The position numbers were made by a program, and so were the translations under genes. Shown here in pieces: positions 1 through 64,000 of a stretch of 64,000 bases of DNA; positions within the stretch are counted from its first letter, which is position 1, and each line of letters begins with the position of its first letter. Origin of the DNA: Sinimarinibacterium arenosum. GTDB lineage: Bacteria; Pseudomonadota; Gammaproteobacteria; Nevskiales; Nevskiaceae. The notes below the pieces were generated by a model. It was not told where the DNA came from. It did not search any database and was given only the letters and a program-made list of their open reading frames with translations. The DNA is taken from NCBI RefSeq assembly GCF_005047655.1, contig NZ_SUKF01000005.1:186001-250000 (forward strand), in the 5' to 3' direction.

Positions 1-170
1 CGCAGGCCCTGGCCGTGCTCGCCGCCGAACAGGTGCTGATGCACATGCCCAATGTGCTGGTCACGCCGCATTCGGCGTTCAACACGCGCGAGGCGGTGCA
101 GCGCATTGTCGACACCACCGTGGAAAACATTCGCGAGTTCTTCGCCGGTCGCGTGATCAACACGGCCTGA
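1..170 (+). CDS. D-isomer-specific 2-hydroxyacid dehydrogenase, C-terminal fragment
   Basis: This is the last 55 or so codons of a gene that begins before the window. The peptide contains [20 protein letters not shown] and ends [15 protein letters not shown]. The TPH histidine followed by a helix rich in T, R and E is the C-terminal catalytic segment of the D-lactate/phosphoglycerate dehydrogenase family, where this histidine acts as the general acid. The substrate (D-lactate, glyoxylate or hydroxypyruvate) cannot be told from this end. It is followed 52 bases later by gmhB on the same strand. Confidence 0.75.
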
Positions 171-222
171 ATTCGATCGAAGCGGCATACTGTCGGCCTG
201 CCCGCACCGTATTTCGGATCCC

Positions 223-789
223 ATGAAGATCGTCATTCTCGACCGCGACGGCGTGATCAACCAGGACTCGCCCGATTACATCAAGTCCGCCGCTGAGTGG
301 ATTCCGATCCCCGGCAGTCTCGAAGCGATTGCGCGCCTGTGCCAGGCTGGCTTCCGCGTCTTTGTGGCTTCCAATCAGTCCGGCATCGGCCAGGGCCTGT
401 TCAACTACGACGCCTTTGCGGCCATGAACGACCGCATGCAGCAGCAACTGGCCGAGCTGGGCGGACGCATCGATGGCATCGAGTTCGCTCCGGATCACCC
501 GGACAAGCCTGGCCACAAACGCAAGCCGTCGCCCGGCATGATCACCGACCTGACGCGTCGGCTGAACCTGAGCGCCGAGCTGATTCCCGTTGTCGGCGAC
601 TCGTGGCGCGATATCGAAGCCGCGCGTGCCGCCGGTGCCCGCCCGGTGCTGGTGCGCACGGGCAATGGCCGCAGAACCGAAGCCACGCATGCCGACGCAC
701 TACGCGACGTGGTCGTCTACGACGATCTGGCGGCATTCGCCGCAGCGCTGGTGGCGGCACAGCAAGCCTTGCCGCCGATTCCGGCCTGA
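223..789 (+). CDS. gmhB: D-glycero-beta-D-manno-heptose 1,7-bisphosphate 7-phosphatase
   Basis: A HAD-superfamily phosphatase of 188 residues, the usual GmhB size. It removes the 7-phosphate of heptose bisphosphate in the cytoplasm during ADP-heptose synthesis for the lipopolysaccharide core. The N-terminus reads MKIVILDRDGVINQDS, with the two catalytic aspartates in the DRDG motif (residues 7 and 9). It is followed by SNQSGIG (motif II serine) and, later, GDSWRDIEAA (motif III/IV acidic residues). The related histidinol-phosphatase activity is the main alternative. The ATG at 223 gives the canonical N-terminus. Confidence 0.9.
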   Translation: MKIVILDRDGVINQDSPDYIKSAAEWIPIPGSLEAIARLCQAGFRVFVASNQSGIGQGLFNYDAFAAMNDRMQQQLAELGGRIDGIEFAPDHPDKPGHKRKPSPGMITDLTRRLNLSAELIPVVGDSWRDIEAARAAGARPVLVRTGNGRRTEATHADALRDVVVYDDLAAFAAALVAAQQALPPIPA

Positions 790-820
790 GCGGATCGAGC
801 CGGCAACTGGATTTGGCGCA

Positions 821-1249
821 CTACGGGCGCAGATACAAATCCGGCACGTAGCGTTCCATCAGCGTCTGCGGACGCAACGGCGCGGTGAAACCGAACTGCG
901 CGTAGAGCCCATGCGCATCTGCCGTGGCCAGGGTGAAGCGACGCAAGCCCTGCAATTGTGGATGCGCCATCACCGCCTGCATCAACGTCTTGGCATGGCC
1001 CTGCCCCCGCTGCTCCGGCAACACGAACACATCCACCAGATTGGCAAAGGTCGCGTAATCCGAAATCACCCGGGCAAAAGCGATCTGGCGCGCGCCCAGA
1101 TAGCCGCCGAAGCACAGTGAATGCTGCAGCGAGCGCTCGACGCGCTGGCGATCGATCCCGCGAGCCCAGCCGGATTGCTCGCTCAGAAACTGATGGATCA
1201 GCGCCACATCCAGTTCGGCCGGATCGGTGCTGACGCGCAGCGTATTCAT
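821..1249 (-). CDS. GNAT family N-acetyltransferase
   Basis: A 142-residue GCN5-related acetyltransferase. The acetyl-CoA-binding motif A is visible as LPEQRGQGHAKTLMQAVM (about residues 77-94), preceded by a DVFV strand and followed by the YAQFGF motif typical of this fold. The substrate is unknown. Its ATG overlaps the stop of folB by four bases (ATGA), so it is translationally coupled as the third gene of tsaD-folB-GNAT. Similar small GNAT proteins act on small molecules or protein N-termini; the sequence does not decide which. Confidence 0.85.
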   Translation of the reverse strand: MNTLRVSTDPAELDVALIHQFLSEQSGWARGIDRQRVERSLQHSLCFGGYLGARQIAFARVISDYATFANLVDVFVLPEQRGQGHAKTLMQAVMAHPQLQGLRRFTLATADAHGLYAQFGFTAPLRPQTLMERYVPDLYLRP

Positions 1250-1620
1250 CGTCCGCAGGCCGCGTAGTCCTCGCGCCGACGCTCGATCCGAACGCCGACG
1301 GCCTTGACCTTGGCGACGGCACCCGGCTTGTTGACGCTGATCTGCAGCTGCTGGATCGGAAATTCGTCGAACAAGCGCCGCGCGATCGTTTCCACCAGCG
1401 TTTCCAGCAATGCGGGCTGCAGCTCCCGAGTGATCGCACTGACACGCTCGGCCACCGCGGCGTAATCGACGGCATCACGCACGTGATCACTGCTGGCCGC
1501 TTCACGCGTATTCACGCCCAGCGCCAGATCAAAAATCAGTGGACGCGGCAGCTGCCGTTCCCATCCGTACACACCGATGATCGCCTCAACCTCGAGACCC
1601 TGCAGAAATACCGTATCCAT
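1246..1620 (-). CDS. folB: Dihydroneopterin aldolase
   Basis: A 124-residue protein of typical FolB length. FolB converts 7,8-dihydroneopterin to 6-hydroxymethyl-dihydropterin and glycolaldehyde in folate synthesis. The N-terminus [20 protein letters not shown] matches the family signature, with the substrate-binding glutamate and the conserved IGVYGWER segment. DYAAVAE and the C-terminal KPGAVAKVKAVGV strand (containing the catalytic lysine region) are also present. The start codon overlaps the tsaD stop by one base (TAATG). The tsaD-folB neighbourhood is common in gammaproteobacteria. Confidence 0.92.
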   Translation of the reverse strand: MDTVFLQGLEVEAIIGVYGWERQLPRPLIFDLALGVNTREAASSDHVRDAVDYAAVAERVSAITRELQPALLETLVETIARRLFDEFPIQQLQISVNKPGAVAKVKAVGVRIERRREDYAACGR

Positions 1621-2690
1621 TACTCAATCCCTTGAAGCGCCTGCAGCTGGGGTGGTTTCAAATCCGACAACGGCCAGCGCGGCGTTGTGAACAGGCGCTG
1701 GTCGGCGCGCTGTCCCTCGCCGCGCCGCAGCCAGCCGGTGTACGCCACCATCGCGGCATTGTCGGTACAGAACGCCTGGCGAGGAAAGTACACCTCGACG
1801 TCACGGTGCCGCGCAAGCTCGCCGAGTTTTTCGCGCAGGCGCAGATTGGCGCCGACTCCCCCGGCGACCACCAGTCGCTGCGCCCCACTGGCGTCGAGCG
1901 CGCGCGTTGCCTTGATCGTCAGCGTATCGGTGACCGCTTCCTGGAAGGCCCAGGCCAGATCCGCCTTGTCCTGCTCCGATGCGTCGGGCTTCAGCGCGGT
2001 CAACACCGCAGTCTTCAGTCCGCTGAAGCTGAAATCCAGCCCCGGCCGGTCGGTCATCGGCCGTGGGAAACGGTACTGCGATGGCTGCTGGCCGCGCTGC
2101 GCCAGCCGCGCCAGCTCGGGGCCGCCTGGATACGGCAGGCCGAGCAACTTGGCCGTCTTGTCGAAGGCCTCACCGACCGCATCGTCCAGGCTCTGCCCGA
2201 GCAGGGTGTATTGCCCCAATCCACGCACTTCGACCAGCAAGGTGTGCCCACCGGAAACCAGCAGCGCGACAAACGGGAATGCGGGCGCCGGAGTTTCCAG
2301 CATCGGCGCCAGCAAGTGGGCTTCCATGTGGTGAACCGGAATCAGGGGAATGCCCAGCGCTGCCGCCAAGCCTGCGGCGACCGAGGCACCCACCATCAGC
2401 GCACCGATCAGACCGGGTCCTGCGGTGTACGCCACCCCGCCAAGATCCGACATCTTCACGCCCGCTTCGGTCATGGCAGCCCGGATCAGGCCGTTGATCC
2501 GGCGCACGTGATCGCGCGAGGCCAGTTCCGGCACCACTCCGCCATATTCGGCGTGCAGCCTGATCTGGCTGTAAAGCGTATGCGCACGCAAACCGGCCCC
2601 GCCGTCGTAGAGCGCGGCGGCAGTTTCGTCACATGAGGTTTCAATGCCCAGAATCGGGCCCGGGCACAACGCGGTATTCGGCATCCGCAT
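1620..2690 (-). CDS. tsaD: tRNA N6-threonylcarbamoyladenosine transferase subunit TsaD
   Basis: TsaD transfers the threonylcarbamoyl group from threonylcarbamoyl-AMP to A37 of ANN-decoding tRNAs, working with TsaB and TsaE. The ASKHA-fold signature [16 protein letters not shown] is near the N-terminus. The metal-binding [10 protein letters not shown] motif and VSGGHT follow, and the C-terminal part has GGVGAN and [11 protein letters not shown] place the start at ATG 2690 (356 residues) rather than further upstream, because an upstream start would run into the divergent rpsU promoter; ATG 2684 is also possible. The partner enzyme gene tsaC lies elsewhere in this window (25.3 kb). Confidence 0.93.
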
Positions 2691-2717
2691 AGTGTATCCG
2701 GCGCCGGTGGGCGACAT

Positions 2718-2746
2718 TTGCGTCCCGGCAGCAGTCCGGATAGAAT
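2718..2746 (+). promoter_or_regulatory. Predicted sigma-70 promoter of the rpsU-yqeY-dnaG-rpoD operon
   Basis: A -35 element TTGCGT at 2718-2723 is followed after 17 bases by a -10 element TAGAAT at 2741-2746. It sits about 65 bases upstream of the rpsU ATG. Just downstream, 2760-2778 can fold as GAGGC...GCCTC, a small leader hairpin before the ribosome-binding region GAGAGTGAG. Confidence 0.6.
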
Positions 2747-2808
2747 CGCGGCCCTTTTCGAGGCCCTTAGGGCGCCTCTTCAGTGAATATTATAGAGAGT
2801 GAGTTTGT

Positions 2809-3024
2809 ATGCCTTCTGTACGCGTTCGTGACAACGAGCCTTTTGAAGTTGCGGTCCGCCGCTTCAAGCGCACCTGCGAGAAAGCTGGCGTCCTGACCGA
2901 TCTGCGCAAGCACGAGTATTTCGAAAAGCCGAGCCAGGAACGCAAGCGCAAGCGCGCTGCTGCGGTCAAGCGCCAGGCCAAGAAGGTCCAGCGCGAATCG
3001 AATCGCCGTATCCGCCTGTTCTAA
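2809..3024 (+). CDS. rpsU: 30S ribosomal protein S21
   Basis: A 71-residue S21, identical in length to the E. coli protein and first gene of the macromolecular synthesis operon. It begins [20 protein letters not shown] and ends in the basic RRIRLF tail. S21 binds the small subunit near the anti-Shine-Dalgarno region of 16S rRNA and helps mRNA selection at initiation. The ribosome-binding region GAGAGTGAG lies upstream of the ATG. Confidence 0.98.
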
Positions 3025-3096
3025 TTCGGCGGTTTCGTTTGGCGGTAAGCAGACTGCGGCCCAAGGCCGCTTTTTGCATTTCTGAGAATTTCCAAA

Positions 3097-3543
3097 ATGT
3101 CCGAACTCGCCACCCGCATTACTGAAGACGTCAAAGGTGCCATGCGCGCCGGCGACAAGGCGCGCCTCTCGGTGCTGCGCATGCTGCAAGCCGAGCTCAA
3201 GCAGCGTGAAGTGGTCGAATCCACGCAGCTGACCGACGCCGTGGTCCAGGCCGCAGTCGAAAAAATGGTCAAGCAGCGTCGCGATTCAGAAAACCAGTTC
3301 CGCAACGGCAACCGCCCCGACCTCGCCGACAAGGAAGCCTCGGAAATCGAGGTGTTGATCGGCTACCTGCCGCAGCAGCTGAGCGACGCCGAAGTGGCCG
3401 CCCTGCTCGACCAGGCGATTGCAGAGACTGGCGCCAGCGGCGGCAAAGACATGGGCAAAGTCATGGGCTGGATCAAACCCAAGGCCCAAGGCCGCACCGA
3501 TATGGGCAAGCTGTCCGGCCTGATCAAGGCACGTCTGGGCTAA
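3097..3543 (+). CDS. yqeY: GatB/YqeY domain-containing protein
   Basis: A 148-residue YqeY-family protein. It resembles the C-terminal tRNA-binding tail domain of the amidotransferase subunit GatB. Visible family features are the N-terminal KGAMRAGDKARLSVLRML helix, the EIEVLIGYLPQQLSD segment, and the C-terminal GKVMGWIKPKAQGRTDMGKL. It sits 72 bases after rpsU and before dnaG, the standard place for this gene in gammaproteobacteria. A role in tRNA metabolism is assumed from domain homology; its function is not established. Confidence 0.92.
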   Translation: MSELATRITEDVKGAMRAGDKARLSVLRMLQAELKQREVVESTQLTDAVVQAAVEKMVKQRRDSENQFRNGNRPDLADKEASEIEVLIGYLPQQLSDAEVAALLDQAIAETGASGGKDMGKVMGWIKPKAQGRTDMGKLSGLIKARLG

Positions 3544-3613
3544 TCCAGACCCGGACTGTTTTCCGATCGTTCAGGGCGATTTCCGCCTCAGGGGCAACCT
3601 CCTGCAGCGGCGC

Positions 3614-3648
3614 ACTGGAAACTGCGCACTGGACACTGGACACTGCCG
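3614..3648 (+). repeat. Five tandem heptamers in the dnaG translation initiation region
   Basis: Five consecutive 7-base units begin at 3614, 3621, 3628, 3635 and 3642. Each starts with ACTG: ACTGGAA, ACTGCGC, ACTGGAC, ACTGGAC and ACTGCCG. The array ends three bases before the dnaG ATG and occupies the place where a Shine-Dalgarno sequence would lie; no purine-rich ribosome-binding site is evident. Confidence 0.8.
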
Positions 3649-3651
3649 TTC

Positions 3652-5418
3652 ATGGCCGGACGCATCCCCGATTCCTTCATTCATGATCTGCTCGCACGAA
3701 CCGATATCGTCGAGCTGATCGGCTCGCGCGTGGAACTCAAGCGCGCGGGCAGGGAATTGCGCGGCCTGTCGCCGTTTACCAGCGAGAAGAGCCCGTCGTT
3801 CTTCGTCTCGCCGGTCAAGCAGATGTTCTTTGACTTCAGCTCCGGCAAGAACGGCAACGCCATCGGCTTTCTGATGGAATTCGATCGCCTGTCGTTCGTC
3901 GAGGCGGTCGAGGAGCTGGCACGCCGCGCCGGCGTCGAGGTTCCGCACGAAGGCGGCCACCAACCGCATGTGGTCATGGATGGCCCCCTCGACGCACTGG
4001 CCGCCGCGCAGCGCTTCTTCTCCGAACAGCTGCGCAAGCACAGCGAAGCGGTCGCCTATCTGAAGAAGCGCGGCGTCACCGGCGAGACCGCCAAACGCTT
4101 CGGCATCGGCTTTGCCCCCGAATCGTGGAACGCGCTGACAGATTTTTTGAAGGAGACCCGGCATGCGATCGACGCCGGCCTGCTGATCGAAAAGGAAGGC
4201 GGCGGGCGGCCCTATGACCGCTTTCGCAACCGCGTGATGTTTCCGATTCGCGATGGCCGCGGCCGCGTCATCGGTTTCGGCGGCCGGACACTCGGCAACG
4301 ATCCGGCCAAATACCTGAATTCACCCGAAACGCCGCTTTTCCACAAAGGACGCAACCTCTACGGCCTGTACGAGGCGCGTCAGGCGACGACCAGTGCACT
4401 GCCGTATCTGATCGTGGTCGAAGGCTACATGGATGTGGTGATGCTGTCGCAGCACGGCATCACCGAGGCCGTCGCGACGCTGGGCACTGCAACGACGCGC
4501 GAGCATCTGCAGCTGCTGTTCAAGCAGACCAGCAAGGTGGTGTTCTGCTTCGACGGCGACCGCGCCGGCCGTGCAGCGGCCTGGCGCGCACTGGATCAGG
4601 TCCTGCCCGAGCTGTTTGAAGGCCGCGAGTGCGTGTTCATGTTCCTGCCGGATGGCCATGACCCCGACACGCTGGTGCAGGAAATCGGCGCCGACGCCTT
4701 TCGCGCACGCATCGAGCAGGCCTCACCGCTATCCGAGTTTCTGCTCGGCGAGCTATCACGCCAGGTCAATCTGGGCAGCCTCGAAGGCCGCGCACGCCTG
4801 GTGGCACTGTGCAAGCCCTATCTGGAAAAACTGCGGGAAGGCACCTTGCGCACGCTGATGAGCGACCAGCTGGCGCGGCTGGCCCGACTGGAACGCGCCG
4901 ATATTGAAGCCAGCCTGGCCGGGCGCACTCCGCAAGCCGAACCCGCCGTCGCGAAACCCGCGAGCACACAGAAAGTGTCACGACTGGTTCGCCGCAGCCT
5001 TGAAATTCTGCTGCACCGCCCTGATCTTGCGGAACAGGTCGGCGATGTTCACCTGCTGGAGCAGTCTGAAGTCGCCGGTGTTTCCCTGTTGGTCGAGACC
5101 ATCGATTATCTGCACAGCCATCCGGACGCCACGGCTGCCACTCTGATCCAGCAACTGGGCGGCGCCAAGGGCGCCTATCTGCAGAAGCTGCTGATGAGCG
5201 ATACCGAGCACCCCGACTACGGCATGCCGTTGTCGGAACGGGTTGGCGATGAGGGTCTCGTCCAGGAGTTTGGCAGTCTGGCGCTGCAGCTGCGTGAACG
5301 CGGCATTGATCAACGAATCAATTACTTTATGAACCACGCGCAGGACCTTAGCGAAACCGAGATCCGCGAGTGGAAAATGCTGGTCCAATCGCGCAAGCGC
5401 ATTGACCGTGATGTATAA
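3652..5418 (+). CDS. dnaG: DNA primase lacking the canonical zinc ligands
   Basis: DnaG makes RNA primers for Okazaki fragments and is recruited by the DnaB helicase. The 588-residue protein has an N-terminal zinc-ribbon-like domain (about 1-100), the catalytic core with a TOPRIM domain, and a C-terminal helicase-binding region. TOPRIM residues are VVEGYMDVV (E257) and FDGDRAG (D301, D303). In the N-terminal domain the four ligands found in E. coli (C40, H43, C61, C64) are replaced at exactly the same positions by S40, T43, D61 and S64, within GLSPFTSEK and FFDFSSGKNGN, so the domain cannot hold zinc in the usual way. The fold-flanking residues are kept. The gene is not otherwise damaged. Confidence 0.96.
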   Translation: MAGRIPDSFIHDLLARTDIVELIGSRVELKRAGRELRGLSPFTSEKSPSFFVSPVKQMFFDFSSGKNGNAIGFLMEFDRLSFVEAVEELARRAGVEVPHEGGHQPHVVMDGPLDALAAAQRFFSEQLRKHSEAVAYLKKRGVTGETAKRFGIGFAPESWNALTDFLKETRHAIDAGLLIEKEGGGRPYDRFRNRVMFPIRDGRGRVIGFGGRTLGNDPAKYLNSPETPLFHKGRNLYGLYEARQATTSALPYLIVVEGYMDVVMLSQHGITEAVATLGTATTREHLQLLFKQTSKVVFCFDGDRAGRAAAWRALDQVLPELFEGRECVFMFLPDGHDPDTLVQEIGADAFRARIEQASPLSEFLLGELSRQVNLGSLEGRARLVALCKPYLEKLREGTLRTLMSDQLARLARLERADIEASLAGRTPQAEPAVAKPASTQKVSRLVRRSLEILLHRPDLAEQVGDVHLLEQSEVAGVSLLVETIDYLHSHPDATAATLIQQLGGAKGAYLQKLLMSDTEHPDYGMPLSERVGDEGLVQEFGSLALQLRERGIDQRINYFMNHAQDLSETEIREWKMLVQSRKRIDRDV

Positions 5419-5419
5419 T
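5414..5419 (+). promoter_or_regulatory. Possible internal rpoD promoter -10 element
   Basis: A perfect TATAAT hexamer lies at 5414-5419, overlapping the dnaG stop codon and about 50 bases upstream of the rpoD ATG. No good -35 is present at 17 bases (GCGCAA), so this is only a candidate. Internal rpoD promoters within or after dnaG are known in E. coli. Confidence 0.35.
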
Positions 5420-5469
5420 GCGCAGTTCTGCGACCCATTCCCGGGTTCATCTGATTGAGTCACCGCCAC

Positions 5470-7359
<1,890 letters not shown>

Positions 7360-7370
7360 CCTGCGCACTG

Positions 7371-7407
7371 CAACAAAGAGCCCCGCTCGAAGCGGGGCTT
7401 TTTGTTG
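7371..7407 (+). terminator. Rho-independent terminator of the rpoD operon
   Basis: A perfect 9-base-pair stem, AGCCCCGCT (7379-7387) pairing with AGCGGGGCT (7391-7399) across a three-base CGA loop. It is followed by a run of T, and flanking CAACAA/TTGTTG can extend the pairing. It lies 12-40 bases after the rpoD stop. Confidence 0.92.
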
Positions 7408-7452
7408 GGGGGCGTCGCGACAGCGACAACGCCCCGTACGCCTTTATCAGGA

Positions 7453-8076
7453 TCAGAACGCGATGCGCACACCGGTGCGGATGTCGCCGAGCTTCTGATC
7501 GATATCGCGGTCACCGGTCAGGCTCGAATAACGATAGTCCACGAAAATGCCCGAACCACCGCTGACAGTCAGCAGGGCGCCGACCATGTATTCCATGCCG
7601 TCGCCGAAATCGCCGATGTCGATATAGCCAATTTCGGCATAAACGCCCAGCGCCTCGCTGAGCGCCCCGGCGGCACCGACATGGATGCCGTAGCCTGAGT
7701 CGTCGCGATCCGCGTTCAGAATCGTCGGCGAGCTTTCAAATTTGAAATCGACATATTCGCCGCGCACATAGAACGGGTTGTTCGCGCCCAGATCGAATCC
7801 GAGGCCGGCGCGGATTGCCGTCAGCTCGCCGTCAATCGACGTACCTTCCAGGCTGCTGTAGTCATTGGCCTGGTATTCGGCGGTGATGAAGCCGAGATCC
7901 GAGAACTGCATCTGCGCGCGACCACCGAAACCGTCGCCGCTGTCGTAAGCGTTGCCATCGACTTCCAGATCAGCAACGGCAACGTAGTAGGCATCAACAG
8001 CAACACCACCGGCGCTCGCCAAGGCAGGCGTTAACGCGAGTATCGACGCTCCAACCAGGGATTTTATTGTGCGCAT
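7453..8076 (-). CDS. Small outer-membrane beta-barrel protein, copy 1
   Basis: A 207-residue protein with a cleavable signal peptide (SILALTPALASA, cleavage after about residue 22). Alternating hydrophobic and polar beta-strand segments run to a C-terminal aromatic residue (TGVRIAF), the usual outer-membrane insertion signal. It resembles YfaZ-like small barrels in style, but I cannot assign a family with certainty. Recurrent GYGIHVGAAG and EIGYIDIGDFGDGMEY segments have direct counterparts in the upstream neighbour, so the two are tandem paralogues. Cargo or function is unknown. Confidence 0.75.
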   Translation of the reverse strand: MRTIKSLVGASILALTPALASAGGVAVDAYYVAVADLEVDGNAYDSGDGFGGRAQMQFSDLGFITAEYQANDYSSLEGTSIDGELTAIRAGLGFDLGANNPFYVRGEYVDFKFESSPTILNADRDDSGYGIHVGAAGALSEALGVYAEIGYIDIGDFGDGMEYMVGALLTVSGGSGIFVDYRYSSLTGDRDIDQKLGDIRTGVRIAF

Positions 8077-8202
8077 CCTTCATCTCCTTGAACAATGCTG
8101 TCGCCCGGACAGGGCCAGGCAACTTTGGGGGGAATCACGAGTCGGCAGGCGTCGCGCTAACTCACCGGACGCTGCAGTGCCGACGGAATTTTCAGGCGAC
8201 GA

Positions 8203-8811
8203 TCAGAACCGGAATCGCAAGCCGGTGCGAATATCGGCAACGATGACATCCTGGTCAGCATCGTTGTTCAGGCGCGTTTCCTGATATTCGGCAAACACAC
8301 TGAAATTGGCGTCCAGGTTGAGCGCGGCGCCAGCGACATACTCAAAACCGTTGCCTGCGTCGCCCACATCGAGATACCCGACACGAGCCTCGACGCTGAA
8401 GTACTTGAACAGGTCGAACTTGCCGCCCAGATGCACACCGAAGCCGTTGTCGTCACCGTTGCTGTTGACGAGGCCCAGTTCGTAGCGGACGTACTCAGCC
8501 AGCACATAGACCGGCAGGGTGCCGATGCTGTAACCCAGACCCGCGCGCAACTGGTCAAGATCCGGATCACCAACGCCCTGGTAGGTCGACGACTGATACT
8601 GCCCGGCGGCAAATACATGCTCGCCAAAGCTGTTCAACAGACGCACACCGAATGCGTCGCCTTCCTCGGACTCGATCGTGCCGAGAGGCCCATCAATCTC
8701 AAGACCCGAATCTGGTACCGCATAGATGTCGAACGCGTCGAACGCGCCTGCCTGCGCCACCAACGGCGATGTCAGCAGCAGGCTCACAAGCGCAAAGCGC
8801 AACGAATTCAT
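8203..8811 (-). CDS. Small outer-membrane beta-barrel protein, copy 2
   Basis: A 202-residue paralogue of the adjacent barrel protein. It has a signal peptide (LLLTSPLVAQAGA), repeated strand-turn units rich in D, G and N, and a terminal RTGLRFRF that ends in phenylalanine. GFGVHLGGKF and RVGYLDVGDAGNGFEYVAG align with copy 1 (GYGIHVGAAG and EIGYIDIGDFGDGMEYMVG). A good ribosome-binding site, GGAGGA, lies eight bases before the ATG. It is antisense-adjacent to the ferrochelatase-like remnant. Function unknown. Confidence 0.75.
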   Translation of the reverse strand: MNSLRFALVSLLLTSPLVAQAGAFDAFDIYAVPDSGLEIDGPLGTIESEEGDAFGVRLLNSFGEHVFAAGQYQSSTYQGVGDPDLDQLRAGLGYSIGTLPVYVLAEYVRYELGLVNSNGDDNGFGVHLGGKFDLFKYFSVEARVGYLDVGDAGNGFEYVAGAALNLDANFSVFAEYQETRLNNDADQDVIVADIRTGLRFRF

Positions 8812-8816
8812 ATCTG

Positions 8817-8927
8817 ATGTCCTCCGGGATTCTTCTGGTTAACCTCGGCCCGGACTCCCCCAGACCTAGGCGAAGTATAGCGAGGTCAGAGCCGTACCGA
8901 GACCTCAAAGCGCTCTGGGTAACGTAA
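8817..8927 (+). pseudogene. Decayed ferrochelatase 5' fragment
   Basis: A 36-codon open frame starts MSSGILLVNLGPDSPRP and ends DLKALWVT. The string LLVNLG-PDSP is the ferrochelatase (HemH) N-terminal signature LLVNLGTPDSP with one residue missing. The following RRSIAR...PYRDLKALW can be laid over the usual RRYLAEF...PRVVDLPRALW with small gaps. Nothing further of a roughly 330-residue HemH follows, because the downstream cytochrome genes lie on the opposite strand. I read it as a remnant, not a functional gene; a chance match is less likely given the length of the motif. Confidence 0.5.
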
Positions 8928-8960
8928 GGCAACATCCAGTCCGTGCGTCGAGCTCAATAC

Positions 8961-8987
8961 AAAAAAGGCGCGGTCATTGACCGCGCC
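8961..8987 (-). terminator. Rho-independent terminator after the cytochrome c genes
   Basis: The inverted repeat GGCGCGGTCA / TGACCGCGCC at 8967-8987 is followed, reading on the minus strand, by a run of six T (the A-run at 8961-8966). It lies 27 bases beyond the stop of the second cytochrome gene. Confidence 0.85.
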
Positions 8988-9013
8988 CGAAAAACTGACG
9001 CCACAACCGGCGA

Positions 9014-9352
9014 TTACTTTGCCGCAGCGTCTCCGACGCTCGGCGTATACAGCGGGCCGTCCTGCAGCGAGAAGTAATCGGCCAAGGCCTTGATCTCGTC
9101 GTCAGACAGCATCGCCGCCTGCGCGCCCATCACCGCATTCTTGCGCGTGCCCGCCTTGTATTCATGCAGGGCCTGCGCGAGGTAGTCGCCGTACTGGCCC
9201 GCCAGGACCGGGTAGGTCGGCGCAATCGGCTTGGCACCCGCTTCACCGTGACATGCCGTGCAGAGTGCTGCCTTTTCCGGCACCACGGCTTCGGCCGCAA
9301 AACTCGTCACAGGCGCCAAGACGAGCAGGGTCGTAATGATCGTACGCTTCAT
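9014..9352 (-). CDS. Periplasmic monohaem cytochrome c (class I), second of pair
   Basis: A 112-residue exported cytochrome. The start is the ATG at 9352, giving MKRTIITTLLVLAPVTSFAA as signal peptide. The haem c attachment motif is CTACH in ALCTACHGEAG, and a distal methionine is likely in NAVMGAQAAMLSD. The length and the YLAQALHEYKAGTRKNAVM segment match the cytochrome c4/c5/c553 group of small electron carriers. It lies seven bases after a second cytochrome gene, so the two form an operon. The electron partner is not evident from the neighbourhood. Confidence 0.88.
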   Translation of the reverse strand: MKRTIITTLLVLAPVTSFAAEAVVPEKAALCTACHGEAGAKPIAPTYPVLAGQYGDYLAQALHEYKAGTRKNAVMGAQAAMLSDDEIKALADYFSLQDGPLYTPSVGDAAAK

Positions 9353-9359
9353 GATGACC

Positions 9360-9683
9360 TCAACGCGCCGGAGCAGTGGACAGGAACGCCGAGATATCGG
9401 CGATATCGGCATCCGACATGCTCGCTGCCTGCGCATGCATGGTGCCGTGTGCACGCTCACCCGAGCGATATGCCTTGAGTGCCGCTTCCAGATAGCCGGT
9501 GGGCTGACCGCCGACTTTCGGCACGCGGTAGGTCGGATACGCGTTGTTGTACTTCGGAATGCCGTGGCAACCCATGCAGGTATTGGCCTTGACGCGACCC
9601 GCCTCCGCATCGCCCTGAGCGAATGCAGCAGGCGCAGTCAACGCGGCGGCAAGGGCGACGATGCCCCAACGCGCATACTTCAT
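9360..9683 (-). CDS. Periplasmic monohaem cytochrome c (class I), first of pair
   Basis: A 107-residue protein with a signal peptide (MKYARWGIVALAAALTAPAA) and a CMGCH haem-binding motif in NTCMGCHGIPKYNNAYP. YLEAALKAYRSGERAHGTMHAQA supplies the likely axial methionine and the class I C-terminal helix. It is paralogous to the following gene, seven bases downstream, with the same YL..AL..Y..G.R....M layout. Such pairs may act as two halves of a c4-type dihaem carrier, but that is inference. Confidence 0.88.
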   Translation of the reverse strand: MKYARWGIVALAAALTAPAAFAQGDAEAGRVKANTCMGCHGIPKYNNAYPTYRVPKVGGQPTGYLEAALKAYRSGERAHGTMHAQAASMSDADIADISAFLSTAPAR

Positions 9684-9933
9684 AAATGGACTCCCCTCGG
9701 ATTTAACGCTTGATCAGGGGCGTTATGTTCAAGGAAACGGCCGCTTGGGTCAACGCAGCCGATAATCAACTCCGAACTCTACCCCGCGCGGTGGAGCGAA
9801 ACACTGGCGAACTGCTACTCTCGCGCCATCCGATAGTCCGGCCGCGTCACCTTCGCGCGTGGTCGCGCGCCCTTCCCTATCCCGCCAGCCCTATGCTCCA
9901 AGCCTGCCCGCCCCGAACCGCCGAATTGAAGCG

Positions 9934-11457
9934 GTGAGCACCATCCTTCAGCACGCCCCGCCCCCGGAGAGCCAGGAGTTCGCCGCGGTCGACCTGGGCT
10001 CGAACAGTTTTCACATGCTGGTGGCACGCGTCGAAAACGGCGCTGTCCAGGTGATCGATCGGCTGCGCGAACCGGTACGGCTAGCCGCGGGGCTGGACGC
10101 CGACAAGCGACTGCAACCCGAAGCCGCAGCGCGGGCATTGGCGTGCCTGCAGCGATTCGGTCAACGCCTGCGCGGCATTCCCGCCCACCAGGTCCGAGCG
10201 GTCGGCACCAACACCATGCGCAAGGTCCGCCGCAGCGGTGATTTCCACGCGGCTGCCGAAGCCGCGCTGGGCCACAACATCGAAGTCATTTCCGGCCTTG
10301 AAGAGGCGCGCCTGGTCTATGGCGGCGTCACCCACGGCATGGGCGATCAGCTGCCACGCCGACTGGTGGTCGATATCGGCGGCGGCAGTACCGAATTGAT
10401 CATCGGGAGACGTGCGACGCCACGCGTGATGGAATCGGTCTCGCTTGGTTGCGTCGTGCATACCCAGCGCTTCTTCGACGACGGCGAGATCACGCCGGCG
10501 CGCTTCAAGCGCGCGCGTCTGGCCGCGCGGGTGGAACTGGAATTCCTCGAACGCCGCTACCGCAAGGCCGGCTGGGATGTGGCGATGGGTTCGTCCGGAA
10601 CCATTCGCGGCATCTGGCGCGTGATGCTGGCGCAGCGCTGGACCGATCAGCACATCACACGCGCCGGCCTTGAGAAAGTCATCGAACTGGCACTGAGCCG
10701 CGATCACGTCGATCGCATTGATTTTGCCGGTCTGCGCGAGGATCGCCGCCCCGTCTTCATTGGCGGCCTTGCGGTACTGGCCGGCATCTTCGATTCTCTC
10801 GGCCTGAATGAACTGCGCACCTCCGATCGAGCCCTGCGCGAAGGCCTGATCTACGATCTGCTGGGACGTCTGTCCAATCACGACGTACGCGATGAGGCGG
10901 TCGAAGCCATGGCCCACCGCTACGGTGTCGACGCCGGACACGCCGACGACCTCACGCGAACCGCGCTGAAGCTGCTGGAGCAGGCGGCCAAACCCTGGAA
11001 TCTGGACCTGGCCAATTCAAAGCGGTTACTGCGCTGGGCGGTCAAGCTGCATGAAGTGGGCCTGGTCATCACGCACAACGGTTACCACAAGCACAGCGGC
11101 TATATCGTGCGTAACAGCGACCTGCAGGGCTTTTCGCAGACCGACCAGAAACTGCTGGCAGCGTTGGTCCGCTTGCATCGTGGTCGCTTTGCGCTGGATG
11201 CATTCGACGACGTGCCGACGATCTGGGTCGAGCCGATCAAACGGCTGGCGATGATTCTGCGGCTAGCGTATCTGCTGCACCGCTCACGCACGCCCAAGGC
11301 GAGGCCGCCGGTGCGTTTGAGTGCCAACCGCCGCGGTTACGACGTCGCGTTCACGCAGAAGCGTTGGCTCGAGCGCCATCCACTGACCCGAGCCGACCTT
11401 GAGCGCGAGGCGGAAAACCTGGCACCTGCGCAGATCCGCCTGAAGCTGGTCGACTGA
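9934..11457 (+). CDS. ppx: Exopolyphosphatase (Ppx/GppA family)
   Basis: Ppx removes terminal phosphates from inorganic polyphosphate. The ASKHA phosphatase motifs are AAVDLGSNSFHMLVARV near the N-terminus (phosphate loop 1) and VVDIGGGSTELIIG at about residue 148. The catalytic glutamate region is in EVISGLEEARL, and a C-terminal HD-like domain contains LHEVGLVITHNGYHKHSGYI. I chose GTG 9934 (507 residues, close to the 513 of E. coli Ppx) over an upstream in-frame start. It faces ppk1 head to tail: the two are convergent with 25 bases between the stops. GppA is the alternative, but the HD-like C-terminus and neighbour favour Ppx. Confidence 0.9.
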   Translation: MSTILQHAPPPESQEFAAVDLGSNSFHMLVARVENGAVQVIDRLREPVRLAAGLDADKRLQPEAAARALACLQRFGQRLRGIPAHQVRAVGTNTMRKVRRSGDFHAAAEAALGHNIEVISGLEEARLVYGGVTHGMGDQLPRRLVVDIGGGSTELIIGRRATPRVMESVSLGCVVHTQRFFDDGEITPARFKRARLAARVELEFLERRYRKAGWDVAMGSSGTIRGIWRVMLAQRWTDQHITRAGLEKVIELALSRDHVDRIDFAGLREDRRPVFIGGLAVLAGIFDSLGLNELRTSDRALREGLIYDLLGRLSNHDVRDEAVEAMAHRYGVDAGHADDLTRTALKLLEQAAKPWNLDLANSKRLLRWAVKLHEVGLVITHNGYHKHSGYIVRNSDLQGFSQTDQKLLAALVRLHRGRFALDAFDDVPTIWVEPIKRLAMILRLAYLLHRSRTPKARPPVRLSANRRGYDVAFTQKRWLERHPLTRADLEREAENLAPAQIRLKLVD

Positions 11458-11482
11458 ACGGCAATCCGCCTCGAAGGCCGGC

Positions 11483-13564
11483 TCAGCTTTCGTCCATCAT
11501 GCGCCACTGAATCGGCTTGCCGCCGTCCGAATCCGGGCGTCGGTACGAGCCATCCGCCTGCAACACCCAGCTTTGCGCGGTGTCCTGCAGATAGGCTTCC
11601 AGATGTCCGACCACGCGGTCACGCAGCTTCTTGTCGAGAATCGGGAACGCGACTTCGACGCGGCGGAACAGATTGCGTTCCATCCAGTCGGCGCTCGACA
11701 GATACAGCTCGGCATCGCCATCGTTTTCGAAATAGTACGCACGGTGATGTTCAAGAAAGCGTCCGACGATTGAGCGCACGTGGATGTTGTCGGATAGACC
11801 GGGCACGCCGGGCCGCACGCTGCACATGCCACGCACGATCAGATCGATCTTCACCCCGGCCTGAGAAGCGCGGTACAACGCCTGGATGATCTCCGGCTCG
11901 ACCAGTGAATTCATCTTGGCGACGATACGTGCCGGCTTGCCGGCCTTGGCATTGACCGTCTCGCGTTCGATCTTGGCATGCACCTGCTTGGCCAATGTGA
12001 ACGGCGACTGCAGCAGGCGATGCAGCTTGATCACCTTACCCAGGCTGGTCAGCTGCAGGAAAACCGCATGCACGTCCTTGCAGATCTGCGGATCCGAGGT
12101 AAACAGGCCGTAATCGGTATAGATACGTGCAGTGCGCGGGTGGTAGTTGCCGGTGCCCAGATGCGCGTAATGGCGTAATGCCGCTCCACCCGACGCCGAC
12201 TCCTCACGCCGCACCACCAGGCACATCTTGGCGTGGGTCTTGTACCCGACCACGCCATAGACCACGTGTGCGCCAACCTCCTGCAGCTGTTCGGCCAGAT
12301 CGATGTTGGCCTCTTCGTCGAAGCGTGCACGCAGCTCGACAACGACCGTCACTTCCTTGCCGTTGCGCGCCGCCTCGATCAGGGCCTCGACCACCGCCGA
12401 TTTGTCTCCAGTTCGATACAGGGTCTGCTTGATCGCCAGCACTCTCGGATCGCGCGCCGCGTGACGCAGGAAATCGACCACCGGCATGAACGAATCGTAG
12501 GGATGCTGCAACAGTTGGTCGCGTTCGCGGATCGCAGCAAACACGTCCGGCCCCGCCAGCCCCTTCGGCACGCGCGGTGTGAACGGCGCGTACTTCAGCT
12601 CCTGCCGGTCGATCAGGTCGGGAATTGTCATCAGACGATGCAGATTGACCGGACCATTGACCTGGTAGACGTCGGCCGGGGTGAGCTGGGCGACGTCCAT
12701 GAGGTACTGCCACATCTGCTCCGGGCAGTTGTGCGCGACTTCGAGCCGCACGATGTCACCCCACTGGCGCTGCGACAACTCGCCTTCGAGCGCCTCCATC
12801 AGATCCTTGACCTCCTCCTCGTCGACCAGCAGATCGGAGTTCCGCGTCAACCGGAACTGATAGCAGCCCGTGGCTTCCATGCCGGGGAACAGGTCATCGA
12901 CATAGGCGTGGATCACCGATGACAGAAACACGAAATCATGCGGCCCGGAGCCGTCCAGGCTCTGCGGCAACTGGATCACACGCGGCAGTGCGCGCGGTGC
13001 CTGCACGATGGCGAAGCCGGTATTGCGGCCGAAGGCGTCCTTGCCCGACAGCTGCACGATGAAGTTCAGCGACTTGTTCAGGATGCGGGGAAACGGGTGG
13101 GCCGGATCCAGACCGAGCGGTGACAGCACCGGCATCAACTCATTCTGGAAGTAGCTCTTGAGCCAGGCATCCTGATCCTGTGACCACTCGGAGCGGCGCA
13201 GGAAGCGGATCTGCGCCTGATCCAGTGCCGGGATCACGATCTCGTTGAACACGCGGTACTGCTCGTCGACCAGCTCATGCGCGCGCTTGCTGATCGCCGC
13301 CAGCGTTTCGCCCGGCGTCATGCCATCGGCACCGCGCTGTGCCGGGTTGAGCTCGGCCATCTGCTGCAGGCCGGCCACGCGCACTTCGAAGAACTCGTCG
13401 AGATTCGAGCTCGAGATGCACAGGAACTTCAGACGCTCCAGCAGCGGAATCGCCTCGTCCTTGGCCTGTTCCATGACGCGCCGGTTGAACTCCAGCAGCG
13501 ACAGCTCACGATTCAGAAACAGGTCGTTGGCCGAGAGTTCCAGCTCCGGGGGCTTGTTACTCAT
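11483..13564 (-). CDS. ppk1: Polyphosphate kinase 1
   Basis: A 693-residue PPK1, typical length, which reversibly makes polyphosphate from ATP. The N-terminal domain begins LFLNRELSLLEFNRRVMEQA. The two phospholipase-D-like C-terminal domains carry the autophosphorylated histidine region HLGTGNYHPRTARIYTDY and the ATP-site residues nearby (RARFDEEANI). NSLVEPEIIQALYRASQAGV and RSIVGRFLEHHRAYYF complete the signature. It is convergent with ppx, so synthesis and breakdown genes are side by side but separately promoted. A hairpin separates it from the upstream ndh gene. Confidence 0.96.
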   Translation of the reverse strand: MSNKPPELELSANDLFLNRELSLLEFNRRVMEQAKDEAIPLLERLKFLCISSSNLDEFFEVRVAGLQQMAELNPAQRGADGMTPGETLAAISKRAHELVDEQYRVFNEIVIPALDQAQIRFLRRSEWSQDQDAWLKSYFQNELMPVLSPLGLDPAHPFPRILNKSLNFIVQLSGKDAFGRNTGFAIVQAPRALPRVIQLPQSLDGSGPHDFVFLSSVIHAYVDDLFPGMEATGCYQFRLTRNSDLLVDEEEVKDLMEALEGELSQRQWGDIVRLEVAHNCPEQMWQYLMDVAQLTPADVYQVNGPVNLHRLMTIPDLIDRQELKYAPFTPRVPKGLAGPDVFAAIRERDQLLQHPYDSFMPVVDFLRHAARDPRVLAIKQTLYRTGDKSAVVEALIEAARNGKEVTVVVELRARFDEEANIDLAEQLQEVGAHVVYGVVGYKTHAKMCLVVRREESASGGAALRHYAHLGTGNYHPRTARIYTDYGLFTSDPQICKDVHAVFLQLTSLGKVIKLHRLLQSPFTLAKQVHAKIERETVNAKAGKPARIVAKMNSLVEPEIIQALYRASQAGVKIDLIVRGMCSVRPGVPGLSDNIHVRSIVGRFLEHHRAYYFENDGDAELYLSSADWMERNLFRRVEVAFPILDKKLRDRVVGHLEAYLQDTAQSWVLQADGSYRRPDSDGGKPIQWRMMDES

Positions 13565-13568
13565 AAAT

Positions 13569-13596
13569 TGTCAGGACGATTGAGGTCGTCCTGACA
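13569..13596. repeat. Perfect 11-bp inverted repeat between ndh and ppk1
   Basis: TGTCAGGACGA (13569-13579) pairs perfectly with TCGTCCTGACA (13586-13596) across a six-base loop. It lies immediately upstream of the ppk1 start (13564) and downstream of the ndh stop (13604). It has no T-run on the minus strand, so it could be a weak terminator, an attenuator, or an operator. Confidence 0.7.
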
Positions 13597-13603
13597 GCAT
13601 ATG

Positions 13604-14968
13604 TCAGGCCGTTGTCGCTTGCGTTACAGCCTCGCCAACGGTGGGCACCGGCTCGACCGGCGGCGCGGCGCGCTGCTGGCGCAGCACCCGCGTCTGCGGC
13701 GGCGCACCGGTGATCAGGCGATCCCCTTCCTTGCGCGTGAAGTACTTCCAGCTCCACTGCAGAAACACCCGCACGCGTTGCTCTGCGTCGATCAGCGACA
13801 TCACATGGATGAATGCCCAGACCAACCAGGCGAACGTCCCGCTGGTGCGGAAAATCCGCAGATCGCCGACCGCCTTGTTCATGCCGATGACCGCCATGCT
13901 GCCGTAATCGCGATAGCGGAATGGCTTGGGGGCCGGCTTGCCGGCAAGGCGACGACGGATCACGTTGGCAACATAGCGGCCCTGCTGGATCGCCGCCTGC
14001 GCCAGCCCCGGCACATCGCGCCCCTTGGCATCGGTCAGCCGTGCCAGATCGCCGATCACAAAGATTTCCGGATGCCCCGGCAGCGAACAGTCGCCGTTGA
14101 CGGCAACGCGACCGCCGCGATCCAGCAGCACGCCGACGCGCTCGGCCAGGATCTCGCCGAAATATGAGGCCCGAACGCCGGCTGCCCACAGCACCGTATG
14201 CGTCTCGACCGTCTGCACCTCGTTGCCGCAACGCATACGGACATATTCCGGTCCGATGTCCTCAACCAGGGTCTGCGTCAGCACCGTCACCCCCAGTTCT
14301 TCGAGATGACGCCGCGCGGCCTTGCGCAAAGAATCGGCGTAGACCGGCAACACTTCCGGCGCGCCTTCGACCAGCAGGATGCGTGCACTACGAGGATCGA
14401 TATTGCGGAAATCGTCAACCATCGTCTTGTGCGCCAGCTCGCCGATCGCTCCAGCCAGTTCGACGCCGGTGGGGCCCGCACCGACGATGACGAAGGTCAG
14501 CAGGCGCGCACGTTCCTCAGGATCTTTGGTCGCCTCTGCCAGCTCGAAGGCCTGGAACAGACGACGGCGAATCTCCAGTGCATGCTCGACAGTCTTCAGC
14601 CCGGGCGCGTACTGGCGCCAGCTGTCGCGTCCGAAATAATGATGCTTGACGCCGGTCGAGACGATCAGGGTGTCGTAGTGCACGCTGCCATGCTCGTGCC
14701 GCAGCAGGCGCTGCTCCGGATCGAGTTCATAGGCCGTCGATGCCAGACATTCGACGTTGCGGTACTTGCGCAGCACCACGCGATGCGGAATCGCGATATC
14801 GCCCGGCGGGATTGCTCCGGTCGCCACCTGGTACAGCAGCGGCTGGAACAGCTGGAAGTTGCGCTTGTCCAGCAAGGTCACGCGACAGCCGCTGCGACGC
14901 AGCGCCTGCGCTGCGTGAAGACCGCCGAAGCCGCCCCCAACGATCACGACATGATGTTGATTTTCCAC
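13604..14968 (-). CDS. ndh: Type II NADH dehydrogenase (NDH-2)
   Basis: A 454-residue membrane-associated flavoprotein that oxidises NADH and reduces quinone without pumping protons. The FAD dinucleotide fold is VVIVGGGFGGLHAAQAL at residues 7-23. The NAD(P)H fold is FVIVGAGPTGVELAGAIGE. The second FAD signature is EIFVIGDLARL, and GLAQAAIQQGRYVAN follows. The C-terminal part contains the hydrophobic, amphipathic stretch RTSGTFAWLVWAFIHVMSLI that probably anchors it to the inner membrane. It reads towards ppk1 on the same strand. Confidence 0.93.
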   Translation of the reverse strand: MENQHHVVIVGGGFGGLHAAQALRRSGCRVTLLDKRNFQLFQPLLYQVATGAIPPGDIAIPHRVVLRKYRNVECLASTAYELDPEQRLLRHEHGSVHYDTLIVSTGVKHHYFGRDSWRQYAPGLKTVEHALEIRRRLFQAFELAEATKDPEERARLLTFVIVGAGPTGVELAGAIGELAHKTMVDDFRNIDPRSARILLVEGAPEVLPVYADSLRKAARRHLEELGVTVLTQTLVEDIGPEYVRMRCGNEVQTVETHTVLWAAGVRASYFGEILAERVGVLLDRGGRVAVNGDCSLPGHPEIFVIGDLARLTDAKGRDVPGLAQAAIQQGRYVANVIRRRLAGKPAPKPFRYRDYGSMAVIGMNKAVGDLRIFRTSGTFAWLVWAFIHVMSLIDAEQRVRVFLQWSWKYFTRKEGDRLITGAPPQTRVLRQQRAAPPVEPVPTVGEAVTQATTA

Positions 14969-15204
14969 AGATATCCCGGAAATTCCTGAAAAAATGCTGC
15001 ACTGCAGCGTAAAAGCCTAGCGGCTGGCTCAGCACAGCACAATCACAGGGGGCTGTTAGGCAGGCTGGAAACAGACCGCATATCCAGCGCCACGCGCGCC
15101 TGAACCCGGCGCGTCATGCCCGCGCGACACATTGATCGGAAGGCGCGGTTCGCGAAGCGTCTGCGGCGACACTGCGCGCCACCGTCAGCGAACCCGCCAG
15201 CGAC

Positions 15205-16068
15205 TCAGATCTCCAGCGCCTCGCGGGCGTAGCGCCGGCGCAGCCAGCGCTCCTGCAGCACATAGCGCGCGACCTGGGCGATGTCGTGAATGTAGCCGGC
15301 ATTGACCGCGCCGCCGATGACCGCGCCGATCACGGGCACCGCGCCCTTGGCCTTGCGCGTCCCCACATGCGTCCCGATCCGCGCCGCCAGCGCCTGCATG
15401 CTGAACTGCGCGGCATCCTTGGCCATTTCGCGCTCGGCGACGCGCTCCACGCCGTCGCGCCACGCCGCGTCCAGCAAGGCATGATTGCCGCGCAGCGCCG
15501 CGAATGCCGCCTGCTTCTCCTCCATGCTGTTGGCCGACGCCAGTGCGAACACGCCGATCGACAGCGCGCGATCATCACTCTCGCACCAGTCTTCGCCGTA
15601 GCAATAGGCGCTGCGATGGATCGTGCGCAATGCGAGGGTCAGCAGGCTCGGCACGTCGGCCACCATGCCGACGGCACCGCCGACACCCAGCGCGGCACCG
15701 CCTGCACCGGCCATCAGCATCGCGCGCCGCTCGATCCGTCGCGCCAGCTGATCGCACTGCTCCAGCGAGCGCTGCGCCAGCTGCTCCAGGGTCTCGGCCC
15801 CGGCCGCGCGCAGCACGTCGCGACGGCCGGACACGCGCCCGGCCAGGCGATCCAGGGTGCGCAGCGACGCACGCAGCGCTTCAACCGGCACCAGACGTTG
15901 CGCGGCGAACGCGGCAACGCGACTCGGCCGCGACATCACCCGCGTACCCCAATCCGGGGGAGCGGCATGCCAGCTGCGGATTTCGGCCAGACGCTGCTGC
16001 TCGTACGGGGTCAGGTGGGCCAAGGGCACTACCACCGCTGACGCGGCTTGAACGGGAAGCTGACTCAT
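15205..16068 (-). CDS. EcsC family protein
   Basis: A 287-residue protein of the EcsC family, named after a Bacillus protein of unclear function associated with an ABC transporter. Visible features are an N-terminal LTPYEQQRLAEIRSW motif typical of the family, and a glycine/alanine-rich hydrophobic hairpin (AGAGGAALGVGGAVGMVADVP, roughly residues 121-141). A second glycine-rich segment is VIGAVIGGAVNAGYIHDIA near the C-terminus. I chose ATG 16068 over a GTG one codon upstream. It stands alone between ndh and the NRDE gene; the 235-base stretch before ndh holds nothing I can identify. Confidence 0.8.
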   Translation of the reverse strand: MSQLPVQAASAVVVPLAHLTPYEQQRLAEIRSWHAAPPDWGTRVMSRPSRVAAFAAQRLVPVEALRASLRTLDRLAGRVSGRRDVLRAAGAETLEQLAQRSLEQCDQLARRIERRAMLMAGAGGAALGVGGAVGMVADVPSLLTLALRTIHRSAYCYGEDWCESDDRALSIGVFALASANSMEEKQAAFAALRGNHALLDAAWRDGVERVAEREMAKDAAQFSMQALAARIGTHVGTRKAKGAVPVIGAVIGGAVNAGYIHDIAQVARYVLQERWLRRRYAREALEI

Positions 16069-16193
16069 CACGAAATATTATTGTGTAAGAGACTCCGGCC
16101 TCCAGTGTAGTCCGCCGGAGCGTCGACCAGCGGCGCCCCGGAGCCCTCGGCCGCTCCGGGCAGAAATACGGCCTCCCGCACTACACTAGCGCG

Positions 16194-16967
16194 ATGTGTC
16201 TGATTGCCCTGGCGCTCGATGCGCACCCCCGTTATTCCCTGGTCGTCGCCGCCAACCGCGACGAATTCCATCAGCGCCCGGCGGCGCCCGCCAGCTACTG
16301 GGACGACGCCCCGAAGATCTTCGGCGGGCGTGACCTGCAGCAGCACGGCAGCTGGTTCGCTCTGACCACGGACGGACGCTGGTCGGCCGTGACCAATGTG
16401 CGACGCATGGTCCCCCCGGACCCCCGAGCACCGTCACGCGGGGCGCTGGTCGCCGAGTTTCTGCGCAGCGACGAATCGCCCGCCGCCTATGCGGAGCGTC
16501 TGGCGCCTGACGCCCCACGCTACGCCGGATTCAATCTGCTGCTGGGCGATCATCGCTCGGTGCACTACGCCAGCAATCAGCACGATCACTATCGCAGCGA
16601 GGCGCTCAACGCCGGCGTGCATGCGGTCAGCAACGCCAGCCTCGACACACCGTGGCCCAAGCTGGTACGCCTGCGCGACCAGCTGGCGCAGTGGTGCACG
16701 CACGGTGACGACGATCTGGAGCCGCTGTTCGCGTCCCTGCAGGACCGGCGTCAGCCCGCCGACGCCGAGCTGCCGGATACCGGCGTCGGCCTGGAAATGG
16801 AGCGCCTGCTGTCGTCGCCGTTCATCGTCAGCGAACGTTACGGCACCCGCGCCTGCACCGTGCTGGCGGTAACGCGCGACGGTCAGGTGCGATTTCATGA
16901 ACGCCGCTACGGTCCGCTGGCTGCGCCGCAGGGTGAAACCGTAGAACGCCTGCAGCTCAAGGTCTGA
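16194..16967 (+). CDS. NRDE family (TANGO2-like) protein
   Basis: A 257-residue protein with the N-terminal MCLIALALDAH and the diagnostic AANRDEFHQRP motif (residues 20-30). GGRDLQQHGSWFALT and AVTNVRR are further conserved family segments. The N-terminal cysteine (C2) suggests an Ntn-hydrolase-like fold. Eukaryotic TANGO2 proteins are linked to Golgi organisation and haem or lipid handling; the bacterial role is undefined. The stop is followed three bases later by the ogt start, so they are co-transcribed. Confidence 0.88.
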   Translation: MCLIALALDAHPRYSLVVAANRDEFHQRPAAPASYWDDAPKIFGGRDLQQHGSWFALTTDGRWSAVTNVRRMVPPDPRAPSRGALVAEFLRSDESPAAYAERLAPDAPRYAGFNLLLGDHRSVHYASNQHDHYRSEALNAGVHAVSNASLDTPWPKLVRLRDQLAQWCTHGDDDLEPLFASLQDRRQPADAELPDTGVGLEMERLLSSPFIVSERYGTRACTVLAVTRDGQVRFHERRYGPLAAPQGETVERLQLKV

Positions 16968-16970
16968 AGC

Positions 16971-17549
16971 GTGGACGCCGCCGCGCTGGACGACGCAGTA
17001 CGACGGCATTTTGCGATCGCTGCCGCTCACCCCGACGGCTTGAGCCTGGGCATTCTGGACTCGCCGCTGGGTCCACTACTGGCGGCTACCGATCATGCGG
17101 CCGTAGTGTTGCTGGAGTTTGCCGAACCGGCGCGACTGGATCGTCAGCTGCAGCGCCTGCGCCTGCATTTCCCGATGGCAGCCTCGCTCCGGGATTCACC
17201 TCTGTTGGGCCAGCTGAAACGCGAGCTGCAGCAGTATTTCGACGGCACGCGAACCCGCTTCGATGTCCCCCTGAGCTTTCCGGGCACGCCGTTCCAGCGT
17301 CGCGTCTGGCAACAATTGCTGACGATTCCATACGGCGAGACTCGCGCCTACGAAGATCTCGCCGCAGAACTGGGCGCGGTCAGCGCCGCACGTGCAGTCG
17401 GTACCGCCAACGGCAGCAACCGCTTGGCGATCCTGATCCCCTGCCATCGCGTGGTGAACAAGAACGGCAGCCTTGGCGGTTATGGCGGCGGACTCTGGCG
17501 CAAACAGCATCTGCTGACGCTGGAATCGGCGCAGCGAAGTCTGCTCTGA
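16971..17549 (+). CDS. ogt: Methylated-DNA--protein-cysteine S-methyltransferase
   Basis: A 192-residue suicide repair enzyme that takes the methyl group from O6-methylguanine onto its own cysteine. The active site IPCHRVVNKNGSLGGYGGG is intact. It is preceded by the helix-turn-helix and arginine-finger region (FQRRVWQQLLTIPYGETRAYEDLA) and ARAVGTANGSN. There is no Ada-type zinc or AraC domain, so it is the Ogt form. Translation begins at GTG 16971, three bases after the NRDE stop. Confidence 0.92.
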   Translation: MDAAALDDAVRRHFAIAAAHPDGLSLGILDSPLGPLLAATDHAAVVLLEFAEPARLDRQLQRLRLHFPMAASLRDSPLLGQLKRELQQYFDGTRTRFDVPLSFPGTPFQRRVWQQLLTIPYGETRAYEDLAAELGAVSAARAVGTANGSNRLAILIPCHRVVNKNGSLGGYGGGLWRKQHLLTLESAQRSLL

Positions 17550-17561
17550 ATCCAGCGCGAC

Positions 17562-18326
17562 TCAGCGCAGACGCAAACCGCCGTCGACCGGCAGAATTGC
17601 ACCGGTGATGTAGGCTGCGTCCGCAGACAGCAGAAAGCGCACTGCGCGCGCGATTTCATCGCCACCGCCCAGACGCGCCAATGGAATGCGCGCCAGTTCG
17701 GCCCGCTGCTCCGCGTCGCTGATCACACCGTTGCTGGCCCAGATCATGTGCCCCGGCGCGATCGCGTTGACACGAAAACGCGGCGCCAGCTCCAGCGCCA
17801 GGGTTTCGGTGAGCGACCACAACCCCGCCTTCGCGGCGAAATACGGCGCATAGCCGGACTGCGGGTGCGGCACCTGCGTATCGACAATGTTGACGATGGC
17901 CCCGCCGTCGCCCATGTGCGGCACGCAGGCCTGCGTCAGCAGCAACGGCGCGCGCAGATTGCTAGAGACCAGATCGTCGATCTGTAGTGCGTTGATCTGA
18001 CCCACGGGCGTCGGGTAGTAGCTCGACGCGTTGTTGACCAGCGCGTCCAAGCGCGACCACTGCCCGGCCGCGCGCTGCGCCAGCGAGTCGATCGCGGCAG
18101 CATCGCTGAGATCAGCCGGCAGCGCCACCGCCGAATCGGCGCGCTGCGCACACAGCTCCGCAGTCAGCGCCGTCGCGGCATCCATCGAGCGATGCGCGTG
18201 GATGACCACGTTCCAGCCCGCCGCGTGCAGACAACGCGCTGTCGCCGCGCCGATGCGCCGTGCGGCGCCGGTGATCAAGACAACGGGAGGCAGAGTCACG
18301 GCACGTCCTTTATCCTTGCGCGTCAT
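17562..18326 (-). CDS. Pteridine reductase-like short-chain dehydrogenase
   Basis: A 254-residue SDR enzyme with the nucleotide-binding motif TGAARRIG. The TGxxxRxG pattern, with arginine before the last glycine, is that of pteridine reductase (PTR1/FolM) rather than of ordinary SDRs. VNNASSYYP and the catalytic YAPYFAAK (Tyr and Lys) follow, then VNAIAPGH. It may reduce dihydropterins or dihydrofolate with NADPH. folB in the same window shows the pathway is present, but they are not linked. Generic SDR activity is the alternative. It is divergent from uppP, with a 20-base gap. Confidence 0.8.
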   Translation of the reverse strand: MTRKDKGRAVTLPPVVLITGAARRIGAATARCLHAAGWNVVIHAHRSMDAATALTAELCAQRADSAVALPADLSDAAAIDSLAQRAAGQWSRLDALVNNASSYYPTPVGQINALQIDDLVSSNLRAPLLLTQACVPHMGDGGAIVNIVDTQVPHPQSGYAPYFAAKAGLWSLTETLALELAPRFRVNAIAPGHMIWASNGVISDAEQRAELARIPLARLGGGDEIARAVRFLLSADAAYITGAILPVDGGLRLR

Positions 18327-18346
18327 TTTTCGATCTGGATTCCCGC

Positions 18347-19138
18347 GTGGACAGCCTGCTGCAAGCGATCGTACTCGGCATCATCGAAGGCCTGACCGAA
18401 TTCCTGCCGATCTCCAGTACGGGACATCTGCTGATTGCACAGGCGTGGCTCGAACGTCGCTCCGATCTGTTCAACATCGTGATCCAGGTCGGCGCCATTC
18501 TGGCGGTCACGCTGGTCTACCGCCAGCGCATCATGCGTCTGCTGTTCGACTGGACGCACGACGCCGCCACCCGCGATGAGCTGATCAAGACCACATTCGC
18601 GTTCTTCATCACCGGCGTCCTCGGCCTGGCCGCAAAGAAGGCCGGCGTCGAACTGCCGGAAACCGTGATCCCGGTGGCGCTGGCACTGATCATCGGCGGT
18701 TTGGTGATCTTTGCGGTCGAGCATTGGGCCAAAAGCGAGCCCCTCAACGATCACCTGAGCTGGCGCGTCGCCATCGCGGTCGGCGTCGCCCAGGTCATCG
18801 CCGGCGTGTTCCCCGGCACCTCCCGCTCCGGCGCGGCAATCTTCGCGGCGCTGCTGTTCGGCATGACGCACCGCGCGCGCGCCGCCGAGTTCGCGTTCAT
18901 TGTCGGTATTCCCACGATGTTCGCCGCCAGTGCCTACGAGCTGTACAAGACCGCCGGCGATGCCAGCGCCTGGGCTCACGAATCGTGGACCGAGCTGGGC
19001 ATCGCCTTCGCGGTCTCGGCGATCGTCGGCTTCGCCTCGGTCAAATGGCTGCTGCGCTTCATCTCGACGCACAACTTCAACGCCTTCGCCTGGTACCGGA
19101 TCGCACTCGGTGCGGTACTGCTGTGGATGTTCGTGTAA
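18347..19138 (+). CDS. uppP: Undecaprenyl-diphosphatase (BacA/UppP)
   Basis: An integral membrane phosphatase of 263 residues. It recycles undecaprenyl diphosphate to the monophosphate carrier for peptidoglycan and O-antigen synthesis. The two catalytic signatures are present: EGLTEFLPISSTGHLL at residues 14-29 and FPGTSRSG at 155-162. Seven or eight hydrophobic segments can be counted. Translation starts at GTG 18347, giving the conserved MDSLLQAIVLGIIEGLTEF beginning. It is divergent from the SDR gene. Confidence 0.95.
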   Translation: MDSLLQAIVLGIIEGLTEFLPISSTGHLLIAQAWLERRSDLFNIVIQVGAILAVTLVYRQRIMRLLFDWTHDAATRDELIKTTFAFFITGVLGLAAKKAGVELPETVIPVALALIIGGLVIFAVEHWAKSEPLNDHLSWRVAIAVGVAQVIAGVFPGTSRSGAAIFAALLFGMTHRARAAEFAFIVGIPTMFAASAYELYKTAGDASAWAHESWTELGIAFAVSAIVGFASVKWLLRFISTHNFNAFAWYRIALGAVLLWMFV

Positions 19139-19298
19139 CGGTCGATCCGCATCATCTGACGAATCAGTCCGCTGCCACTGGTCCACGCCCGCCACCGGGG
19201 CGCTGCGTGAACCAGACCACCGCAAGCCAGGTCGCTGGGCGCGGCCACCCGATTTGCTCAGACAGTGTTTGCTCATGCATACACTTTCCCGGCAGAGA

Positions 19299-20543
19299 TC
19301 AGCCTTCGGGGTCTCCGGTCGAGCACCGGGAGAGGCCGCGCTTCAGTGCGGCGACTCGCGCCTCGCGCAGCCGCCGCCCGATCTCAGCACCCTGCACACC
19401 CTCATGCATCACGTCAGCGGCCTGGATCGCGATCGCAATTTCGCGCGCGGCGCGCAGATGATCGGTTTGCGGATACGCGCTGCTTTCATGCCCAAGGCGG
19501 CCGCGCGCATCCGCCTCACAGGCCTGTAGCGCCTGCTCGAAGCGCTCGGGACGGCGCAACCCGCCGAGCCGTTCGATCAGGTCATGCAGGGTGGTCGGCC
19601 GCAGCTCGAATGCGCGGTGCACGTTCAAGTGCTCACGCGTCACGTCGATCGCCAGATCCCTGCAGTCGTTCGGCACTCGCAGCCGCTCGCACACCGCTCG
19701 CACCGGCGCCACACCGCGCTGCTCGTGCTGCCGGTGCTGCGGCCATTCGTCCGGCGGCGTCCGCGCCTTGCCCAGGTCGTGGACCAGCGCGGCGAAGCGC
19801 ACCGGCAGCGCCGCGCCGGCACGAGCCGCCGCATCGACGCACATCAGCGTGTGTATCCCGGTGTCGATTTCTGGATGGTAGTCGGCGCGTTGTGGCACGC
19901 CGAACAGCGCATCGACCTCGGGCAGGATGCGCGCCAGCGCGCCGCAATCGCGCAGCGTCTGGAAGAACACACTGGGCCGCGCATGCATCAGTGCCCGGCT
20001 CATTTCCTTCCACACGCGTTCCGGCACCAGGTGATCGACTTCGCCGTCATCGACCATCTGTCGCATCAGGGCCAGGGTCTCATCGGCCACACGAAACCCC
20101 AGAGTGGCAAATCGCGCGTGGAACCGCGCCACCCGCAGCACGCGCAGGGGATCCTCGGCGAACGCCGGCGACACATGTCGCAGCAGCCGCGCCCGCAGAT
20201 CAGCCTGGCCGCCATAAGGATCGATCAGGCGTCCCTCGTCGTCCTGTGCTATTGCATTGACCGTGAGATCGCGCCGGCGCAGATCATCTTCCAGCGTGAC
20301 CTCGGGGCCGGTATGGAAGGTGAACCCGCGATAACCATGTCCGGACTTGCGCTCGGTCCGTGCCAGTGCGTGTTCTTCGCCGGTTTTCACGTCAAGAAAC
20401 ACCGGAAAATCCTTGCCGACCGGGCGATAGCCGGCCGCAAGCATCTGTTCCGGTGTCACGCCGACCACAACCCAGTCGCGATCGCCAAGTGCGAGACCCA
20501 GCAGGCGATCACGTACCGCCCCTCCGACCAGATAGCGTTTCAT
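19299..20543 (-). CDS. cca: Multifunctional CCA-adding enzyme (tRNA nucleotidyltransferase)
   Basis: A class II CCA-adding enzyme of 414 residues, which builds and repairs the CCA end of tRNAs. The start [16 protein letters not shown] carries the GG..VRD nucleotidyltransferase motif, followed by [11 protein letters not shown] and the [15 protein letters not shown] nucleotide-selection helix. The HD domain of the gammaproteobacterial multifunctional form is seen as [11 protein letters not shown] with flanking [11 protein letters not shown] took ATG 20543; an upstream start would overlap the slt gene. It is the second gene of slt-cca. Confidence 0.94.
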
Positions 20544-20553
20544 TACAGGCGGA

Positions 20554-22512
20554 TCACTTCGCATCCGACGGCTGACGCACCGGCTGCAGAAATTCAGCCG
20601 GGTTCTGCCCCTGCTCCTGCGTGTTCCAGGTATGCGCGGCGATATGCCACAGCACTTTCTTCACGTAGCCCCGAGTCTGATCGTAAGGCACGTTCTCGAT
20701 CCAGAAATCGGCCTCCAGAGGTTTCTGCGGCAACCAGCGGGCGACCGCATTCGGCCCAGCGTTGTAGGCCGCAACCGCGGGCGCGAACTGGCCGTCAAAC
20801 CGCTCGCGCATCTGATTCAAATAGCTCGCACCCAACGGAATGTTCACTTCCGGCGTCAGCAGATCGGCGACCTGCGGCCTGGGCTCACCGCGCTTGCGCG
20901 CGACATCACGCGCGGTCGGCAACAGCAGCTGCAGCAGGCCGTAGGCATTGGATGGCGAAACCGCGCGCGGATTGAACAGGCTCTCCTGCCGCATCAGCGC
21001 ATAGACCCATTCCGACGGCAGACCGATCTCGCTCGCAGTGTTTCGAATCTGTTTCGCAAACGGATCGGGATAGCTGATCTCGAATACATCCAGCGAATCG
21101 ATGGCGTTGAGCATTGTCACCGCCTGCAGGTGCCAGCCCCAGTGCGACGCCAACCGCGCGGCCTGCAACTGCTGCTCCGGATTCAGATCGGCCGTTGCGA
21201 CGCGCCATTCGGCGCCGGCCCAACGCGGTTGCTCGGCCAGATACAACTCGTGCGCACGCTCGATGCCCGGTCGCTCGAGCAGACGGCTCTGTTCGATCAG
21301 ATCCTCGATGAACGGACGCGGTGTGGGCTTGTAGGTCTGTCCCAGGCGCCATGCCGCCAGAATGCTGTAGTAGCCATTGCGCTGCGCCAGCGCTGCCAGC
21401 AGCGGTTCAGCCTGCTGCCGGCTGCCCAGCAACTCCAGCGTGCGTGCGCGCCAGTACTGCCATTCCGAGGTGTCGCGCATTGGCGCAGGCATCGCCTCCA
21501 GCCACGCCGCGGCACTGGTGAAATCGCGATTCCACAACGCGGCACGCACGCGCCACTCCAGCACCTGGTCATCAACCTCGGCCGGGGGCAGCTGCTTGAA
21601 CCACGCGACCGCATCATCACGACGATCCCAGGCCAGACCCAGGGCAACCCAGCGGCGCAGTGAAGAGAGCTGCGCGGCATCAAAACGACCGGCTTTGGCC
21701 AGCGTGGCATAGACGCGTTTGGCTTGGTCAGGATCGCGCGGCGCCAGCCTGGAGAAGCCCGCCAGCAGGGCATCCCACTCCACCCCGGCGCCTCCCTTGG
21801 CGGCAACTGCATCCAGCTCGCGCGCTGGATTGCGCAGCAACGCCGCCCAGCGCCGGATTGCGGCGCCGTCCGTTTCCGGCAGCATCTTTGACAACCACTC
21901 CGCCAGTTCCAGATTGCGCTCATCCAGCGCCTTGCGGGCACGTCTTTCAATCCGCTCTGGCGTCAACTCGCCGTGCGTGCGCAACCATTCGAACGGCGCG
22001 ACACAGGCCTGCGGCATTTGCGGCGCCTGTGCCCAGAATTCAGCCAGCTCGGTCCTCAGCGCCGCGGTAACCTCACCCTGCAGCTTCGCCTGAAACCCGG
22101 CGCAGGTCAGTGCCTGCTCGCCCGCATCTGCCACGTAATAGCGATCAAAAAGATCCCACCGCTGATGCTCGGCCAGATCGAGCAGCCAGTCACGCCGCAG
22201 CACCCGGGTAATCGGCAAGTCGGACTGCGCCTCGATGAAGCTAGCGACCTCGGCATCCAGTGCGGCCACATCAGATTCGGCCGCACGTTTTGCCAGCGCG
22301 GTGATCAAGCGCTGCGCATTCAGATACGGATACAGCACATAGGCGCGCAACGCGGCGCTGTCGCCAGTGGCGTCGGGCGACGTCTGTGCACGCTCATAAG
22401 CACTGCCGAATTCGGCACGCACCGCTGCCGAGGGTGTCGCGAGAACCAAGCACGGCACCGCCATCAGCACGGTGGCCAGCAGACCTCGTCCAGCATGAAG
22501 CATCGTCCTCAT
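20554..22512 (-). CDS. slt: Soluble lytic murein transglycosylase (Slt70-like)
   Basis: A periplasmic enzyme of 652 residues that cleaves peptidoglycan to 1,6-anhydromuropeptides. There is a signal peptide ([15 protein letters not shown]), then a long alpha-helical superhelical U and L domain. The C-terminal SLT domain has the catalytic glutamate in [20 protein letters not shown], the [10 protein letters not shown] motif, and [15 protein letters not shown]. The last family motif is [18 protein letters not shown] 22512 is used; ATG 22503 is possible. The stop lies 10 bases before the cca start. Confidence 0.94.
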
Positions 22513-22607
22513 CCGCAATTACGTTCCTGTAGCATGCTCGCGATCCATTCTAGTGCAGACCGCTGCGGGGCCGGCTGATGCTCACGCTCCAGGCCCTTCG
22601 ATAGCCC

Positions 22608-23411
22608 ATGGAACAACTGCTGATTTTCATCTTCACCGGGGCCGTTGCCGGCGTTCTGGCCGGCCTGTTCGGCGTCGGCGGCGGCCTGATCATGGTGCCG
22701 GCATTGGCGCTCGTCCTGCCGCACCAGGGCGTGCCCGATGCGGTGTACATGCAGGTCGCGATCGGCACCTCGCTGGCTGTGATCTCCGCAACCTCGCTGT
22801 CATCGACACTGGCGCACCACCGCCGCGACGGGGTGCAATGGACGGTGTTCTGGCGCATTGCACCAGGGCTGGCGGCCGGCGCTATCGCAGGCGCTTTCGT
22901 TGCCGATGCCCTCAGCGGAGCGCTGCTGAAACGCATCGTCGCCGTCGGCGCACTGCTAGTGGCGACGCAGATGATCGTGAAAAGTTTCGCGACCGCGGCT
23001 GCGGTAACCAAAGCCCCGTCAACCCCGAACGGGGCCGAACTGTTTGGCGCCGGCGGCGTGATCGGCCTTCTATCCTCGGTCGTCGGCATCGGCGGCGGCT
23101 CCCTCACTGTGCCGTATCTGAGTGCGCGTGGCCTGTCGATGCACCAGGCGGTCGGCACCGCCGCGGCCTGCGGGATGCCCATCGCATGGGCCGGTGCGGT
23201 CGGCTTCGTGATCGCGGGATGGAATGCCTCCGGCGTACCCGATCCGCATCTGGGCTACATCAGCCTGAGCGCGTTGGCGGCCATCGCGGCCGCGAGCGTC
23301 AGCTGCGCGCCGCTGGGGGTACGGCTGGCGCACGGCCTGCCGCCGCATTGGCTCAAACGCGCCTTCGCGCTGCTGCTAGTGGTGATCGGACTGCGAATGC
23401 TGCTGAGCTGA
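22608..23411 (+). CDS. TauE/SafE family sulfite-type anion exporter
   Basis: A 267-residue multi-pass inner-membrane protein with eight or nine hydrophobic segments. Both halves carry the family's glycine-rich repeat: GLFGVGGGLIMVPALAL near residues 20-36 and VVGIGGGSLTVPYLSA in the second half. The family exports sulfite, sulfoacetate or other organic anions. Nothing nearby in sulfur metabolism decides the substrate. It is divergent from slt and convergent with oxyR. Confidence 0.88.
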   Translation: MEQLLIFIFTGAVAGVLAGLFGVGGGLIMVPALALVLPHQGVPDAVYMQVAIGTSLAVISATSLSSTLAHHRRDGVQWTVFWRIAPGLAAGAIAGAFVADALSGALLKRIVAVGALLVATQMIVKSFATAAAVTKAPSTPNGAELFGAGGVIGLLSSVVGIGGGSLTVPYLSARGLSMHQAVGTAAACGMPIAWAGAVGFVIAGWNASGVPDPHLGYISLSALAAIAAASVSCAPLGVRLAHGLPPHWLKRAFALLLVVIGLRMLLS

Positions 23412-23428
23412 GCCGCGCTCAACCGGGC

Positions 23429-24364
23429 TCAGTCCGGCATTTCGGCCGCGTCCGGCAGATAGCTGACGCCCTTCATGCCGGAGGCAAGGATCGCCTCGCG
23501 CAATACGCTGACTGCCTTTCGCCTGGGGAAAGTCTTGCGCCAGACCAGCGCGATACGCCGATGTGGTGCCGGCGGCACGAACGGCTTGGCCAGCAAAAGG
23601 CTGTCATCCGGACGGTTCTCCACCGACGAACGCGGCAGCACCGTAATCCCGAGACCGCTGACGACCATGTGCCGGATGGTCTCCAGAGAACTGCCGTTCT
23701 GCGGCTTGGGCCCGTCGCCGTCGGCGTCGACACACTTCGGGCAGGCTTCGATCACTTGCTCGCGGAAGCAGTGCCCCGGCCCGAGCAGCAACAGTTTCTC
23801 ACCGGCCAGCTGCTTGGCCGGAATCTGCTCGGCGCCGGCCCAGGGATGTTCAGGCGGCATCAGCACAACGAAATCCTCGTCGTAGACCGGCCAGGCCTGC
23901 AGTCCGTTCATGTCCACCGGCAACGCTACCGCCACCACATCCAGCTCGTTGTCGCGCAGCTGCTCAAGCAGCTTGGCGGTGAAGTTTTCCTCGATCATCA
24001 GCGGCATCAGCGGCGCGGTCTTGCGCAGCACCGGCACCAGGCCGGGCAGCAGATACGGCCCCACCGTGTAGATCGCGCCGAAGCGCAGCGGTCCCGACAG
24101 TTCGTCACGTCCGCTGCGCGCCAGATCCTCGATCAGGTGCGCTTCGGACAGCACCCGACGCGCCTGCGCGATGATGTGCTCGCCAACGGGCGTCGGCCGC
24201 GCTTCACCGCGATTGCGCTCGAACAGAATCACGCCGAGTTCGTCTTCGAGCTTCTTCAGCGCCACCGACAGGGTCGGCTGCGAGACGAAGGAACGCTCGG
24301 CCGCGCGACCGAAGTGGCGTTCCTTGTCGAGATTCACCAGATATCGCAGTTCGGTCAGCGTCAT
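23429..24364 (-). CDS. oxyR: LysR-type peroxide sensor OxyR
   Basis: A 311-residue LysR-type regulator. The N-terminal winged helix-turn-helix is LRYLVNLDKERHFGRAAERSFVSQPTLSVALKKLE. The redox pair is intact: C199 and C208, in GHCFREQVIEAC, fall at exactly the E. coli OxyR numbering, and SLETIRHMVVSGLGITVLP follows. The protein should therefore sense hydrogen peroxide by forming the C199-C208 disulfide. One extra nearby cysteine (C211) is unusual. No catalase or ahpC lies next to it; hemF is the upstream neighbour on the same strand. Confidence 0.92.
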   Translation of the reverse strand: MTLTELRYLVNLDKERHFGRAAERSFVSQPTLSVALKKLEDELGVILFERNRGEARPTPVGEHIIAQARRVLSEAHLIEDLARSGRDELSGPLRFGAIYTVGPYLLPGLVPVLRKTAPLMPLMIEENFTAKLLEQLRDNELDVVAVALPVDMNGLQAWPVYDEDFVVLMPPEHPWAGAEQIPAKQLAGEKLLLLGPGHCFREQVIEACPKCVDADGDGPKPQNGSSLETIRHMVVSGLGITVLPRSSVENRPDDSLLLAKPFVPPAPHRRIALVWRKTFPRRKAVSVLREAILASGMKGVSYLPDAAEMPD

Positions 24365-24400
24365 GGGTCTAGCATAGCCGATGCCGAACGCGGGACCGCT

Positions 24401-25300
24401 TCAGACCCAGTCGCGCGGCACCAGATAGTGCTGCAGCAACTCCGCTTCCGGCGTGCCCGGCTCTGGCGCATAGTCGTAGCGCCATGCCGCCAGCGGCGGC
24501 ATCGACATCAGGATCGATTCAGTGCGACCACCGGACTGCAGCCCGAACAGGGTGCCACGATCCCAGACCAGATTGAATTCGACATAGCGTCCGCGGCGAA
24601 TCAACTGCCAGTCGCGCTCACGCTGGCCGTACGGCGTCTGCCTGCGCCGTTCGACGATCGGCAGATAGGCCTTGGCATAGTGATCACCGACACTGCGCAT
24701 CAGCGCAAACGACGTGTCGAAGCCACCCTCGCTCCAGTCGTCGAAAAAGAGGCCGCCGATGCCGCGTGGTTCCTGCCGATGCTTCAGGAAAAAGTATTCG
24801 TCGCACCAGCGCTTCAGTCGCGGATACAGATCCTCGCCGAACGGCGCGCAGGCGTCGCGTGCGGTGCGGTGGAAATGCCGAGCATCGTCTTCGAAGCCGT
24901 AATACGGCGTCAGATCGAAGCCGCCACCGAACCACCACATCGGCGCTTCGCCCTCCTTCTCGGCGACGAAGAAACGCACATTGGCGTGGCAGGTCGGCAC
25001 ATAGGGATTCAGCGGGTGCAACACCACCGAAACACCCATCGCGCGCCAATGGCGCCCGGCCAGTTGCGGCCGATGCGCACTGGCGCTCGGCGGCAGACGA
25101 TCTCCATGCACCAGCGAGAAATTCACGCCGGCCTGCTCGAACACGGCGCCGCCGCTCAGCACGCGGGATTCACCGCCACCCCCATCCGGTCGGGTCCAGA
25201 CGTCAGCACGAAACTGCACCTGGCCATCGGCCTGCTCGAACCCGGCACACAGGCGGTTCTGCAGATCACGCAAATAGGTTTCAACCGCCTGGATATCCAT
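24401..25300 (-). CDS. hemF: Oxygen-dependent coproporphyrinogen III oxidase
   Basis: HemF decarboxylates coproporphyrinogen III to protoporphyrinogen IX using oxygen in haem synthesis. The 299-residue protein, a normal length, has [60 protein letters not shown] and [14 protein letters not shown], all diagnostic. The ATG at 25300 overlaps the stop of tsaC (TGATG), indicating translational coupling. The hemF-tsaC linkage is the arrangement seen in pseudomonads and relatives. Confidence 0.96.
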
Positions 25301-25863
25301 CAACGCCTCAGAATGTGTCCGGTCATCACATCTCGGATGGTCGTCGGCTTGGCCAAGCCGCCCAAAGCCCCCGGAATGATCATGTCGACTTCGCCACCGA
25401 GTTGCAGACGCACCTCGGTGATGCTGCGTGCAGCCGGCCGTCCGCTGCGATTGGCACTGGTCGACACCAATGCCCCAAAGCGTCGGCACAGCGAACGCAT
25501 CAGCGGATGCGCAGTCACCCGCACGGCGATGCCGTCGTGATCACCGGTCAGCCACGGCGGCGCATCCGCCGCCGCCGGGAAGATCCAGGTCGCGGGACCG
25601 GGCCAGGTCGCGGTCGCGCGACGCATCGCGTTGTTCGACGGCAGATCCACAAACAGCGGCAGTTGCTCGAACGCGGCTGCCACCAGGATCAGTCCCTTGC
25701 GCCAGTCGCGCTGCTTGATTTCCAGCAAGCGCATGCACGCCGCACGATTCATCGGATCGCAGGACAGTCCCCAGACCGCTTCGGTCGGACAGGCGATAAC
25801 GCCGCCTGCGGCCAGTGCCGCGCCGGCCTTGTGCAAATGCCAGGGAGCAATATCGAAGCTCAT
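25300..25863 (-). CDS. tsaC: Threonylcarbamoyl-AMP synthase (YrdC domain)
   Basis: A 187-residue TsaC, close to the 190 of E. coli. It makes threonylcarbamoyl-AMP from threonine, bicarbonate and ATP, the substrate used by TsaD (gene at 1.6 kb). Motifs are [18 protein letters not shown] near the N-terminus, [39 protein letters not shown] and [15 protein letters not shown] chose ATG 25863 over one 12 codons upstream because it avoids overlap with topA and matches the family start. Confidence 0.93.
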
Positions 25864-25882
25864 GCGACGCGAATCCGTGCGA

Positions 25883-28354
25883 TCAGCCGGCACCACCATC
25901 GGATTCGCCCGCCGTCTTCGCCGAAGTCTTGGTCGCCTTGCGCGGAGCCGCCCTCTTGGCTGCCTTCTTGGTGGCCTTTTTCGCTACGGTCTTGGTCGCC
26001 TTCTTGGCTGCGGTCTTGGTCGCGGCCTTGGTCGTCGCCTTGCCGCGCTTGCCGCCCTTCTTCGGAGCCGCAGCTTCAGCCTCGGCCAGATACGCCTCGC
26101 ACTCGAATACGCTCAGGGTTTCCGCCTCGCGTCCCTTGGGAATCCGCGCACGGCGCTTGCCGTCGGAAATGTACGGCCCGAAGCGGCCCTTGATGATGCG
26201 GATTTCGGTACCGTCGAAAATCTTGATCGTCGCCGCCTCAACGGCTTCCTTCTTCTGCTCGATCAACTCAATCGCACGCGGCAGCTCGATCGTGTACGGA
26301 TCGTCGTCCTTCTTCAGAGAAACGAAGCTCGAGCCGTGACGCACATAAGGCCCGAAGCGCCCGATATTGACCTGGACTTCCTCGCCCGACGGCAGAGTGC
26401 CAAGGGAGCGCGGCAATGTGAACAGCGCCAGCGCCTGCTCCAGCGTGATGGTGTCGATGCGCTGGTTAGCACGCAACGAGGCAAAACGCGGCTTATCCTC
26501 GTCTTCCTTGGTGCCGATCTGCACGAAGGGCCCAAAGCGGCCGAGCCGCGCCGAGATCGGCTTGCCGGATACCGGATCGATCCCGATCTGACGCGCTTCG
26601 GAGACTTCGGAACGTGACAGCTCCATCTTCTCGTCGATGCGCGGCTTGAACTGCTGCCAGAACTCGGCCAGCAGCGGACGCCACTGCTTTTCTCCGCGCG
26701 ACACCGCATCGAGATCGTCTTCCAGATGCGCGGTGAATTCGTAGTCGACGTACTGGCCGAAGTGCTCGGTCAGGAAGCGGTTGACGATCATGCCGACGTC
26801 AGTCGGTGTGAAGGCCTTGCCGTCCAGGCGCACGTAGTCGCGCGCCTGCAGCGTCGAAATGATGCTGGCATAGGTCGACGGCCGGCCGATGTCGTATTCC
26901 TCCAGCGTCTTCACCAGGCTCGCTTCGGTGTAGCGCGGTGGCGGCTCGGTGACGTGCTGGTCGGCGACCAGATCAACCAGCTTGATGCGATCGCCGACTT
27001 CCATTGCCGGCAGACGCTTTTCGTCGTCTTCGTCGCTCTTGCCGGTCGGGGTGTCGTAGCTCTGGTTGTAGACGGCGATGAAGCCCGGTTCGATCAGCAC
27101 CGAGCCATTGGCACGGAATGCATGATCCGTCCCGGCGCGCAGCTCCACCGCCACCGTGTCGAACACCGCCTGGGTCATCTGGCAGGCCACCGTGCGCTTC
27201 CAGATCAGTTCATAGAGCTTGGCCTGGTCCGGCGTCAGGTACTTGCCGACTTCCCTGGGCAGTCGCGCCGCCGAGGTCGGGCGCACGGCTTCATGCGCTT
27301 CCTGAGCATTCTTGGATTTGGTCTTGAAGAAACGCGGTTCCGGTGGCACCGAGCTGGCACCGAACTGGTCCGCAATGGTCTGGCGCACGTCGGCCAGCGC
27401 ATCCTGCGCCAGATTGACCGAGTCGGTACGCATATAGGTGATCAGACCCAGGGTCTCGCCGCCCAGATCGACGCCTTCATACAGCTGCTGCGCGGTGCGC
27501 ATCGTGCGGCTGGCGGTGAATCCGAGCTTGCGGTTGGCTTCCTGCTGCAGGGTAGACGTCGTGAACGGGGGGGCCGGGTTGCGGCGACGCTGCTTCTTGT
27601 CGACCGCGGCGACCAACAGCTCGCCCTGCGCGGCCTTCATGACCATGTTCTTCGCAGTCAGCGCGCCGACGGTGTTGTTCAGCGTGAACTGCTCGGCCTT
27701 GCGCCCGGCCAGCTCGATCAGCTTGGCACTGAAACCCTGCCCGGCCTTCTCGGCCTGCGCTTCCAGCGTCCAGTACTCGCGCGGAATGAAGGCCTTGATC
27801 TCTTCTTCGCGCTCGCAGATCAGTCGCAGTGCCGGCGACTGGACGCGACCGGCAGACAGGCCCGGCTGCACTTTGCGCCACAGCAGCGGGGACAGGTTGA
27901 AGCCGACCAGATAGTCCAAGGCGCGTCGCGCCTGCTGCGCGTTAACCAGGTCGTCGGAAATATCGCGCGGGTGCTGAATCGCGTTCTGCACCTCGCGCTG
28001 AGTGATCTCGTAGAACACCACGCGCCGTACCGGCTTGTTTTTCAGCAGGTTTTTTTCCCGCAGCAGCTCGGCCAGATGCCAGGAAATCGCCTCTCCCTCG
28101 CGATCAGGGTCGGTCGCGAGCCACAATTCATCAGAGTCCTTGAGCGCCGAGATGATCGCGCGAACGTGCTTTTCATTCTTCTCGATCACCTGGTACTTCA
28201 TTTCGAAGCCATTGGCGACGTCGACCGCGCCATCCTTGGGCACCAGATCGCGCACGTGACCGTAGGAGGCCAGGACTTCGAAATCCTTGCCCAGATACTT
28301 CTTGATCGTCTTGGCCTTGGCGGGCGATTCGACGATAACCAGGTTTTTGCTCAT
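25883..28354 (-). CDS. topA: DNA topoisomerase I with basic tail in place of zinc fingers
   Basis: TopA relaxes negative supercoils. The 823-residue enzyme has the TOPRIM domain (VIVESPAKAKTI; ATDPDREGEAI) and the catalytic tyrosine Y307 in GLITYMRTDSVNLA. Instead of the tetracysteine zinc fingers of E. coli TopA, the C-terminal region holds three GRFGP(F/Y) repeats (about residues 615-760). It then has a tail of some 65 residues made almost only of K, A, T and R, resembling histone H1 or actinobacterial TopA tails. The tail probably binds DNA non-specifically. The start at ATG 28354 gives the canonical MSKNLVIVES. Confidence 0.95.
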   Translation of the reverse strand: MSKNLVIVESPAKAKTIKKYLGKDFEVLASYGHVRDLVPKDGAVDVANGFEMKYQVIEKNEKHVRAIISALKDSDELWLATDPDREGEAISWHLAELLREKNLLKNKPVRRVVFYEITQREVQNAIQHPRDISDDLVNAQQARRALDYLVGFNLSPLLWRKVQPGLSAGRVQSPALRLICEREEEIKAFIPREYWTLEAQAEKAGQGFSAKLIELAGRKAEQFTLNNTVGALTAKNMVMKAAQGELLVAAVDKKQRRRNPAPPFTTSTLQQEANRKLGFTASRTMRTAQQLYEGVDLGGETLGLITYMRTDSVNLAQDALADVRQTIADQFGASSVPPEPRFFKTKSKNAQEAHEAVRPTSAARLPREVGKYLTPDQAKLYELIWKRTVACQMTQAVFDTVAVELRAGTDHAFRANGSVLIEPGFIAVYNQSYDTPTGKSDEDDEKRLPAMEVGDRIKLVDLVADQHVTEPPPRYTEASLVKTLEEYDIGRPSTYASIISTLQARDYVRLDGKAFTPTDVGMIVNRFLTEHFGQYVDYEFTAHLEDDLDAVSRGEKQWRPLLAEFWQQFKPRIDEKMELSRSEVSEARQIGIDPVSGKPISARLGRFGPFVQIGTKEDEDKPRFASLRANQRIDTITLEQALALFTLPRSLGTLPSGEEVQVNIGRFGPYVRHGSSFVSLKKDDDPYTIELPRAIELIEQKKEAVEAATIKIFDGTEIRIIKGRFGPYISDGKRRARIPKGREAETLSVFECEAYLAEAEAAAPKKGGKRGKATTKAATKTAAKKATKTVAKKATKKAAKRAAPRKATKTSAKTAGESDGGAG

Positions 28355-28445
28355 GTAGCTCGGCATGACGTTTATGGCCGCTGCCCGAATGGTCACGGCT
28401 GCGCGCCTTATAAGCGGAAGCCAGCGGCACTGTCTAGGCCAACTG

Positions 28446-28467
28446 CGCGCGCGCGTACGCGCGCGCG
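28446..28467. repeat. Perfect 22-bp alternating C-G palindrome upstream of topA
   Basis: The tract is (CG)5-TA-(CG)5, a perfect palindrome of alternating pyrimidine and purine, 92-113 bases before the topA start. Such sequence readily forms Z-DNA or a cruciform under negative supercoiling. The rest of the 304-base gap between topA and smg (28355-28658) holds no gene I can see. Confidence 0.85.
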
Positions 28468-28623
28468 GGACTCGCCGGAGCCCGACTGGCGGGCATCTGC
28501 GCCGACACCGACCGGCTTTCGTAATGGGAAACGAGGTCGCTCCAACCGCCTCCGATCAGCGGCATTTGCGCGAACTCGGCGCGGAGACTGGGATCTGGTG
28601 GCAGGCGATGAGCGCCACTGGAC

Positions 28624-28651
28624 GCCCCGACTGCCCGCAGGCAGCCGGGGC
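28624..28651 (-). terminator. Possible terminator hairpin after smg
   Basis: GCCCCG-A-CTGCC (28624-28635) pairs with GGCAG-C-CGGGGC (28640-28651) with one mismatch and a four-base loop. It lies eight bases beyond the smg stop on the minus strand. There is no T-run, so factor-dependent termination or an RNA-stabilising hairpin is as likely. Confidence 0.4.
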
Positions 28652-28658
28652 TGAGCGC

Positions 28659-29126
28659 TCAGTGCTTGAATTCGCCCTGGTAATAGACCATTTCTTCGAG
28701 ATGCCCGAAGGCCTCCTCGGCGTCCGGCTGGTTCATCAGTACCAGCAGGCAGACCCATTTGACGCGCTCGAGATCGACTTCCTCAGTCAGCGCCATCAGA
28801 CGGTCAATCACCAACTCGCGCAAGTTGCCGTCCAGAATACCGAGCTGCTCCAAGTACATGATGAAGCCACGGCACTCGGTCGAGATGCGCGATTGTTCCT
28901 GGCGCGCATAGATACGCAGCGCCCCGCTGGGTCCAAACAGGATGGGCAGCTGTCGCTGCTCCGCAAGGCCATCCAGCCAGCCAAAGGCGTGACTGACCTC
29001 TTCGTCGGGAAAGCCGGCGGCAACCAGCTCCTCGTGCAGGGTGTCTTGGTTGTCCGCGTCTGAAAACTCGCCCTCCTGGTAGTTCTCGAACAGGTACATC
29101 AGCACGTCCAGGGCTGTCTCTTTCAT
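28659..29126 (-). CDS. smg: Smg family protein (DUF494)
   Basis: A 155-residue cytoplasmic protein of the Smg family, conserved in beta- and gammaproteobacteria and almost always beside dprA, as here. It begins MKETALDVLMYLFENYQEGE and contains the family's RGFIMYLEQLGILD and EVDLERVKWVCLLVLMNQP segments. The biochemical function is unknown. It reads downstream of dprA on the same strand, with a 75-base gap. Confidence 0.92.
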   Translation of the reverse strand: MKETALDVLMYLFENYQEGEFSDADNQDTLHEELVAAGFPDEEVSHAFGWLDGLAEQRQLPILFGPSGALRIYARQEQSRISTECRGFIMYLEQLGILDGNLRELVIDRLMALTEEVDLERVKWVCLLVLMNQPDAEEAFGHLEEMVYYQGEFKH

Positions 29127-29201
29127 CTTCCCGGCTCCTTGCCTTCAATCGGCTATCTGTCATTCAAGAACAGCAACATGTCGACCACATGACGCATGTC
29201 T

Positions 29202-30311
29202 TCAATTACGCCGCAGGCGCTGATACCGCCCATCGGCGGTCATCGCAACCTGTCCCTGCAGCTCCAGTGTCGTCAATACGACCTGAAGTTCTCCAACCGG
29301 TTGACCGACCCGGTCCGCGAGCTGATCAACGGTCTGCGGCGCGTCGTTCAATGCGCCCAGCACCCCAACGTCTGTCACTTCGGCCGCCTTCGACCCGGCA
29401 CCGTTCACTTGTCTCTTGTCATTAGCACGCTGCGTGCCAAGCGCTGGCGCCAGTTCCTCGAACAAATCCTGCACGGTTTCAACCAGCTTGGCGCCCTGAC
29501 GAATCAGAGCATGGCAACCCCGCGCCATCGGATTATGAATCGATCCAGGAATTGCGAACACTTCGCGACCCTGCTCCAGCGCGTATCGCGCAGTGATCAA
29601 TGAGCCCGACTCGCGCGCGGCTTCGACCACCAGAACCCCCAGGGTCAGGCCACTGATGATGCGATTACGCCGCGGAAAGTTCTCAGCGAGCGCTGCAACG
29701 CCGCAAGGATACTCGGAAACCAAGGCCCCTCCGCCGTCGACAATCTGGTGCGCCAGATTGCGGTGCCGCGCGGGATAGACCCGATCCAGGCCCGTCCCGC
29801 AGACCGCAATTGTGTATCCAGCCGACAGCGCGCCCCGATGGGCCGCACCGTCGATCCCCAGGGCCAGCCCGCTGGTGACGATGAAACCGCCACGCGCGAG
29901 TTCGGCGGCAAAGGCCTGGGCATTTTCCAGCCCCTGCGGCGACGCATTCCGGGCGCCGACGATGGCAATCTGCGGCATCGCCAGAACCTCGGGGTCACCC
30001 TGCACGAACAGCATTGCCGGCGCCTGCGGGATCTCGTTCAGACGCGAGGGAAACGCCGGATCGGTACAAGCGATCAGATGACAGCGGCGTTGCGCCAGCC
30101 ACTTCAGATCGGACGCGATGGCGGCTTCGTCCGGTTTGCGCAGAGCATCGATCTGCGCCGCACTGAGCCCAGCCGCGCGTAAAGCGGACGCAGAGGCGGC
30201 GACAGCCGCTTCCGCGTCAGGAAATTCTTCAAGGAGTCTGCGGACGCTCGCGCTGCCGATGCCCGGCGCACGGCACAGTAGCAACCACGCTCTGGCTGAC
30301 GCTGTGTCCAC
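29202..30311 (-). CDS. dprA: DNA-processing protein A
   Basis: DprA binds incoming single-stranded DNA and loads RecA during natural transformation. The Rossmann-like core has IAIVGARNASPQGLENA, VTSGLALGIDGAAHRGAL, IAVCGTGLDRVYPARHRNL, FPRRNRIISGL and EAARESGSLITARYALEQGREVFAIPGS, all intact. A C-terminal winged helix (about the last 60 residues) follows. I chose GTG 30311 (369 residues); a TTG at 30347 is the alternative. A 7-bp inverted repeat (30311-30317 and 30330-30336) sits at the start and may affect initiation. Presence alone does not prove competence. Confidence 0.9.
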   Translation of the reverse strand: MDTASARAWLLLCRAPGIGSASVRRLLEEFPDAEAAVAASASALRAAGLSAAQIDALRKPDEAAIASDLKWLAQRRCHLIACTDPAFPSRLNEIPQAPAMLFVQGDPEVLAMPQIAIVGARNASPQGLENAQAFAAELARGGFIVTSGLALGIDGAAHRGALSAGYTIAVCGTGLDRVYPARHRNLAHQIVDGGGALVSEYPCGVAALAENFPRRNRIISGLTLGVLVVEAARESGSLITARYALEQGREVFAIPGSIHNPMARGCHALIRQGAKLVETVQDLFEELAPALGTQRANDKRQVNGAGSKAAEVTDVGVLGALNDAPQTVDQLADRVGQPVGELQVVLTTLELQGQVAMTADGRYQRLRRN

Positions 30312-30361
30312 CCCGCTAGATTCGCCCGAAGCGGGGGGCCACCGCAAGTCGAGCGCCGCGC

Positions 30362-31525
30362 TCAGCGATACGGATCAGGCGCTCTGGCGCGGTCGAGCAC
30401 ATGCATTTCGTGCTCCGCACGCATGACGAGCGCGTAACTGACGCGGTCCTCAACCCTGAATACCATCAACTCGCCCGCGTAGCGTTCAGGCAATACGACC
30501 TGGCGCCCGGTGTATGGATCCTGCGCCTTGCGCCCCGCCTGCATCACGTCAAAGACGTGACCCACTTCGATCCCATCTTCTGCGCCACGATTCAGCGTGA
30601 CGACGTTGTACTGACCGATCTGCGAAACCCCCTCGAACACCGAGATGATGTAAACATCCGCTGTTTGCGGCGCGGGGTGCGGAAAGAAATTTGACTCGAA
30701 ATGCTCCATCGGCGGTTCGATCAGCAGATCGCCCGGACGCGTCTCCCGATAGCTGCGGGTGATCAGACCTGTCGCAACGTCGCCCGGCATCTGGATCTGG
30801 ATATCGGCAACCGGCACCACTTCCCAGCCGAGAAAGCGGCGCGTAACCGGATCAATGTATTTCTTGCCCTGACGCACGCCCTGATACATGGCGGCGGGCT
30901 CCTTCGGCATGCGCTTGAGGTAGACCAGGCTGCCCTCCCCCTCAACCAGATGCGCTTCACCAAATGCGAGAACGTAAGGCACATTGTCGAGCGCTTTGGC
31001 GCCGACCACGCGCGGCCCGCGCAGAAAGTCGCGGATCTTTTCAATCGGAATCGTCGGAATCGCCTCGTCCAGCGGCAACTCGCGCACCTGCGGACTCACG
31101 CGGTCAACCCGCAGCGGCTGATCGCGCGTCAGCATCGGCCGGCCATCGCGCCAGACCAGGGTCAGCACGTCGCCCGGATAGATCAGATGCGGGTTGGCGA
31201 TCTGATCATTTGCGTACCAGATCTCGGGCCACTGCCAAGGCTCATTGAGGAAATACGCCGCGATGTCCCACAGCGTGTCGCCTTTCTTGACGATGTAGCG
31301 CAATGGCGCATCCGCACGCACCGACACCGGTGCGGCTTCCGCTGGCGCGACTGGCGCCGCGGCGGGCTCGAATTGAGCCGCCTCAACCGGAGCACTCGCC
31401 TCGGAAACCGTACGCTCCGGCGTTTGCGCACAGCCTGCCAGCAGCGTGACCGCCGCAAATGCGAGCTTGCAAACGCTGGGCGCCGCGCTGTCTGAAATCG
31501 TTGCCGAGTCGTTATACTTGGACAT
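30362..31525 (-). CDS. LysM-domain lipoprotein, TsaP-like
   Basis: A 387-residue exported protein beginning MSKYNDSATISDS, with the hydrophobic stretch LAFAAVTLLAGCAQ that ends in a lipobox-like LAGC. The LysM domain is YIVKKGDTLWDIAAYFL...PEIWYANDQIANPHLIYPGDVL (about residues 78-122), which binds peptidoglycan. The location beside dprA and def is that of Pseudomonas aeruginosa PA0020. That protein was identified as TsaP, which anchors the type IV pilus secretin ring to peptidoglycan. Assignment as TsaP here is by context and architecture. No pilus genes are in the window. Confidence 0.82.
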   Translation of the reverse strand: MSKYNDSATISDSAAPSVCKLAFAAVTLLAGCAQTPERTVSEASAPVEAAQFEPAAAPVAPAEAAPVSVRADAPLRYIVKKGDTLWDIAAYFLNEPWQWPEIWYANDQIANPHLIYPGDVLTLVWRDGRPMLTRDQPLRVDRVSPQVRELPLDEAIPTIPIEKIRDFLRGPRVVGAKALDNVPYVLAFGEAHLVEGEGSLVYLKRMPKEPAAMYQGVRQGKKYIDPVTRRFLGWEVVPVADIQIQMPGDVATGLITRSYRETRPGDLLIEPPMEHFESNFFPHPAPQTADVYIISVFEGVSQIGQYNVVTLNRGAEDGIEVGHVFDVMQAGRKAQDPYTGRQVVLPERYAGELMVFRVEDRVSYALVMRAEHEMHVLDRARAPDPYR

Positions 31526-31563
31526 TGGCCGCACCTTTTCCGCGGGTTGCGCCGGAATGGCAA

Positions 31564-31593
31564 ACTCTAGACGGTTCAATTGGTTGCCGTCAA
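31564..31593 (-). promoter_or_regulatory. Predicted sigma-70 promoter of the LysM-dprA-smg genes
   Basis: On the minus strand TTGACG (31588-31593) is followed after 18 bases by TAGAGT (31564-31569), about 40 bases upstream of the LysM start. It lies in the 115-base divergent region shared with def. Confidence 0.5.
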
Positions 31594-31640
31594 CTTTGTT
31601 AGTTGTTTCTAAAGGAATCATTGTCTAGAACTCCGACATC

Positions 31641-32144
31641 ATGGCGCTGTTGACTATCCTCCACCACCCCGATCCACGGTTGCGCGAGAAAGCGCAGCTG
31701 GTCGAGCGTTTTGACGCAGCGCTGCAGACCCTGATCGACGACATGTTCGAAACCATGTACGACGCGCCGGGCGTTGGCCTTGCTGCGACCCAGGTTGGCG
31801 TCGCATTGCGACTGGCGGTGATGGACTGCAGCGAGGACAAAGCTTCGCCGCAACCGATGGTGATCATCAATCCGGAAATCGTGGAAACGTCCGATCCCGA
31901 ATTGATGGAAGAAGGCTGTCTGTCGGTCCCGGGCGTGGCGGACAAGATTCAGCGCTTTACCTCTTTGAAAATGCGCGCGCTGGACCGGGACGGCAAGCCG
32001 TTCGAACTGGTCGCCGAAGACCTTCTGGCACAAGCGATTCAGCATGAGATCGACCACCTTGACGGCACGCTGTACATCGACCGGCTGTCGACGATCAAGC
32101 GCGACCGGCTACTGAAAAAGCTGCGCAAGCAGCAGGCGGCCTGA
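31641..32144 (+). CDS. def: Peptide deformylase
   Basis: A 167-residue iron/zinc hydrolase that removes the formyl group from nascent proteins. All three motifs are intact: GVGLAATQVG (motif 1), EGCLSVPG with the metal-binding cysteine (motif 2), and QHEIDHLDG with two metal-binding histidines and the catalytic glutamate (motif 3). It is transcribed divergently from the LysM gene and is followed 83 bases later by fmt, its functional counterpart. Confidence 0.97.
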   Translation: MALLTILHHPDPRLREKAQLVERFDAALQTLIDDMFETMYDAPGVGLAATQVGVALRLAVMDCSEDKASPQPMVIINPEIVETSDPELMEEGCLSVPGVADKIQRFTSLKMRALDRDGKPFELVAEDLLAQAIQHEIDHLDGTLYIDRLSTIKRDRLLKKLRKQQAA

Positions 32145-32227
32145 GCCGGCAGCATTGTGTTTCCCGCTCCCGTGTTCCGGCAGCGTCGTCGCCGGACGGA
32201 AGTCCCCCATTGAAAGCTGACAAGCCT

Positions 32228-33151
32228 ATGCGCGTTGTATTTGCCGGTACGCCGGAATTCGCTGTCTCGGCACTCGATGCGCTGCACGCGGCGGGACACG
32301 ACATTGTCGGCGTCTATACCCAGCCAGACCGACCGGCCGGGCGCGGCCGCAAACTCAGTCCTTCGCCCGTCGCCACTCGCGCCGTCGAGCTGAGCCTGCC
32401 GGTGTTCAAACCGGAGAAGCTTGACGCGACCGCACGCGAGCAACTCGGCGCACTGCGCCCAGAGGTTATGGTGGTCGTTGCCTACGGCCTGATTCTGCCG
32501 CAGGCAGCGCTGGACATCCCCGAACATGGCTGCATCAATATTCACGCCTCGCTGCTTCCGCGCTGGCGCGGCGCGGCGCCGATCCAGCGCGCAATCGAAG
32601 CCGGCGACCATGAAACCGGCGTCACCATCATGCGCATGGATGCCGGACTCGACACCGGGCCGATGCTGCTCTGGGACACTGTGCCACTGACCGAGCGCAG
32701 CACCGCGGCCGTGCTGCATGACCAGCTCGCCGCCCTCGGCGCGAAACTGATTGTCGACGCTCTGAGCCGACTGCAGCAGGGCACGCTGGACGAACACGCA
32801 CAGCCGGCCGAGGGCGCGACCTACGCGCGCAAGCTGAGCAAAGATGAAGCGCGTATCGACTGGAGTGCGCCCGCCACCGTCGTGGCGCAGCGCATCCGCG
32901 CATTCAATCCTGCTCCCGGCGCCTGGACTGAGCTGGACAACGAGCGCGTCCGCATCCTGTTTGCCACCGCCGAGGCTCGGCCGCATCAAGCTGCCCCCGG
33001 CCAGATTCTGGCCTGCCGCGATGACGCCATCGAAGTGGCCTGCGGTGACGGCTGCGTCCACATTGAACTGCTGCAGTGGCCGGGCGGCCGTCCGCTACGC
33101 GCCGGTGACGCACAGCGCGGGCGCATGCTGCTCGGCCGAAGCTTTCGCTGA
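32228..33151 (+). CDS. fmt: Methionyl-tRNA formyltransferase
   Basis: Fmt formylates initiator methionyl-tRNA using 10-formyltetrahydrofolate. The 307-residue protein starts MRVVFAGTPEFAVSALDAL. It has the catalytic segment HGCINIHASLLPRWRGAAPIQRAI (Asn, His) and GVTIMRMDAGLDTGPML, then the C-terminal OB-like tRNA-binding domain (IRAFNPAPGAW). I chose ATG 32228 over a TTG at 32210. In many relatives rsmB follows directly. Here a reverse-strand signalling gene ends four bases after fmt, and rsmB is 13 kb away. Confidence 0.96.
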   Translation: MRVVFAGTPEFAVSALDALHAAGHDIVGVYTQPDRPAGRGRKLSPSPVATRAVELSLPVFKPEKLDATAREQLGALRPEVMVVVAYGLILPQAALDIPEHGCINIHASLLPRWRGAAPIQRAIEAGDHETGVTIMRMDAGLDTGPMLLWDTVPLTERSTAAVLHDQLAALGAKLIVDALSRLQQGTLDEHAQPAEGATYARKLSKDEARIDWSAPATVVAQRIRAFNPAPGAWTELDNERVRILFATAEARPHQAAPGQILACRDDAIEVACGDGCVHIELLQWPGGRPLRAGDAQRGRMLLGRSFR

Positions 33152-33155
33152 TCCT

Positions 33156-36100
33156 TCACGCCGTACTGGCCAGACCCGCTGATTTGACGCGGAGGAACAC
33201 CTCCATCTGCTCAGCCGGGACGCCCCAGCTGAACAGCGAACCCTGTGCGCTATCGCAATGGTTCTGGCGCAGAAAATTCATCTGCTCCTGCGTCTCGACG
33301 CCTTCGGCAACCACCTTGAGCCCCAAGGTGCGTCCCAGCGCAATGATCGCGCGACAGATTGCGGCATCGTTGCGGTCATAGAAGATGTCGCGGACAAAGC
33401 TGCGATCGACTTTCAGCGTGCTCAACGGGAAGCGCTGCAGATACGCCAGCGACGAATAGCCGGTACCGAAATCATCCAGCGCAATCAGCACGCCCCTGTC
33501 GCGAAGCTGCTGCAGGACGTCGATGACCTGCTCGACATCACGCATCAGCATCGATTCGGTGACTTCCACTTCCAGCCATCCGGGACCCAGTCCTGTGCGC
33601 TGCAATACGCGGTCGACCTGCTCAACCACGCCGCCGCGGTGCAATTCCATGGCCGACAGGTTGACCGACACCGGGATGCGGCGCAGCCCTCGCTCCTGCC
33701 ATTCACGGTTCTGGCGGCAAGCCTCGTACATGACCCACTCACCGATTTCCGAGATCAGGCCACTTTCCTCGGCCACATGAATGAACTGACCCGGCAAGAT
33801 CAGACCCCGCTCGGGGTGCTGCCAGCGCACCAGCGCCTCGGCTGCCACCACCTCCCCGCTCTGCACATCGATTTGCGGTTGATAGTGCAACCGCAGTTCG
33901 CCGTCGGCGAGCGCACGACGCAAGTCGGTTTCAGTACGCAGGAATTCCTGAACCCGCGCATTCATGTCGCGCGTGAAGAAACGAACGCTGTTGCGCCCTG
34001 AACTTTTGGCGACGTACATCGCGGCGTCGGCATTCTTCAGCAGCGTTTCAACGTCGTTGCCGTCGGACGGAAACATCGCCACACCAATGCTTGCAGTGGT
34101 GCTGAGCACGTGCTGCTCGACGTTCAACGGCCGTGACACCGTTTCCAGGATCTTGCTTGCCAGGTGCGCAACCTGATCTTCGTCATGAACATCCGGCAGC
34201 AGGATGACGAATTCGTCACCGCCCTGTCGGGTCACGGTGTCGGTTACTCTCAGTGCGGCACGAAGACGCATCGCAGTTTCGCGCAGCAAGGCGTCACCGA
34301 CGCTATGCCCAAGCGAATCGTTGATGTTCTTGAATCGATCAATATCCAGAAACAGCACGGCGAACTGCTGTTCGGCGCGGCGTGACAGCTCCAGCGTCTG
34401 CTCGAGCCGGTCCGACAGCACGACGCGGTTGGGCAGGTTGGTCAGTGCGTCGACTTCGGCCAGATAGCGGATGCGTTCCTCGACCGCCTTGCGTTCGGAA
34501 ATGTCCGAAAACACGGCCACATGATGCGTGCTGCGGCCGTCCGCATCCCGCACAACGGAGATGTTCAGCCACTGCGGGTACAACTCACCGTTCTTGCGTC
34601 GATCCCAGACTTCGCCCTGCCACACGCCTTTCTCGAGCAGCTCGGTCCAGAGCTCCTGATAGAACGCGCGTGCCTGCCTCCCCGACGACAGCACTTTCGG
34701 GTTGCTCCCGATCACTTCGTCCGGCGCATAGCCAGTAATACTCGTGAATGCCCGATTGACCGACACGATGCGGTTTTCCGCATCGGTGATCATGATGGCC
34801 TCACCCAGATGCTCGAATACCTCCGCCGACAGGCGCAGATGTCGCTCCGCTTGTTTTCGCTCGTCGATATCGTTGACCACGGCAACCAGATACGCGGCGG
34901 TGCCGTCAGGGTTCCGTGTCGCAGACACGGTGACATCCACCCAGAACTCGCGTCCGTCATGCCGGATGTAGCGCTTCTCGATCCGATAGTGATCGCATCG
35001 GCCCGAGGCGATATCAGCCACTCGCTGGACTTCCTGAGCCAGATCGTCCGGATGCGTGAACTGACCGAAATGCATGCCGATCAGCTCACCGCTGTCATAG
35101 CCCACCAATTTTGCGAACGCGTCATTGGCACTGAGCAGATTGCCGCTGGCGTCCGCAAACGCAATGGCAGTTCCGGCACTGTCAAATACGGTCCGGAATC
35201 GTTCCTCGCTGTGCGCCAATGCCGTCTCACCGCGCTGGCGCTGCATGATCTCAAGCTGCAAGGCTTCGTTCTTGTACTCCAACTGGTGCGTACGTTCCTC
35301 CACCAGTTGTTCGATCCGTGCAGAGCGCCCGGTCAGTGCCATCAGAAATCCGCTCAACAATGCGGAAAACAACAGCACTGACAGCTGCGTCAGCCACGCC
35401 TGCTGCGACAGATTCGACAGCACGTACTGGTCGCTGATCGTCACATCGACCAGCAGCCCGCGTCCCGCCAGCAGATGTCGTGTCGCCCACCGCAGGTCTT
35501 TGGCTCCGCTCTCGATCGCATGCTGCGACGACACATCGTCGCGCAGATGGACAGCAAGCGTGTCGAACCCCTCGGAACTGACGACATCGGCAAGAAGCGC
35601 ATCGAGATCGATGCGCGCAACGACATAGCCTGAGATCGGCAAGCTGGAGTGACGGTTGATACCGATTACGACGCCATAAAGATCAAACCCGGCATGTCCG
35701 TTGAACGAACCGATGGACGTTCGGGAGAAGAAATGTTCGGAGAGTCGCCGGTGCGCGTTCCACAACACGCCAGGTACGTCGACATTTTCGCCGACACCGG
35801 ATGCGCTGTTATCCGCCGGATAAGCAAAGATCACCCGAGCTGCAGTCTTCACTCCCTGCCCAGCCTCGACCTCGTACATTTCAAGCCAGCTCAGTGAACG
35901 GATTTCCGGCCGATTCTCGGTCAATGCACTGGCAAGTCGGGCAAACTCGACCGGATCGACCTCCTCGTCCGAGCGAATGTACTCACCGATGACGCGCACC
36001 GAAGCCTGCGCATCGTTCAAACGATCCATCAACAATCGATCAATCTCGGCGGCGTGCTGTTCGAATGCGGTCACCGCATGCTGACGCTCGGTGCGATTGG

Positions 36101-36824
36101 TTCCCGCCACGACCAGCGCCCCCACCACCAGACAGCAGGCAACAGAGACGGCGATCACCCGGACGCGCGGACGCCACGAGGCGCGGCGCTCGGTCAGCGC
36201 CAGCAAAGCCAAGGGCGCAACCAGAAACACGCCCATGGAATCACCCACCCACCAGGTTATCCAGCTATAGGCGAATTGCTGCGCCGGGATGCGGCCCGAC
36301 AGGTAAAGCGTCCCGATGCCGACGGTCGCCGCAATCACGCAAGCCAGCGGCCCACCGAGCAGAATGAAACGGATGATCTGCGGCCCCGATTCCAGCGCCG
36401 TCGACACGCCGACAAACCGGCGTACCAGACTCGCGCCAAGCAATCCCTGCAACGTCGAACCGGACGCCAGCACGGCTGCGATCAAAGCATCGATCGTGGT
36501 CAGCGATCCGGTGTGGTCGTAGCTGACCCACAGGTTGAGCAGAAAAGACCCCAGCCACACGCCCGGCCACACCGTGCGCGACCACAGCAGCAGCGCTGCC
36601 AGCATCAGCCCCGACGGCGGCCAGATCGCGGTCGCGAATCCCGGTGGCGGGGCCAGATGCAGGCCCAGCCACCCCGTGCTGAAGTAGAGAACCGCCAATA
36701 TCGATGCTTTGCCTAACCATTCCATCGACGATTGCGCCGGCGCGGCCAGACGCCAGGCCTGGGCGCGACCGCTCCGCCGCGCGCGCGCGGCCGGGCCAAG
36801 CGCAACGGCTGGACGGGTCTCCAT
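33156..36824 (-). CDS. MASE1-CHASE-PAS-PAS-GGDEF-EAL cyclic-di-GMP protein
   Basis: A 1222-residue membrane sensor. Domains in order are: MASE1-type membrane region (about 34-240, several helices); an extracytoplasmic CHASE-like domain (about 260-450); a further helix (478-497); a coiled coil; two PAS domains (about 540-655 and 665-780); GGDEF (about 790-950); and EAL (about 965-1215). The GGDEF active-site motif is intact (868-872), as is the EALVRW motif (996 on) with later DDFGTGYSSL, so both cyclase and phosphodiesterase activity are possible. An alternative start is ATG 36725 (M34), directly before the first helix. It is the first gene in the stretch separating fmt from rsmB. Confidence 0.9.
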   Translation of the reverse strand: METRPAVALGPAARARRSGRAQAWRLAAPAQSSMEWLGKASILAVLYFSTGWLGLHLAPPPGFATAIWPPSGLMLAALLLWSRTVWPGVWLGSFLLNLWVSYDHTGSLTTIDALIAAVLASGSTLQGLLGASLVRRFVGVSTALESGPQIIRFILLGGPLACVIAATVGIGTLYLSGRIPAQQFAYSWITWWVGDSMGVFLVAPLALLALTERRASWRPRVRVIAVSVACCLVVGALVVAGTNRTERQHAVTAFEQHAAEIDRLLMDRLNDAQASVRVIGEYIRSDEEVDPVEFARLASALTENRPEIRSLSWLEMYEVEAGQGVKTAARVIFAYPADNSASGVGENVDVPGVLWNAHRRLSEHFFSRTSIGSFNGHAGFDLYGVVIGINRHSSLPISGYVVARIDLDALLADVVSSEGFDTLAVHLRDDVSSQHAIESGAKDLRWATRHLLAGRGLLVDVTISDQYVLSNLSQQAWLTQLSVLLFSALLSGFLMALTGRSARIEQLVEERTHQLEYKNEALQLEIMQRQRGETALAHSEERFRTVFDSAGTAIAFADASGNLLSANDAFAKLVGYDSGELIGMHFGQFTHPDDLAQEVQRVADIASGRCDHYRIEKRYIRHDGREFWVDVTVSATRNPDGTAAYLVAVVNDIDERKQAERHLRLSAEVFEHLGEAIMITDAENRIVSVNRAFTSITGYAPDEVIGSNPKVLSSGRQARAFYQELWTELLEKGVWQGEVWDRRKNGELYPQWLNISVVRDADGRSTHHVAVFSDISERKAVEERIRYLAEVDALTNLPNRVVLSDRLEQTLELSRRAEQQFAVLFLDIDRFKNINDSLGHSVGDALLRETAMRLRAALRVTDTVTRQGGDEFVILLPDVHDEDQVAHLASKILETVSRPLNVEQHVLSTTASIGVAMFPSDGNDVETLLKNADAAMYVAKSSGRNSVRFFTRDMNARVQEFLRTETDLRRALADGELRLHYQPQIDVQSGEVVAAEALVRWQHPERGLILPGQFIHVAEESGLISEIGEWVMYEACRQNREWQERGLRRIPVSVNLSAMELHRGGVVEQVDRVLQRTGLGPGWLEVEVTESMLMRDVEQVIDVLQQLRDRGVLIALDDFGTGYSSLAYLQRFPLSTLKVDRSFVRDIFYDRNDAAICRAIIALGRTLGLKVVAEGVETQEQMNFLRQNHCDSAQGSLFSWGVPAEQMEVFLRVKSAGLASTA

Positions 36825-37036
36825 CGCGGCAGGCTAGCGCCTGCGCCAACGTCGCGGCAATGCGCTCGTGCTGAAGGCCGTTGCCGGCTGATCAGCGGCA
36901 TTGAACGTGCTTCGGCCGTCGCCGCAGGTCCGCATCCATCGTTTGCGCCCCGTCACCGGTCCATTGATCTGTGGCAATGACAGCTTTATTCGCAACGCGC
37001 AGGCTTGCCGCCCGGAACACCGATGGAGACTGCTTG

Positions 37037-37570
37037 ATGAAACTGACAACAGTTGGCGCACTGTCGCTGTGTTTGCTTGCAATGAGCGCTTATGCCGAGG
37101 ACACCAGCGCACCGGCGCCGATGCGCGGCCCGATGGCGTTCGCCGACTACGACGTCAACGGCGATGGCGCGATCAGCGAACAGGAATTCAATGAAGCCCG
37201 CGCCAAACGCATGGCGGCACGGGCCGAGGAAGGCCGGCCGATGCGCGGAATGGCCAATGCGCCGAGCTTTGCCGACTTTGATGCCAACGGTGACGGAAAA
37301 CTCAGCCCCGAAGAACTCACCAAAGGCCAGCAGGCGCAGATGCAAAAACGCCCCGGGATGACCCCTGGCATGGGCTCAGGCCAAGGCATGGGCATGAAAG
37401 GTGGCCAGGGTCAAGGCATGATGCAGAGTGACGACTGCCCGCGCCCGCCGAAGTTCGAGGACCTCGACACTGATGGCAACGGCTGCATCAGCCCTGATGA
37501 ATTCAAGGCGCATCAGCAGCAATGCATGCCGATGATGATGCAACAGAAGATGCAGAAAGACGCGAAGTAA
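37037..37570 (+). CDS. Secreted EF-hand protein with methionine-rich linker
   Basis: A 177-residue exported protein with signal peptide MKLTTVGALSLCLLAMSAYA. It has three EF-hand loops: DYDVNGDGAISEQE, DFDANGDGKLSPEE and DLDTDGNGCISPDE, each with acidic residues at positions 1, 3, 5 and 12. Between loops 2 and 3 lies a low-complexity linker rich in Met, Gly and Gln, and the C-terminus is again Met-rich (QCMPMMMQQKM). It probably binds calcium in the periplasm; the methionines could also hold copper. GGAG lies eight bases before the ATG. The gene is monocistronic and its role is unknown. Confidence 0.82.
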   Translation: MKLTTVGALSLCLLAMSAYAEDTSAPAPMRGPMAFADYDVNGDGAISEQEFNEARAKRMAARAEEGRPMRGMANAPSFADFDANGDGKLSPEELTKGQQAQMQKRPGMTPGMGSGQGMGMKGGQGQGMMQSDDCPRPPKFEDLDTDGNGCISPDEFKAHQQQCMPMMMQQKMQKDAK

Positions 37571-37608
37571 GCGCGACACGGCCCGGCTTCTGCCTCACGA
37601 CCCGTGCT

Positions 37609-37635
37609 CCCTCCATCCTCGCCGAGGATGGAGGG
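37609..37635. terminator. Perfect inverted repeat between convergent genes
   Basis: CCCTCCATCCTCG (37609-37621) and CGAGGATGGAGGG (37623-37635) form a perfect stem around one base (an effective loop of three). It sits between the EF-hand gene stop and the convergent hydrolase stop. It could terminate both transcripts, although neither side has a T-run. Confidence 0.55.
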
Positions 37636-37648
37636 TAGCGCCGTCGGA

Positions 37649-39544
37649 TCAGCTCGGACTGCGCAGCGCAGAGACCGGCACGACCGGAACCACCACGCTG
37701 GACGGATGGTCGGCATTGCTGTCGATGCGCAGCACGCCCAGCACCTGATCCAGCAAATCGGTCACCGGCGGCAGTCCATGCGGAAAGTCACTGGTGCTGA
37801 CCGCGATGCGCAGGCTGTGCCCGGCCTTGATCACGAAACTGCTCGGAAACACTTCAACGTTCGCCAGCGCCGGCTCACCGGCAACGAGGGGCGCCTTCGA
37901 CGCCTCGGTATACGGATGCCACGGCTGGATCATTTCACCATCGAGATAGCGCGAACGGCTGGAATCGACCGCGCGCAGCGACACCGTCAAGGTTCCATTG
38001 GTCAACTCGGTTGAACCGCCATTGGGATCGACATCGGTGATACGGACCGCGACGCTCGCATCCGTTCCCAGCGCACGTGAAACCCACAGGTCTGCTTCGA
38101 TCGGACCGTTGACGTAGTAGTCCTGATCCATCGGCGCTGTGGTGTAGGTCACTGCGCCCAGCAATGGGAGTTCGTTGATGTTGTTGCTGCCGCTGAAGCA
38201 CGGCAACGGCAGCAGCCCCAGCACACCGGCAGTCCACTGCGCAGAGCTGACCGAGCACAGACCCTCGACCGGGATCTGCAAGGTGTAACGCGACGCTTCG
38301 TCGGCCGCCGGCAGCTCGGCGCTCAAGGTACGGTCGCCACGCAGATACCAGCGCTCGGCACGCGCCTGCGGATGCGGCCAGTCCGGCGACACCACATAAC
38401 GCTCCTCGCCGTAGACATACTGTGTGACATTGGGCACCGACTCAGCACCGTTGTTGATGCCGCGCAGATAGCGATCGAACCACATCAGCGCAATCTGATT
38501 GACGTCCGGCACGCCGTCCGCCGGCAAGCCGGCGCCAGACGAGGCATCCAGATGGGTCCACGGTCCGATCAGCAGCTTGGTCGTCGCGTTCTTCTTGATC
38601 GTCTCGTACAGCATCGGCTCGCCGCGCTGGAACAGGTCATGCAGCCCGCCAACGATGAAGGTGGGCACGCGCACCCGATCCGCAACCTCGATCGGCGACC
38701 GCGTGCGCCAGAACTCACTGTCATAGTTCTGACCACCGCTCCCCAGGACCGCCTGCGCAATAATCGGCAGGTCGTAAGTGGCGGTACCCAGCACATGGTC
38801 CAGCAAGGCCGGAATCGCTTCAGGCGAAGCTTGCGCCGGAACCAGACCCAGTCCGGTGACCAGACCGATCCACAGCGGGATGAAGCCGACGTTGACCTGT
38901 CCGCCGGTGAACACGATGTCGCGATAGGCGTCGCCCATCGGCACCAGCGCGAAGATCGCCTTGTGTGCCGGATGACGCCAGGCACCGGTGAAGATCTGGG
39001 TGATCCCCATGAACGACGGCCCCCAGGTGCCAACCTTGCCGTTGCTCCACGGCTGCGTCGCCACCCAGTCCATCACTTCCTTGTAATCGAGCTGTTCGCG
39101 CTCGCTGAAGATTTCCCAGGTGCCCTGCGAAGTGCCGGTACCGCGCACGTCGACAGCGACATGCGCGTAGCCATGCTTGACCAGCATGGAATTGAACGCA
39201 AAACCATCGACGTAGCCGGACGCGCTCTTGTTGTAACCGGTCTGGGTCAGAATCACCGGCAGCGGTCCGTCGACCACAGTGCCATCGGCATCGGCCGGCA
39301 ACATCACCTGCGCCGAAAGCAGGGTGCCGTCGCTCATGGTGATGTACTCAGCCGGCATCCGGACGGTGTTGGGATAGTCCTCAACACGCTGATAGTCGGT
39401 CCATTTGGCTGCCGCCGAACTGCCGCCTCTACCATCGCTGCTGCCGCTGTCGGCCCCCGGATCGCTGCTGCCGCAGGCGGTCACGCTCAACACACAAATC
39501 GCGGCCATCACGGCCCCAGCCAGCGACTTTCGCGCTGTCGTCAT
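37649..39544 (-). CDS. CocE/NonD family hydrolase, lipoprotein
   Basis: A 631-residue exported alpha/beta hydrolase of the X-Pro dipeptidyl-peptidase/cocaine-esterase-like family. The signal ends in a lipobox (VMAAICVLSVTAC, then GSSD) followed by a Gly/Ser/Asp-rich linker. The core shows the oxyanion-region ILTQTGYNKS, VAVDVRGTGTSQG, the nucleophile region GTWGPSFMGITQ, and the acid/histidine region GLHDLF...GPWTHLD. A C-terminal jelly-roll (XpsA-type) domain occupies roughly the last 230 residues. The nucleophile motif GPSFMG fits G-x-S-x-x-G. Likely an esterase or amidase on the outer membrane; the substrate is unknown. Confidence 0.85.
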   Translation of the reverse strand: MTTARKSLAGAVMAAICVLSVTACGSSDPGADSGSSDGRGGSSAAAKWTDYQRVEDYPNTVRMPAEYITMSDGTLLSAQVMLPADADGTVVDGPLPVILTQTGYNKSASGYVDGFAFNSMLVKHGYAHVAVDVRGTGTSQGTWEIFSEREQLDYKEVMDWVATQPWSNGKVGTWGPSFMGITQIFTGAWRHPAHKAIFALVPMGDAYRDIVFTGGQVNVGFIPLWIGLVTGLGLVPAQASPEAIPALLDHVLGTATYDLPIIAQAVLGSGGQNYDSEFWRTRSPIEVADRVRVPTFIVGGLHDLFQRGEPMLYETIKKNATTKLLIGPWTHLDASSGAGLPADGVPDVNQIALMWFDRYLRGINNGAESVPNVTQYVYGEERYVVSPDWPHPQARAERWYLRGDRTLSAELPAADEASRYTLQIPVEGLCSVSSAQWTAGVLGLLPLPCFSGSNNINELPLLGAVTYTTAPMDQDYYVNGPIEADLWVSRALGTDASVAVRITDVDPNGGSTELTNGTLTVSLRAVDSSRSRYLDGEMIQPWHPYTEASKAPLVAGEPALANVEVFPSSFVIKAGHSLRIAVSTSDFPHGLPPVTDLLDQVLGVLRIDSNADHPSSVVVPVVPVSALRSPS

Positions 39545-39677
39545 GCTTCTCTCTCCAGAATCGCAAAAAACAAAAAGGCGACGAACACTAGCACCTGGCT
39601 CCGGGCACCCCCATTGGCCGTAGCGACCAACGACCTTAGAAGCTTGCGACGGCATCTGTAAGCCGTTGACTACGTCC

Positions 39678-41840
39678 TCACATCAACCGACCCAGACCGT
39701 CAGCCTGCCCGGACGATGCCTGCTGCAGACGTGGTCGTTGCCGAGCCCACGCCGTCCACGCCAGCAGACTCAGGATCACCAACAGCGAAGCCCAGGTCGC
39801 CGGCTCCGGCCCGGCTGCACCGACGAAGGCAGGCGCCGAACCGCCATAGGCTGCCGGACTCACTCCGGCCACCGGCGGCAACGGTACATCCGCCGTCTTC
39901 ACAGCGCCCGGCGTCGCGTTGACGATCTGCTCGGACACCGCCACGAACGCGGTCCAGCGCGTGACCAATGAGAACGCCAGCCCCAGTTGGGTCACCTGTG
40001 CGCGCACGTCGTCGAGCTGCGGCACCGGCTCGCCGCGCTGCTCGAACCAGTTCGGCGGCAATGACAGACTGCGCATCTGCTCGGCAATCGCCGAGCGCGC
40101 CCAGATCAAGCCCACGGCATCGCCGTCGCGCTGTTCCGGGAGTGACACTGGCAGCATCAAGGTCGCGGCACGACCCCGTGCACGACCGTGGATACGGATC
40201 ACGCCCTCCGCCGCGCCGCGATACCGCCCCTGCACGCGGATCGACTGCCCGGCAAACAGGTCGGGAAGTTGCTGCGGCAGCATTGCCTCGACCGGCAGCC
40301 CGCCCCAGTCGATCTCGATATCGGTCAGCACCGGTGATTGCAGCCGGTCGGTCAGCTCATTGGCGACGCCCGCCACATCCTCGGTCGGATCCATGTAGCG
40401 CGTGAAGCCGCGGCCGACCCGGCCGATCTCATCCAGCAGGAAGCGGTTGACGCCGGTGCCGACACCGAAGGCGTAGAGCCGGGCGTCGCCCAGACGCTCA
40501 CCGACCAGCTTGAGGATCTCGTAGTCGTTGCCGATGTAGCCGTCGGTCAGAAAGGTGACGATGCGCTTGACCCCGGGCGCCGGCGGCGTGTCCAAGGCCT
40601 GATGAATGCCGGACGACATCATCGTGCCGCCCATGCCCTGCAGCGCGTCGACATAGCGCAGACCGGAGGCGATGTTCTGCGGGGTCGCCGCCAGCGGCTC
40701 GCGGCTGAACTCCGTGGCGCTGTCGCTGAAACGAATGATGCGAAAACTGTCGGTCGGCCGCAGCTTGCGCAGGGCCTGGCGCATGAAGGCCTTGCTTGCG
40801 TCCATCGGCAGTCCGTACATCGAACCCGAACAGTCCAGCAGAAACACCATCTCGCGTGGCGTGATGTCGGCATCCTCCGGAGCCGCTGGCGGCTCGATCA
40901 GCAGGGAAAAATAGCCGCCGCGTTGGTCACGCTGTACCAGCAGACCGGCCGTATTGGCCGCACCGGCAAGGCTGTAGCGCAGCACGAAGTCGCGGTTGTC
41001 GATGGTGCGCCCGTGTTCCAGCCCGACGTGCCACTGCGTGGCGCTGTCCGCGCGCGTCGCCAGCCGATGCGTGCGGCTGGACACCGACTGGATCGGCAGC
41101 GCCGACTGCAGATCGATCTGAAGCGACACGCGGTCCTCGTCGATCTGCGGCGGCAGACTCAGCCCGAACACCGGCGGGTATTCCGGCAGTTCAGCCAGAG
41201 TCCAGCGCCCGGATTCGGAGGCGACGTCCGATGCCGCGCTGTCAGCGTCCTCGATTACCGGCGGCTGATCCGCGCCGGGCGGCTGGAAGTGCGGCCCGAC
41301 CACCAGCGGCACCACCAGCTCGTATTCGCCATCGACCTTGGGCACCGTCTGCACGTAACGCAAGGTCACCGTAATCGGCAGGCCCGGCATCAGATTGGCG
41401 ATCTGCTGGGTGAACATGTTCGGCCGCTGCTGCTTCAGCAACGCCGCCGCGCGACCTTCGGACTTCGCTTTGGCAAAGGTCTTCTCGGCCTGCTGCACTT
41501 CCTGCACTTGCGCACGCACGCGCTCGGCGCCGACGTCCATCCACATCTCGTAGACCGCGGCACCGGCATTCAGCGGAAACAGATAGCGCGCATGCAAGGG
41601 CTGCGTTGCCGGATTGGCAAAGGTCTGCACCACCGTGACCGTCGCCAGATCGCCCTGAATCTCCGCACGCACGTCAGTTTTGAGGCTTGGCAGCGCCACC
41701 GGCCGGCCATCGATCTCGGCCTCGATCGTGCCGGCCAGTGCCGGAGGTTCCGCCGCTCGCGAAACCGCCAGCGGCAACAGGAACAGCAACAGCACGAACA
41801 GACCGAACACCAGTGTGCGATTGAGCAGGCTATGCGTCAT
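39678..41840 (-). CDS. VIT-vWA domain protein with PEP-CTERM-like sorting signal
   Basis: A 720-residue exported protein. It has a signal peptide (FGLFVLLLFLLPLAVSRA), a VIT (inter-alpha-trypsin inhibitor) domain at about 38-165, and a von Willebrand A domain at about 330-500 with the metal site DCSGS (336-340) and a later TDGY. A tripartite C-terminal signal follows: PEPATW at 678-683, a hydrophobic helix (about 684-698) and a basic cluster ARQRPR. That is the layout of PEP-CTERM exosortase substrates, although here 16 more residues follow. The body matches the marine proteobacterial sortase-target family (TIGR03788 as I recall). It is encoded 43 bases after the exosortase gene. Confidence 0.85.
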   Translation of the reverse strand: MTHSLLNRTLVFGLFVLLLFLLPLAVSRAAEPPALAGTIEAEIDGRPVALPSLKTDVRAEIQGDLATVTVVQTFANPATQPLHARYLFPLNAGAAVYEMWMDVGAERVRAQVQEVQQAEKTFAKAKSEGRAAALLKQQRPNMFTQQIANLMPGLPITVTLRYVQTVPKVDGEYELVVPLVVGPHFQPPGADQPPVIEDADSAASDVASESGRWTLAELPEYPPVFGLSLPPQIDEDRVSLQIDLQSALPIQSVSSRTHRLATRADSATQWHVGLEHGRTIDNRDFVLRYSLAGAANTAGLLVQRDQRGGYFSLLIEPPAAPEDADITPREMVFLLDCSGSMYGLPMDASKAFMRQALRKLRPTDSFRIIRFSDSATEFSREPLAATPQNIASGLRYVDALQGMGGTMMSSGIHQALDTPPAPGVKRIVTFLTDGYIGNDYEILKLVGERLGDARLYAFGVGTGVNRFLLDEIGRVGRGFTRYMDPTEDVAGVANELTDRLQSPVLTDIEIDWGGLPVEAMLPQQLPDLFAGQSIRVQGRYRGAAEGVIRIHGRARGRAATLMLPVSLPEQRDGDAVGLIWARSAIAEQMRSLSLPPNWFEQRGEPVPQLDDVRAQVTQLGLAFSLVTRWTAFVAVSEQIVNATPGAVKTADVPLPPVAGVSPAAYGGSAPAFVGAAGPEPATWASLLVILSLLAWTAWARQRPRLQQASSGQADGLGRLM

Positions 41841-41883
41841 CGGAATCTCCAGGCAGTGGAAAGAGGAAGGCGATCAAGGAAGT

Positions 41884-43422
41884 TCAACGCGCGTCGGCCA
41901 CGCGATAACCGGTCTGCGCCGGCTCGGCGCCGGGCAGGTCATAGGCGCGCAGCAGCGCGGCGTCCCAATCCGCGCGCGCCGCCGGGTCCAGCGACCACGG
42001 CGTCACCCGCTGCAGCTGGGTCCAGGTGCTGCCAGGCGCCTGCAGCCAGCGCCATACCGCTTCGGCGACGCTGCCGGCGACTTCGCCGCGATCAGAGACG
42101 TAGGACACGGCGACCCGCCAGACCCGACCGTCCGGATCGACGCTGCGGTACAGCGCACTTGGCAGCACCACACTGCCTGCACGGCGGTAGTCGAGCCCGA
42201 GGTAGTCGACGCGATGCCCAGCCCCGCGCAAACATTCGTCCGGCGCATGCAGATGCCGCAGCGGCGCCGTCGTCGTCACCGTCAGCAAACCGAACGGACC
42301 GTAGCCGGCCTTGGCCGCGGCGCCGCCGTACTGTGCGAAGTAGCTGCGTTCCATCGCCGACAGCGACTGCGTCTGCGCTGCATATCCGCCGATGCGAGCC
42401 GGCAGCTCGGCAGCCACGGCGGCATGCGAAACGTCGAGCGGTCGCGCCGGTGCCGACACCGAGCCGAGTGCGACCAACAGGAAGCCGATCGCAGTGAATA
42501 CCGTCGGCCGACCGCGTGGTCCGGTCATGGCCGCGGCACTCGAACTCGGCGCCGGCACGATGATGCGCGGCATCTGCGGCGGCACCCGCCGCGCCCAGGC
42601 GAGCAACGGCAGCAACGGCAGCAACGCGAGGGTCAGCGCCGCCAGCCCCGGCAGCGCGTGCCAGAAACCATCCATCCAGTCGATCTGTGGCCAGTACGCC
42701 AGGCCCAGTGCCAGCAGCGCGATGCGCAGAATGTTGCCGAGCAACGCGGCCGACAACGCCAGCGCAAAACCCGTCACCGCCTGTCGCCCGTTCGGCCGCA
42801 CCACTGCCGCCAGACCAACGAACACCGTCAGTACCAGGGTCAGACCCCGCGCACCGGAACACGGAAGATCGACCAGCACGTCCTGCCCGGCGATCAGGAT
42901 GCGCGTGCCGACGCAGTGCACCTCACCCGCGATCTGGCCCAGCAGCAGACAGGCACCGTCAGCGGACAGCTGCTGCAGGCCGAAACCGATCAGGCGCTGC
43001 ACCACGCGCTCCAGCGGCAGCGAGAACGCAAACAGCAGCGACAGCCACAGCGGCGACACCGCGCGCTGGCGCTGGCGCAGTCCGGCCAGCGTCGCCAGTG
43101 CGTAGACGTCCACCGCCAGGGTCAGCGCGCCAATGACATTGACCCGCAGCACCTGTCCGACCAGACGCACCAGCGCGCTCAGCGTCAGCAACGCATAGGC
43201 GTAGCGCCGGTTCTGATCACTGCCCGGCCGCTGTTCGCTGCTGTATGACCACAACCCCAACGCCAGCACCGCCAGCGCGACCCACAGGCCCTGCGGGTTG
43301 TAGGCCGGCTCGCGCCAGCTGGCGAGCAGCCACAGCAGTGGTGATACCGCCAGCACGCCCGCGCCCAGCGCCAGCAAGGCGAGAGGAAGATGGTTGATGA
43401 CCTGGTGCCCGAAACTCCGCAT
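41884..43422 (-). CDS. Exosortase fused to an EpsI-like domain
   Basis: A 512-residue membrane protein beginning MRSFGHQVINHLPLALLAL. About ten hydrophobic helices make up the exosortase core. All three family active-site residues are present: C188 in DLPCSGARGL, R233 in GNILRIALLALG and H255 in DGFWHALPG. From about residue 300 a soluble EpsI/DUF3485-type domain follows a final helix, with the family's HAPDECLRGAGH at 392-403. Exosortases cut PEP-CTERM proteins and probably attach them at the cell surface. The only evident substrate is the next gene. It may correspond to a curated variant such as XrtT, but this needs an HMM search. Confidence 0.87.
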   Translation of the reverse strand: MRSFGHQVINHLPLALLALGAGVLAVSPLLWLLASWREPAYNPQGLWVALAVLALGLWSYSSEQRPGSDQNRRYAYALLTLSALVRLVGQVLRVNVIGALTLAVDVYALATLAGLRQRQRAVSPLWLSLLFAFSLPLERVVQRLIGFGLQQLSADGACLLLGQIAGEVHCVGTRILIAGQDVLVDLPCSGARGLTLVLTVFVGLAAVVRPNGRQAVTGFALALSAALLGNILRIALLALGLAYWPQIDWMDGFWHALPGLAALTLALLPLLPLLAWARRVPPQMPRIIVPAPSSSAAAMTGPRGRPTVFTAIGFLLVALGSVSAPARPLDVSHAAVAAELPARIGGYAAQTQSLSAMERSYFAQYGGAAAKAGYGPFGLLTVTTTAPLRHLHAPDECLRGAGHRVDYLGLDYRRAGSVVLPSALYRSVDPDGRVWRVAVSYVSDRGEVAGSVAEAVWRWLQAPGSTWTQLQRVTPWSLDPAARADWDAALLRAYDLPGAEPAQTGYRVADAR

Positions 43423-43477
43423 CTGCGTCTCCCTGTGTGCGGTGACCCTCGATGGGAGACGAGTCTGTCCAGCGCGC

Positions 43478-43537
43478 GTGCAGTGCCGACGCCATCGCGG
43501 TGCAGGTTTCGCGGAACTTGGTGCAGATTCTGTGCAA
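43478..43537. promoter_or_regulatory. Helically phased GTGCA repeats in the exosortase/TCS divergent region
   Basis: GTGCAG occurs at 43478, 43500 and 43521, and GTGCAA at 43532. The start-to-start spacings are 22, 21 and 11 bases, whole helical turns, so all four face the same side of the DNA. They lie in the 184-base gap between the divergent exosortase and response-regulator genes, a natural operator region for the regulator. Function is inferred. Confidence 0.45.
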
Positions 43538-43606
43538 GCGGACCGGAGCGCCTTTTTGCAGGCGAACGCACTGCTAAGCTGCACCGGCATTCATGAGGAA
43601 CGCTGC

Positions 43607-44308
43607 GTGGCGAAGATTCTGGTGGTGGACGACGATGCCAACATCCGCGAAGTGGTGTGCTTCGCGTTGCACAAGGCCGGCTATCAAACCTGTGTGGCCG
43701 ACAACGGTGAGCAGGCGCTGCAGCGCGTCGCCAGCGAGGCGCCGGACCTAGTCGTGCTCGACATCCTGATGCCGGAACTCGACGGCACTGAAGTCTGCCG
43801 CCGGCTGCGCGCCGACCCACGCCACGCCGCGCTGCCGATCATCTTCCTCAGCTCGAAAGATGATGAAATCGATCGCGTCGTCGGGCTCGAACTCGGCGGT
43901 GACGACTACGTGTCCAAACCGTTCTCCCCGCGTGAACTGGTCGCTCGGGTCCGCGCACGGCTGCGCGCGCTGCAGGCAGCCGTGCAGCCGCCGGCAACGC
44001 GCCTGCAGCATGGCCGCCTCGCGCTCGACACCGAACAGTACAAGGCCTGGTGGAACACGCACGAACTCGACCTCACCCCGACCGAGTTCGGCATCCTGCG
44101 CACCTTGCTCAGCCGCCCCGGCAAGGTCTGCACCCGCGATCATCTGATGAACGAGGCTTACGAGCTCAACCGCATCGTCAGCGACCGTACCATCGACAGT
44201 CACCTGCGCCGCGTGCGCGCCAAGCTGGCCGACGCCGGCGGCGCTGCGGCCGGCGAGGCCATCGAAACCGTGCACGGCATCGGCTACAAACTGGGGCCGT
44301 GCACGTGA
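43607..44308 (+). CDS. OmpR-family response regulator, dedicated (exo)sortase type
   Basis: A 233-residue two-component regulator. The receiver domain starts AKILVVDDDANIREVV, has phosphoacceptor D52 in VVLDILMPELDG and the conserved lysine in DDYVSKPFSPRELVARV. A winged-helix OmpR-type DNA-binding domain follows (LTPTEFGILRTLLSRPGKVCTRDHL...VSDRTIDSHLRRVRAKL). Translation starts at GTG 43607, with GAGGA seven bases upstream. Its stop overlaps the GTG start of the kinase gene. It is divergent from the exosortase gene and resembles the PdsR-type regulators of dedicated sortase systems. Confidence 0.9.
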   Translation: MAKILVVDDDANIREVVCFALHKAGYQTCVADNGEQALQRVASEAPDLVVLDILMPELDGTEVCRRLRADPRHAALPIIFLSSKDDEIDRVVGLELGGDDYVSKPFSPRELVARVRARLRALQAAVQPPATRLQHGRLALDTEQYKAWWNTHELDLTPTEFGILRTLLSRPGKVCTRDHLMNEAYELNRIVSDRTIDSHLRRVRAKLADAGGAAAGEAIETVHGIGYKLGPCT

Positions 44309-45951
44309 AACTGCCGCGGGTGCGCCTGCGCACAATCCTGCTGCTGATCAATCTGGTGATCCTGCTTCTGCCGCTGGGCGGCATTACCTGGCTGCGGCTG
44401 TATGAAAGCGCACTGATCCGCCAGACCGAATCCGAGCTGATCGCGCAGACCGCATTCATTGAAGCCGCCTATGTCAGTGCGTTCGAACGCCTCCGGACCG
44501 ATCGTCACAACACCCGCCGTGCGATCAAACCGGAAACCTACGGGGCGCCGGTCACCGCACCGCCGCCGCCGCGCGATCCCGAAGGTCGCTGGCGCCCGCG
44601 CTGGGCCGAACTGGATCTGGCCAGTGATCGAGTGTGGCCGCGGCCGCCCGATCCCGAACCGACGGCACAAAGTGCCGATCCTCTCGCGGTGCAGATCGGG
44701 CGAGAACTGACGCCGATGTTGCGCGAGGCGCAGCACATCACCCTGGCTGGCATGCGCGTGGTCGACTATCGCGGCGTCATCGTTGCCTCGACCGGCGACG
44801 GCGCCGGCGACGACACGGGGCAGTCGCTGACAGCGCTGGAGGAAGTGCGCGAAGCACTCACCGGCGCCTCGGTCAGCCGCATGCGCTGGCGCAACTCGGA
44901 TTCGCCGCCACCACCGCTGGAGTCGATCTCGCGCGGCACCCGCATCCGCGTCTACGTCGCTGAACCGATTGAACACGACGGTCGTGTGCTCGGCGCGATC
45001 CTGCTGATCCGCACGCCAGCCAACATCAAACAGGCGATCTACGGCAAACGGATCCCGCTGATGCGCGCCGGCCTTGGCCTGCTGGCGCTGGTCGTGCTGC
45101 TGACGCTGCTCAGTTCGCTGACGATCAGCCGACCAGTGCATCAGCTGATCAGGCAGACCCGGCGCGCTGCCCGCGGCGAACGCGGCGCCATCACACCGCT
45201 GGAACATCCGGGCACACGCGAGATCGCCGAGCTGTCCGAGAACGTCGCGGCCATGGCCGAGGCGCTGGAGACCCGCAGCGCCTACATTCGCGATTTCGCC
45301 GCGCACGTCTCGCACGAATTCAAGACACCGCTGACCGCGATCCAGGGTTCGGTGGAGCTGCTGCGCGACCATGGCGACGGCATGTCGACCGAAGAGCGCA
45401 CGCGCTTTCTCGACATCCTCTCGGCCGACACCGCCCGACTCGAACGCCTGGTGCGGCGCCTGCTGGAACTGGCGCGGGCCGACATGATGCAGGCGGGCGC
45501 CGAACATGCCGATCTGGGCGTCGTCACCGGCGCGGTCGCGCAGCGCTATCTGGATAGCGGACTCGCGGTCCAGGCCGCCGGCGATCCGGGCATTGAAGTC
45601 GAGATCGCCGGCGACGTTCTCGATTCGATGCTCAGCAGCCTGCTCGACAATGTGCGCCAGCACGGCGGCGACGGCGTCAGCGTGCGGCTGTGGTGGCGCC
45701 TCAGCGCCGCTCACTCGGGCCGTGCGGAACTGCATGTGCAGGACGACGGCAGCGGCATCTCTGCCGCCAATCGGGAAAAAGTATTCGAGCCCTTCTTCAC
45801 CACCGCCCGCGCGCGTGGCAGCACCGGCATGGGATTGGCGATCATCCGCACCTTGCTGCACGCGCACCATGGCGAGATCGAATTGCTGGAATCAACCGCC
45901 GGCACGCATTTCCGCATCCGCCTTCCGCTTGCCTCCCATACTCCTTCATAG
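44305..45951 (+). CDS. Sensor histidine kinase of the exosortase locus
   Basis: A 548-residue inner-membrane kinase. TM1 is at about 9-30 and a periplasmic domain at 31-252; the latter includes a proline-rich stretch and a Cache-like fold ending in VYVAEPIEHDGRVLGAILL. TM2 is at 253-273, HAMP at 274-325, the HisKA domain with H337 in HVSHEFKTPLTAIQGS, and a HATPase domain with LLDNVRQHG, VQDDGSGI and STGMGLAIIRTLL. The GTG start overlaps the regulator stop (GTGA), so the pair is translationally coupled. The periplasmic domain would sense an envelope cue, perhaps the state of the sorted protein (inference). Confidence 0.9.
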   Translation: MKLPRVRLRTILLLINLVILLLPLGGITWLRLYESALIRQTESELIAQTAFIEAAYVSAFERLRTDRHNTRRAIKPETYGAPVTAPPPPRDPEGRWRPRWAELDLASDRVWPRPPDPEPTAQSADPLAVQIGRELTPMLREAQHITLAGMRVVDYRGVIVASTGDGAGDDTGQSLTALEEVREALTGASVSRMRWRNSDSPPPPLESISRGTRIRVYVAEPIEHDGRVLGAILLIRTPANIKQAIYGKRIPLMRAGLGLLALVVLLTLLSSLTISRPVHQLIRQTRRAARGERGAITPLEHPGTREIAELSENVAAMAEALETRSAYIRDFAAHVSHEFKTPLTAIQGSVELLRDHGDGMSTEERTRFLDILSADTARLERLVRRLLELARADMMQAGAEHADLGVVTGAVAQRYLDSGLAVQAAGDPGIEVEIAGDVLDSMLSSLLDNVRQHGGDGVSVRLWWRLSAAHSGRAELHVQDDGSGISAANREKVFEPFFTTARARGSTGMGLAIIRTLLHAHHGEIELLESTAGTHFRIRLPLASHTPS

Positions 45952-46130
45952 CGTGTGCAGGGGGCGCAGGTCGCTCTCCTAGACGCGGGCATGCACGCCG
46001 CCATCGCCAGACCGCGCGGGGCCGGATCCATCGCGCATGCCTGCAGCGGCACGGCTAGCCAGTGGCTGCCCGCCCTGCGATGATGCGCGCCCTTCGCGCG
46101 TCGGATTCACACTGCGATGGGAGGATCAGC

Positions 46131-47441
46131 ATGACAACATCGACACCCAAACAGCATCCCGCCAACGTCCGCGCAGTCGCTGCCACTAGCGTCAGCCATG
46201 TCCTGCGCGGCAGCAATCTGGATGACGCGCTGCGCCCAGCCGAGAAGCTGGCGCTGCCGGCCGATGCCGCAATGGTGCGTCTGATGGCCTACGGCGTACT
46301 GCGCGAGTTGACCGCACTGCAGTGGATTGCGTCGCGCCTGATGGACAAACCGCTGACGGCGACGGACAACGTACTGACGCTGATCCTGGTGGGCCTGTAT
46401 CAGCTGCGCACCCTGAAAACCCCGCCACACGCCGCGATCAATGAGACCGTCGACGCGTTGCAGGCCTTGCGCAAGCCGCAGATGCGCGGTGTCGTCAACG
46501 CCGTGCTGCGCCGCTACACCCGCGAAGCAGCCAAGCTCGAAGCCGAGCTGCCGCGCGCGCCGGCAACCCGCACCTCGCATCCGCAATGGCTGGTTGACCG
46601 CATCAAGACCGACTGGCCACAGCAATGGGAAGCGGTGCTGCAGGCCAACAATCAACAGGGGCCGATGAGCCTGCGCGTCAATCGCCGGCGCATGCCACGC
46701 GACGAGTACCTGAAGCGTCTGGGCGAAATGAACATCGCCGCTACCACAGCGGAAGGTGCTCCCGACGCCGTGGTACTGGCCGAGGCACGTTCGGTGGAAC
46801 GCGTCCCCGGCTTCAACAGCGGCCAGGTCTCGGTCCAGGATGCCTCGGCACAGCTTGCGGTCGAGCTGATGGACCTGAAGGATGGCCAGCGCGTGCTCGA
46901 TGCCTGCGCCGCGCCAGGCGGCAAGACCGCCCACATGCTGGAGCGCGCGGAGGTGGACGTTGTCGCGCTCGATTCCGACGGCACGCGCCTGTTGCGCGTT
47001 GACGAGAACCTTCAGCGGCTCAAGCTGAAAGCACAGATCGTGGCAGGCGACGCTGGCGAACCGGCGCGCTGGTGGGACAAATACAAGTTCGATCGCATCC
47101 TGCTCGACGCACCCTGCTCCGGCACCGGCGTGATCCGGCGCCATCCGGACATCAAGTGGCTGCGCCGCGACACCGACATCCCGGCGCTGCAGCAACAGCA
47201 GCTGCGCCTGCTCAAGGCACTCTGGCCGTTGCTGAAATCCGGTGGCCGCCTGGTCTATGCCACCTGCTCGGTGTTGCGGGACGAGGGCGACGAAGTCATC
47301 AAACGCTTCAAGCTGCTGCACGCGGACGCGCAGCTGCAGAAAATCGATACCAGCTGGGGCGAGGCCACCGAGTTCGGTCGCCGCATCGCGCCGGGCGGCG
47401 CGCACGACGGCTTCTATTACGCGGTTCTGAGCAAGCGCTGA
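46131..47441 (+). CDS. rsmB: 16S rRNA (cytosine-967-C5)-methyltransferase
   Basis: A 436-residue enzyme with an N-terminal NusB-like RNA-binding domain (about 10-145). The SAM-dependent RsmB/NOL1/NOP2/Sun catalytic domain follows: VLDACAAPGGKTAHMLE, LDAPCSGTGVIRRHPDIKWLR (first cysteine) and LVYATCSVLRDE (catalytic cysteine). The start is ATG 46131, with GGGAGG seven bases upstream. In E. coli and Pseudomonas rsmB directly follows fmt; here they are 13 kb apart. Confidence 0.96.
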   Translation: MTTSTPKQHPANVRAVAATSVSHVLRGSNLDDALRPAEKLALPADAAMVRLMAYGVLRELTALQWIASRLMDKPLTATDNVLTLILVGLYQLRTLKTPPHAAINETVDALQALRKPQMRGVVNAVLRRYTREAAKLEAELPRAPATRTSHPQWLVDRIKTDWPQQWEAVLQANNQQGPMSLRVNRRRMPRDEYLKRLGEMNIAATTAEGAPDAVVLAEARSVERVPGFNSGQVSVQDASAQLAVELMDLKDGQRVLDACAAPGGKTAHMLERAEVDVVALDSDGTRLLRVDENLQRLKLKAQIVAGDAGEPARWWDKYKFDRILLDAPCSGTGVIRRHPDIKWLRRDTDIPALQQQQLRLLKALWPLLKSGGRLVYATCSVLRDEGDEVIKRFKLLHADAQLQKIDTSWGEATEFGRRIAPGGAHDGFYYAVLSKR

Positions 47442-47453
47442 ATCCGGCGGCGC

Positions 47454-48221
47454 TCAATCGGCGCCGAGCACGGCCTGGTGCAGCAATCCGAGATACTCCT
47501 TGAAGGCGCGCGCACTGCCATCGAGCGCGCGCGTATCCGGCAGCAGATCCAGCACGCCGTGCGCACGCTCGACCACCTCAACATCGGTCGGCGCCGCAAT
47601 GAATTCCACACCCGGCGTCTCGAAGTTCCGCATCGAGCGCGGCATGTGCAGTGCAGAAGTCACCAGCAACACCCGATGGATCCCGCGCGTAGCCAGCAGG
47701 TCCCGCGTGTAGCGTGCGTTCTCACGCGTGGTGCGGCTGCGGCCCTCGCGCAGCACCGCTGCATCCGGTACCCCGAGCTGTTGCAGCAGTGCGGCCATCG
47801 CATCAGCTTCCGACTGCGTGCCCGGCGTCCACGGCAGGCGCCCGCCGCTGACGATGATCAGCGGCGCCTTGCCAGCGTGATACAGCGCCGCCGTGTAGAT
47901 CATGCGGTCGCCGCCAGAATTGACGTCCACGTCCAGCCGCCGCGGCGGGGCCGCCGGTTCAATCCCGCCACCGAGCAGCACGATGGCATCGGCCTGTGGC
48001 AAATCATCCGGGGCGCGCATCGGATAGCGCTGTTCCAGACTCGCACGCAGCGCCTCCGAGGCCCACGGCATCGACCACAGCCACAGCCAGACCAGTGCCG
48101 CCCCGGTCAGGCCGCGCGCCAAGCCCACACGTCGCCGCCACAGCAGCAGCGCAAACAACAGGGCCAGCAGCGCCGCTCCCAGCGGCTGCAGCAAGACGGT
48201 CAAAATTTTCAGAGTGATCAT
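47454..48221 (-). CDS. ElyC/SanA/YdcF family membrane protein (DUF218)
   Basis: A 255-residue protein with two N-terminal membrane helices (about 1-25 and 35-55) and a periplasmic DUF218 domain. Domain motifs are ADAIVLLGGGIEPA, PLIIVSGGRLPWTPGTQSEADAM, VLREGRSRTTRENARYTRDLL and VLLVTSALHMPRSMRNF. ElyC of E. coli is linked to envelope biogenesis and the undecaprenyl carrier. I chose ATG 48221 over an upstream in-frame start. It is convergent with rsmB (12-base gap). Confidence 0.88.
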   Translation of the reverse strand: MITLKILTVLLQPLGAALLALLFALLLWRRRVGLARGLTGAALVWLWLWSMPWASEALRASLEQRYPMRAPDDLPQADAIVLLGGGIEPAAPPRRLDVDVNSGGDRMIYTAALYHAGKAPLIIVSGGRLPWTPGTQSEADAMAALLQQLGVPDAAVLREGRSRTTRENARYTRDLLATRGIHRVLLVTSALHMPRSMRNFETPGVEFIAAPTDVEVVERAHGVLDLLPDTRALDGSARAFKEYLGLLHQAVLGAD

Positions 48222-48369
48222 GCGTGTTTGGAAATGAGCCACCACTGGACGCCCATCATCGCCTCAGACGTGACGTGTCGCACTTTTGCCGCTGACACCG
48301 TTTTATAGATTAACTGGGGCGTGCATCGGGGGTCCGGCACGCGTCCTGATTTCTGGAGCTCATACCGTG

Positions 48370-50166
48370 ATGAAATTTTTCGCACGGGCGTCTGTACTGG
48401 CGTCCGCATTGTCCTGTCTGCCGTTGCTCGTGCCCGCTGCCAGGGCTGCCGGTGACGGCGAGTCCGCCATTCTGGTGCTGGACGCCTCCGGTTCAATGTG
48501 GGGCCAGCTTCAGGGCAGGACCAAGATCGAACTGGCGCGCGACGCCGTGGACGGCATGCTCAAGCAGTGGCCGGCCGACCAGTCGCTCGGCCTGATCGCC
48601 TACGGCCATCGCCGCAAGGGCGACTGCGAGGACATCGAGGTGCTGCGCCCGGCCCAAGGCTTCGACGCCGCGGCGATCCGCAGCCAGGTCAATGCGCTGA
48701 CCCCCAAGGGCATGACACCGATCAGCGCCTCGGTCCGGATGGCGGCCGAACAGCTCAAGTTCACCGAACACAAGGCGACGGTCATCCTCGTCAGCGACGG
48801 CGAGGAAACCTGCAACGCCGACCCCTGCGCGCTGGGCACCGAGCTGGAAAAGCTCGGCGTGGATTTCACCGCGCATGTGATCGGCTTCGACCTGCCCGAA
48901 GGTAAGGCGCGCGAACAGCTGCAGTGCCTCGCGAAGAACACCGGTGGCGAATACTTCGAGGCCCGCGATGCGGGCGAGCTGACCAAGGCGATCAGCGAGG
49001 CGGTCAGCGCCAGCACGACCCCGGAACCGGTACTGGGACCGGCGCCGGCCAGCGTGCGTGCCGAAGGCCCGGCCATCATCACCCAGCCGGTCGAGGTGCA
49101 CTGGACCGGCCCCGGTGAAAAGGGCGACTACCTTGCCTTCGTCGACCCCACCAAGGAAAGCGCGAATGCCTGGGGCGAGACAATGCTGCGTATTCCCACA
49201 CAGAACGGGAGCTCTGCTGAGGGCGTCAGCAGCGGCGTGCTGAAACTGGATGCGCCGGCACATCCGGGGCGCTACGAGCTGCGCTACGTCAGTGATACGC
49301 GGGAACCGCCAGTCCTGGCCAAGACCGTGGTCGAGGTGAGCGACGCCGTCTCGGTGATCGAGGCGCCGGATACCGCCGAAGCCGGTGGCAGCATCACCGT
49401 GGTGGCGCGCGGCCCGGCGGATCCCCGCCACTGGGTCGGCTTTGCACCCGCCGGCAGCGACGTCAGCACCTACCTCAAGAATTACTACGAGCGCCCGACC
49501 GGCGATGTCAGTACGCTGAAACTGAACGTCCCCGCCGAACCCGGCGCCTATGAAATCCGCTATGTGCTGAACGAAGGTGAGCGCGTGCTCGGCAGCAAGC
49601 CGATCACAGTCGTCGCGGCAAAGACATCGGTCAGCGGCCCCGCCACGGTGATGGCGGGGGACCGGGTCAAGGTCAGTGCCAGCGGTCCGTCCAGCAACCG
49701 TCACTGGATCGGCTTTGCCCCGGCCGGCAGCGGCGCCGGCGCGTACGTCGGCGGCGCCTACGATCGCCCTCAGGGGTCGAAATCGGAGTTGACGATCAAT
49801 ACACCGCTGGAACCGGGCGCTTACGAGTACCGCTACGTGCTCGACGAAGGCGAGGCGATCGCGGCATCGCAAGCGGTGACTGTCACTGCCGCAACCGCCG
49901 AGATGTCGATTGCCGCAAACGTCACCGCTTCCACCGCGCTGAACGTTCCGTTCCGCGGGCCGCGCAACACCAGCAACTGGATCGGCTTCGTCCCGCGGGG
50001 CGGCGACGGCAGCGAATACGCAGGCTGGAGCTATGTGCCCGCGCAGGGTGACGTGGTGGAACTGCGCGCACCCGACGACGCCGGCAGCTGGGATCTGGTT
50101 TTTGTCGTCGACAGTATGGTGATCTCGCGTACACCGGTGCAGGTCTCCGCCGGTGTCTCCCCGTAG
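48370..50166 (+). CDS. Secreted vWA protein with four Ig-like repeats
   Basis: A 598-residue exported protein with signal peptide SALSCLPLLVPAARA. A von Willebrand A domain spans about 32-205, with an intact metal site DASGS (38-42), a conserved T in the TPKGMTPIS loop, and VSDGEE. Four tandem beta-sandwich repeats follow at about 227-323, 327-416, 418-506 and 509-592. The middle ones share W(V/I)GFAPAG and P.EPGAYE.RYVL.EGE, and the first and last are more diverged. The function is unknown; a surface or periplasmic adhesion or scaffolding role is an inference. The next two genes on the same strand probably form a module with it. Confidence 0.85.
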   Translation: MKFFARASVLASALSCLPLLVPAARAAGDGESAILVLDASGSMWGQLQGRTKIELARDAVDGMLKQWPADQSLGLIAYGHRRKGDCEDIEVLRPAQGFDAAAIRSQVNALTPKGMTPISASVRMAAEQLKFTEHKATVILVSDGEETCNADPCALGTELEKLGVDFTAHVIGFDLPEGKAREQLQCLAKNTGGEYFEARDAGELTKAISEAVSASTTPEPVLGPAPASVRAEGPAIITQPVEVHWTGPGEKGDYLAFVDPTKESANAWGETMLRIPTQNGSSAEGVSSGVLKLDAPAHPGRYELRYVSDTREPPVLAKTVVEVSDAVSVIEAPDTAEAGGSITVVARGPADPRHWVGFAPAGSDVSTYLKNYYERPTGDVSTLKLNVPAEPGAYEIRYVLNEGERVLGSKPITVVAAKTSVSGPATVMAGDRVKVSASGPSSNRHWIGFAPAGSGAGAYVGGAYDRPQGSKSELTINTPLEPGAYEYRYVLDEGEAIAASQAVTVTAATAEMSIAANVTASTALNVPFRGPRNTSNWIGFVPRGGDGSEYAGWSYVPAQGDVVELRAPDDAGSWDLVFVVDSMVISRTPVQVSAGVSP

Positions 50167-50231
50167 ACGCATGCGCCTCAACTAACCCGTCTCGTCCCGT
50201 ATTTCTGATGTCCTTTGAAGGAGCTGCACCG

Positions 50232-50711
50232 ATGAAGCGAAGCATTTTCGCAGCACTCTTGACGATGCTGCTGTGCGCCTGCGGCAACAGCAGTGCCGAT
50301 CCAGCCGGCAGCGAGTCTCAGTCCTCCGCAGCCACGGGTCCGGCGACCTTGCGGCTGAGCGCCCAAGGCACCACCGGTGAATTCATCGGCGAGCCCGCGT
50401 GCAAGATCGTGTTTCAGGTCGAGAACCGCGGCGAACTCAAGCTCGCAGTCTTCGCCACCAATCTGGTCGCGTCCGATACCCGCACCGGCGCGGCGTTGAA
50501 AACGGTCAGCCTGCCCCGGGTGGGTATCGTCGGAGACACGCTGGACGTTGGCGCCACCAGCAAGCCCTGGCCCCTGAACGTCCAGGGCGCCGCCTGCGAG
50601 TTCGTCGATGTCGGGTTCGAAAAACTCAAATGCGCATTTGCCGGCAAACCCTGCGGCGCCATCGAGGTCAGTCAGCAGGGCCTTGCCGGCATCCGCGCAC
50701 CGAAGCCATGA
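50232..50711 (+). CDS. Small hypothetical lipoprotein
   Basis: A 159-residue protein beginning MKRSIFAALLTMLLCACGN; the LCAC lipobox predicts acylation at the cysteine. A Ser/Ala linker and a single compact domain with four cysteines (PACKIVF, AACEFVD, LKCAF, KPCGAIEV) follow; these could form two disulfides. AAGGAG lies upstream of the ATG. I do not recognise the family. It is 65 bases after the vWA gene and before a membrane protein on the same strand. Confidence 0.72.
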   Translation: MKRSIFAALLTMLLCACGNSSADPAGSESQSSAATGPATLRLSAQGTTGEFIGEPACKIVFQVENRGELKLAVFATNLVASDTRTGAALKTVSLPRVGIVGDTLDVGATSKPWPLNVQGAACEFVDVGFEKLKCAFAGKPCGAIEVSQQGLAGIRAPKP

Positions 50712-50820
50712 GGCGATCCGGCAAGTACTGGCGTTGCTTCATGCGGTGCTGACGACCGGCATGTTGTGTGTCGCGGCCGGCGAGTACGACCATTCACTCG
50801 TTTGAACAAGGAAGACGACG

Positions 50821-51810
50821 ATGTGGGATTTTGATCTGAGCAAGGCCATCGGCCTGATGTTCCGCACGATGCCGTTCATCGGCCTGCGGCTCGCCATTTA
50901 TTTCGGCATCACCTTGGCCTATGTGATCGTCACCGGCGGTGGCGGCGGGATCGGCTACCTGATCGGCAGCACCGGCGATGCCGAAGCGGCCGCCAATGGC
51001 GCGTTCTGGGGCGCGAGCACCGGCTTTGCACTGGTCTCGGGCGTGCTGTACTTCATGCGCGAATACCTGCTGTACATGGTCAAGGCAGGACACATCGCCG
51101 TGCTGGTGCCGCTGATCGACGGCCAGGAGATTCCCGAAGGCAGGAACCAGATCACGCATGCGACGCAGGTGGTGAAAACGCGCTTCGTCGAATCATCCGT
51201 GCTGTTCGGCGTCGACCAGTTGATCAAGGGGATCCTGCGCGCTTTCAACCGCACGGTGCTGACGATCAGCAGCTTCCTGCCGATCCCGGCACTGCAGAAC
51301 GTGATGAAGTTCGTCACGGCGGTGATCAACATGTCGCTGACCTACGTCGACGAAGTGATCCTCGCCTACAACATCCGCACGCAGCAGGAGAATCCATGGG
51401 CCGGCGCGCGCGACGGTGTCGTTCTCTACGCACAGAACTACAAGAATCTGCTGAAGAACGCGCTGTGGCTGACGGTGTTCGTCTGGCTGCTGACGCTGCT
51501 GATCTTCATTCTGATCTTCGCCCCGGTCGCCGCGATGATTGCGCTGTTCCCTGGCGTCGCCGGATTCTGGACCTTCGCGATCACGGGCATCACCGCGTAC
51601 GCATTCAAGGCAGCGCTGATCGACCCGATCGCGATGACCTGCCTGATGCAGGCCTACTTCAAAGCGATCGAAGGCCAGGAGCCGCGCCAGGACTGGGCCG
51701 ACAAGCTGAACTCGGCGTCCGGCAAGTTCAAGGAGCTGGGCGACAAGGCAATGGCCTTTGCCAAGAGCAAGTTTGGCGGCTCGACGCCGACCGCAACACC
51801 CGCGGCCTAA
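50821..51810 (+). CDS. Hypothetical multi-pass inner-membrane protein
   Basis: A 329-residue protein with about six hydrophobic helices (near 22-40, 60-80, 215-240, 245-265 and others). A central amphipathic region contains GQEIPEGRNQITHATQVVKTRF, and an Ala/Lys-rich cytoplasmic tail ends it. AAGGA precedes the ATG. I do not recognise the family. The context (vWA protein, lipoprotein, then this) suggests the membrane part of the same module, which is an inference. Region 51811-51869 is empty, and a reverse-strand gene converges on it. Confidence 0.75.
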   Translation: MWDFDLSKAIGLMFRTMPFIGLRLAIYFGITLAYVIVTGGGGGIGYLIGSTGDAEAAANGAFWGASTGFALVSGVLYFMREYLLYMVKAGHIAVLVPLIDGQEIPEGRNQITHATQVVKTRFVESSVLFGVDQLIKGILRAFNRTVLTISSFLPIPALQNVMKFVTAVINMSLTYVDEVILAYNIRTQQENPWAGARDGVVLYAQNYKNLLKNALWLTVFVWLLTLLIFILIFAPVAAMIALFPGVAGFWTFAITGITAYAFKAALIDPIAMTCLMQAYFKAIEGQEPRQDWADKLNSASGKFKELGDKAMAFAKSKFGGSTPTATPAA

Positions 51811-51869
51811 GGGGCAACGGCTGCGGGCAGTTGCTGCCCGCAGCCGGCATTCATCTGCCTCGTGAGGCG

Positions 51870-52259
51870 CTATTCAGCCAAGGCAGCGACGCCGCCGTCC
51901 TCACGCTGAAGGGTCAAGGTCGACAATTGGCCGAGATTGATGCGGCTCCAGGTTTGATCCACACCTTCGGCGTCCGAAACTTTCACGTCCCACAATGCCG
52001 CTTCGCCACTGCGCCCGAATGGGATGGTGACGCTCTCACCGCCGACCAGCGTCTCGACGCCCAGCATGTCGTCCGCCCAGGTATTCATGCTCGCCGGCGA
52101 GATGTACAGGGCGTTGATAGAGCCCCCCGTATCGTTGTGCAGAATGAATTCGCGTTCGCCGGCCGCCGCAGGCATAACCATACAGACTGCATATAGGCAC
52201 AGCGCAGGCGTGGCACATCGGCGCAGCGTGCGCGCGGCACAAACCATGACGGTATTCAT
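51870..52259 (-). CDS. Small secreted protein of unknown function
   Basis: A 129-residue protein with an N-terminal hydrophobic signal (ALCLYAVCMVMPAAA, cleaved about residue 33). A single domain follows with REFILHNDTGGSINALYISPASMNTWADDMLG and a WDVKVSDAEG segment. I recall similar small exported proteins (an F.LHN.TG..I..LY.SP pattern) scattered in proteobacteria without known function. It is monocistronic and convergent with the membrane protein gene. Confidence 0.72.
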   Translation of the reverse strand: MNTVMVCAARTLRRCATPALCLYAVCMVMPAAAGEREFILHNDTGGSINALYISPASMNTWADDMLGVETLVGGESVTIPFGRSGEAALWDVKVSDAEGVDQTWSRINLGQLSTLTLQREDGGVAALAE

Positions 52260-52379
52260 TTTCGAGGCTCCGGCGGAAGGGAAATCCGCGCAGAACCGCG
52301 CCGATAACAGGCCATCATGGGCGCCTACCCCTGCATAAGCAAACGCGAGCGGTTGAATTTGCGCCTGCGCTTCGCAGTG

Positions 52380-52718
52380 CTAAGCCAGACGCGTACCCAC
52401 TGGCACCTCGGCGTCGGGCACGCACAGGACGACATGCCCATCCGCGTCGTGAAAGCCGGTGACCAGGCACTCCGACATCAGCGGGCCGATCTGCTTCTTC
52501 GGAAAATTCACCACCGCAACCACCTGACGGCCGATCAGTTGCTCCGGGGTGTAGTGCTGCGTGATCTGCACGCTGGACTTTCGAACGCCAAGCTCCGGCC
52601 CGAAATCCACCTGCAGCACATACGCCGGCTTGCGCGCCTCCGCAAACACACGCGCGTCGATCACGCGTCCGACCCGCAGCTCGACCCGCATGAAATCGTC
52701 CCAACTGATCGGGTCCAT
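52380..52718 (-). CDS. csaA: CsaA-type tRNA-binding/export chaperone domain protein
   Basis: A 112-residue, single-domain EMAP-II/tRNA-binding OB fold. It begins MDPISWDDFMRVELRVGRVIDARVF and contains YVLQVDFGPELGVRKSSVQIT, IGRQVVAVVNFPKKQIGPLMSECLVTG and a C-terminal VVLCVPDAEVPVGTRLA. This is the CsaA family, homodimers linked to protein secretion in Bacillus. The role in Gram-negatives is unsettled. The 284 bases between this gene and the next upstream gene (52719-53002) hold nothing I can identify. Confidence 0.88.
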   Translation of the reverse strand: MDPISWDDFMRVELRVGRVIDARVFAEARKPAYVLQVDFGPELGVRKSSVQITQHYTPEQLIGRQVVAVVNFPKKQIGPLMSECLVTGFHDADGHVVLCVPDAEVPVGTRLA

Positions 52719-53002
52719 CGATGTGCTCCGCCACAGTGAATGCCGGCGCGCATTGTGCCCGCGACCATTGAAGGTGTCGCGCCCGGTATCGCGCTAACCA
52801 TCGTGGGCCTACTGCAACACCGCAATATCGATCTTCCCCATCTACTGTACCGTCTGCATCAAGCACTCTCCCCAAGGGGCATACGCTGCAACTTGAGCAT
52901 GGCGTTCTTGGATCGTGGATGCGCGGCGCCGCGCCGCTGCTGATTGCCGGTCGCCCGTTACACGCACATCGACAATTCGAGCACCCCTGACGGCACTCCT
53001 GA

Positions 53003-53554
53003 TCAATAACCACACTGTCTTTCGCACGGAATGCCGTCACCGTCTCCATCCATCTTTGTCCCGGGGCAATGGCGCACGAAGAAAGTGGCCTCCTCGCATG
53101 ACTTCATTTCGGAACAATGGATGCGGCCATCGCATTCAAACCGGGGCGGCTCCAGCACCTTTTCGGGGGGTGACCTTTCGACCACCGTCTGCAGATCCTC
53201 GGCGCGAGGAAGCGCGTTTTCATACCGGTGATAAGCAGTCGCGCCCAAGGTTACAAGCACCAACGGCGTCACCAGTTTCCCCAACCTGATCCTCCTTGAC
53301 GAAGAAGGTGCTCGCCGTTCAGACCGCACCGGTTGCGCGGAGTCTGCCCCGACATACGCAATCTTGATGGCTTGCCTGCGCCCGGATGCATCGTTCTGCA
53401 CCTCATACGTCACCACGTCGCCAACCGCCGGTGTCCGTCGTCGCGGGTTGAACGCACTGATATGGGCAAACACGCGTTCGGCGCCGCCGTTCCATTCAAT
53501 GAAGCCAAATCCGCGGCTGTCGTTCCACGACACGATGCGTCCCTGCAATCGCAT
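53003..53554 (-). CDS. Cold-shock domain protein fused to an excalibur domain
   Basis: A 183-residue protein. Residues 1-68 form a cold-shock domain (GRIVSWNDSRGFGFIEW with RNP1, and VFAHISAF with RNP2). A basic linker and one membrane helix (about 93-110) follow. Residues 139-183 form a cysteine-rich excalibur domain (CDGRIHCSEMKSCEEA, then DGDGDGIPCERQC) with a calcium-binding-like DxDxDGxxCE loop. The topology would place nucleic-acid binding inside and the calcium domain outside. Such CSD-membrane-excalibur fusions occur in gammaproteobacteria; their role is unknown. Confidence 0.85.
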   Translation of the reverse strand: MRLQGRIVSWNDSRGFGFIEWNGGAERVFAHISAFNPRRRTPAVGDVVTYEVQNDASGRRQAIKIAYVGADSAQPVRSERRAPSSSRRIRLGKLVTPLVLVTLGATAYHRYENALPRAEDLQTVVERSPPEKVLEPPRFECDGRIHCSEMKSCEEATFFVRHCPGTKMDGDGDGIPCERQCGY

Positions 53555-53591
53555 TCTTTTCTACCTCATCCGATCAAGCGTCGGATCCCGT

Positions 53592-53855
53592 TCAGAACAG
53601 CATCATCAATATCGTCAATGCCGGCGCTATGGCGGCGAAGCCATAGCAGCGCACGAGGACATCCGCCACCGGACGCTCGCGACTCGATCGAATTAGCAGA
53701 ACGTTCACGATCGCAGTCAATGGAATCGCCACCATTCCGATCAGCATCGCGCCGAGCCCGACGAACGAGCCGTTGCCGGTGTTCAGCTCAATAACGACCC
53801 AGACGATCAGCGTCTGCACCAGCAGCGGCAGCACCACGCCAAAGAAGATGCGCAT
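53592..53855 (-). CDS. Small hypothetical membrane protein
   Basis: An 87-residue protein with three hydrophobic helices (about 3-22, 31-54 and 68-86) and a short basic loop (IRSSRERP). It lies 37 bases before the cold-shock/excalibur gene and 27 bases after another small membrane-protein gene on the same strand, so the three may be co-transcribed. No family recognised. Confidence 0.6.
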   Translation of the reverse strand: MRIFFGVVLPLLVQTLIVWVVIELNTGNGSFVGLGAMLIGMVAIPLTAIVNVLLIRSSRERPVADVLVRCYGFAAIAPALTILMMLF

Positions 53856-53882
53856 CAGTGGATCGCCTGCCGGCTCGTGCGT

Positions 53883-54212
53883 TCACGCTGCCGTACGCTC
53901 TTGCCGCAAGCGCATCAACAGATAGACCGCAAAGCCGGTCGCCACGCCAGGGACCAATCCCAGCAGCACCGCGATCCAGCCGTGGCGAATCTGGCGGGTG
54001 CATGCCTCATGAATGACCCAGACGGTCAGCACGCACCAGCAGAAGATCGCGTCCAGCGCGTACCCGGAGGCGAACGGATTGACGAAGCCCGCCATCGCCG
54101 CACCGACGATATCCGGGTTTTCAATCAATGGGGGCACGCACAGGACCGCGAACGCCGCGGCAAAGCCGCCGGCCAGAAACATCAGCAGCACCACATACAC
54201 ACGCTCGTTCAT
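53883..54212 (-). CDS. DUF2834-like small membrane protein
   Basis: A 109-residue protein with three or four hydrophobic helices. The arrangement FVNPFASGYALDAIFCWCVLTVWVIHEACTRQ followed by a VLLGLVPGVATGFAVYLLMRLRQ helix matches what I recall of the DUF2834 family, with its (F/A)N...F...D motif. The function is unknown. The start ATG 54212 lies 43 bases after the stop of the NTF2-like gene, on the same strand. Confidence 0.65.
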   Translation of the reverse strand: MNERVYVVLLMFLAGGFAAAFAVLCVPPLIENPDIVGAAMAGFVNPFASGYALDAIFCWCVLTVWVIHEACTRQIRHGWIAVLLGLVPGVATGFAVYLLMRLRQERTAA

Positions 54213-54255
54213 TCATCCCCCATTCTGTTCAACAGCACTCATCCCTTCCCAATGA

Positions 54256-54807
54256 TCATCGATCTGCGGGATCCGTCTCGCCGTCCGAGGACGGCTCGAC
54301 CACGTTGACCTGCCGGTAAGCCTCGATGAAAGGCTGATAGTCGGCGAAATCGCGGTGGTCGACGACTTGATCTCCGTCGAGGCGAAGAATCGTGACAAAC
54401 GGCATGCCGCGGGTCTCGACGTCCTTGCCGCTGTCCAGCGTCAGCGTCCAGTCCAGGGTCCCTTCGAACACTGCATGCGCTCCGGAAAAGTAGGCCCGTG
54501 TCCGATTGAACTGCATGGCCTTGATCGCGGCGTAGTTCTGACGGAAGTACTTGAGCGTCGCAATCTTTCCGCTGACTGCAACCAGTCCGAACACCGGCTC
54601 TGCGGTGGGATCGGTAAAGCTGCCCGAGTCTGCCAGATGGGGCGCCAGGGCATCCCAGTCACGCGCAATGTAGGCAGAGAAATAGGCCTCCGCCGCACGC
54701 TGTGTGACCGCGGACATGTCCGCAAAAGTTGGCGAGGTCTGGCCGGTCGCCGACTGCCAGATCCCGAGCGTCAGCAGTGCCAGGGAGAGCATGAGTGATC
54801 GACGCAT
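54256..54807 (-). CDS. Secreted SnoaL/NTF2-like protein
   Basis: A 183-residue protein starting MRRSLMLSLALLTLGIWQSATG, a signal peptide. A SnoaL/nuclear-transport-factor-2-like cone fold follows: AAEAYFSAYIARDWDALAPHLADSGSFTDP, then YFSGAHAVFEGTLDWTL and FVTILRLDGDQVVDHRDFADYQPFIEAY. Members of this fold are small hydrolases, isomerases or ligand binders, and no catalytic residue can be assigned. I chose ATG 54807 over an upstream in-frame start because it gives a proper signal peptide. Confidence 0.78.
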   Translation of the reverse strand: MRRSLMLSLALLTLGIWQSATGQTSPTFADMSAVTQRAAEAYFSAYIARDWDALAPHLADSGSFTDPTAEPVFGLVAVSGKIATLKYFRQNYAAIKAMQFNRTRAYFSGAHAVFEGTLDWTLTLDSGKDVETRGMPFVTILRLDGDQVVDHRDFADYQPFIEAYRQVNVVEPSSDGETDPADR

Positions 54808-54890
54808 GGCGTTGGACCTCCGGGTCGAGGATCGGGACAACAGCAGCCTGGCCAGCCGACTGCGGTCACAACCCGCACAGTGCCGACGAT

Positions 54891-55145
54891 TCACAGAGGC
54901 TGCAAGTATTGCCGGACTGCGCCTCGACTCACCATGTGCGATCGGACCATGACCTCGAATGTGCGTTGGGTGCTGAGATTCCGATAAACCTGTCTCCCAA
55001 GGTCCAGCTCGCTGTCCCAGCTCACCTCGTCACCCATCTCAACATCGACTGCTCCGAGCAGTTCCACGATCGTGAAACCATGCAGCTCGGTCTCGATGGC
55101 GATCAGCGAATGCTCACGGAGGATGGCGTACACACGTCCGTTCAT
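54891..55145 (-). CDS. Small conserved hypothetical protein
   Basis: An 84-residue protein beginning MNGRVYAILREHSLIAIETE, with FTIVELLGAVDVEMGDEVSWDSELDLG and a TFEVMVRSHMVS strand. I recall short proteins with this pattern (N-terminal MNG.V.AI, FELLG, GDE.SW) in several gammaproteobacteria without known function. The fold looks like a small beta-barrel. It lies 55 bases downstream of the large CehA-type gene on the same strand. Confidence 0.6.
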   Translation of the reverse strand: MNGRVYAILREHSLIAIETELHGFTIVELLGAVDVEMGDEVSWDSELDLGRQVYRNLSTQRTFEVMVRSHMVSRGAVRQYLQPL

Positions 55146-55200
55146 ACCAGGGCTCCAAAGTCTGTCCGTGACAGGCAAGCTGATCTGAACGGACGCACGA

Positions 55201-57684
55201 CTAGTCACCCAACCGCATCACGGCAATCTGCTGTGTCCGGTCCCGTTGCAGGCGCACTGCGTTGCGCGTCGTGGCGAAAGCGATCATCCCGTCGGCCAGT
55301 GCGGGCCAGGTATTGATGCCGCGACTTTCGATCAGATCGCCGGTACTCCAGCCGATGTCCACAGCGTAACGCGCGGTGACGATACGCCAGCGCCAGTCGG
55401 CGCTGCGCGTGTCGTACCACGCCGACACGACACTGCCGTCAGACTGCGCCGCCAGACTCGGATACTGGCTCATCGCCTCCGGCGCCAGCGCGACGGGCTC
55501 CGGTATCGACCAGCTCACGCCGTCGTCGCCGGACACCGCGGACTGAATCGACAGATTGCGGCCGGACGATTCCATCTCCTTGCTGTCCCAGGCCAGCACC
55601 ATTTTCCCGTCGCCGCTCCACGCCAATGCCGGATGCCGATCTGCGCGCGCCGCGTCGCCGACGACCCCGGCGGCAAGCCATGCGCCATCATCACCGCGAC
55701 GCATCACGCGGATCTGCCAGTCGTCCGGATCGGTCCCGCGCCCCGCGGTGGAGCCGGTCCACAGCGGATCGATGTCGTCGCGGTTGTCCTGGAAGGCCAC
55801 CGCAATGCGTCCGTCGGCGGACACCGCCACGCGCGGCCACACCGACGCCGGATACAGCGCGGAACGTGTGTCGAAGAGCATCGGCGCCTGCACCGTCTTG
55901 CCCTCGGCCGAGAGATTCGCCGGCTCGGCGTCCTCGCCGACGACCTGCGCGAAAACATCGAAGGCCTTGCCCGCGCCGATCTCCTGCCAGACCACGACCG
56001 GACGACCGCTGGCGGTGATCGCGATGTCCGGCCGTTCGGCGCGGCCCTCGATCACGCGCAGCGCGATCTCGCCGCCCCAGCTGCGTCCACCGTCACTGGA
56101 ATGGCGCAGGTAGATCGCCGGACGCCGCGGGATCTGGCTGGCGCGCTCGTCCTGCCAGGCGACCCAGACATCGTTGTTGCGTGCGGCGATCTTCGGAAAG
56201 CGCGCAGAGCAGGACGCCGGCGCCAGATCGACCGGCTCACCCCCCTCACCCATGCGTCGATAGACGACCTGCGTGCACGCGGGCCTGTGCGCCTCGGCGA
56301 CCAGATGCGTCACGCCATCGGCCACCGCCACCGCCGGGAAGCCGCTGTAGTGTCCAATCTCACCCAGGGCGATCTCCGCGCCATCGTCGCCGCCCTGATC
56401 CGCCGGAATCGGCACCTCGGCCTGCGGATCTGCCGGCCCTGTGGAGATGAAGATCGGCGCCGAGACGGCGCGCAGCTGATTCGGCACCTGCTCCAGCAGG
56501 GTGAGCAGTGAAACCGGCAGGTCGTTGGTGTTGATGGCGGCAATGCCACCGGGTCCCCGCGCCTCGAGGCGATACCAGGTCGGCTCGGCCTCAGCGACGA
56601 TGTCTTCCTGGTAGACCATGTCCGGACCCAGCGGCACATAGGTCTTGTAGGCACCCGCAATGCGGCCCGGCGACTTGTACAGCAGCAGCTGCGTGCCGGT
56701 GCCGTGCTCGATGCGGATCCGCAGACGCCCTGGCGTACCGGCCGGCACGAACACCTCGTCGCCGTTGATGGCTTCGTATTCGCCATCGTTCTGGAAATCC
56801 GCCTGCAAAGTCACCGTCGGTGACAGCGCCCGCAGCTCCGACGTGTTGATGCGCGTGCGCCCGCTGCGCATCCCGTCCAGCAGCGCGCGTTCGCTGAGGT
56901 CCTCCGCCAGCACCCCGGTGTACGGCATGCCGGGACCGGCAACCAGCCACAGCTCGCGAAAGTGATTGTCGCCGCCACCGACGATGCCGAAGCGGAAACC
57001 GGCGTTCCAGCGATTTTCCGCGTAGTCGATCTCGCCTTCCGGATCGCTGCCACGGTTCCAGGTTTCGACGTTGTCGATGCCGACGACGCTGGCCAGCACC
57101 GTTGGATGGTGATCCTCATCGTAGGAACCTTCCTCCGGATGCGCGATCGTCCAGCTCGCATCCTGCGAATGCGCATCCCACACCGACCACTGCAGGCGCT
57201 GGAACTCTGGTGCGCCTTCCGGATTCGCCCCCTGCACGATCGTGTCGATCGCACCGTGCACGGTCGAGTGCGGCGAACCATTGGCCTCCTCCCCCGGGAT
57301 CAGCAGCAGCTGGTCGGAGGTCCACAACGGGTCGTAGTGCTGGTCGTAGGTGCGGTGATCGGTCAGCGGCATCCACTGCAGCCCCATGCGCTCACCCTGC
57401 GCGATCTGGTCGGCGACCGAAACGTTGCCAATGGCCCCCTGGTCGATCGCCTGACGGAAGAAGCTGCCGTCCGCCGAGTGATCGTCGTGTACATGGGCAT
57501 CGCCGATGATCCATTCGCCTTTGGGCACTACGTGCGTCGGCAGCGGTGTGGGCGCCGGTGTCGGCGTGGGCCCTGACACGACGGGGCCCGCTCCAGACTC
57601 AACCGGAGCGCTGTCACCGCAGGCCGACACCACCAGCGCCGCACCGGTCAACAGCAGAACACGCGTCGTTGGCCAGACTCCCAT
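55201..57684 (-). CDS. CehA/McbA-type metallohydrolase fused to a BNR-like propeller, lipoprotein
   Basis: An 827-residue exported protein. The signal ends in a lipobox (ALVVSAC, C22) followed by a Pro/Thr-rich linker. Residues about 58-300 carry a PHP-superfamily CehA/McbA-like domain: GDAHVHDDHSADG (metal ligands), LTDHRTYDQHY, IPGEEANG and GGGDNHF. A beta-sandwich segment follows, then from about residue 440 a sialidase/BNR-like propeller with repeated S-x-D-G-x-x-W or similar (HSSDGGRSWGGE, VSGDDGVSWSIPE). Likely a surface hydrolase; the substrate is unknown. It lies downstream of the ceramidase-like gene. Confidence 0.82.
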   Translation of the reverse strand: MGVWPTTRVLLLTGAALVVSACGDSAPVESGAGPVVSGPTPTPAPTPLPTHVVPKGEWIIGDAHVHDDHSADGSFFRQAIDQGAIGNVSVADQIAQGERMGLQWMPLTDHRTYDQHYDPLWTSDQLLLIPGEEANGSPHSTVHGAIDTIVQGANPEGAPEFQRLQWSVWDAHSQDASWTIAHPEEGSYDEDHHPTVLASVVGIDNVETWNRGSDPEGEIDYAENRWNAGFRFGIVGGGDNHFRELWLVAGPGMPYTGVLAEDLSERALLDGMRSGRTRINTSELRALSPTVTLQADFQNDGEYEAINGDEVFVPAGTPGRLRIRIEHGTGTQLLLYKSPGRIAGAYKTYVPLGPDMVYQEDIVAEAEPTWYRLEARGPGGIAAINTNDLPVSLLTLLEQVPNQLRAVSAPIFISTGPADPQAEVPIPADQGGDDGAEIALGEIGHYSGFPAVAVADGVTHLVAEAHRPACTQVVYRRMGEGGEPVDLAPASCSARFPKIAARNNDVWVAWQDERASQIPRRPAIYLRHSSDGGRSWGGEIALRVIEGRAERPDIAITASGRPVVVWQEIGAGKAFDVFAQVVGEDAEPANLSAEGKTVQAPMLFDTRSALYPASVWPRVAVSADGRIAVAFQDNRDDIDPLWTGSTAGRGTDPDDWQIRVMRRGDDGAWLAAGVVGDAARADRHPALAWSGDGKMVLAWDSKEMESSGRNLSIQSAVSGDDGVSWSIPEPVALAPEAMSQYPSLAAQSDGSVVSAWYDTRSADWRWRIVTARYAVDIGWSTGDLIESRGINTWPALADGMIAFATTRNAVRLQRDRTQQIAVMRLGD

Positions 57685-57757
57685 GATTCAACTCTCCAGA
57701 TCGATGACATCGCCGACGGCCACACCTGTGCGACCGCCGCGAAAAGCGCGCGATCAT

Positions 57758-57806
57758 GCGGCGCGGCAATGACGCCGTGATGAAGGCACGGCGTCATCCG
57801 CGCCGC
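57758..57806. repeat. Long imperfect hairpin after the ceramidase-like gene
   Basis: GCGGCGCG (57758-57765) pairs with CGCGCCGC (57799-57806). Inside it, ATGACGCCGTG (57769-57779) pairs with CACGGCGTCAT (57787-57797) around a seven-base loop. It lies 44-92 bases beyond the stop of the large gene on the minus strand. No T-run follows, so it may be a factor-dependent terminator or an mRNA-stabilising structure. Confidence 0.6.
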
Positions 57807-57849
57807 TGTCACGGCATCGATCCCGGCACCCGCAGCCGGAGCGTCCCCA

Positions 57850-60800
57850 TCACCGCGTCACGCGCTGCGATGGCGCACCGTTGAACTCGCCGTACTGGTC
57901 GACGATGCCGCGCGTGTCGACGTAGGCGGTGTCGCCGGCGGTGATCGGTCCGGCGCTGACCCAGCGCTCGCCGTCGCGCTGCGCACTCAAGGTGCTGGTC
58001 GTGCCGCCGGCATGGCGCACGGTGATCGTCGCGCTGGCGACGTCCGCGGTATCCGCCCACGGCCGGAAGCTGCAGCGGTTGCAGTACTGCTGATGCTGCG
58101 CACGGTCCTCGCTGTTGTAGCGCTTGATGTTGCGGCGCGGGTCGATCCAGCTCAGCCCGCCTTCGTAACTGTCGGGATAGTCGATCGGCCCGACGACATA
58201 GCCGGGCTCATCCTCGGGCACCGTGTAGGTGCCGGCGTCGGTCGCCATGCTGTCGCGGAACTCACGGACTTCATGCACCGGACCGACCGTGAAGCTCACG
58301 CGACCATCGGCCTCGACGCGCAGATCGTCGACGCTGATGCCGCCCCAGGGCACGACCGTGAACGGCGCGCTTTCGAGGTGATAGTCCTCCAGACCAATCA
58401 CGCCGCGCCTCTGGCCGTCGATGACGAAGCGATAGACACCTTCCGGCGTCACCGCCGGACGTGCCGCAACGGTCGGCAGCTCCGACACGAAGGCTTCGAA
58501 GCTCGCGGTCCATTCCCACTCGAACAGACCGGCACGCCATTGCACCAGGGCGACCGGATCGGGGATCGCGGCACTGCCGCCGGCATCCAGCGTGTCGGTC
58601 ACCGGATTGGCGGGGATCTCCGCGCCACCCAGGCTCGGCAGGAAGCGCAGCTGCAACTGCACCTCGCCCTCCTGCGTGCCCCAGGTTTCCCACTGGCCGT
58701 CCTCCGCGCTGCCGCTGACCAATCGCTCCACGCGGACGTCCGGCGAACCGCTGTAGTTGGAGCCGCCGACGAAACGCACGGTGGCGGCGCCGAAGCGCGG
58801 CAACAAAGGTTCCGGCTGCTGGATCACGCGCGCCTCGCCGCCGTCGGCCGGCACGGTCAGATCGAAAGCGGCCGTGTAGCTGCGTGCGAGCACACCGAGC
58901 GTTTCGGCGAAGGCTTCCGCCCGCAGGCTTTCGACCTGATACAGCGCATCTAGCGGGTTGTACGGCGTGTCGGTGTCGGCACCGTTGAGCTTGGCCGCCA
59001 TGCGCGACAGCCGTGTCGCCAGGAAGTCCGCACCATGCTGGCCCAGCGCATTGAGCGCCTTGCGGTAGTGATCATGCGCACGCATCTCGCGGTACTCGGG
59101 CATGTAGCCCCAGTAGTCGTTGGCCATGCCGACGCTGAGCACAAGGTCGTAGCCCTGCGCCGGGAATTCCTCGTGAGTGAAATTGCCTTTGATCTCGGAC
59201 GTCGCCGGCGGCTCGGACTGCGCCCACAACGCATACGCCGGGTCTTCCCAGCCGACGGCATCGTTGTGGATCTGTGCGCGCAGACGCTCGACATCGTCGG
59301 CGTTGTCGAAGCTGCCGGGGATCTCGACGCCGGCTTCCGGATAGCGCGCGTTCTGGCGTGCGCAGTGTTCGGCAAAACGTGCATCGACTTCGCGCTCGCC
59401 ACGCGCCTCGGCGACGCAGGCCCAGTCGAAGCCGTCCCAGACATTGCCGGCGACGCGATCCAGCCGCGAAGCGATGTTCAAGGCTTGCGAAGTGAACTGC
59501 TCGCAGGGACACATCGTCGCGACGACAGTGCCGAGCTTGAACACCTGCAGGTGGACGGCGGCGGTTTCCTGGATCGCCGTCAGCGAAGGGAAGCCATAAG
59601 TCGCCGGCACCGGCACGCCCGCGGCGAGCAGCTGGTCGCGCACCCCGGCCGGATCGATCGGCAGCACCTCCAGCAACGGATCGATCAGCGGCGCGGTAGC
59701 GTCGGCGACGTCATAGAAGCAATCCGGGAAGCCGAGCAGCGGCAGGCCCGGATGCAGCTCCGCGAACAGCGGATCGCTGAGACAGTTCGAGATCGTCGGC
59801 ACCGGCTGCGACAACGGCGGGGCGAAACGCTCCGAGGTGTAGGCCACCGCGAACTGCGAGCTAAACGCGGCAAACTGCGTCGGGTCCTGCGTCCGGCCGT
59901 CCTCGATGCGCTTGAGGCCGTCGAGCACGGTGTCGGCCAGCAGGCGCGCTGCGCGGTCGTAGCCCGAGAAGTTCGACTCCTGGAACTCGCGGCGCTCGGC
60001 CGGCTGATGCACGCGCGTGTCCTTGTGCGGACCGGAAGCGCCGGTTTCGCGCTGGCTCATCACCGTGGTCGCACCGGTTTCGCGGTCGAGCACGCGCATC
60101 AGCGCATGCGTGATATCGCCGTTGACGATCTCCTCGCCCCAGACCCATTCCGGATGCACGCCGAAGATCACCCAGTTCGCGTAGGGCTTCGGATTGCCCG
60201 GCTCGCTGATGTCGTCGAAGCGCAGCACGCTGATCTGCTGCGTGGTGTAGTCGTAGGGCTGGCCGGCCGGTGTGCCGTCGTAGGCGGTCTTGGGACCGTA
60301 GGTGTGCGAACGCGTGTCGTTGGCGTGCATCGTGATACCGCCCATGCGCACCGGACGCAGCGCACGCACCGCATCCATCACCGCATCGGCCATCTGCTGC
60401 GCCATGTATTCGTAGAAGCGCAGGTCCATCACGTCCTGGAAGATCCAGGTGCCCCAACCCGGCGTCGAGTAGAACGGCGAGGTGTGGCTGTGCGAGGACG
60501 TGGTCGCCAGATTGCCGTCGGTCAGGCCACTGACCGGACCGGGCTCGACGCCGAGTAGCACCTGACGGTCGTGTTCGGCCAGCAGCTGCACAGTGCGCCG
60601 GTGCAGGAAGTCGTTCGGCAGATACAGGTCGTTGGCGGCGACGCCGACGCGGTGGCCGTTGCCGTCCTCGATCACCAGCGCGCGCGTGGTCACCCGCGTA
60701 CCGAGCAGATCCGAGCCGACCTTCTTGACCGAATGCACGTAGGGATCGAAGCCGCGATCGTGCGCGATGCCGACGCCGGTGTCGGCGAACTGGCCGGCCG

Positions 60801-63423
60801 ACGCGCCGAGGTGCCAGCTGGCGTCGCGCACCGCGACACCGGCGCGCGAAACACCGGTCGGTTGCGGCACCGGCGCATCGTCGCCGATCAGGCCGGCGAG
60901 CTGATCGCCGATCGCTTCGGATACAGAGTCCAGTCCGGCGCAGACCGCCTCGGGCGCGCCGGTGTCGCGACAGGCCGCGACCAGACCGGCGGCGGGACTG
61001 TCGAGGAATTCCGCCGGCGTTGCCGGCAGCAGCGATGTGGCCGGGTATTCGGCCGGCGCGGCGATACCGTCCAGCGCCGTCAGCAGCGGGCACTCCGCGT
61101 TCTGCGGCCCCATTTCGAAGCCGAGTTCCTCGGCCGCGTTCTGCACGGTGCAGACCATGTGGCGGCCGATCGTCGGCGACACCATCAGTGCCCAGTGATC
61201 CGGGCAGGCACTGTCGGGCGTCAGGCCCAGCGCGTCGAGCAACTGTTCTTCGGGGCAACCGCCGAAGTACAGCGCGCCCTCCTGGAAGGCCTGCAGATAC
61301 TGTTCCGGCGTGTACAGCATGTAGCCGAGAAAATCGTTGGCCGCCCCGAGCAGGAAGTTCACGCGTGCGCCGGTGATGCCGCCGCAATCGGTATCGGGCT
61401 CGATGCCTTCGGGCAAGGTGTCGCAGTCGCGCAAGGCGTAATGCAGCTGCGGGAACGGCTCGCCCGGCATCGTACCTATGAAGGCGTCGCCGAGTCGCAC
61501 CGCCGACGCGTAGGTGCCGATCACCGCGCCGGTGCTCCAAGGCGGCGCCTCGGCGCGCTCGATGCTCAGACTCGCGCCGACACCGGGCAGCGTCACCCGC
61601 GGCGCGTAGTTCGCCAGCAGGATCGGCTGCGCCAGCGGCTCGCGCACGAACACCGTCTTCACCGCCACGGTGTCGCCGTCGACTTCGCTGCGCGCGCTGA
61701 ACGACGCGTCCAGCAGACTGCGCAGACTCGCACGCGCTTCAGCTTCGCGCTCGGCAGCGTCGCCGGTCTTGTTCCAGTCCATCGCGCCGAGCGCACCGAC
61801 CAGTCCGATGCCGACACCGCCGCTGGTTTCCGCGGCGATCTGCGCGGCCCAGGCAGTCCAGTCGCCGGTCGCATCGACGTTGCTACTCGGTAGCACGGTC
61901 GCGTGCGGCGCGTAGTTCATCAAAGTGGCGATGCGGCGACCGCCACGATCCTCGGCAAACAGCACACGGAATTCGCGATCCGGATCGTCGGTCGGCGGAC
62001 CGGAATACGAACCGGCGGTCGGCGGCCCCTGGATGCTCGACGCATACAGCCGTGCCGGCACGCGCTGCACATAGGCCTGCACGCCGGCGTCGACGGCGGA
62101 CTCGGCCAGCAGTGCCATGTAGAACGAGGACAGACCGCCCCAGATGCCGATGGTGTCCGGCGCGTGATGCGAATGATCCGAGGTGACGACGATGTGATCC
62201 GCCGGCACCACCGCTGCGCCGTAGCGTTCTGCGAGACGCTGTGCGATGCGCTGACGGATGTCGTACAGGCCGTTCGGTCCGTTGCCGGCCTTGTACGCGG
62301 CGAAGTAGCCGATGTTGCTGGTCTTGACCAGGATAAAGCTCGACTCGCCGTCGCCCGTGATCGCGATCGCACCGGTGCGCAGCGGATCGTGTTCGGCCTG
62401 CGCGTCGCGTCCGCAGAAGGTGTCGTAGCCACCGAGACACACCGACCCCGGCTCGGGCAGGAACGACGCCGAGGTCTCGGCCGCGCCGACCTTGAACGGC
62501 AGCGCGCCGCCGTCGATCACCTCGACCGTCGCCGAACCCTCGTACCCGCCGACCTGCGCATGCACCTGCGTGCTGCCGCTGGCGAGCGCGGTCAGCACCC
62601 CGCCGGCATCGACCTGCGCAATTGCCGCATCGTCGCTGGCCCACTGCGCCTCGGCACTGCGGTCGATGCGTGTGCCGTTGCTGTAGGTCTCGATCGCGCT
62701 GAGCTGCTGCACTTCTCCCGGCGCCAGCGACAAGGCCGCCGGCTGCACCTGCAACGCCTCGAACTCGGCAGCGGTCACATTGACCGTCGCGTTCGCGGTC
62801 TGCTCGTCATAGCGCGCGCTGATCTGCGTGCCGCCCGGCGCCTGCGCCGTCACGGTGCCGGCGTCATCGACCGTAGCCACGTTCGTCGCCGCACTGCTCC
62901 ACTCGGCCTGATCGCTGACGTCACGGCGCGCGCCGGTGTCATCGGTCGCGAACACCCGCAAGGTCTGCTGGCGTCCGGCCGCGAGCGTGGCCGATGCCGG
63001 CTCGATCGCCAGCGCCGCGGTCGACCCGGCCTGCACGGTCAGAAACGCCACGGCCTCATCGTCGCCCAGATAACCGCGGATCTCGGTGCGGCCGGCGGCC
63101 AGCGCCGTCGCCACGCCCTGCGCATCGATCGTCGCAACGCTGTCGTCCGAGCTGTCCCAATTCAAAGTGGACGTGTCGAGCGTTTCGCTGTGGCCGCGAT
63201 CGTCGCGCGCCCGCGCCGCATACGCCAGTGTCTGACCGACACCGATGCTCGCTTCGCCCGGCGCGATCTCGATGCCGGCAGCCATTCCCGGCGCCACCGG
63301 TTCGCTGCTGCCGCAGGCGCTCAGCAGTGCCAGTGACAGGATTCCAAAGATGCCAGCGGCAATCGCCCGGAAAGTGCATGCGCGCGGCGGTACCGCGCAG
63401 ATCGCGTCGTCGTGGTGATTCAA
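57850..63423 (-). CDS. Giant lipoprotein with three Ig-like and two neutral-ceramidase-like domains
   Basis: An exported protein of 1857 residues starting at TTG 63423, just after a strong GGAGGGGAG ribosome-binding site; no ATG fits before the lipobox. The signal ends LALLSAC (C37). Three bacterial Ig-like (BIG2) domains lie at about 48-131, 135-217 and 221-302. A first neutral/alkaline ceramidase-like domain (about 310-850) has SDHSHH at 415-420 and NYAPHA. A second (about 858-1500) has SSHSHTS at 976-982 and FGVHPEW. A beta-rich C-terminal region follows, with FEAF, YRFVIDG and CNRCSFRPW. The family hydrolyses ceramide amide bonds; the substrate here is not certain. The Ig domains probably extend the enzyme from the outer membrane. 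Confidence 0.82.
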   Translation of the reverse strand: MNHHDDAICAVPPRACTFRAIAAGIFGILSLALLSACGSSEPVAPGMAAGIEIAPGEASIGVGQTLAYAARARDDRGHSETLDTSTLNWDSSDDSVATIDAQGVATALAAGRTEIRGYLGDDEAVAFLTVQAGSTAALAIEPASATLAAGRQQTLRVFATDDTGARRDVSDQAEWSSAATNVATVDDAGTVTAQAPGGTQISARYDEQTANATVNVTAAEFEALQVQPAALSLAPGEVQQLSAIETYSNGTRIDRSAEAQWASDDAAIAQVDAGGVLTALASGSTQVHAQVGGYEGSATVEVIDGGALPFKVGAAETSASFLPEPGSVCLGGYDTFCGRDAQAEHDPLRTGAIAITGDGESSFILVKTSNIGYFAAYKAGNGPNGLYDIRQRIAQRLAERYGAAVVPADHIVVTSDHSHHAPDTIGIWGGLSSFYMALLAESAVDAGVQAYVQRVPARLYASSIQGPPTAGSYSGPPTDDPDREFRVLFAEDRGGRRIATLMNYAPHATVLPSSNVDATGDWTAWAAQIAAETSGGVGIGLVGALGAMDWNKTGDAAEREAEARASLRSLLDASFSARSEVDGDTVAVKTVFVREPLAQPILLANYAPRVTLPGVGASLSIERAEAPPWSTGAVIGTYASAVRLGDAFIGTMPGEPFPQLHYALRDCDTLPEGIEPDTDCGGITGARVNFLLGAANDFLGYMLYTPEQYLQAFQEGALYFGGCPEEQLLDALGLTPDSACPDHWALMVSPTIGRHMVCTVQNAAEELGFEMGPQNAECPLLTALDGIAAPAEYPATSLLPATPAEFLDSPAAGLVAACRDTGAPEAVCAGLDSVSEAIGDQLAGLIGDDAPVPQPTGVSRAGVAVRDASWHLGASAGQFADTGVGIAHDRGFDPYVHSVKKVGSDLLGTRVTTRALVIEDGNGHRVGVAANDLYLPNDFLHRRTVQLLAEHDRQVLLGVEPGPVSGLTDGNLATTSSHSHTSPFYSTPGWGTWIFQDVMDLRFYEYMAQQMADAVMDAVRALRPVRMGGITMHANDTRSHTYGPKTAYDGTPAGQPYDYTTQQISVLRFDDISEPGNPKPYANWVIFGVHPEWVWGEEIVNGDITHALMRVLDRETGATTVMSQRETGASGPHKDTRVHQPAERREFQESNFSGYDRAARLLADTVLDGLKRIEDGRTQDPTQFAAFSSQFAVAYTSERFAPPLSQPVPTISNCLSDPLFAELHPGLPLLGFPDCFYDVADATAPLIDPLLEVLPIDPAGVRDQLLAAGVPVPATYGFPSLTAIQETAAVHLQVFKLGTVVATMCPCEQFTSQALNIASRLDRVAGNVWDGFDWACVAEARGEREVDARFAEHCARQNARYPEAGVEIPGSFDNADDVERLRAQIHNDAVGWEDPAYALWAQSEPPATSEIKGNFTHEEFPAQGYDLVLSVGMANDYWGYMPEYREMRAHDHYRKALNALGQHGADFLATRLSRMAAKLNGADTDTPYNPLDALYQVESLRAEAFAETLGVLARSYTAAFDLTVPADGGEARVIQQPEPLLPRFGAATVRFVGGSNYSGSPDVRVERLVSGSAEDGQWETWGTQEGEVQLQLRFLPSLGGAEIPANPVTDTLDAGGSAAIPDPVALVQWRAGLFEWEWTASFEAFVSELPTVAARPAVTPEGVYRFVIDGQRRGVIGLEDYHLESAPFTVVPWGGISVDDLRVEADGRVSFTVGPVHEVREFRDSMATDAGTYTVPEDEPGYVVGPIDYPDSYEGGLSWIDPRRNIKRYNSEDRAQHQQYCNRCSFRPWADTADVASATITVRHAGGTTSTLSAQRDGERWVSAGPITAGDTAYVDTRGIVDQYGEFNGAPSQRVTR

Positions 63424-63487
63424 AGCTCCCCTCCAAATTCTTATAAAACAGATCCCTCCGGGCACTGCGCGCACCCGGAGGGACTGC

Positions 63488-64000
63488 CTACCGCTGCACC
63501 GAAATCCGACCCCAGTTGTCGTCGTGGTCATAGACGCGGATTTCGGCGGTCTCCCCCGCCCCCAGGTTCTGATTGCCTGCATTCAGGTTCGCACTGCAGG
63601 CGCTGCCGTCTTCCGTGCATTGCGCGGCAACGGCGTGCGTATTGCCGCTGGCATCGGTGACGACGACTTCGGCGCGCGCCAGACGCCCGTGCTGTGCCCA
63701 CGGCCGGAAGCTGCAGGTGTCGCAGATGCGCGGATCGTTGTTGTCGGACACGAACGGGAACGGACTGTCGTCCTCGCTGCGCGGATAGACGATCGCCGGC
63801 ACCGTGAAATTCACCATGTCGCCGCTGACACTGGCGTCATTAATCGCAATGCCGTCCCACACCGACACCTCGAATGGATCGGAGCAGAACGCATACGGCG
63901 TGAAGTCGAAGGACTGGCGGATGCGGCCGTCCACACAGAATCGATACGTGCCCGGCGGCGTGCTGTCGAGGCGCAACGGAAACGCGCTGTAGGCTTCGAA
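63488..64000 (-). CDS. C-terminus of a tandem paralogue of the ceramidase-like lipoprotein
   Basis: This 3' end of a gene continues past the window edge. Its 170 residues contain FEAYSAFPLRLDSTPPGTYR, VSVWDGIAI, FTVPAIVYPRSEDD and CDTCSFRPWAQHGRLARAEV. These align in order with the end of the next gene (FEAFVSEL...EGVYRFVIDG, VVPWGGISV, CNRCSFRPWADTADVASATI). It is therefore the C-terminal beta domain of a paralogue, 64 bases upstream of the second copy and co-oriented. Whether its N-terminal part also carries ceramidase domains cannot be seen here. Confidence 0.75.
   Translation of the reverse strand, partial: FEAYSAFPLRLDSTPPGTYRFCVDGRIRQSFDFTPYAFCSDPFEVSVWDGIAINDASVSGDMVNFTVPAIVYPRSEDDSPFPFVSDNNDPRICDTCSFRPWAQHGRLARAEVVVTDASGNTHAVAAQCTEDGSACSANLNAGNQNLGAGETAEIRVYDHDDNWGRISVQR

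Follow-up and report, generated by a model that had tools for sequence, protein, structure and literature searches.

The locus at 39678-45951 of the window (the whole 64,000-nucleotide stretch of Sinimarinibacterium arenosum DNA that was analysed) comprises four adjoining genes encoding a VIT-vWA target protein, an exosortase, a response regulator and a histidine kinase (Table 1). Sequence comparison indicates that these genes quite probably form a dedicated exosortase T (XrtT) module, in which the regulator pair would activate the xrtT-target operon through a candidate TGCAC direct-repeat box. The target and exosortase open reading frames (ORFs) lie on the minus strand, separated by 43 bases, while the regulator and kinase ORFs overlap at GTGA and diverge from xrtT; the layout proposed in the initial annotation, including the ORFs, the 43-base gap and the divergent overlapping pair, was borne out to the base.

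Table 1. Features of the exosortase T locus in window coordinates.
Feature	Position	Strand	Description
VIT-vWA target	39678..41840	-	720 aa; Pfam VIT + VWA, TIGR03788 434 bits (below cut-off), MIDAS-type residues, PEPATW-hydrophobic-basic tail
xrtT, exosortase T	41884..43422	-	512 aa, fused C-terminal region; NF033770 592 bits; ATG at 43422
Direct-repeat box TGCAC-N6-TGCAC-N16-TGCAC	43500..43536	-	candidate response-regulator site; upstream of xrtT
OmpR/PhoB-type response regulator	43607..44308	+	233 aa, GTG start; Response_reg + Trans_reg_C; best family CreB
Sensor histidine kinase	44305..45951	+	548 aa; HAMP, HisKA, HATPase_c

The enzyme clearly belongs to the curated exosortase T family (NF033770), scoring 592.1 bits against a cut-off of 250, with residues 16-496 aligned to positions 3-472 of the 472-position model. 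This whole-protein match leaves no difference from XrtT at the family level, and the earlier suggestion that a curated XrtT might already cover this enzyme class proved right. Residues C188, R233 and H255, which we take to be the catalytic Cys, Arg and His, are present as first annotated; in a family alignment of 19 rows, R233 and H255 are invariant (19/19), as is C188 in the 18 rows that cover its position. The fused C-terminal region described as EpsI-like is indeed there and falls inside the XrtT model match, but its EpsI assignment found no support: no EpsI-named family was among the exosortase matches at E ≤ 10 in NCBIfam or at E ≤ 1 in Pfam. The label rests on an LHxPxxCLxGxG-type motif. 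The xrtT start of the longest ORF, at 43590, was rejected, as it would place the conserved box within the coding region. XrtT has a name but has been little described; in the literature collection searched, no paper mentioned exosortase and XrtT together.

A Pfam profile search identified VIT and vWA domains in the target, in which D336, S338, S340, T406 and D433 correspond to MIDAS-type residues conserved in 9 aligned targets. Judged by eye, the protein begins with a Sec-type signal peptide and ends, as initially annotated, in PEPATW, a hydrophobic stretch and a basic cluster (WARQRPR). The PEP motif is present in 15 of the 17 XrtT-type targets read, the other 2 being without it. NF035944 (PEPxxWA) was the only sorting-tail model to match the tail, at 12.5 bits (below its cut-off of 35), and TIGR02595 was not among the target's matches at E ≤ 10. 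We propose that XrtT processes the tail: the target would be exported and its PEP-type tail cut by XrtT, after which the VIT-vWA protein would be set free or anchored outside the inner membrane. Its role is probably envelope protection or adhesion.

The S. arenosum genome contains two exosortase matches, one over the Pfam cut-off and the other at 13.7 bits, and its best PEPxxWA match genome-wide, although below cut-off, is the target's own tail. TIGR02595 gave no match in this genome at E ≤ 1e-3; because this short model was also silent in every control genome, its null result proves little on its own. The single-target exosortase module proposed in the initial annotation, which called for a survey of other PEP-CTERM proteins, is supported by these counts and by the XrtT match over cut-off. 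In G038 and G068, however, the exosortase is joined by a weaker exosortase-like match, so a single exosortase per genome is not general.

Downstream of xrtT, a target was found at 18 of 19 xrtT loci, the exception being G467, whose contig ends within xrtT. As the arrangement is kept at every locus except at this contig end, it is more than chance. One target (G459, locus L065) is split into two overlapping ORFs. When 17 xrtT neighbourhoods were clustered and a cluster of frames running antisense to the regulator/kinase genes was set aside, only the exosortase, target, kinase and regulator recurred in at least 4; clusters F5 and F7 reached 3 xrtT loci each. Clusters F4 and F6, consisting of opposite-strand frames of the regulator/kinase and target genes, were not counted. 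The N-terminal 319 residues of the kinase occur in 16/18 XrtT genomes compared to 4/41 genomes without XrtT. The two XrtT genomes without a kinase match are each about 75% complete.

The direct-repeat box upstream of xrtT is an element new to this analysis. The strand carrying the box has a fourth TGCAC at 43478-43482. Within the window, the box pattern matched once at up to 2 mismatches, with 0.45 matches expected at that laxity, and TGCACN6TGCAC was the only match to T[GT]CAC-N6-T[GT]CAC. The exact three-repeat form occurs once in the S. arenosum genome, at the xrtT box, and 18 times in 59 genomes (0 for the reversed control): 16 at xrtT, even in genomes with the regulator pair on another contig, 1 at creD and 1 before an alpha-2-macroglobulin gene. 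The two-repeat core is present at all 18 xrtT loci that have upstream sequence. At 14 of 15 measured loci the box ends 65-67 nt before the xrtT start codon; in the window this gap is 77 nt. In the S. arenosum genome, the two-repeat form matched 14 times, with two sites scored once per strand, compared with 1 control match, suggesting that the regulator may have other sites.

The regulator pair probably turns on the xrtT-target genes through this candidate box. The kinase would sense an envelope signal, and the OmpR-type regulator, once phosphorylated, would bind the TGCAC repeats at 43500-43536 and activate the operon. Alternatively, the box could be the site of another regulator or an xrtT promoter element on which the neighbouring pair does not act. 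This explanation draws on loci L175-L181, in which the pair lies away from xrtT and no box above 15 bits was found near it. We consider it improbable, however, given that the box tracks the kinase across genomes, including at creD in G399, where the exact box adjoins an orthologous regulator pair. In addition, a degenerate box (26.2 bits) lies beside the pair in G001, and the repeat spacing suits OmpR/PhoB-type regulators.

CreB and CreC were the top-scoring families for the regulator (231.3 bits, cut-off 273) and the kinase (169.9 bits, cut-off 356), both below cut-off. Scores were lower against the dedicated sortase families TIGR03787 (regulator, 168.9 bits, cut-off 335.7) and TIGR03785 (86.2 bits, cut-off 612.2, over the C-terminal part of the kinase only). 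In the regulator tree, where L149 and E. coli PhoB, BaeR, ArcA and CreB were flagged as long branches, the sortase-type, CreB and XrtT-type regulators form three clades; the XrtT-type clade has support of 100/99 and groups weakly with the sortase-type clade (91/81). The N-terminal parts of PdsS-type and XrtT-type kinases align over XrtT-type positions 152-321 only, and alignment to CreC is likewise confined to a later portion; L174, L156 and L117, having no HisKA match, were dropped from this sensor comparison. Based on the sub-threshold family scores, the separate regulator clade and the partial sensor alignments, we rejected identification of the pair with PdsR/PdsS as well as with CreBC proper. 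An AlphaFold model of the kinase sensor, built from 5 rows and with a mean pLDDT of 63.4, matched a WalK model (best E 1.1e-5) and DctB sensor crystals (best E 1.2e-4) in Foldseek, which is only a hint of a Cache-like fold.

The pair nevertheless shares features with CreBC/CreD (BlrAB). The cre tag, TTCACN6TTCAC, has the same unit length and repeat spacing as the box (PMC4689548), and an orthologue of the XrtT-type pair adjoins creD in G399. In contrast to CreBC, the xrtT promoter uses TGCAC rather than TTCAC: the window scan found no cre tag there, the TGCAC form standing at equal spacing instead.

Dedicated sortase systems (TIGR03784/TIGR03788/TIGR03787/TIGR03785) likewise pair a single VIT-vWA target with a sorting enzyme, and in many cases a two-component pair is encoded divergently beside them. 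A class GN sortase was present in 25/25 over-cut-off TIGR03788 loci examined (53 genomes have such a locus) and in 0/27 xrtT locus stretches, 9 of which are duplicates or near-duplicates; no sortase model matched in the 14-kb locus L077 or the other xrtT stretches. The initial annotation had read the locus as an enzyme swap, in which an unrelated exosortase replaced the sortase of such a class GN ("class D") system while the target and PdsRS-type regulation were kept. The profile searches it proposed confirmed XrtT and placed the target, regulator and kinase below the sortase-system cut-offs. Homology of the target, the part of this claim that stood, is clear: the target is a sub-cut-off TIGR03788 homologue (434 bits, E 9e-130, cut-off 551.65). 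Retention of the regulation was not supported, the regulator and kinase scoring far under their cut-offs and the regulator falling in a clade of its own. A swap is further suggested by many sortase loci, at which regulator pair and target are divergent in a comparable way, by the weakly supported grouping of XrtT-type with sortase-type regulators, and by the AU test, in which a clade of XrtT-type and GN targets was not rejected (p 0.485). Given the separation of the regulators, the limited sensor alignment and the position of VIT-vWA proteins without a nearby sorting enzyme between the sorted clades, we nonetheless regard it as unlikely.

We favour, with some reserve, independent recruitment, in which a common VIT-vWA scaffold gained different tails and enzymes several times, each near an OmpR-type regulator. 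A single clade of all sorted targets was rejected (AU p 7e-7), as was XrtQ with GN (p 0.0007), and XrtT with XrtQ gave p 0.0165; 6 near-identical XrtT rows were excluded from these tests, which used a quick tree and groups named after the first tree was seen. GlyGly-tailed and unsorted relatives interleave with the sorted targets, "unsorted" (L121-L123, L125-L129, L119) meaning no sortase or XrtT/XrtQ-like match within the fetched stretch. A 2011 report describes VIT/vWA proteins with LPXTG, PEP-CTERM or GlyGly-CTERM tails in one family, including a Verrucomicrobium spinosum member with a PEP-CTERM tail and a cognate exosortase; the parts of that account covered here do not mention XrtT, a regulator or a binding box (PMC3237569). 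Against independent recruitment, the XrtT and GN clade is the one not rejected, the target tree is unrooted with long branches and only two XrtQ rows, and enzyme loss in the unsorted relatives would yield an equal pattern.

XrtQ (NF012182) modules in G399 and G311 resemble the XrtT loci in placing an exosortase beside a VIT-vWA target, here with a TPEP tail, but the target gene comes first. At the G311 locus, the regulators are a CreBC-type pair and the tag TTCACN6TTCAC is present. A two-repeat site upstream of the XrtQ-type target in G399 is weak apart from its place, with 11 matches in that genome against 14 control matches. In relatives, this target type is thus accompanied by CreB-type regulators together with either exosortase Q or a sortase. 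CreBC-type pairs and cre-like tags are found at the sortase loci of G434 and G371, although each 18-19 kb stretch yields 5-9 matches when up to 2 mismatches are allowed. G433 shares the tag, but G433 and G434 belong to one genus, leaving two independent cases rather than three.

These comparisons separate the exchanged parts, enzyme and regulator, from the VIT-vWA protein that is kept. There is about an even chance that VIT-vWA surface modules are assembled from exchangeable parts, combining a class GN sortase, XrtT or XrtQ with three OmpR-type lineages and unified by CreB-related regulators; the XrtT pair would then act at nearly one site, with creD or alpha-2-macroglobulin as alternative outputs. 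If so, those outputs would suggest that the VIT-vWA protein helps to protect the envelope. Many exosortase systems serve numerous targets (PMC3237569) and are then hard to dissect. The XrtT module, having a single enzyme, substrate and regulator pair and apparently a single strong box per genome, would allow the exosortase reaction and the way it is regulated to be tested in isolation. It also gives a CreBC-like regulator a specific predicted output.

The four genes lie where the initial annotation placed them, and the exosortase is exosortase T (XrtT, NF033770), scoring 592 bits (cut-off 250) in an NCBIfam profile search, with XrtO, the second-best family, at 61 bits. The xrtT product (512 aa, counted from the ATG at 43422) carries C188, R233 and H255 as previously numbered; R233 and H255 are invariant in a 19-row exosortase alignment and C188 in all 18 rows covering that position. 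The proposed fused EpsI-like domain found no support: no EpsI-named family occurs among the NCBIfam and Pfam matches listed for the protein, and its C-terminal part falls within the XrtT model. The remaining architecture had been read correctly, with 43 bases between exosortase and target, a target tail of PEPATW, a hydrophobic stretch and basic WARQRPR, and a regulator and kinase translationally coupled through a GTGA overlap and divergent from xrtT. About 23 nt after the target begins an S15 protein gene, with homologues after the target in genome G413 (82%) and nearby in G409 (61%); a further vWA protein encoded close by, which by eye carries a signal peptide and repeated modules at its C-terminus, has a homologue in G413 (75%).

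Coordinates of features (bare numbers, window; G, compared genome; L, locus stretch; C, contig)
Feature	Coordinates	Remark
VIT-vWA target	39678-41840 (-)	
xrtT	41884-43422 (-)	
Response regulator	43607-44308 (+)	
Sensor kinase	44305-45951 (+)	
TGCAC box	43500-43536 (-)	TGCAC-N6-TGCAC-N16-TGCAC
S15 protein	37649-39655 (-)	X-Pro dipeptidyl-peptidase type
rsmB	46062-47441	after kinase
Further vWA protein	48286-50166	
Cre-tag-like TTCACN6TTCAY sites	L115:7277, L116:8579, L117:7974, L120:7394	ahead of the VIT-vWA target at three sortase loci (G434, G433, G371) and one XrtQ locus (G311)
G159 locus	L138:1519-8358 (G159:C4)	orthologous regulator pair adjoining XrtQ-like exosortase
G399 locus	L173:6896-12199 (G399:C2)	creD divergent from orthologous regulator-kinase pair, then rsmB
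Second three-repeat box of G467, an XrtT genome	L192:8697-8733 (G467:C12:13696)	alpha-2-macroglobulin gene downstream
Degenerate TGCAC box	L174:8758 (G001:C52)	26.2 bits; between lgt and orthologous regulator pair
Split XrtT-type target	L065:7148-9545 (G459:C294)	overlapping ORFs of 638 and 192 aa

The target resembles that of the dedicated class GN sortase system (TIGR03788) but, at 434 bits, scores below the cut-off of 551.65. CreB and CreC are the top-scoring families for regulator and kinase, yet neither protein exceeds the cut-off. Against the dedicated-system models, the regulator reaches 168.9 bits (TIGR03787, cut-off 335.7) and the kinase 86.2 bits (TIGR03785, cut-off 612.2), the latter match being confined to residues 212-541. 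With scores this far under the cut-offs, and with XrtT-type regulators forming a third clade in the regulator tree (support 100/99), the suggestion that regulation was kept from a dedicated sortase system is not supported.

XrtT exceeded its cut-off in 4 of 369 genomes sampled from the class and in 3 of 85 from the order; those three belong to the window's genus, of which 11 genomes were covered. Of 40 genomes from the order of G068, 14 qualified. These overlapping samples jointly yield 18 XrtT genomes, and stretch L001 adds a 19th xrtT locus. The families recurring in at least four of 17 xrtT neighbourhoods were exosortase, target, kinase and regulator, one further cluster, of frames opposite the regulator and kinase genes, having been set aside. 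The kinase N-terminal region occurs in 16 of the 18 XrtT genomes (the other two are ~75% complete) versus 4 of 41 others. Among these four, G399 has an XrtQ (NF012182) module, G159 an XrtQ-like exosortase at 139.5 bits (cut-off 270) plus a VIT protein of the XrtN type, at 105.5 bits to TIGR04477 (cut-off 250), and G475 and G001 the regulator-kinase pair alone in the stretch read. In the G159 stretch, the VIT protein has 828 aa and the tail IPEPSTW, the kinase frame is interrupted, and a separate gene scores 34 bits to the C-terminal portion of the XrtT model. The split target of G459 results from either an assembly error or a break in the reading frame.

A repeated TGCAC was first seen by reading the DNA upstream of xrtT. 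TGCAC-N6-TGCAC is present there in all 18 loci having upstream sequence, the 19th (G460) not being countable because its contig begins inside the gene; among 15 loci measured, 14 have 65-67 nt between box end and start codon, and the window has 77 nt. Across 59 genomes, the complete three-repeat pattern was found at 18 sites, 16 of them at xrtT, and its reversed control at 0; the third repeat is altered in L001 and G469. The window site matches without mismatch, while even a two-mismatch version is expected 0.45 times per window of this size. In six genomes (G199, G459, G464, G467, G468 and G469), the pair lies on a different contig from box and xrtT. In the own genome, the two-repeat form matches 14 times versus 1 for the control, which counts against exclusivity of the box. 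The cre/blr tag of CreBC, given as TTCACN6TTCAC in PMC4689548, has the same spacing but a TTCAC unit.

The two three-repeat sites away from xrtT lie in G399, the sole carrier among the 41 genomes without XrtT, between creD (436 bits) and the orthologous pair, and in G467, 214 nt upstream of the longest-ORF start of a gene for a bacterial alpha-2-macroglobulin (1898 aa; box 48.8 bits by weight matrix), suggesting that this gene is a second regulon member. A genome search of G001, which has the degenerate box, gave no XrtT match at E<=1e-3. rsmB follows the kinase in the window and G413 as well.

A class GN sortase adjoins the target in all 25 TIGR03788 loci over cut-off examined (out of 53 genomes having one), whereas none occurs in any xrtT stretch examined. 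In the sortase loci of G434 and G371, both genomes of the window's taxonomic order, the kinases reach 550 and 517 bits against CreC (cut-off 356) and the regulators fall in the CreB clade; the tag TTCACACGGACTTCAT, one mismatch from the cre tag, precedes the target there and in G433. G311 combines XrtQ (324 bits, cut-off 270) with a CreB-clade regulator and a kinase whose alignment to the CreC profile spans 252 columns; the G311 target is preceded by TTCACACTCGCTTCAC. With CreB-clade regulators at sortase and XrtQ loci and a separate XrtT-type clade, one kind of target thus pairs with three different enzymes and three lineages of regulator.

The target tree resolves XrtT-type (100/100) and sortase-type (100/99) targets as separate clades; around them lie XrtQ-type and GlyGly-tailed VIT-vWA proteins and others with no enzyme nearby. 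Constraining XrtT and sortase targets to one clade was not rejected (p 0.485); the same constraint was rejected for XrtT and XrtQ targets (p 0.0165), for XrtQ and sortase targets (p 0.0007) and for all three together (p 7e-7). On these trees, at least two enzyme-target associations would have arisen independently, unless the enzyme-less relatives lost their enzymes. The VIT-vWA proteins in L130-L136, from other genomes, have GlyGly-CTERM-like tails by eye and form their own clade.

The own genome, 4.54 Mb in 24 contigs and 99% complete, gave two exosortase matches at E<=10, of which one exceeds the Pfam cut-off and the other reaches 13.7 bits; exosortase exclusivity is not general, since G038 and G068 have a second, weaker exosortase-like match. 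TIGR03788 gave a single 434-bit match, the next being 58.5 bits. As for other PEP-CTERM proteins, the best PEPxxWA match is the window target (E 0.07, below cut-off), and TIGR02595 gave no match at E<=1e-3, a model equally silent in control genomes.

The central idea is not new, because PMC3237569 already reports this VIT/vWA family with tails of the GlyGly-CTERM, PEP-CTERM and LPXTG types, the last going with the dedicated sortase TIGR03784. Our literature search, with most subscription journals outside its reach, found no paper joining exosortase and XrtT; matches for XrtT, XrtQ, XrtN or exosortase T/Q/N had titles unrelated to exosortases, and CreBC with sortase returned just one paper, to judge by its title a general work about biofilms and resistance.

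The likeliest mechanism is that the kinase, for whose sensor a weak structural model hints at a Cache-like fold, controls the response regulator, which would bind the TGCAC box and drive expression of xrtT and the target, and XrtT would trim the one VIT-vWA protein at its tail. Loss of CreD damages envelope integrity in Stenotrophomonas maltophilia, according to PMC4689548; this phenotype and the alpha-2-macroglobulin site suggest that the module may serve in envelope protection.
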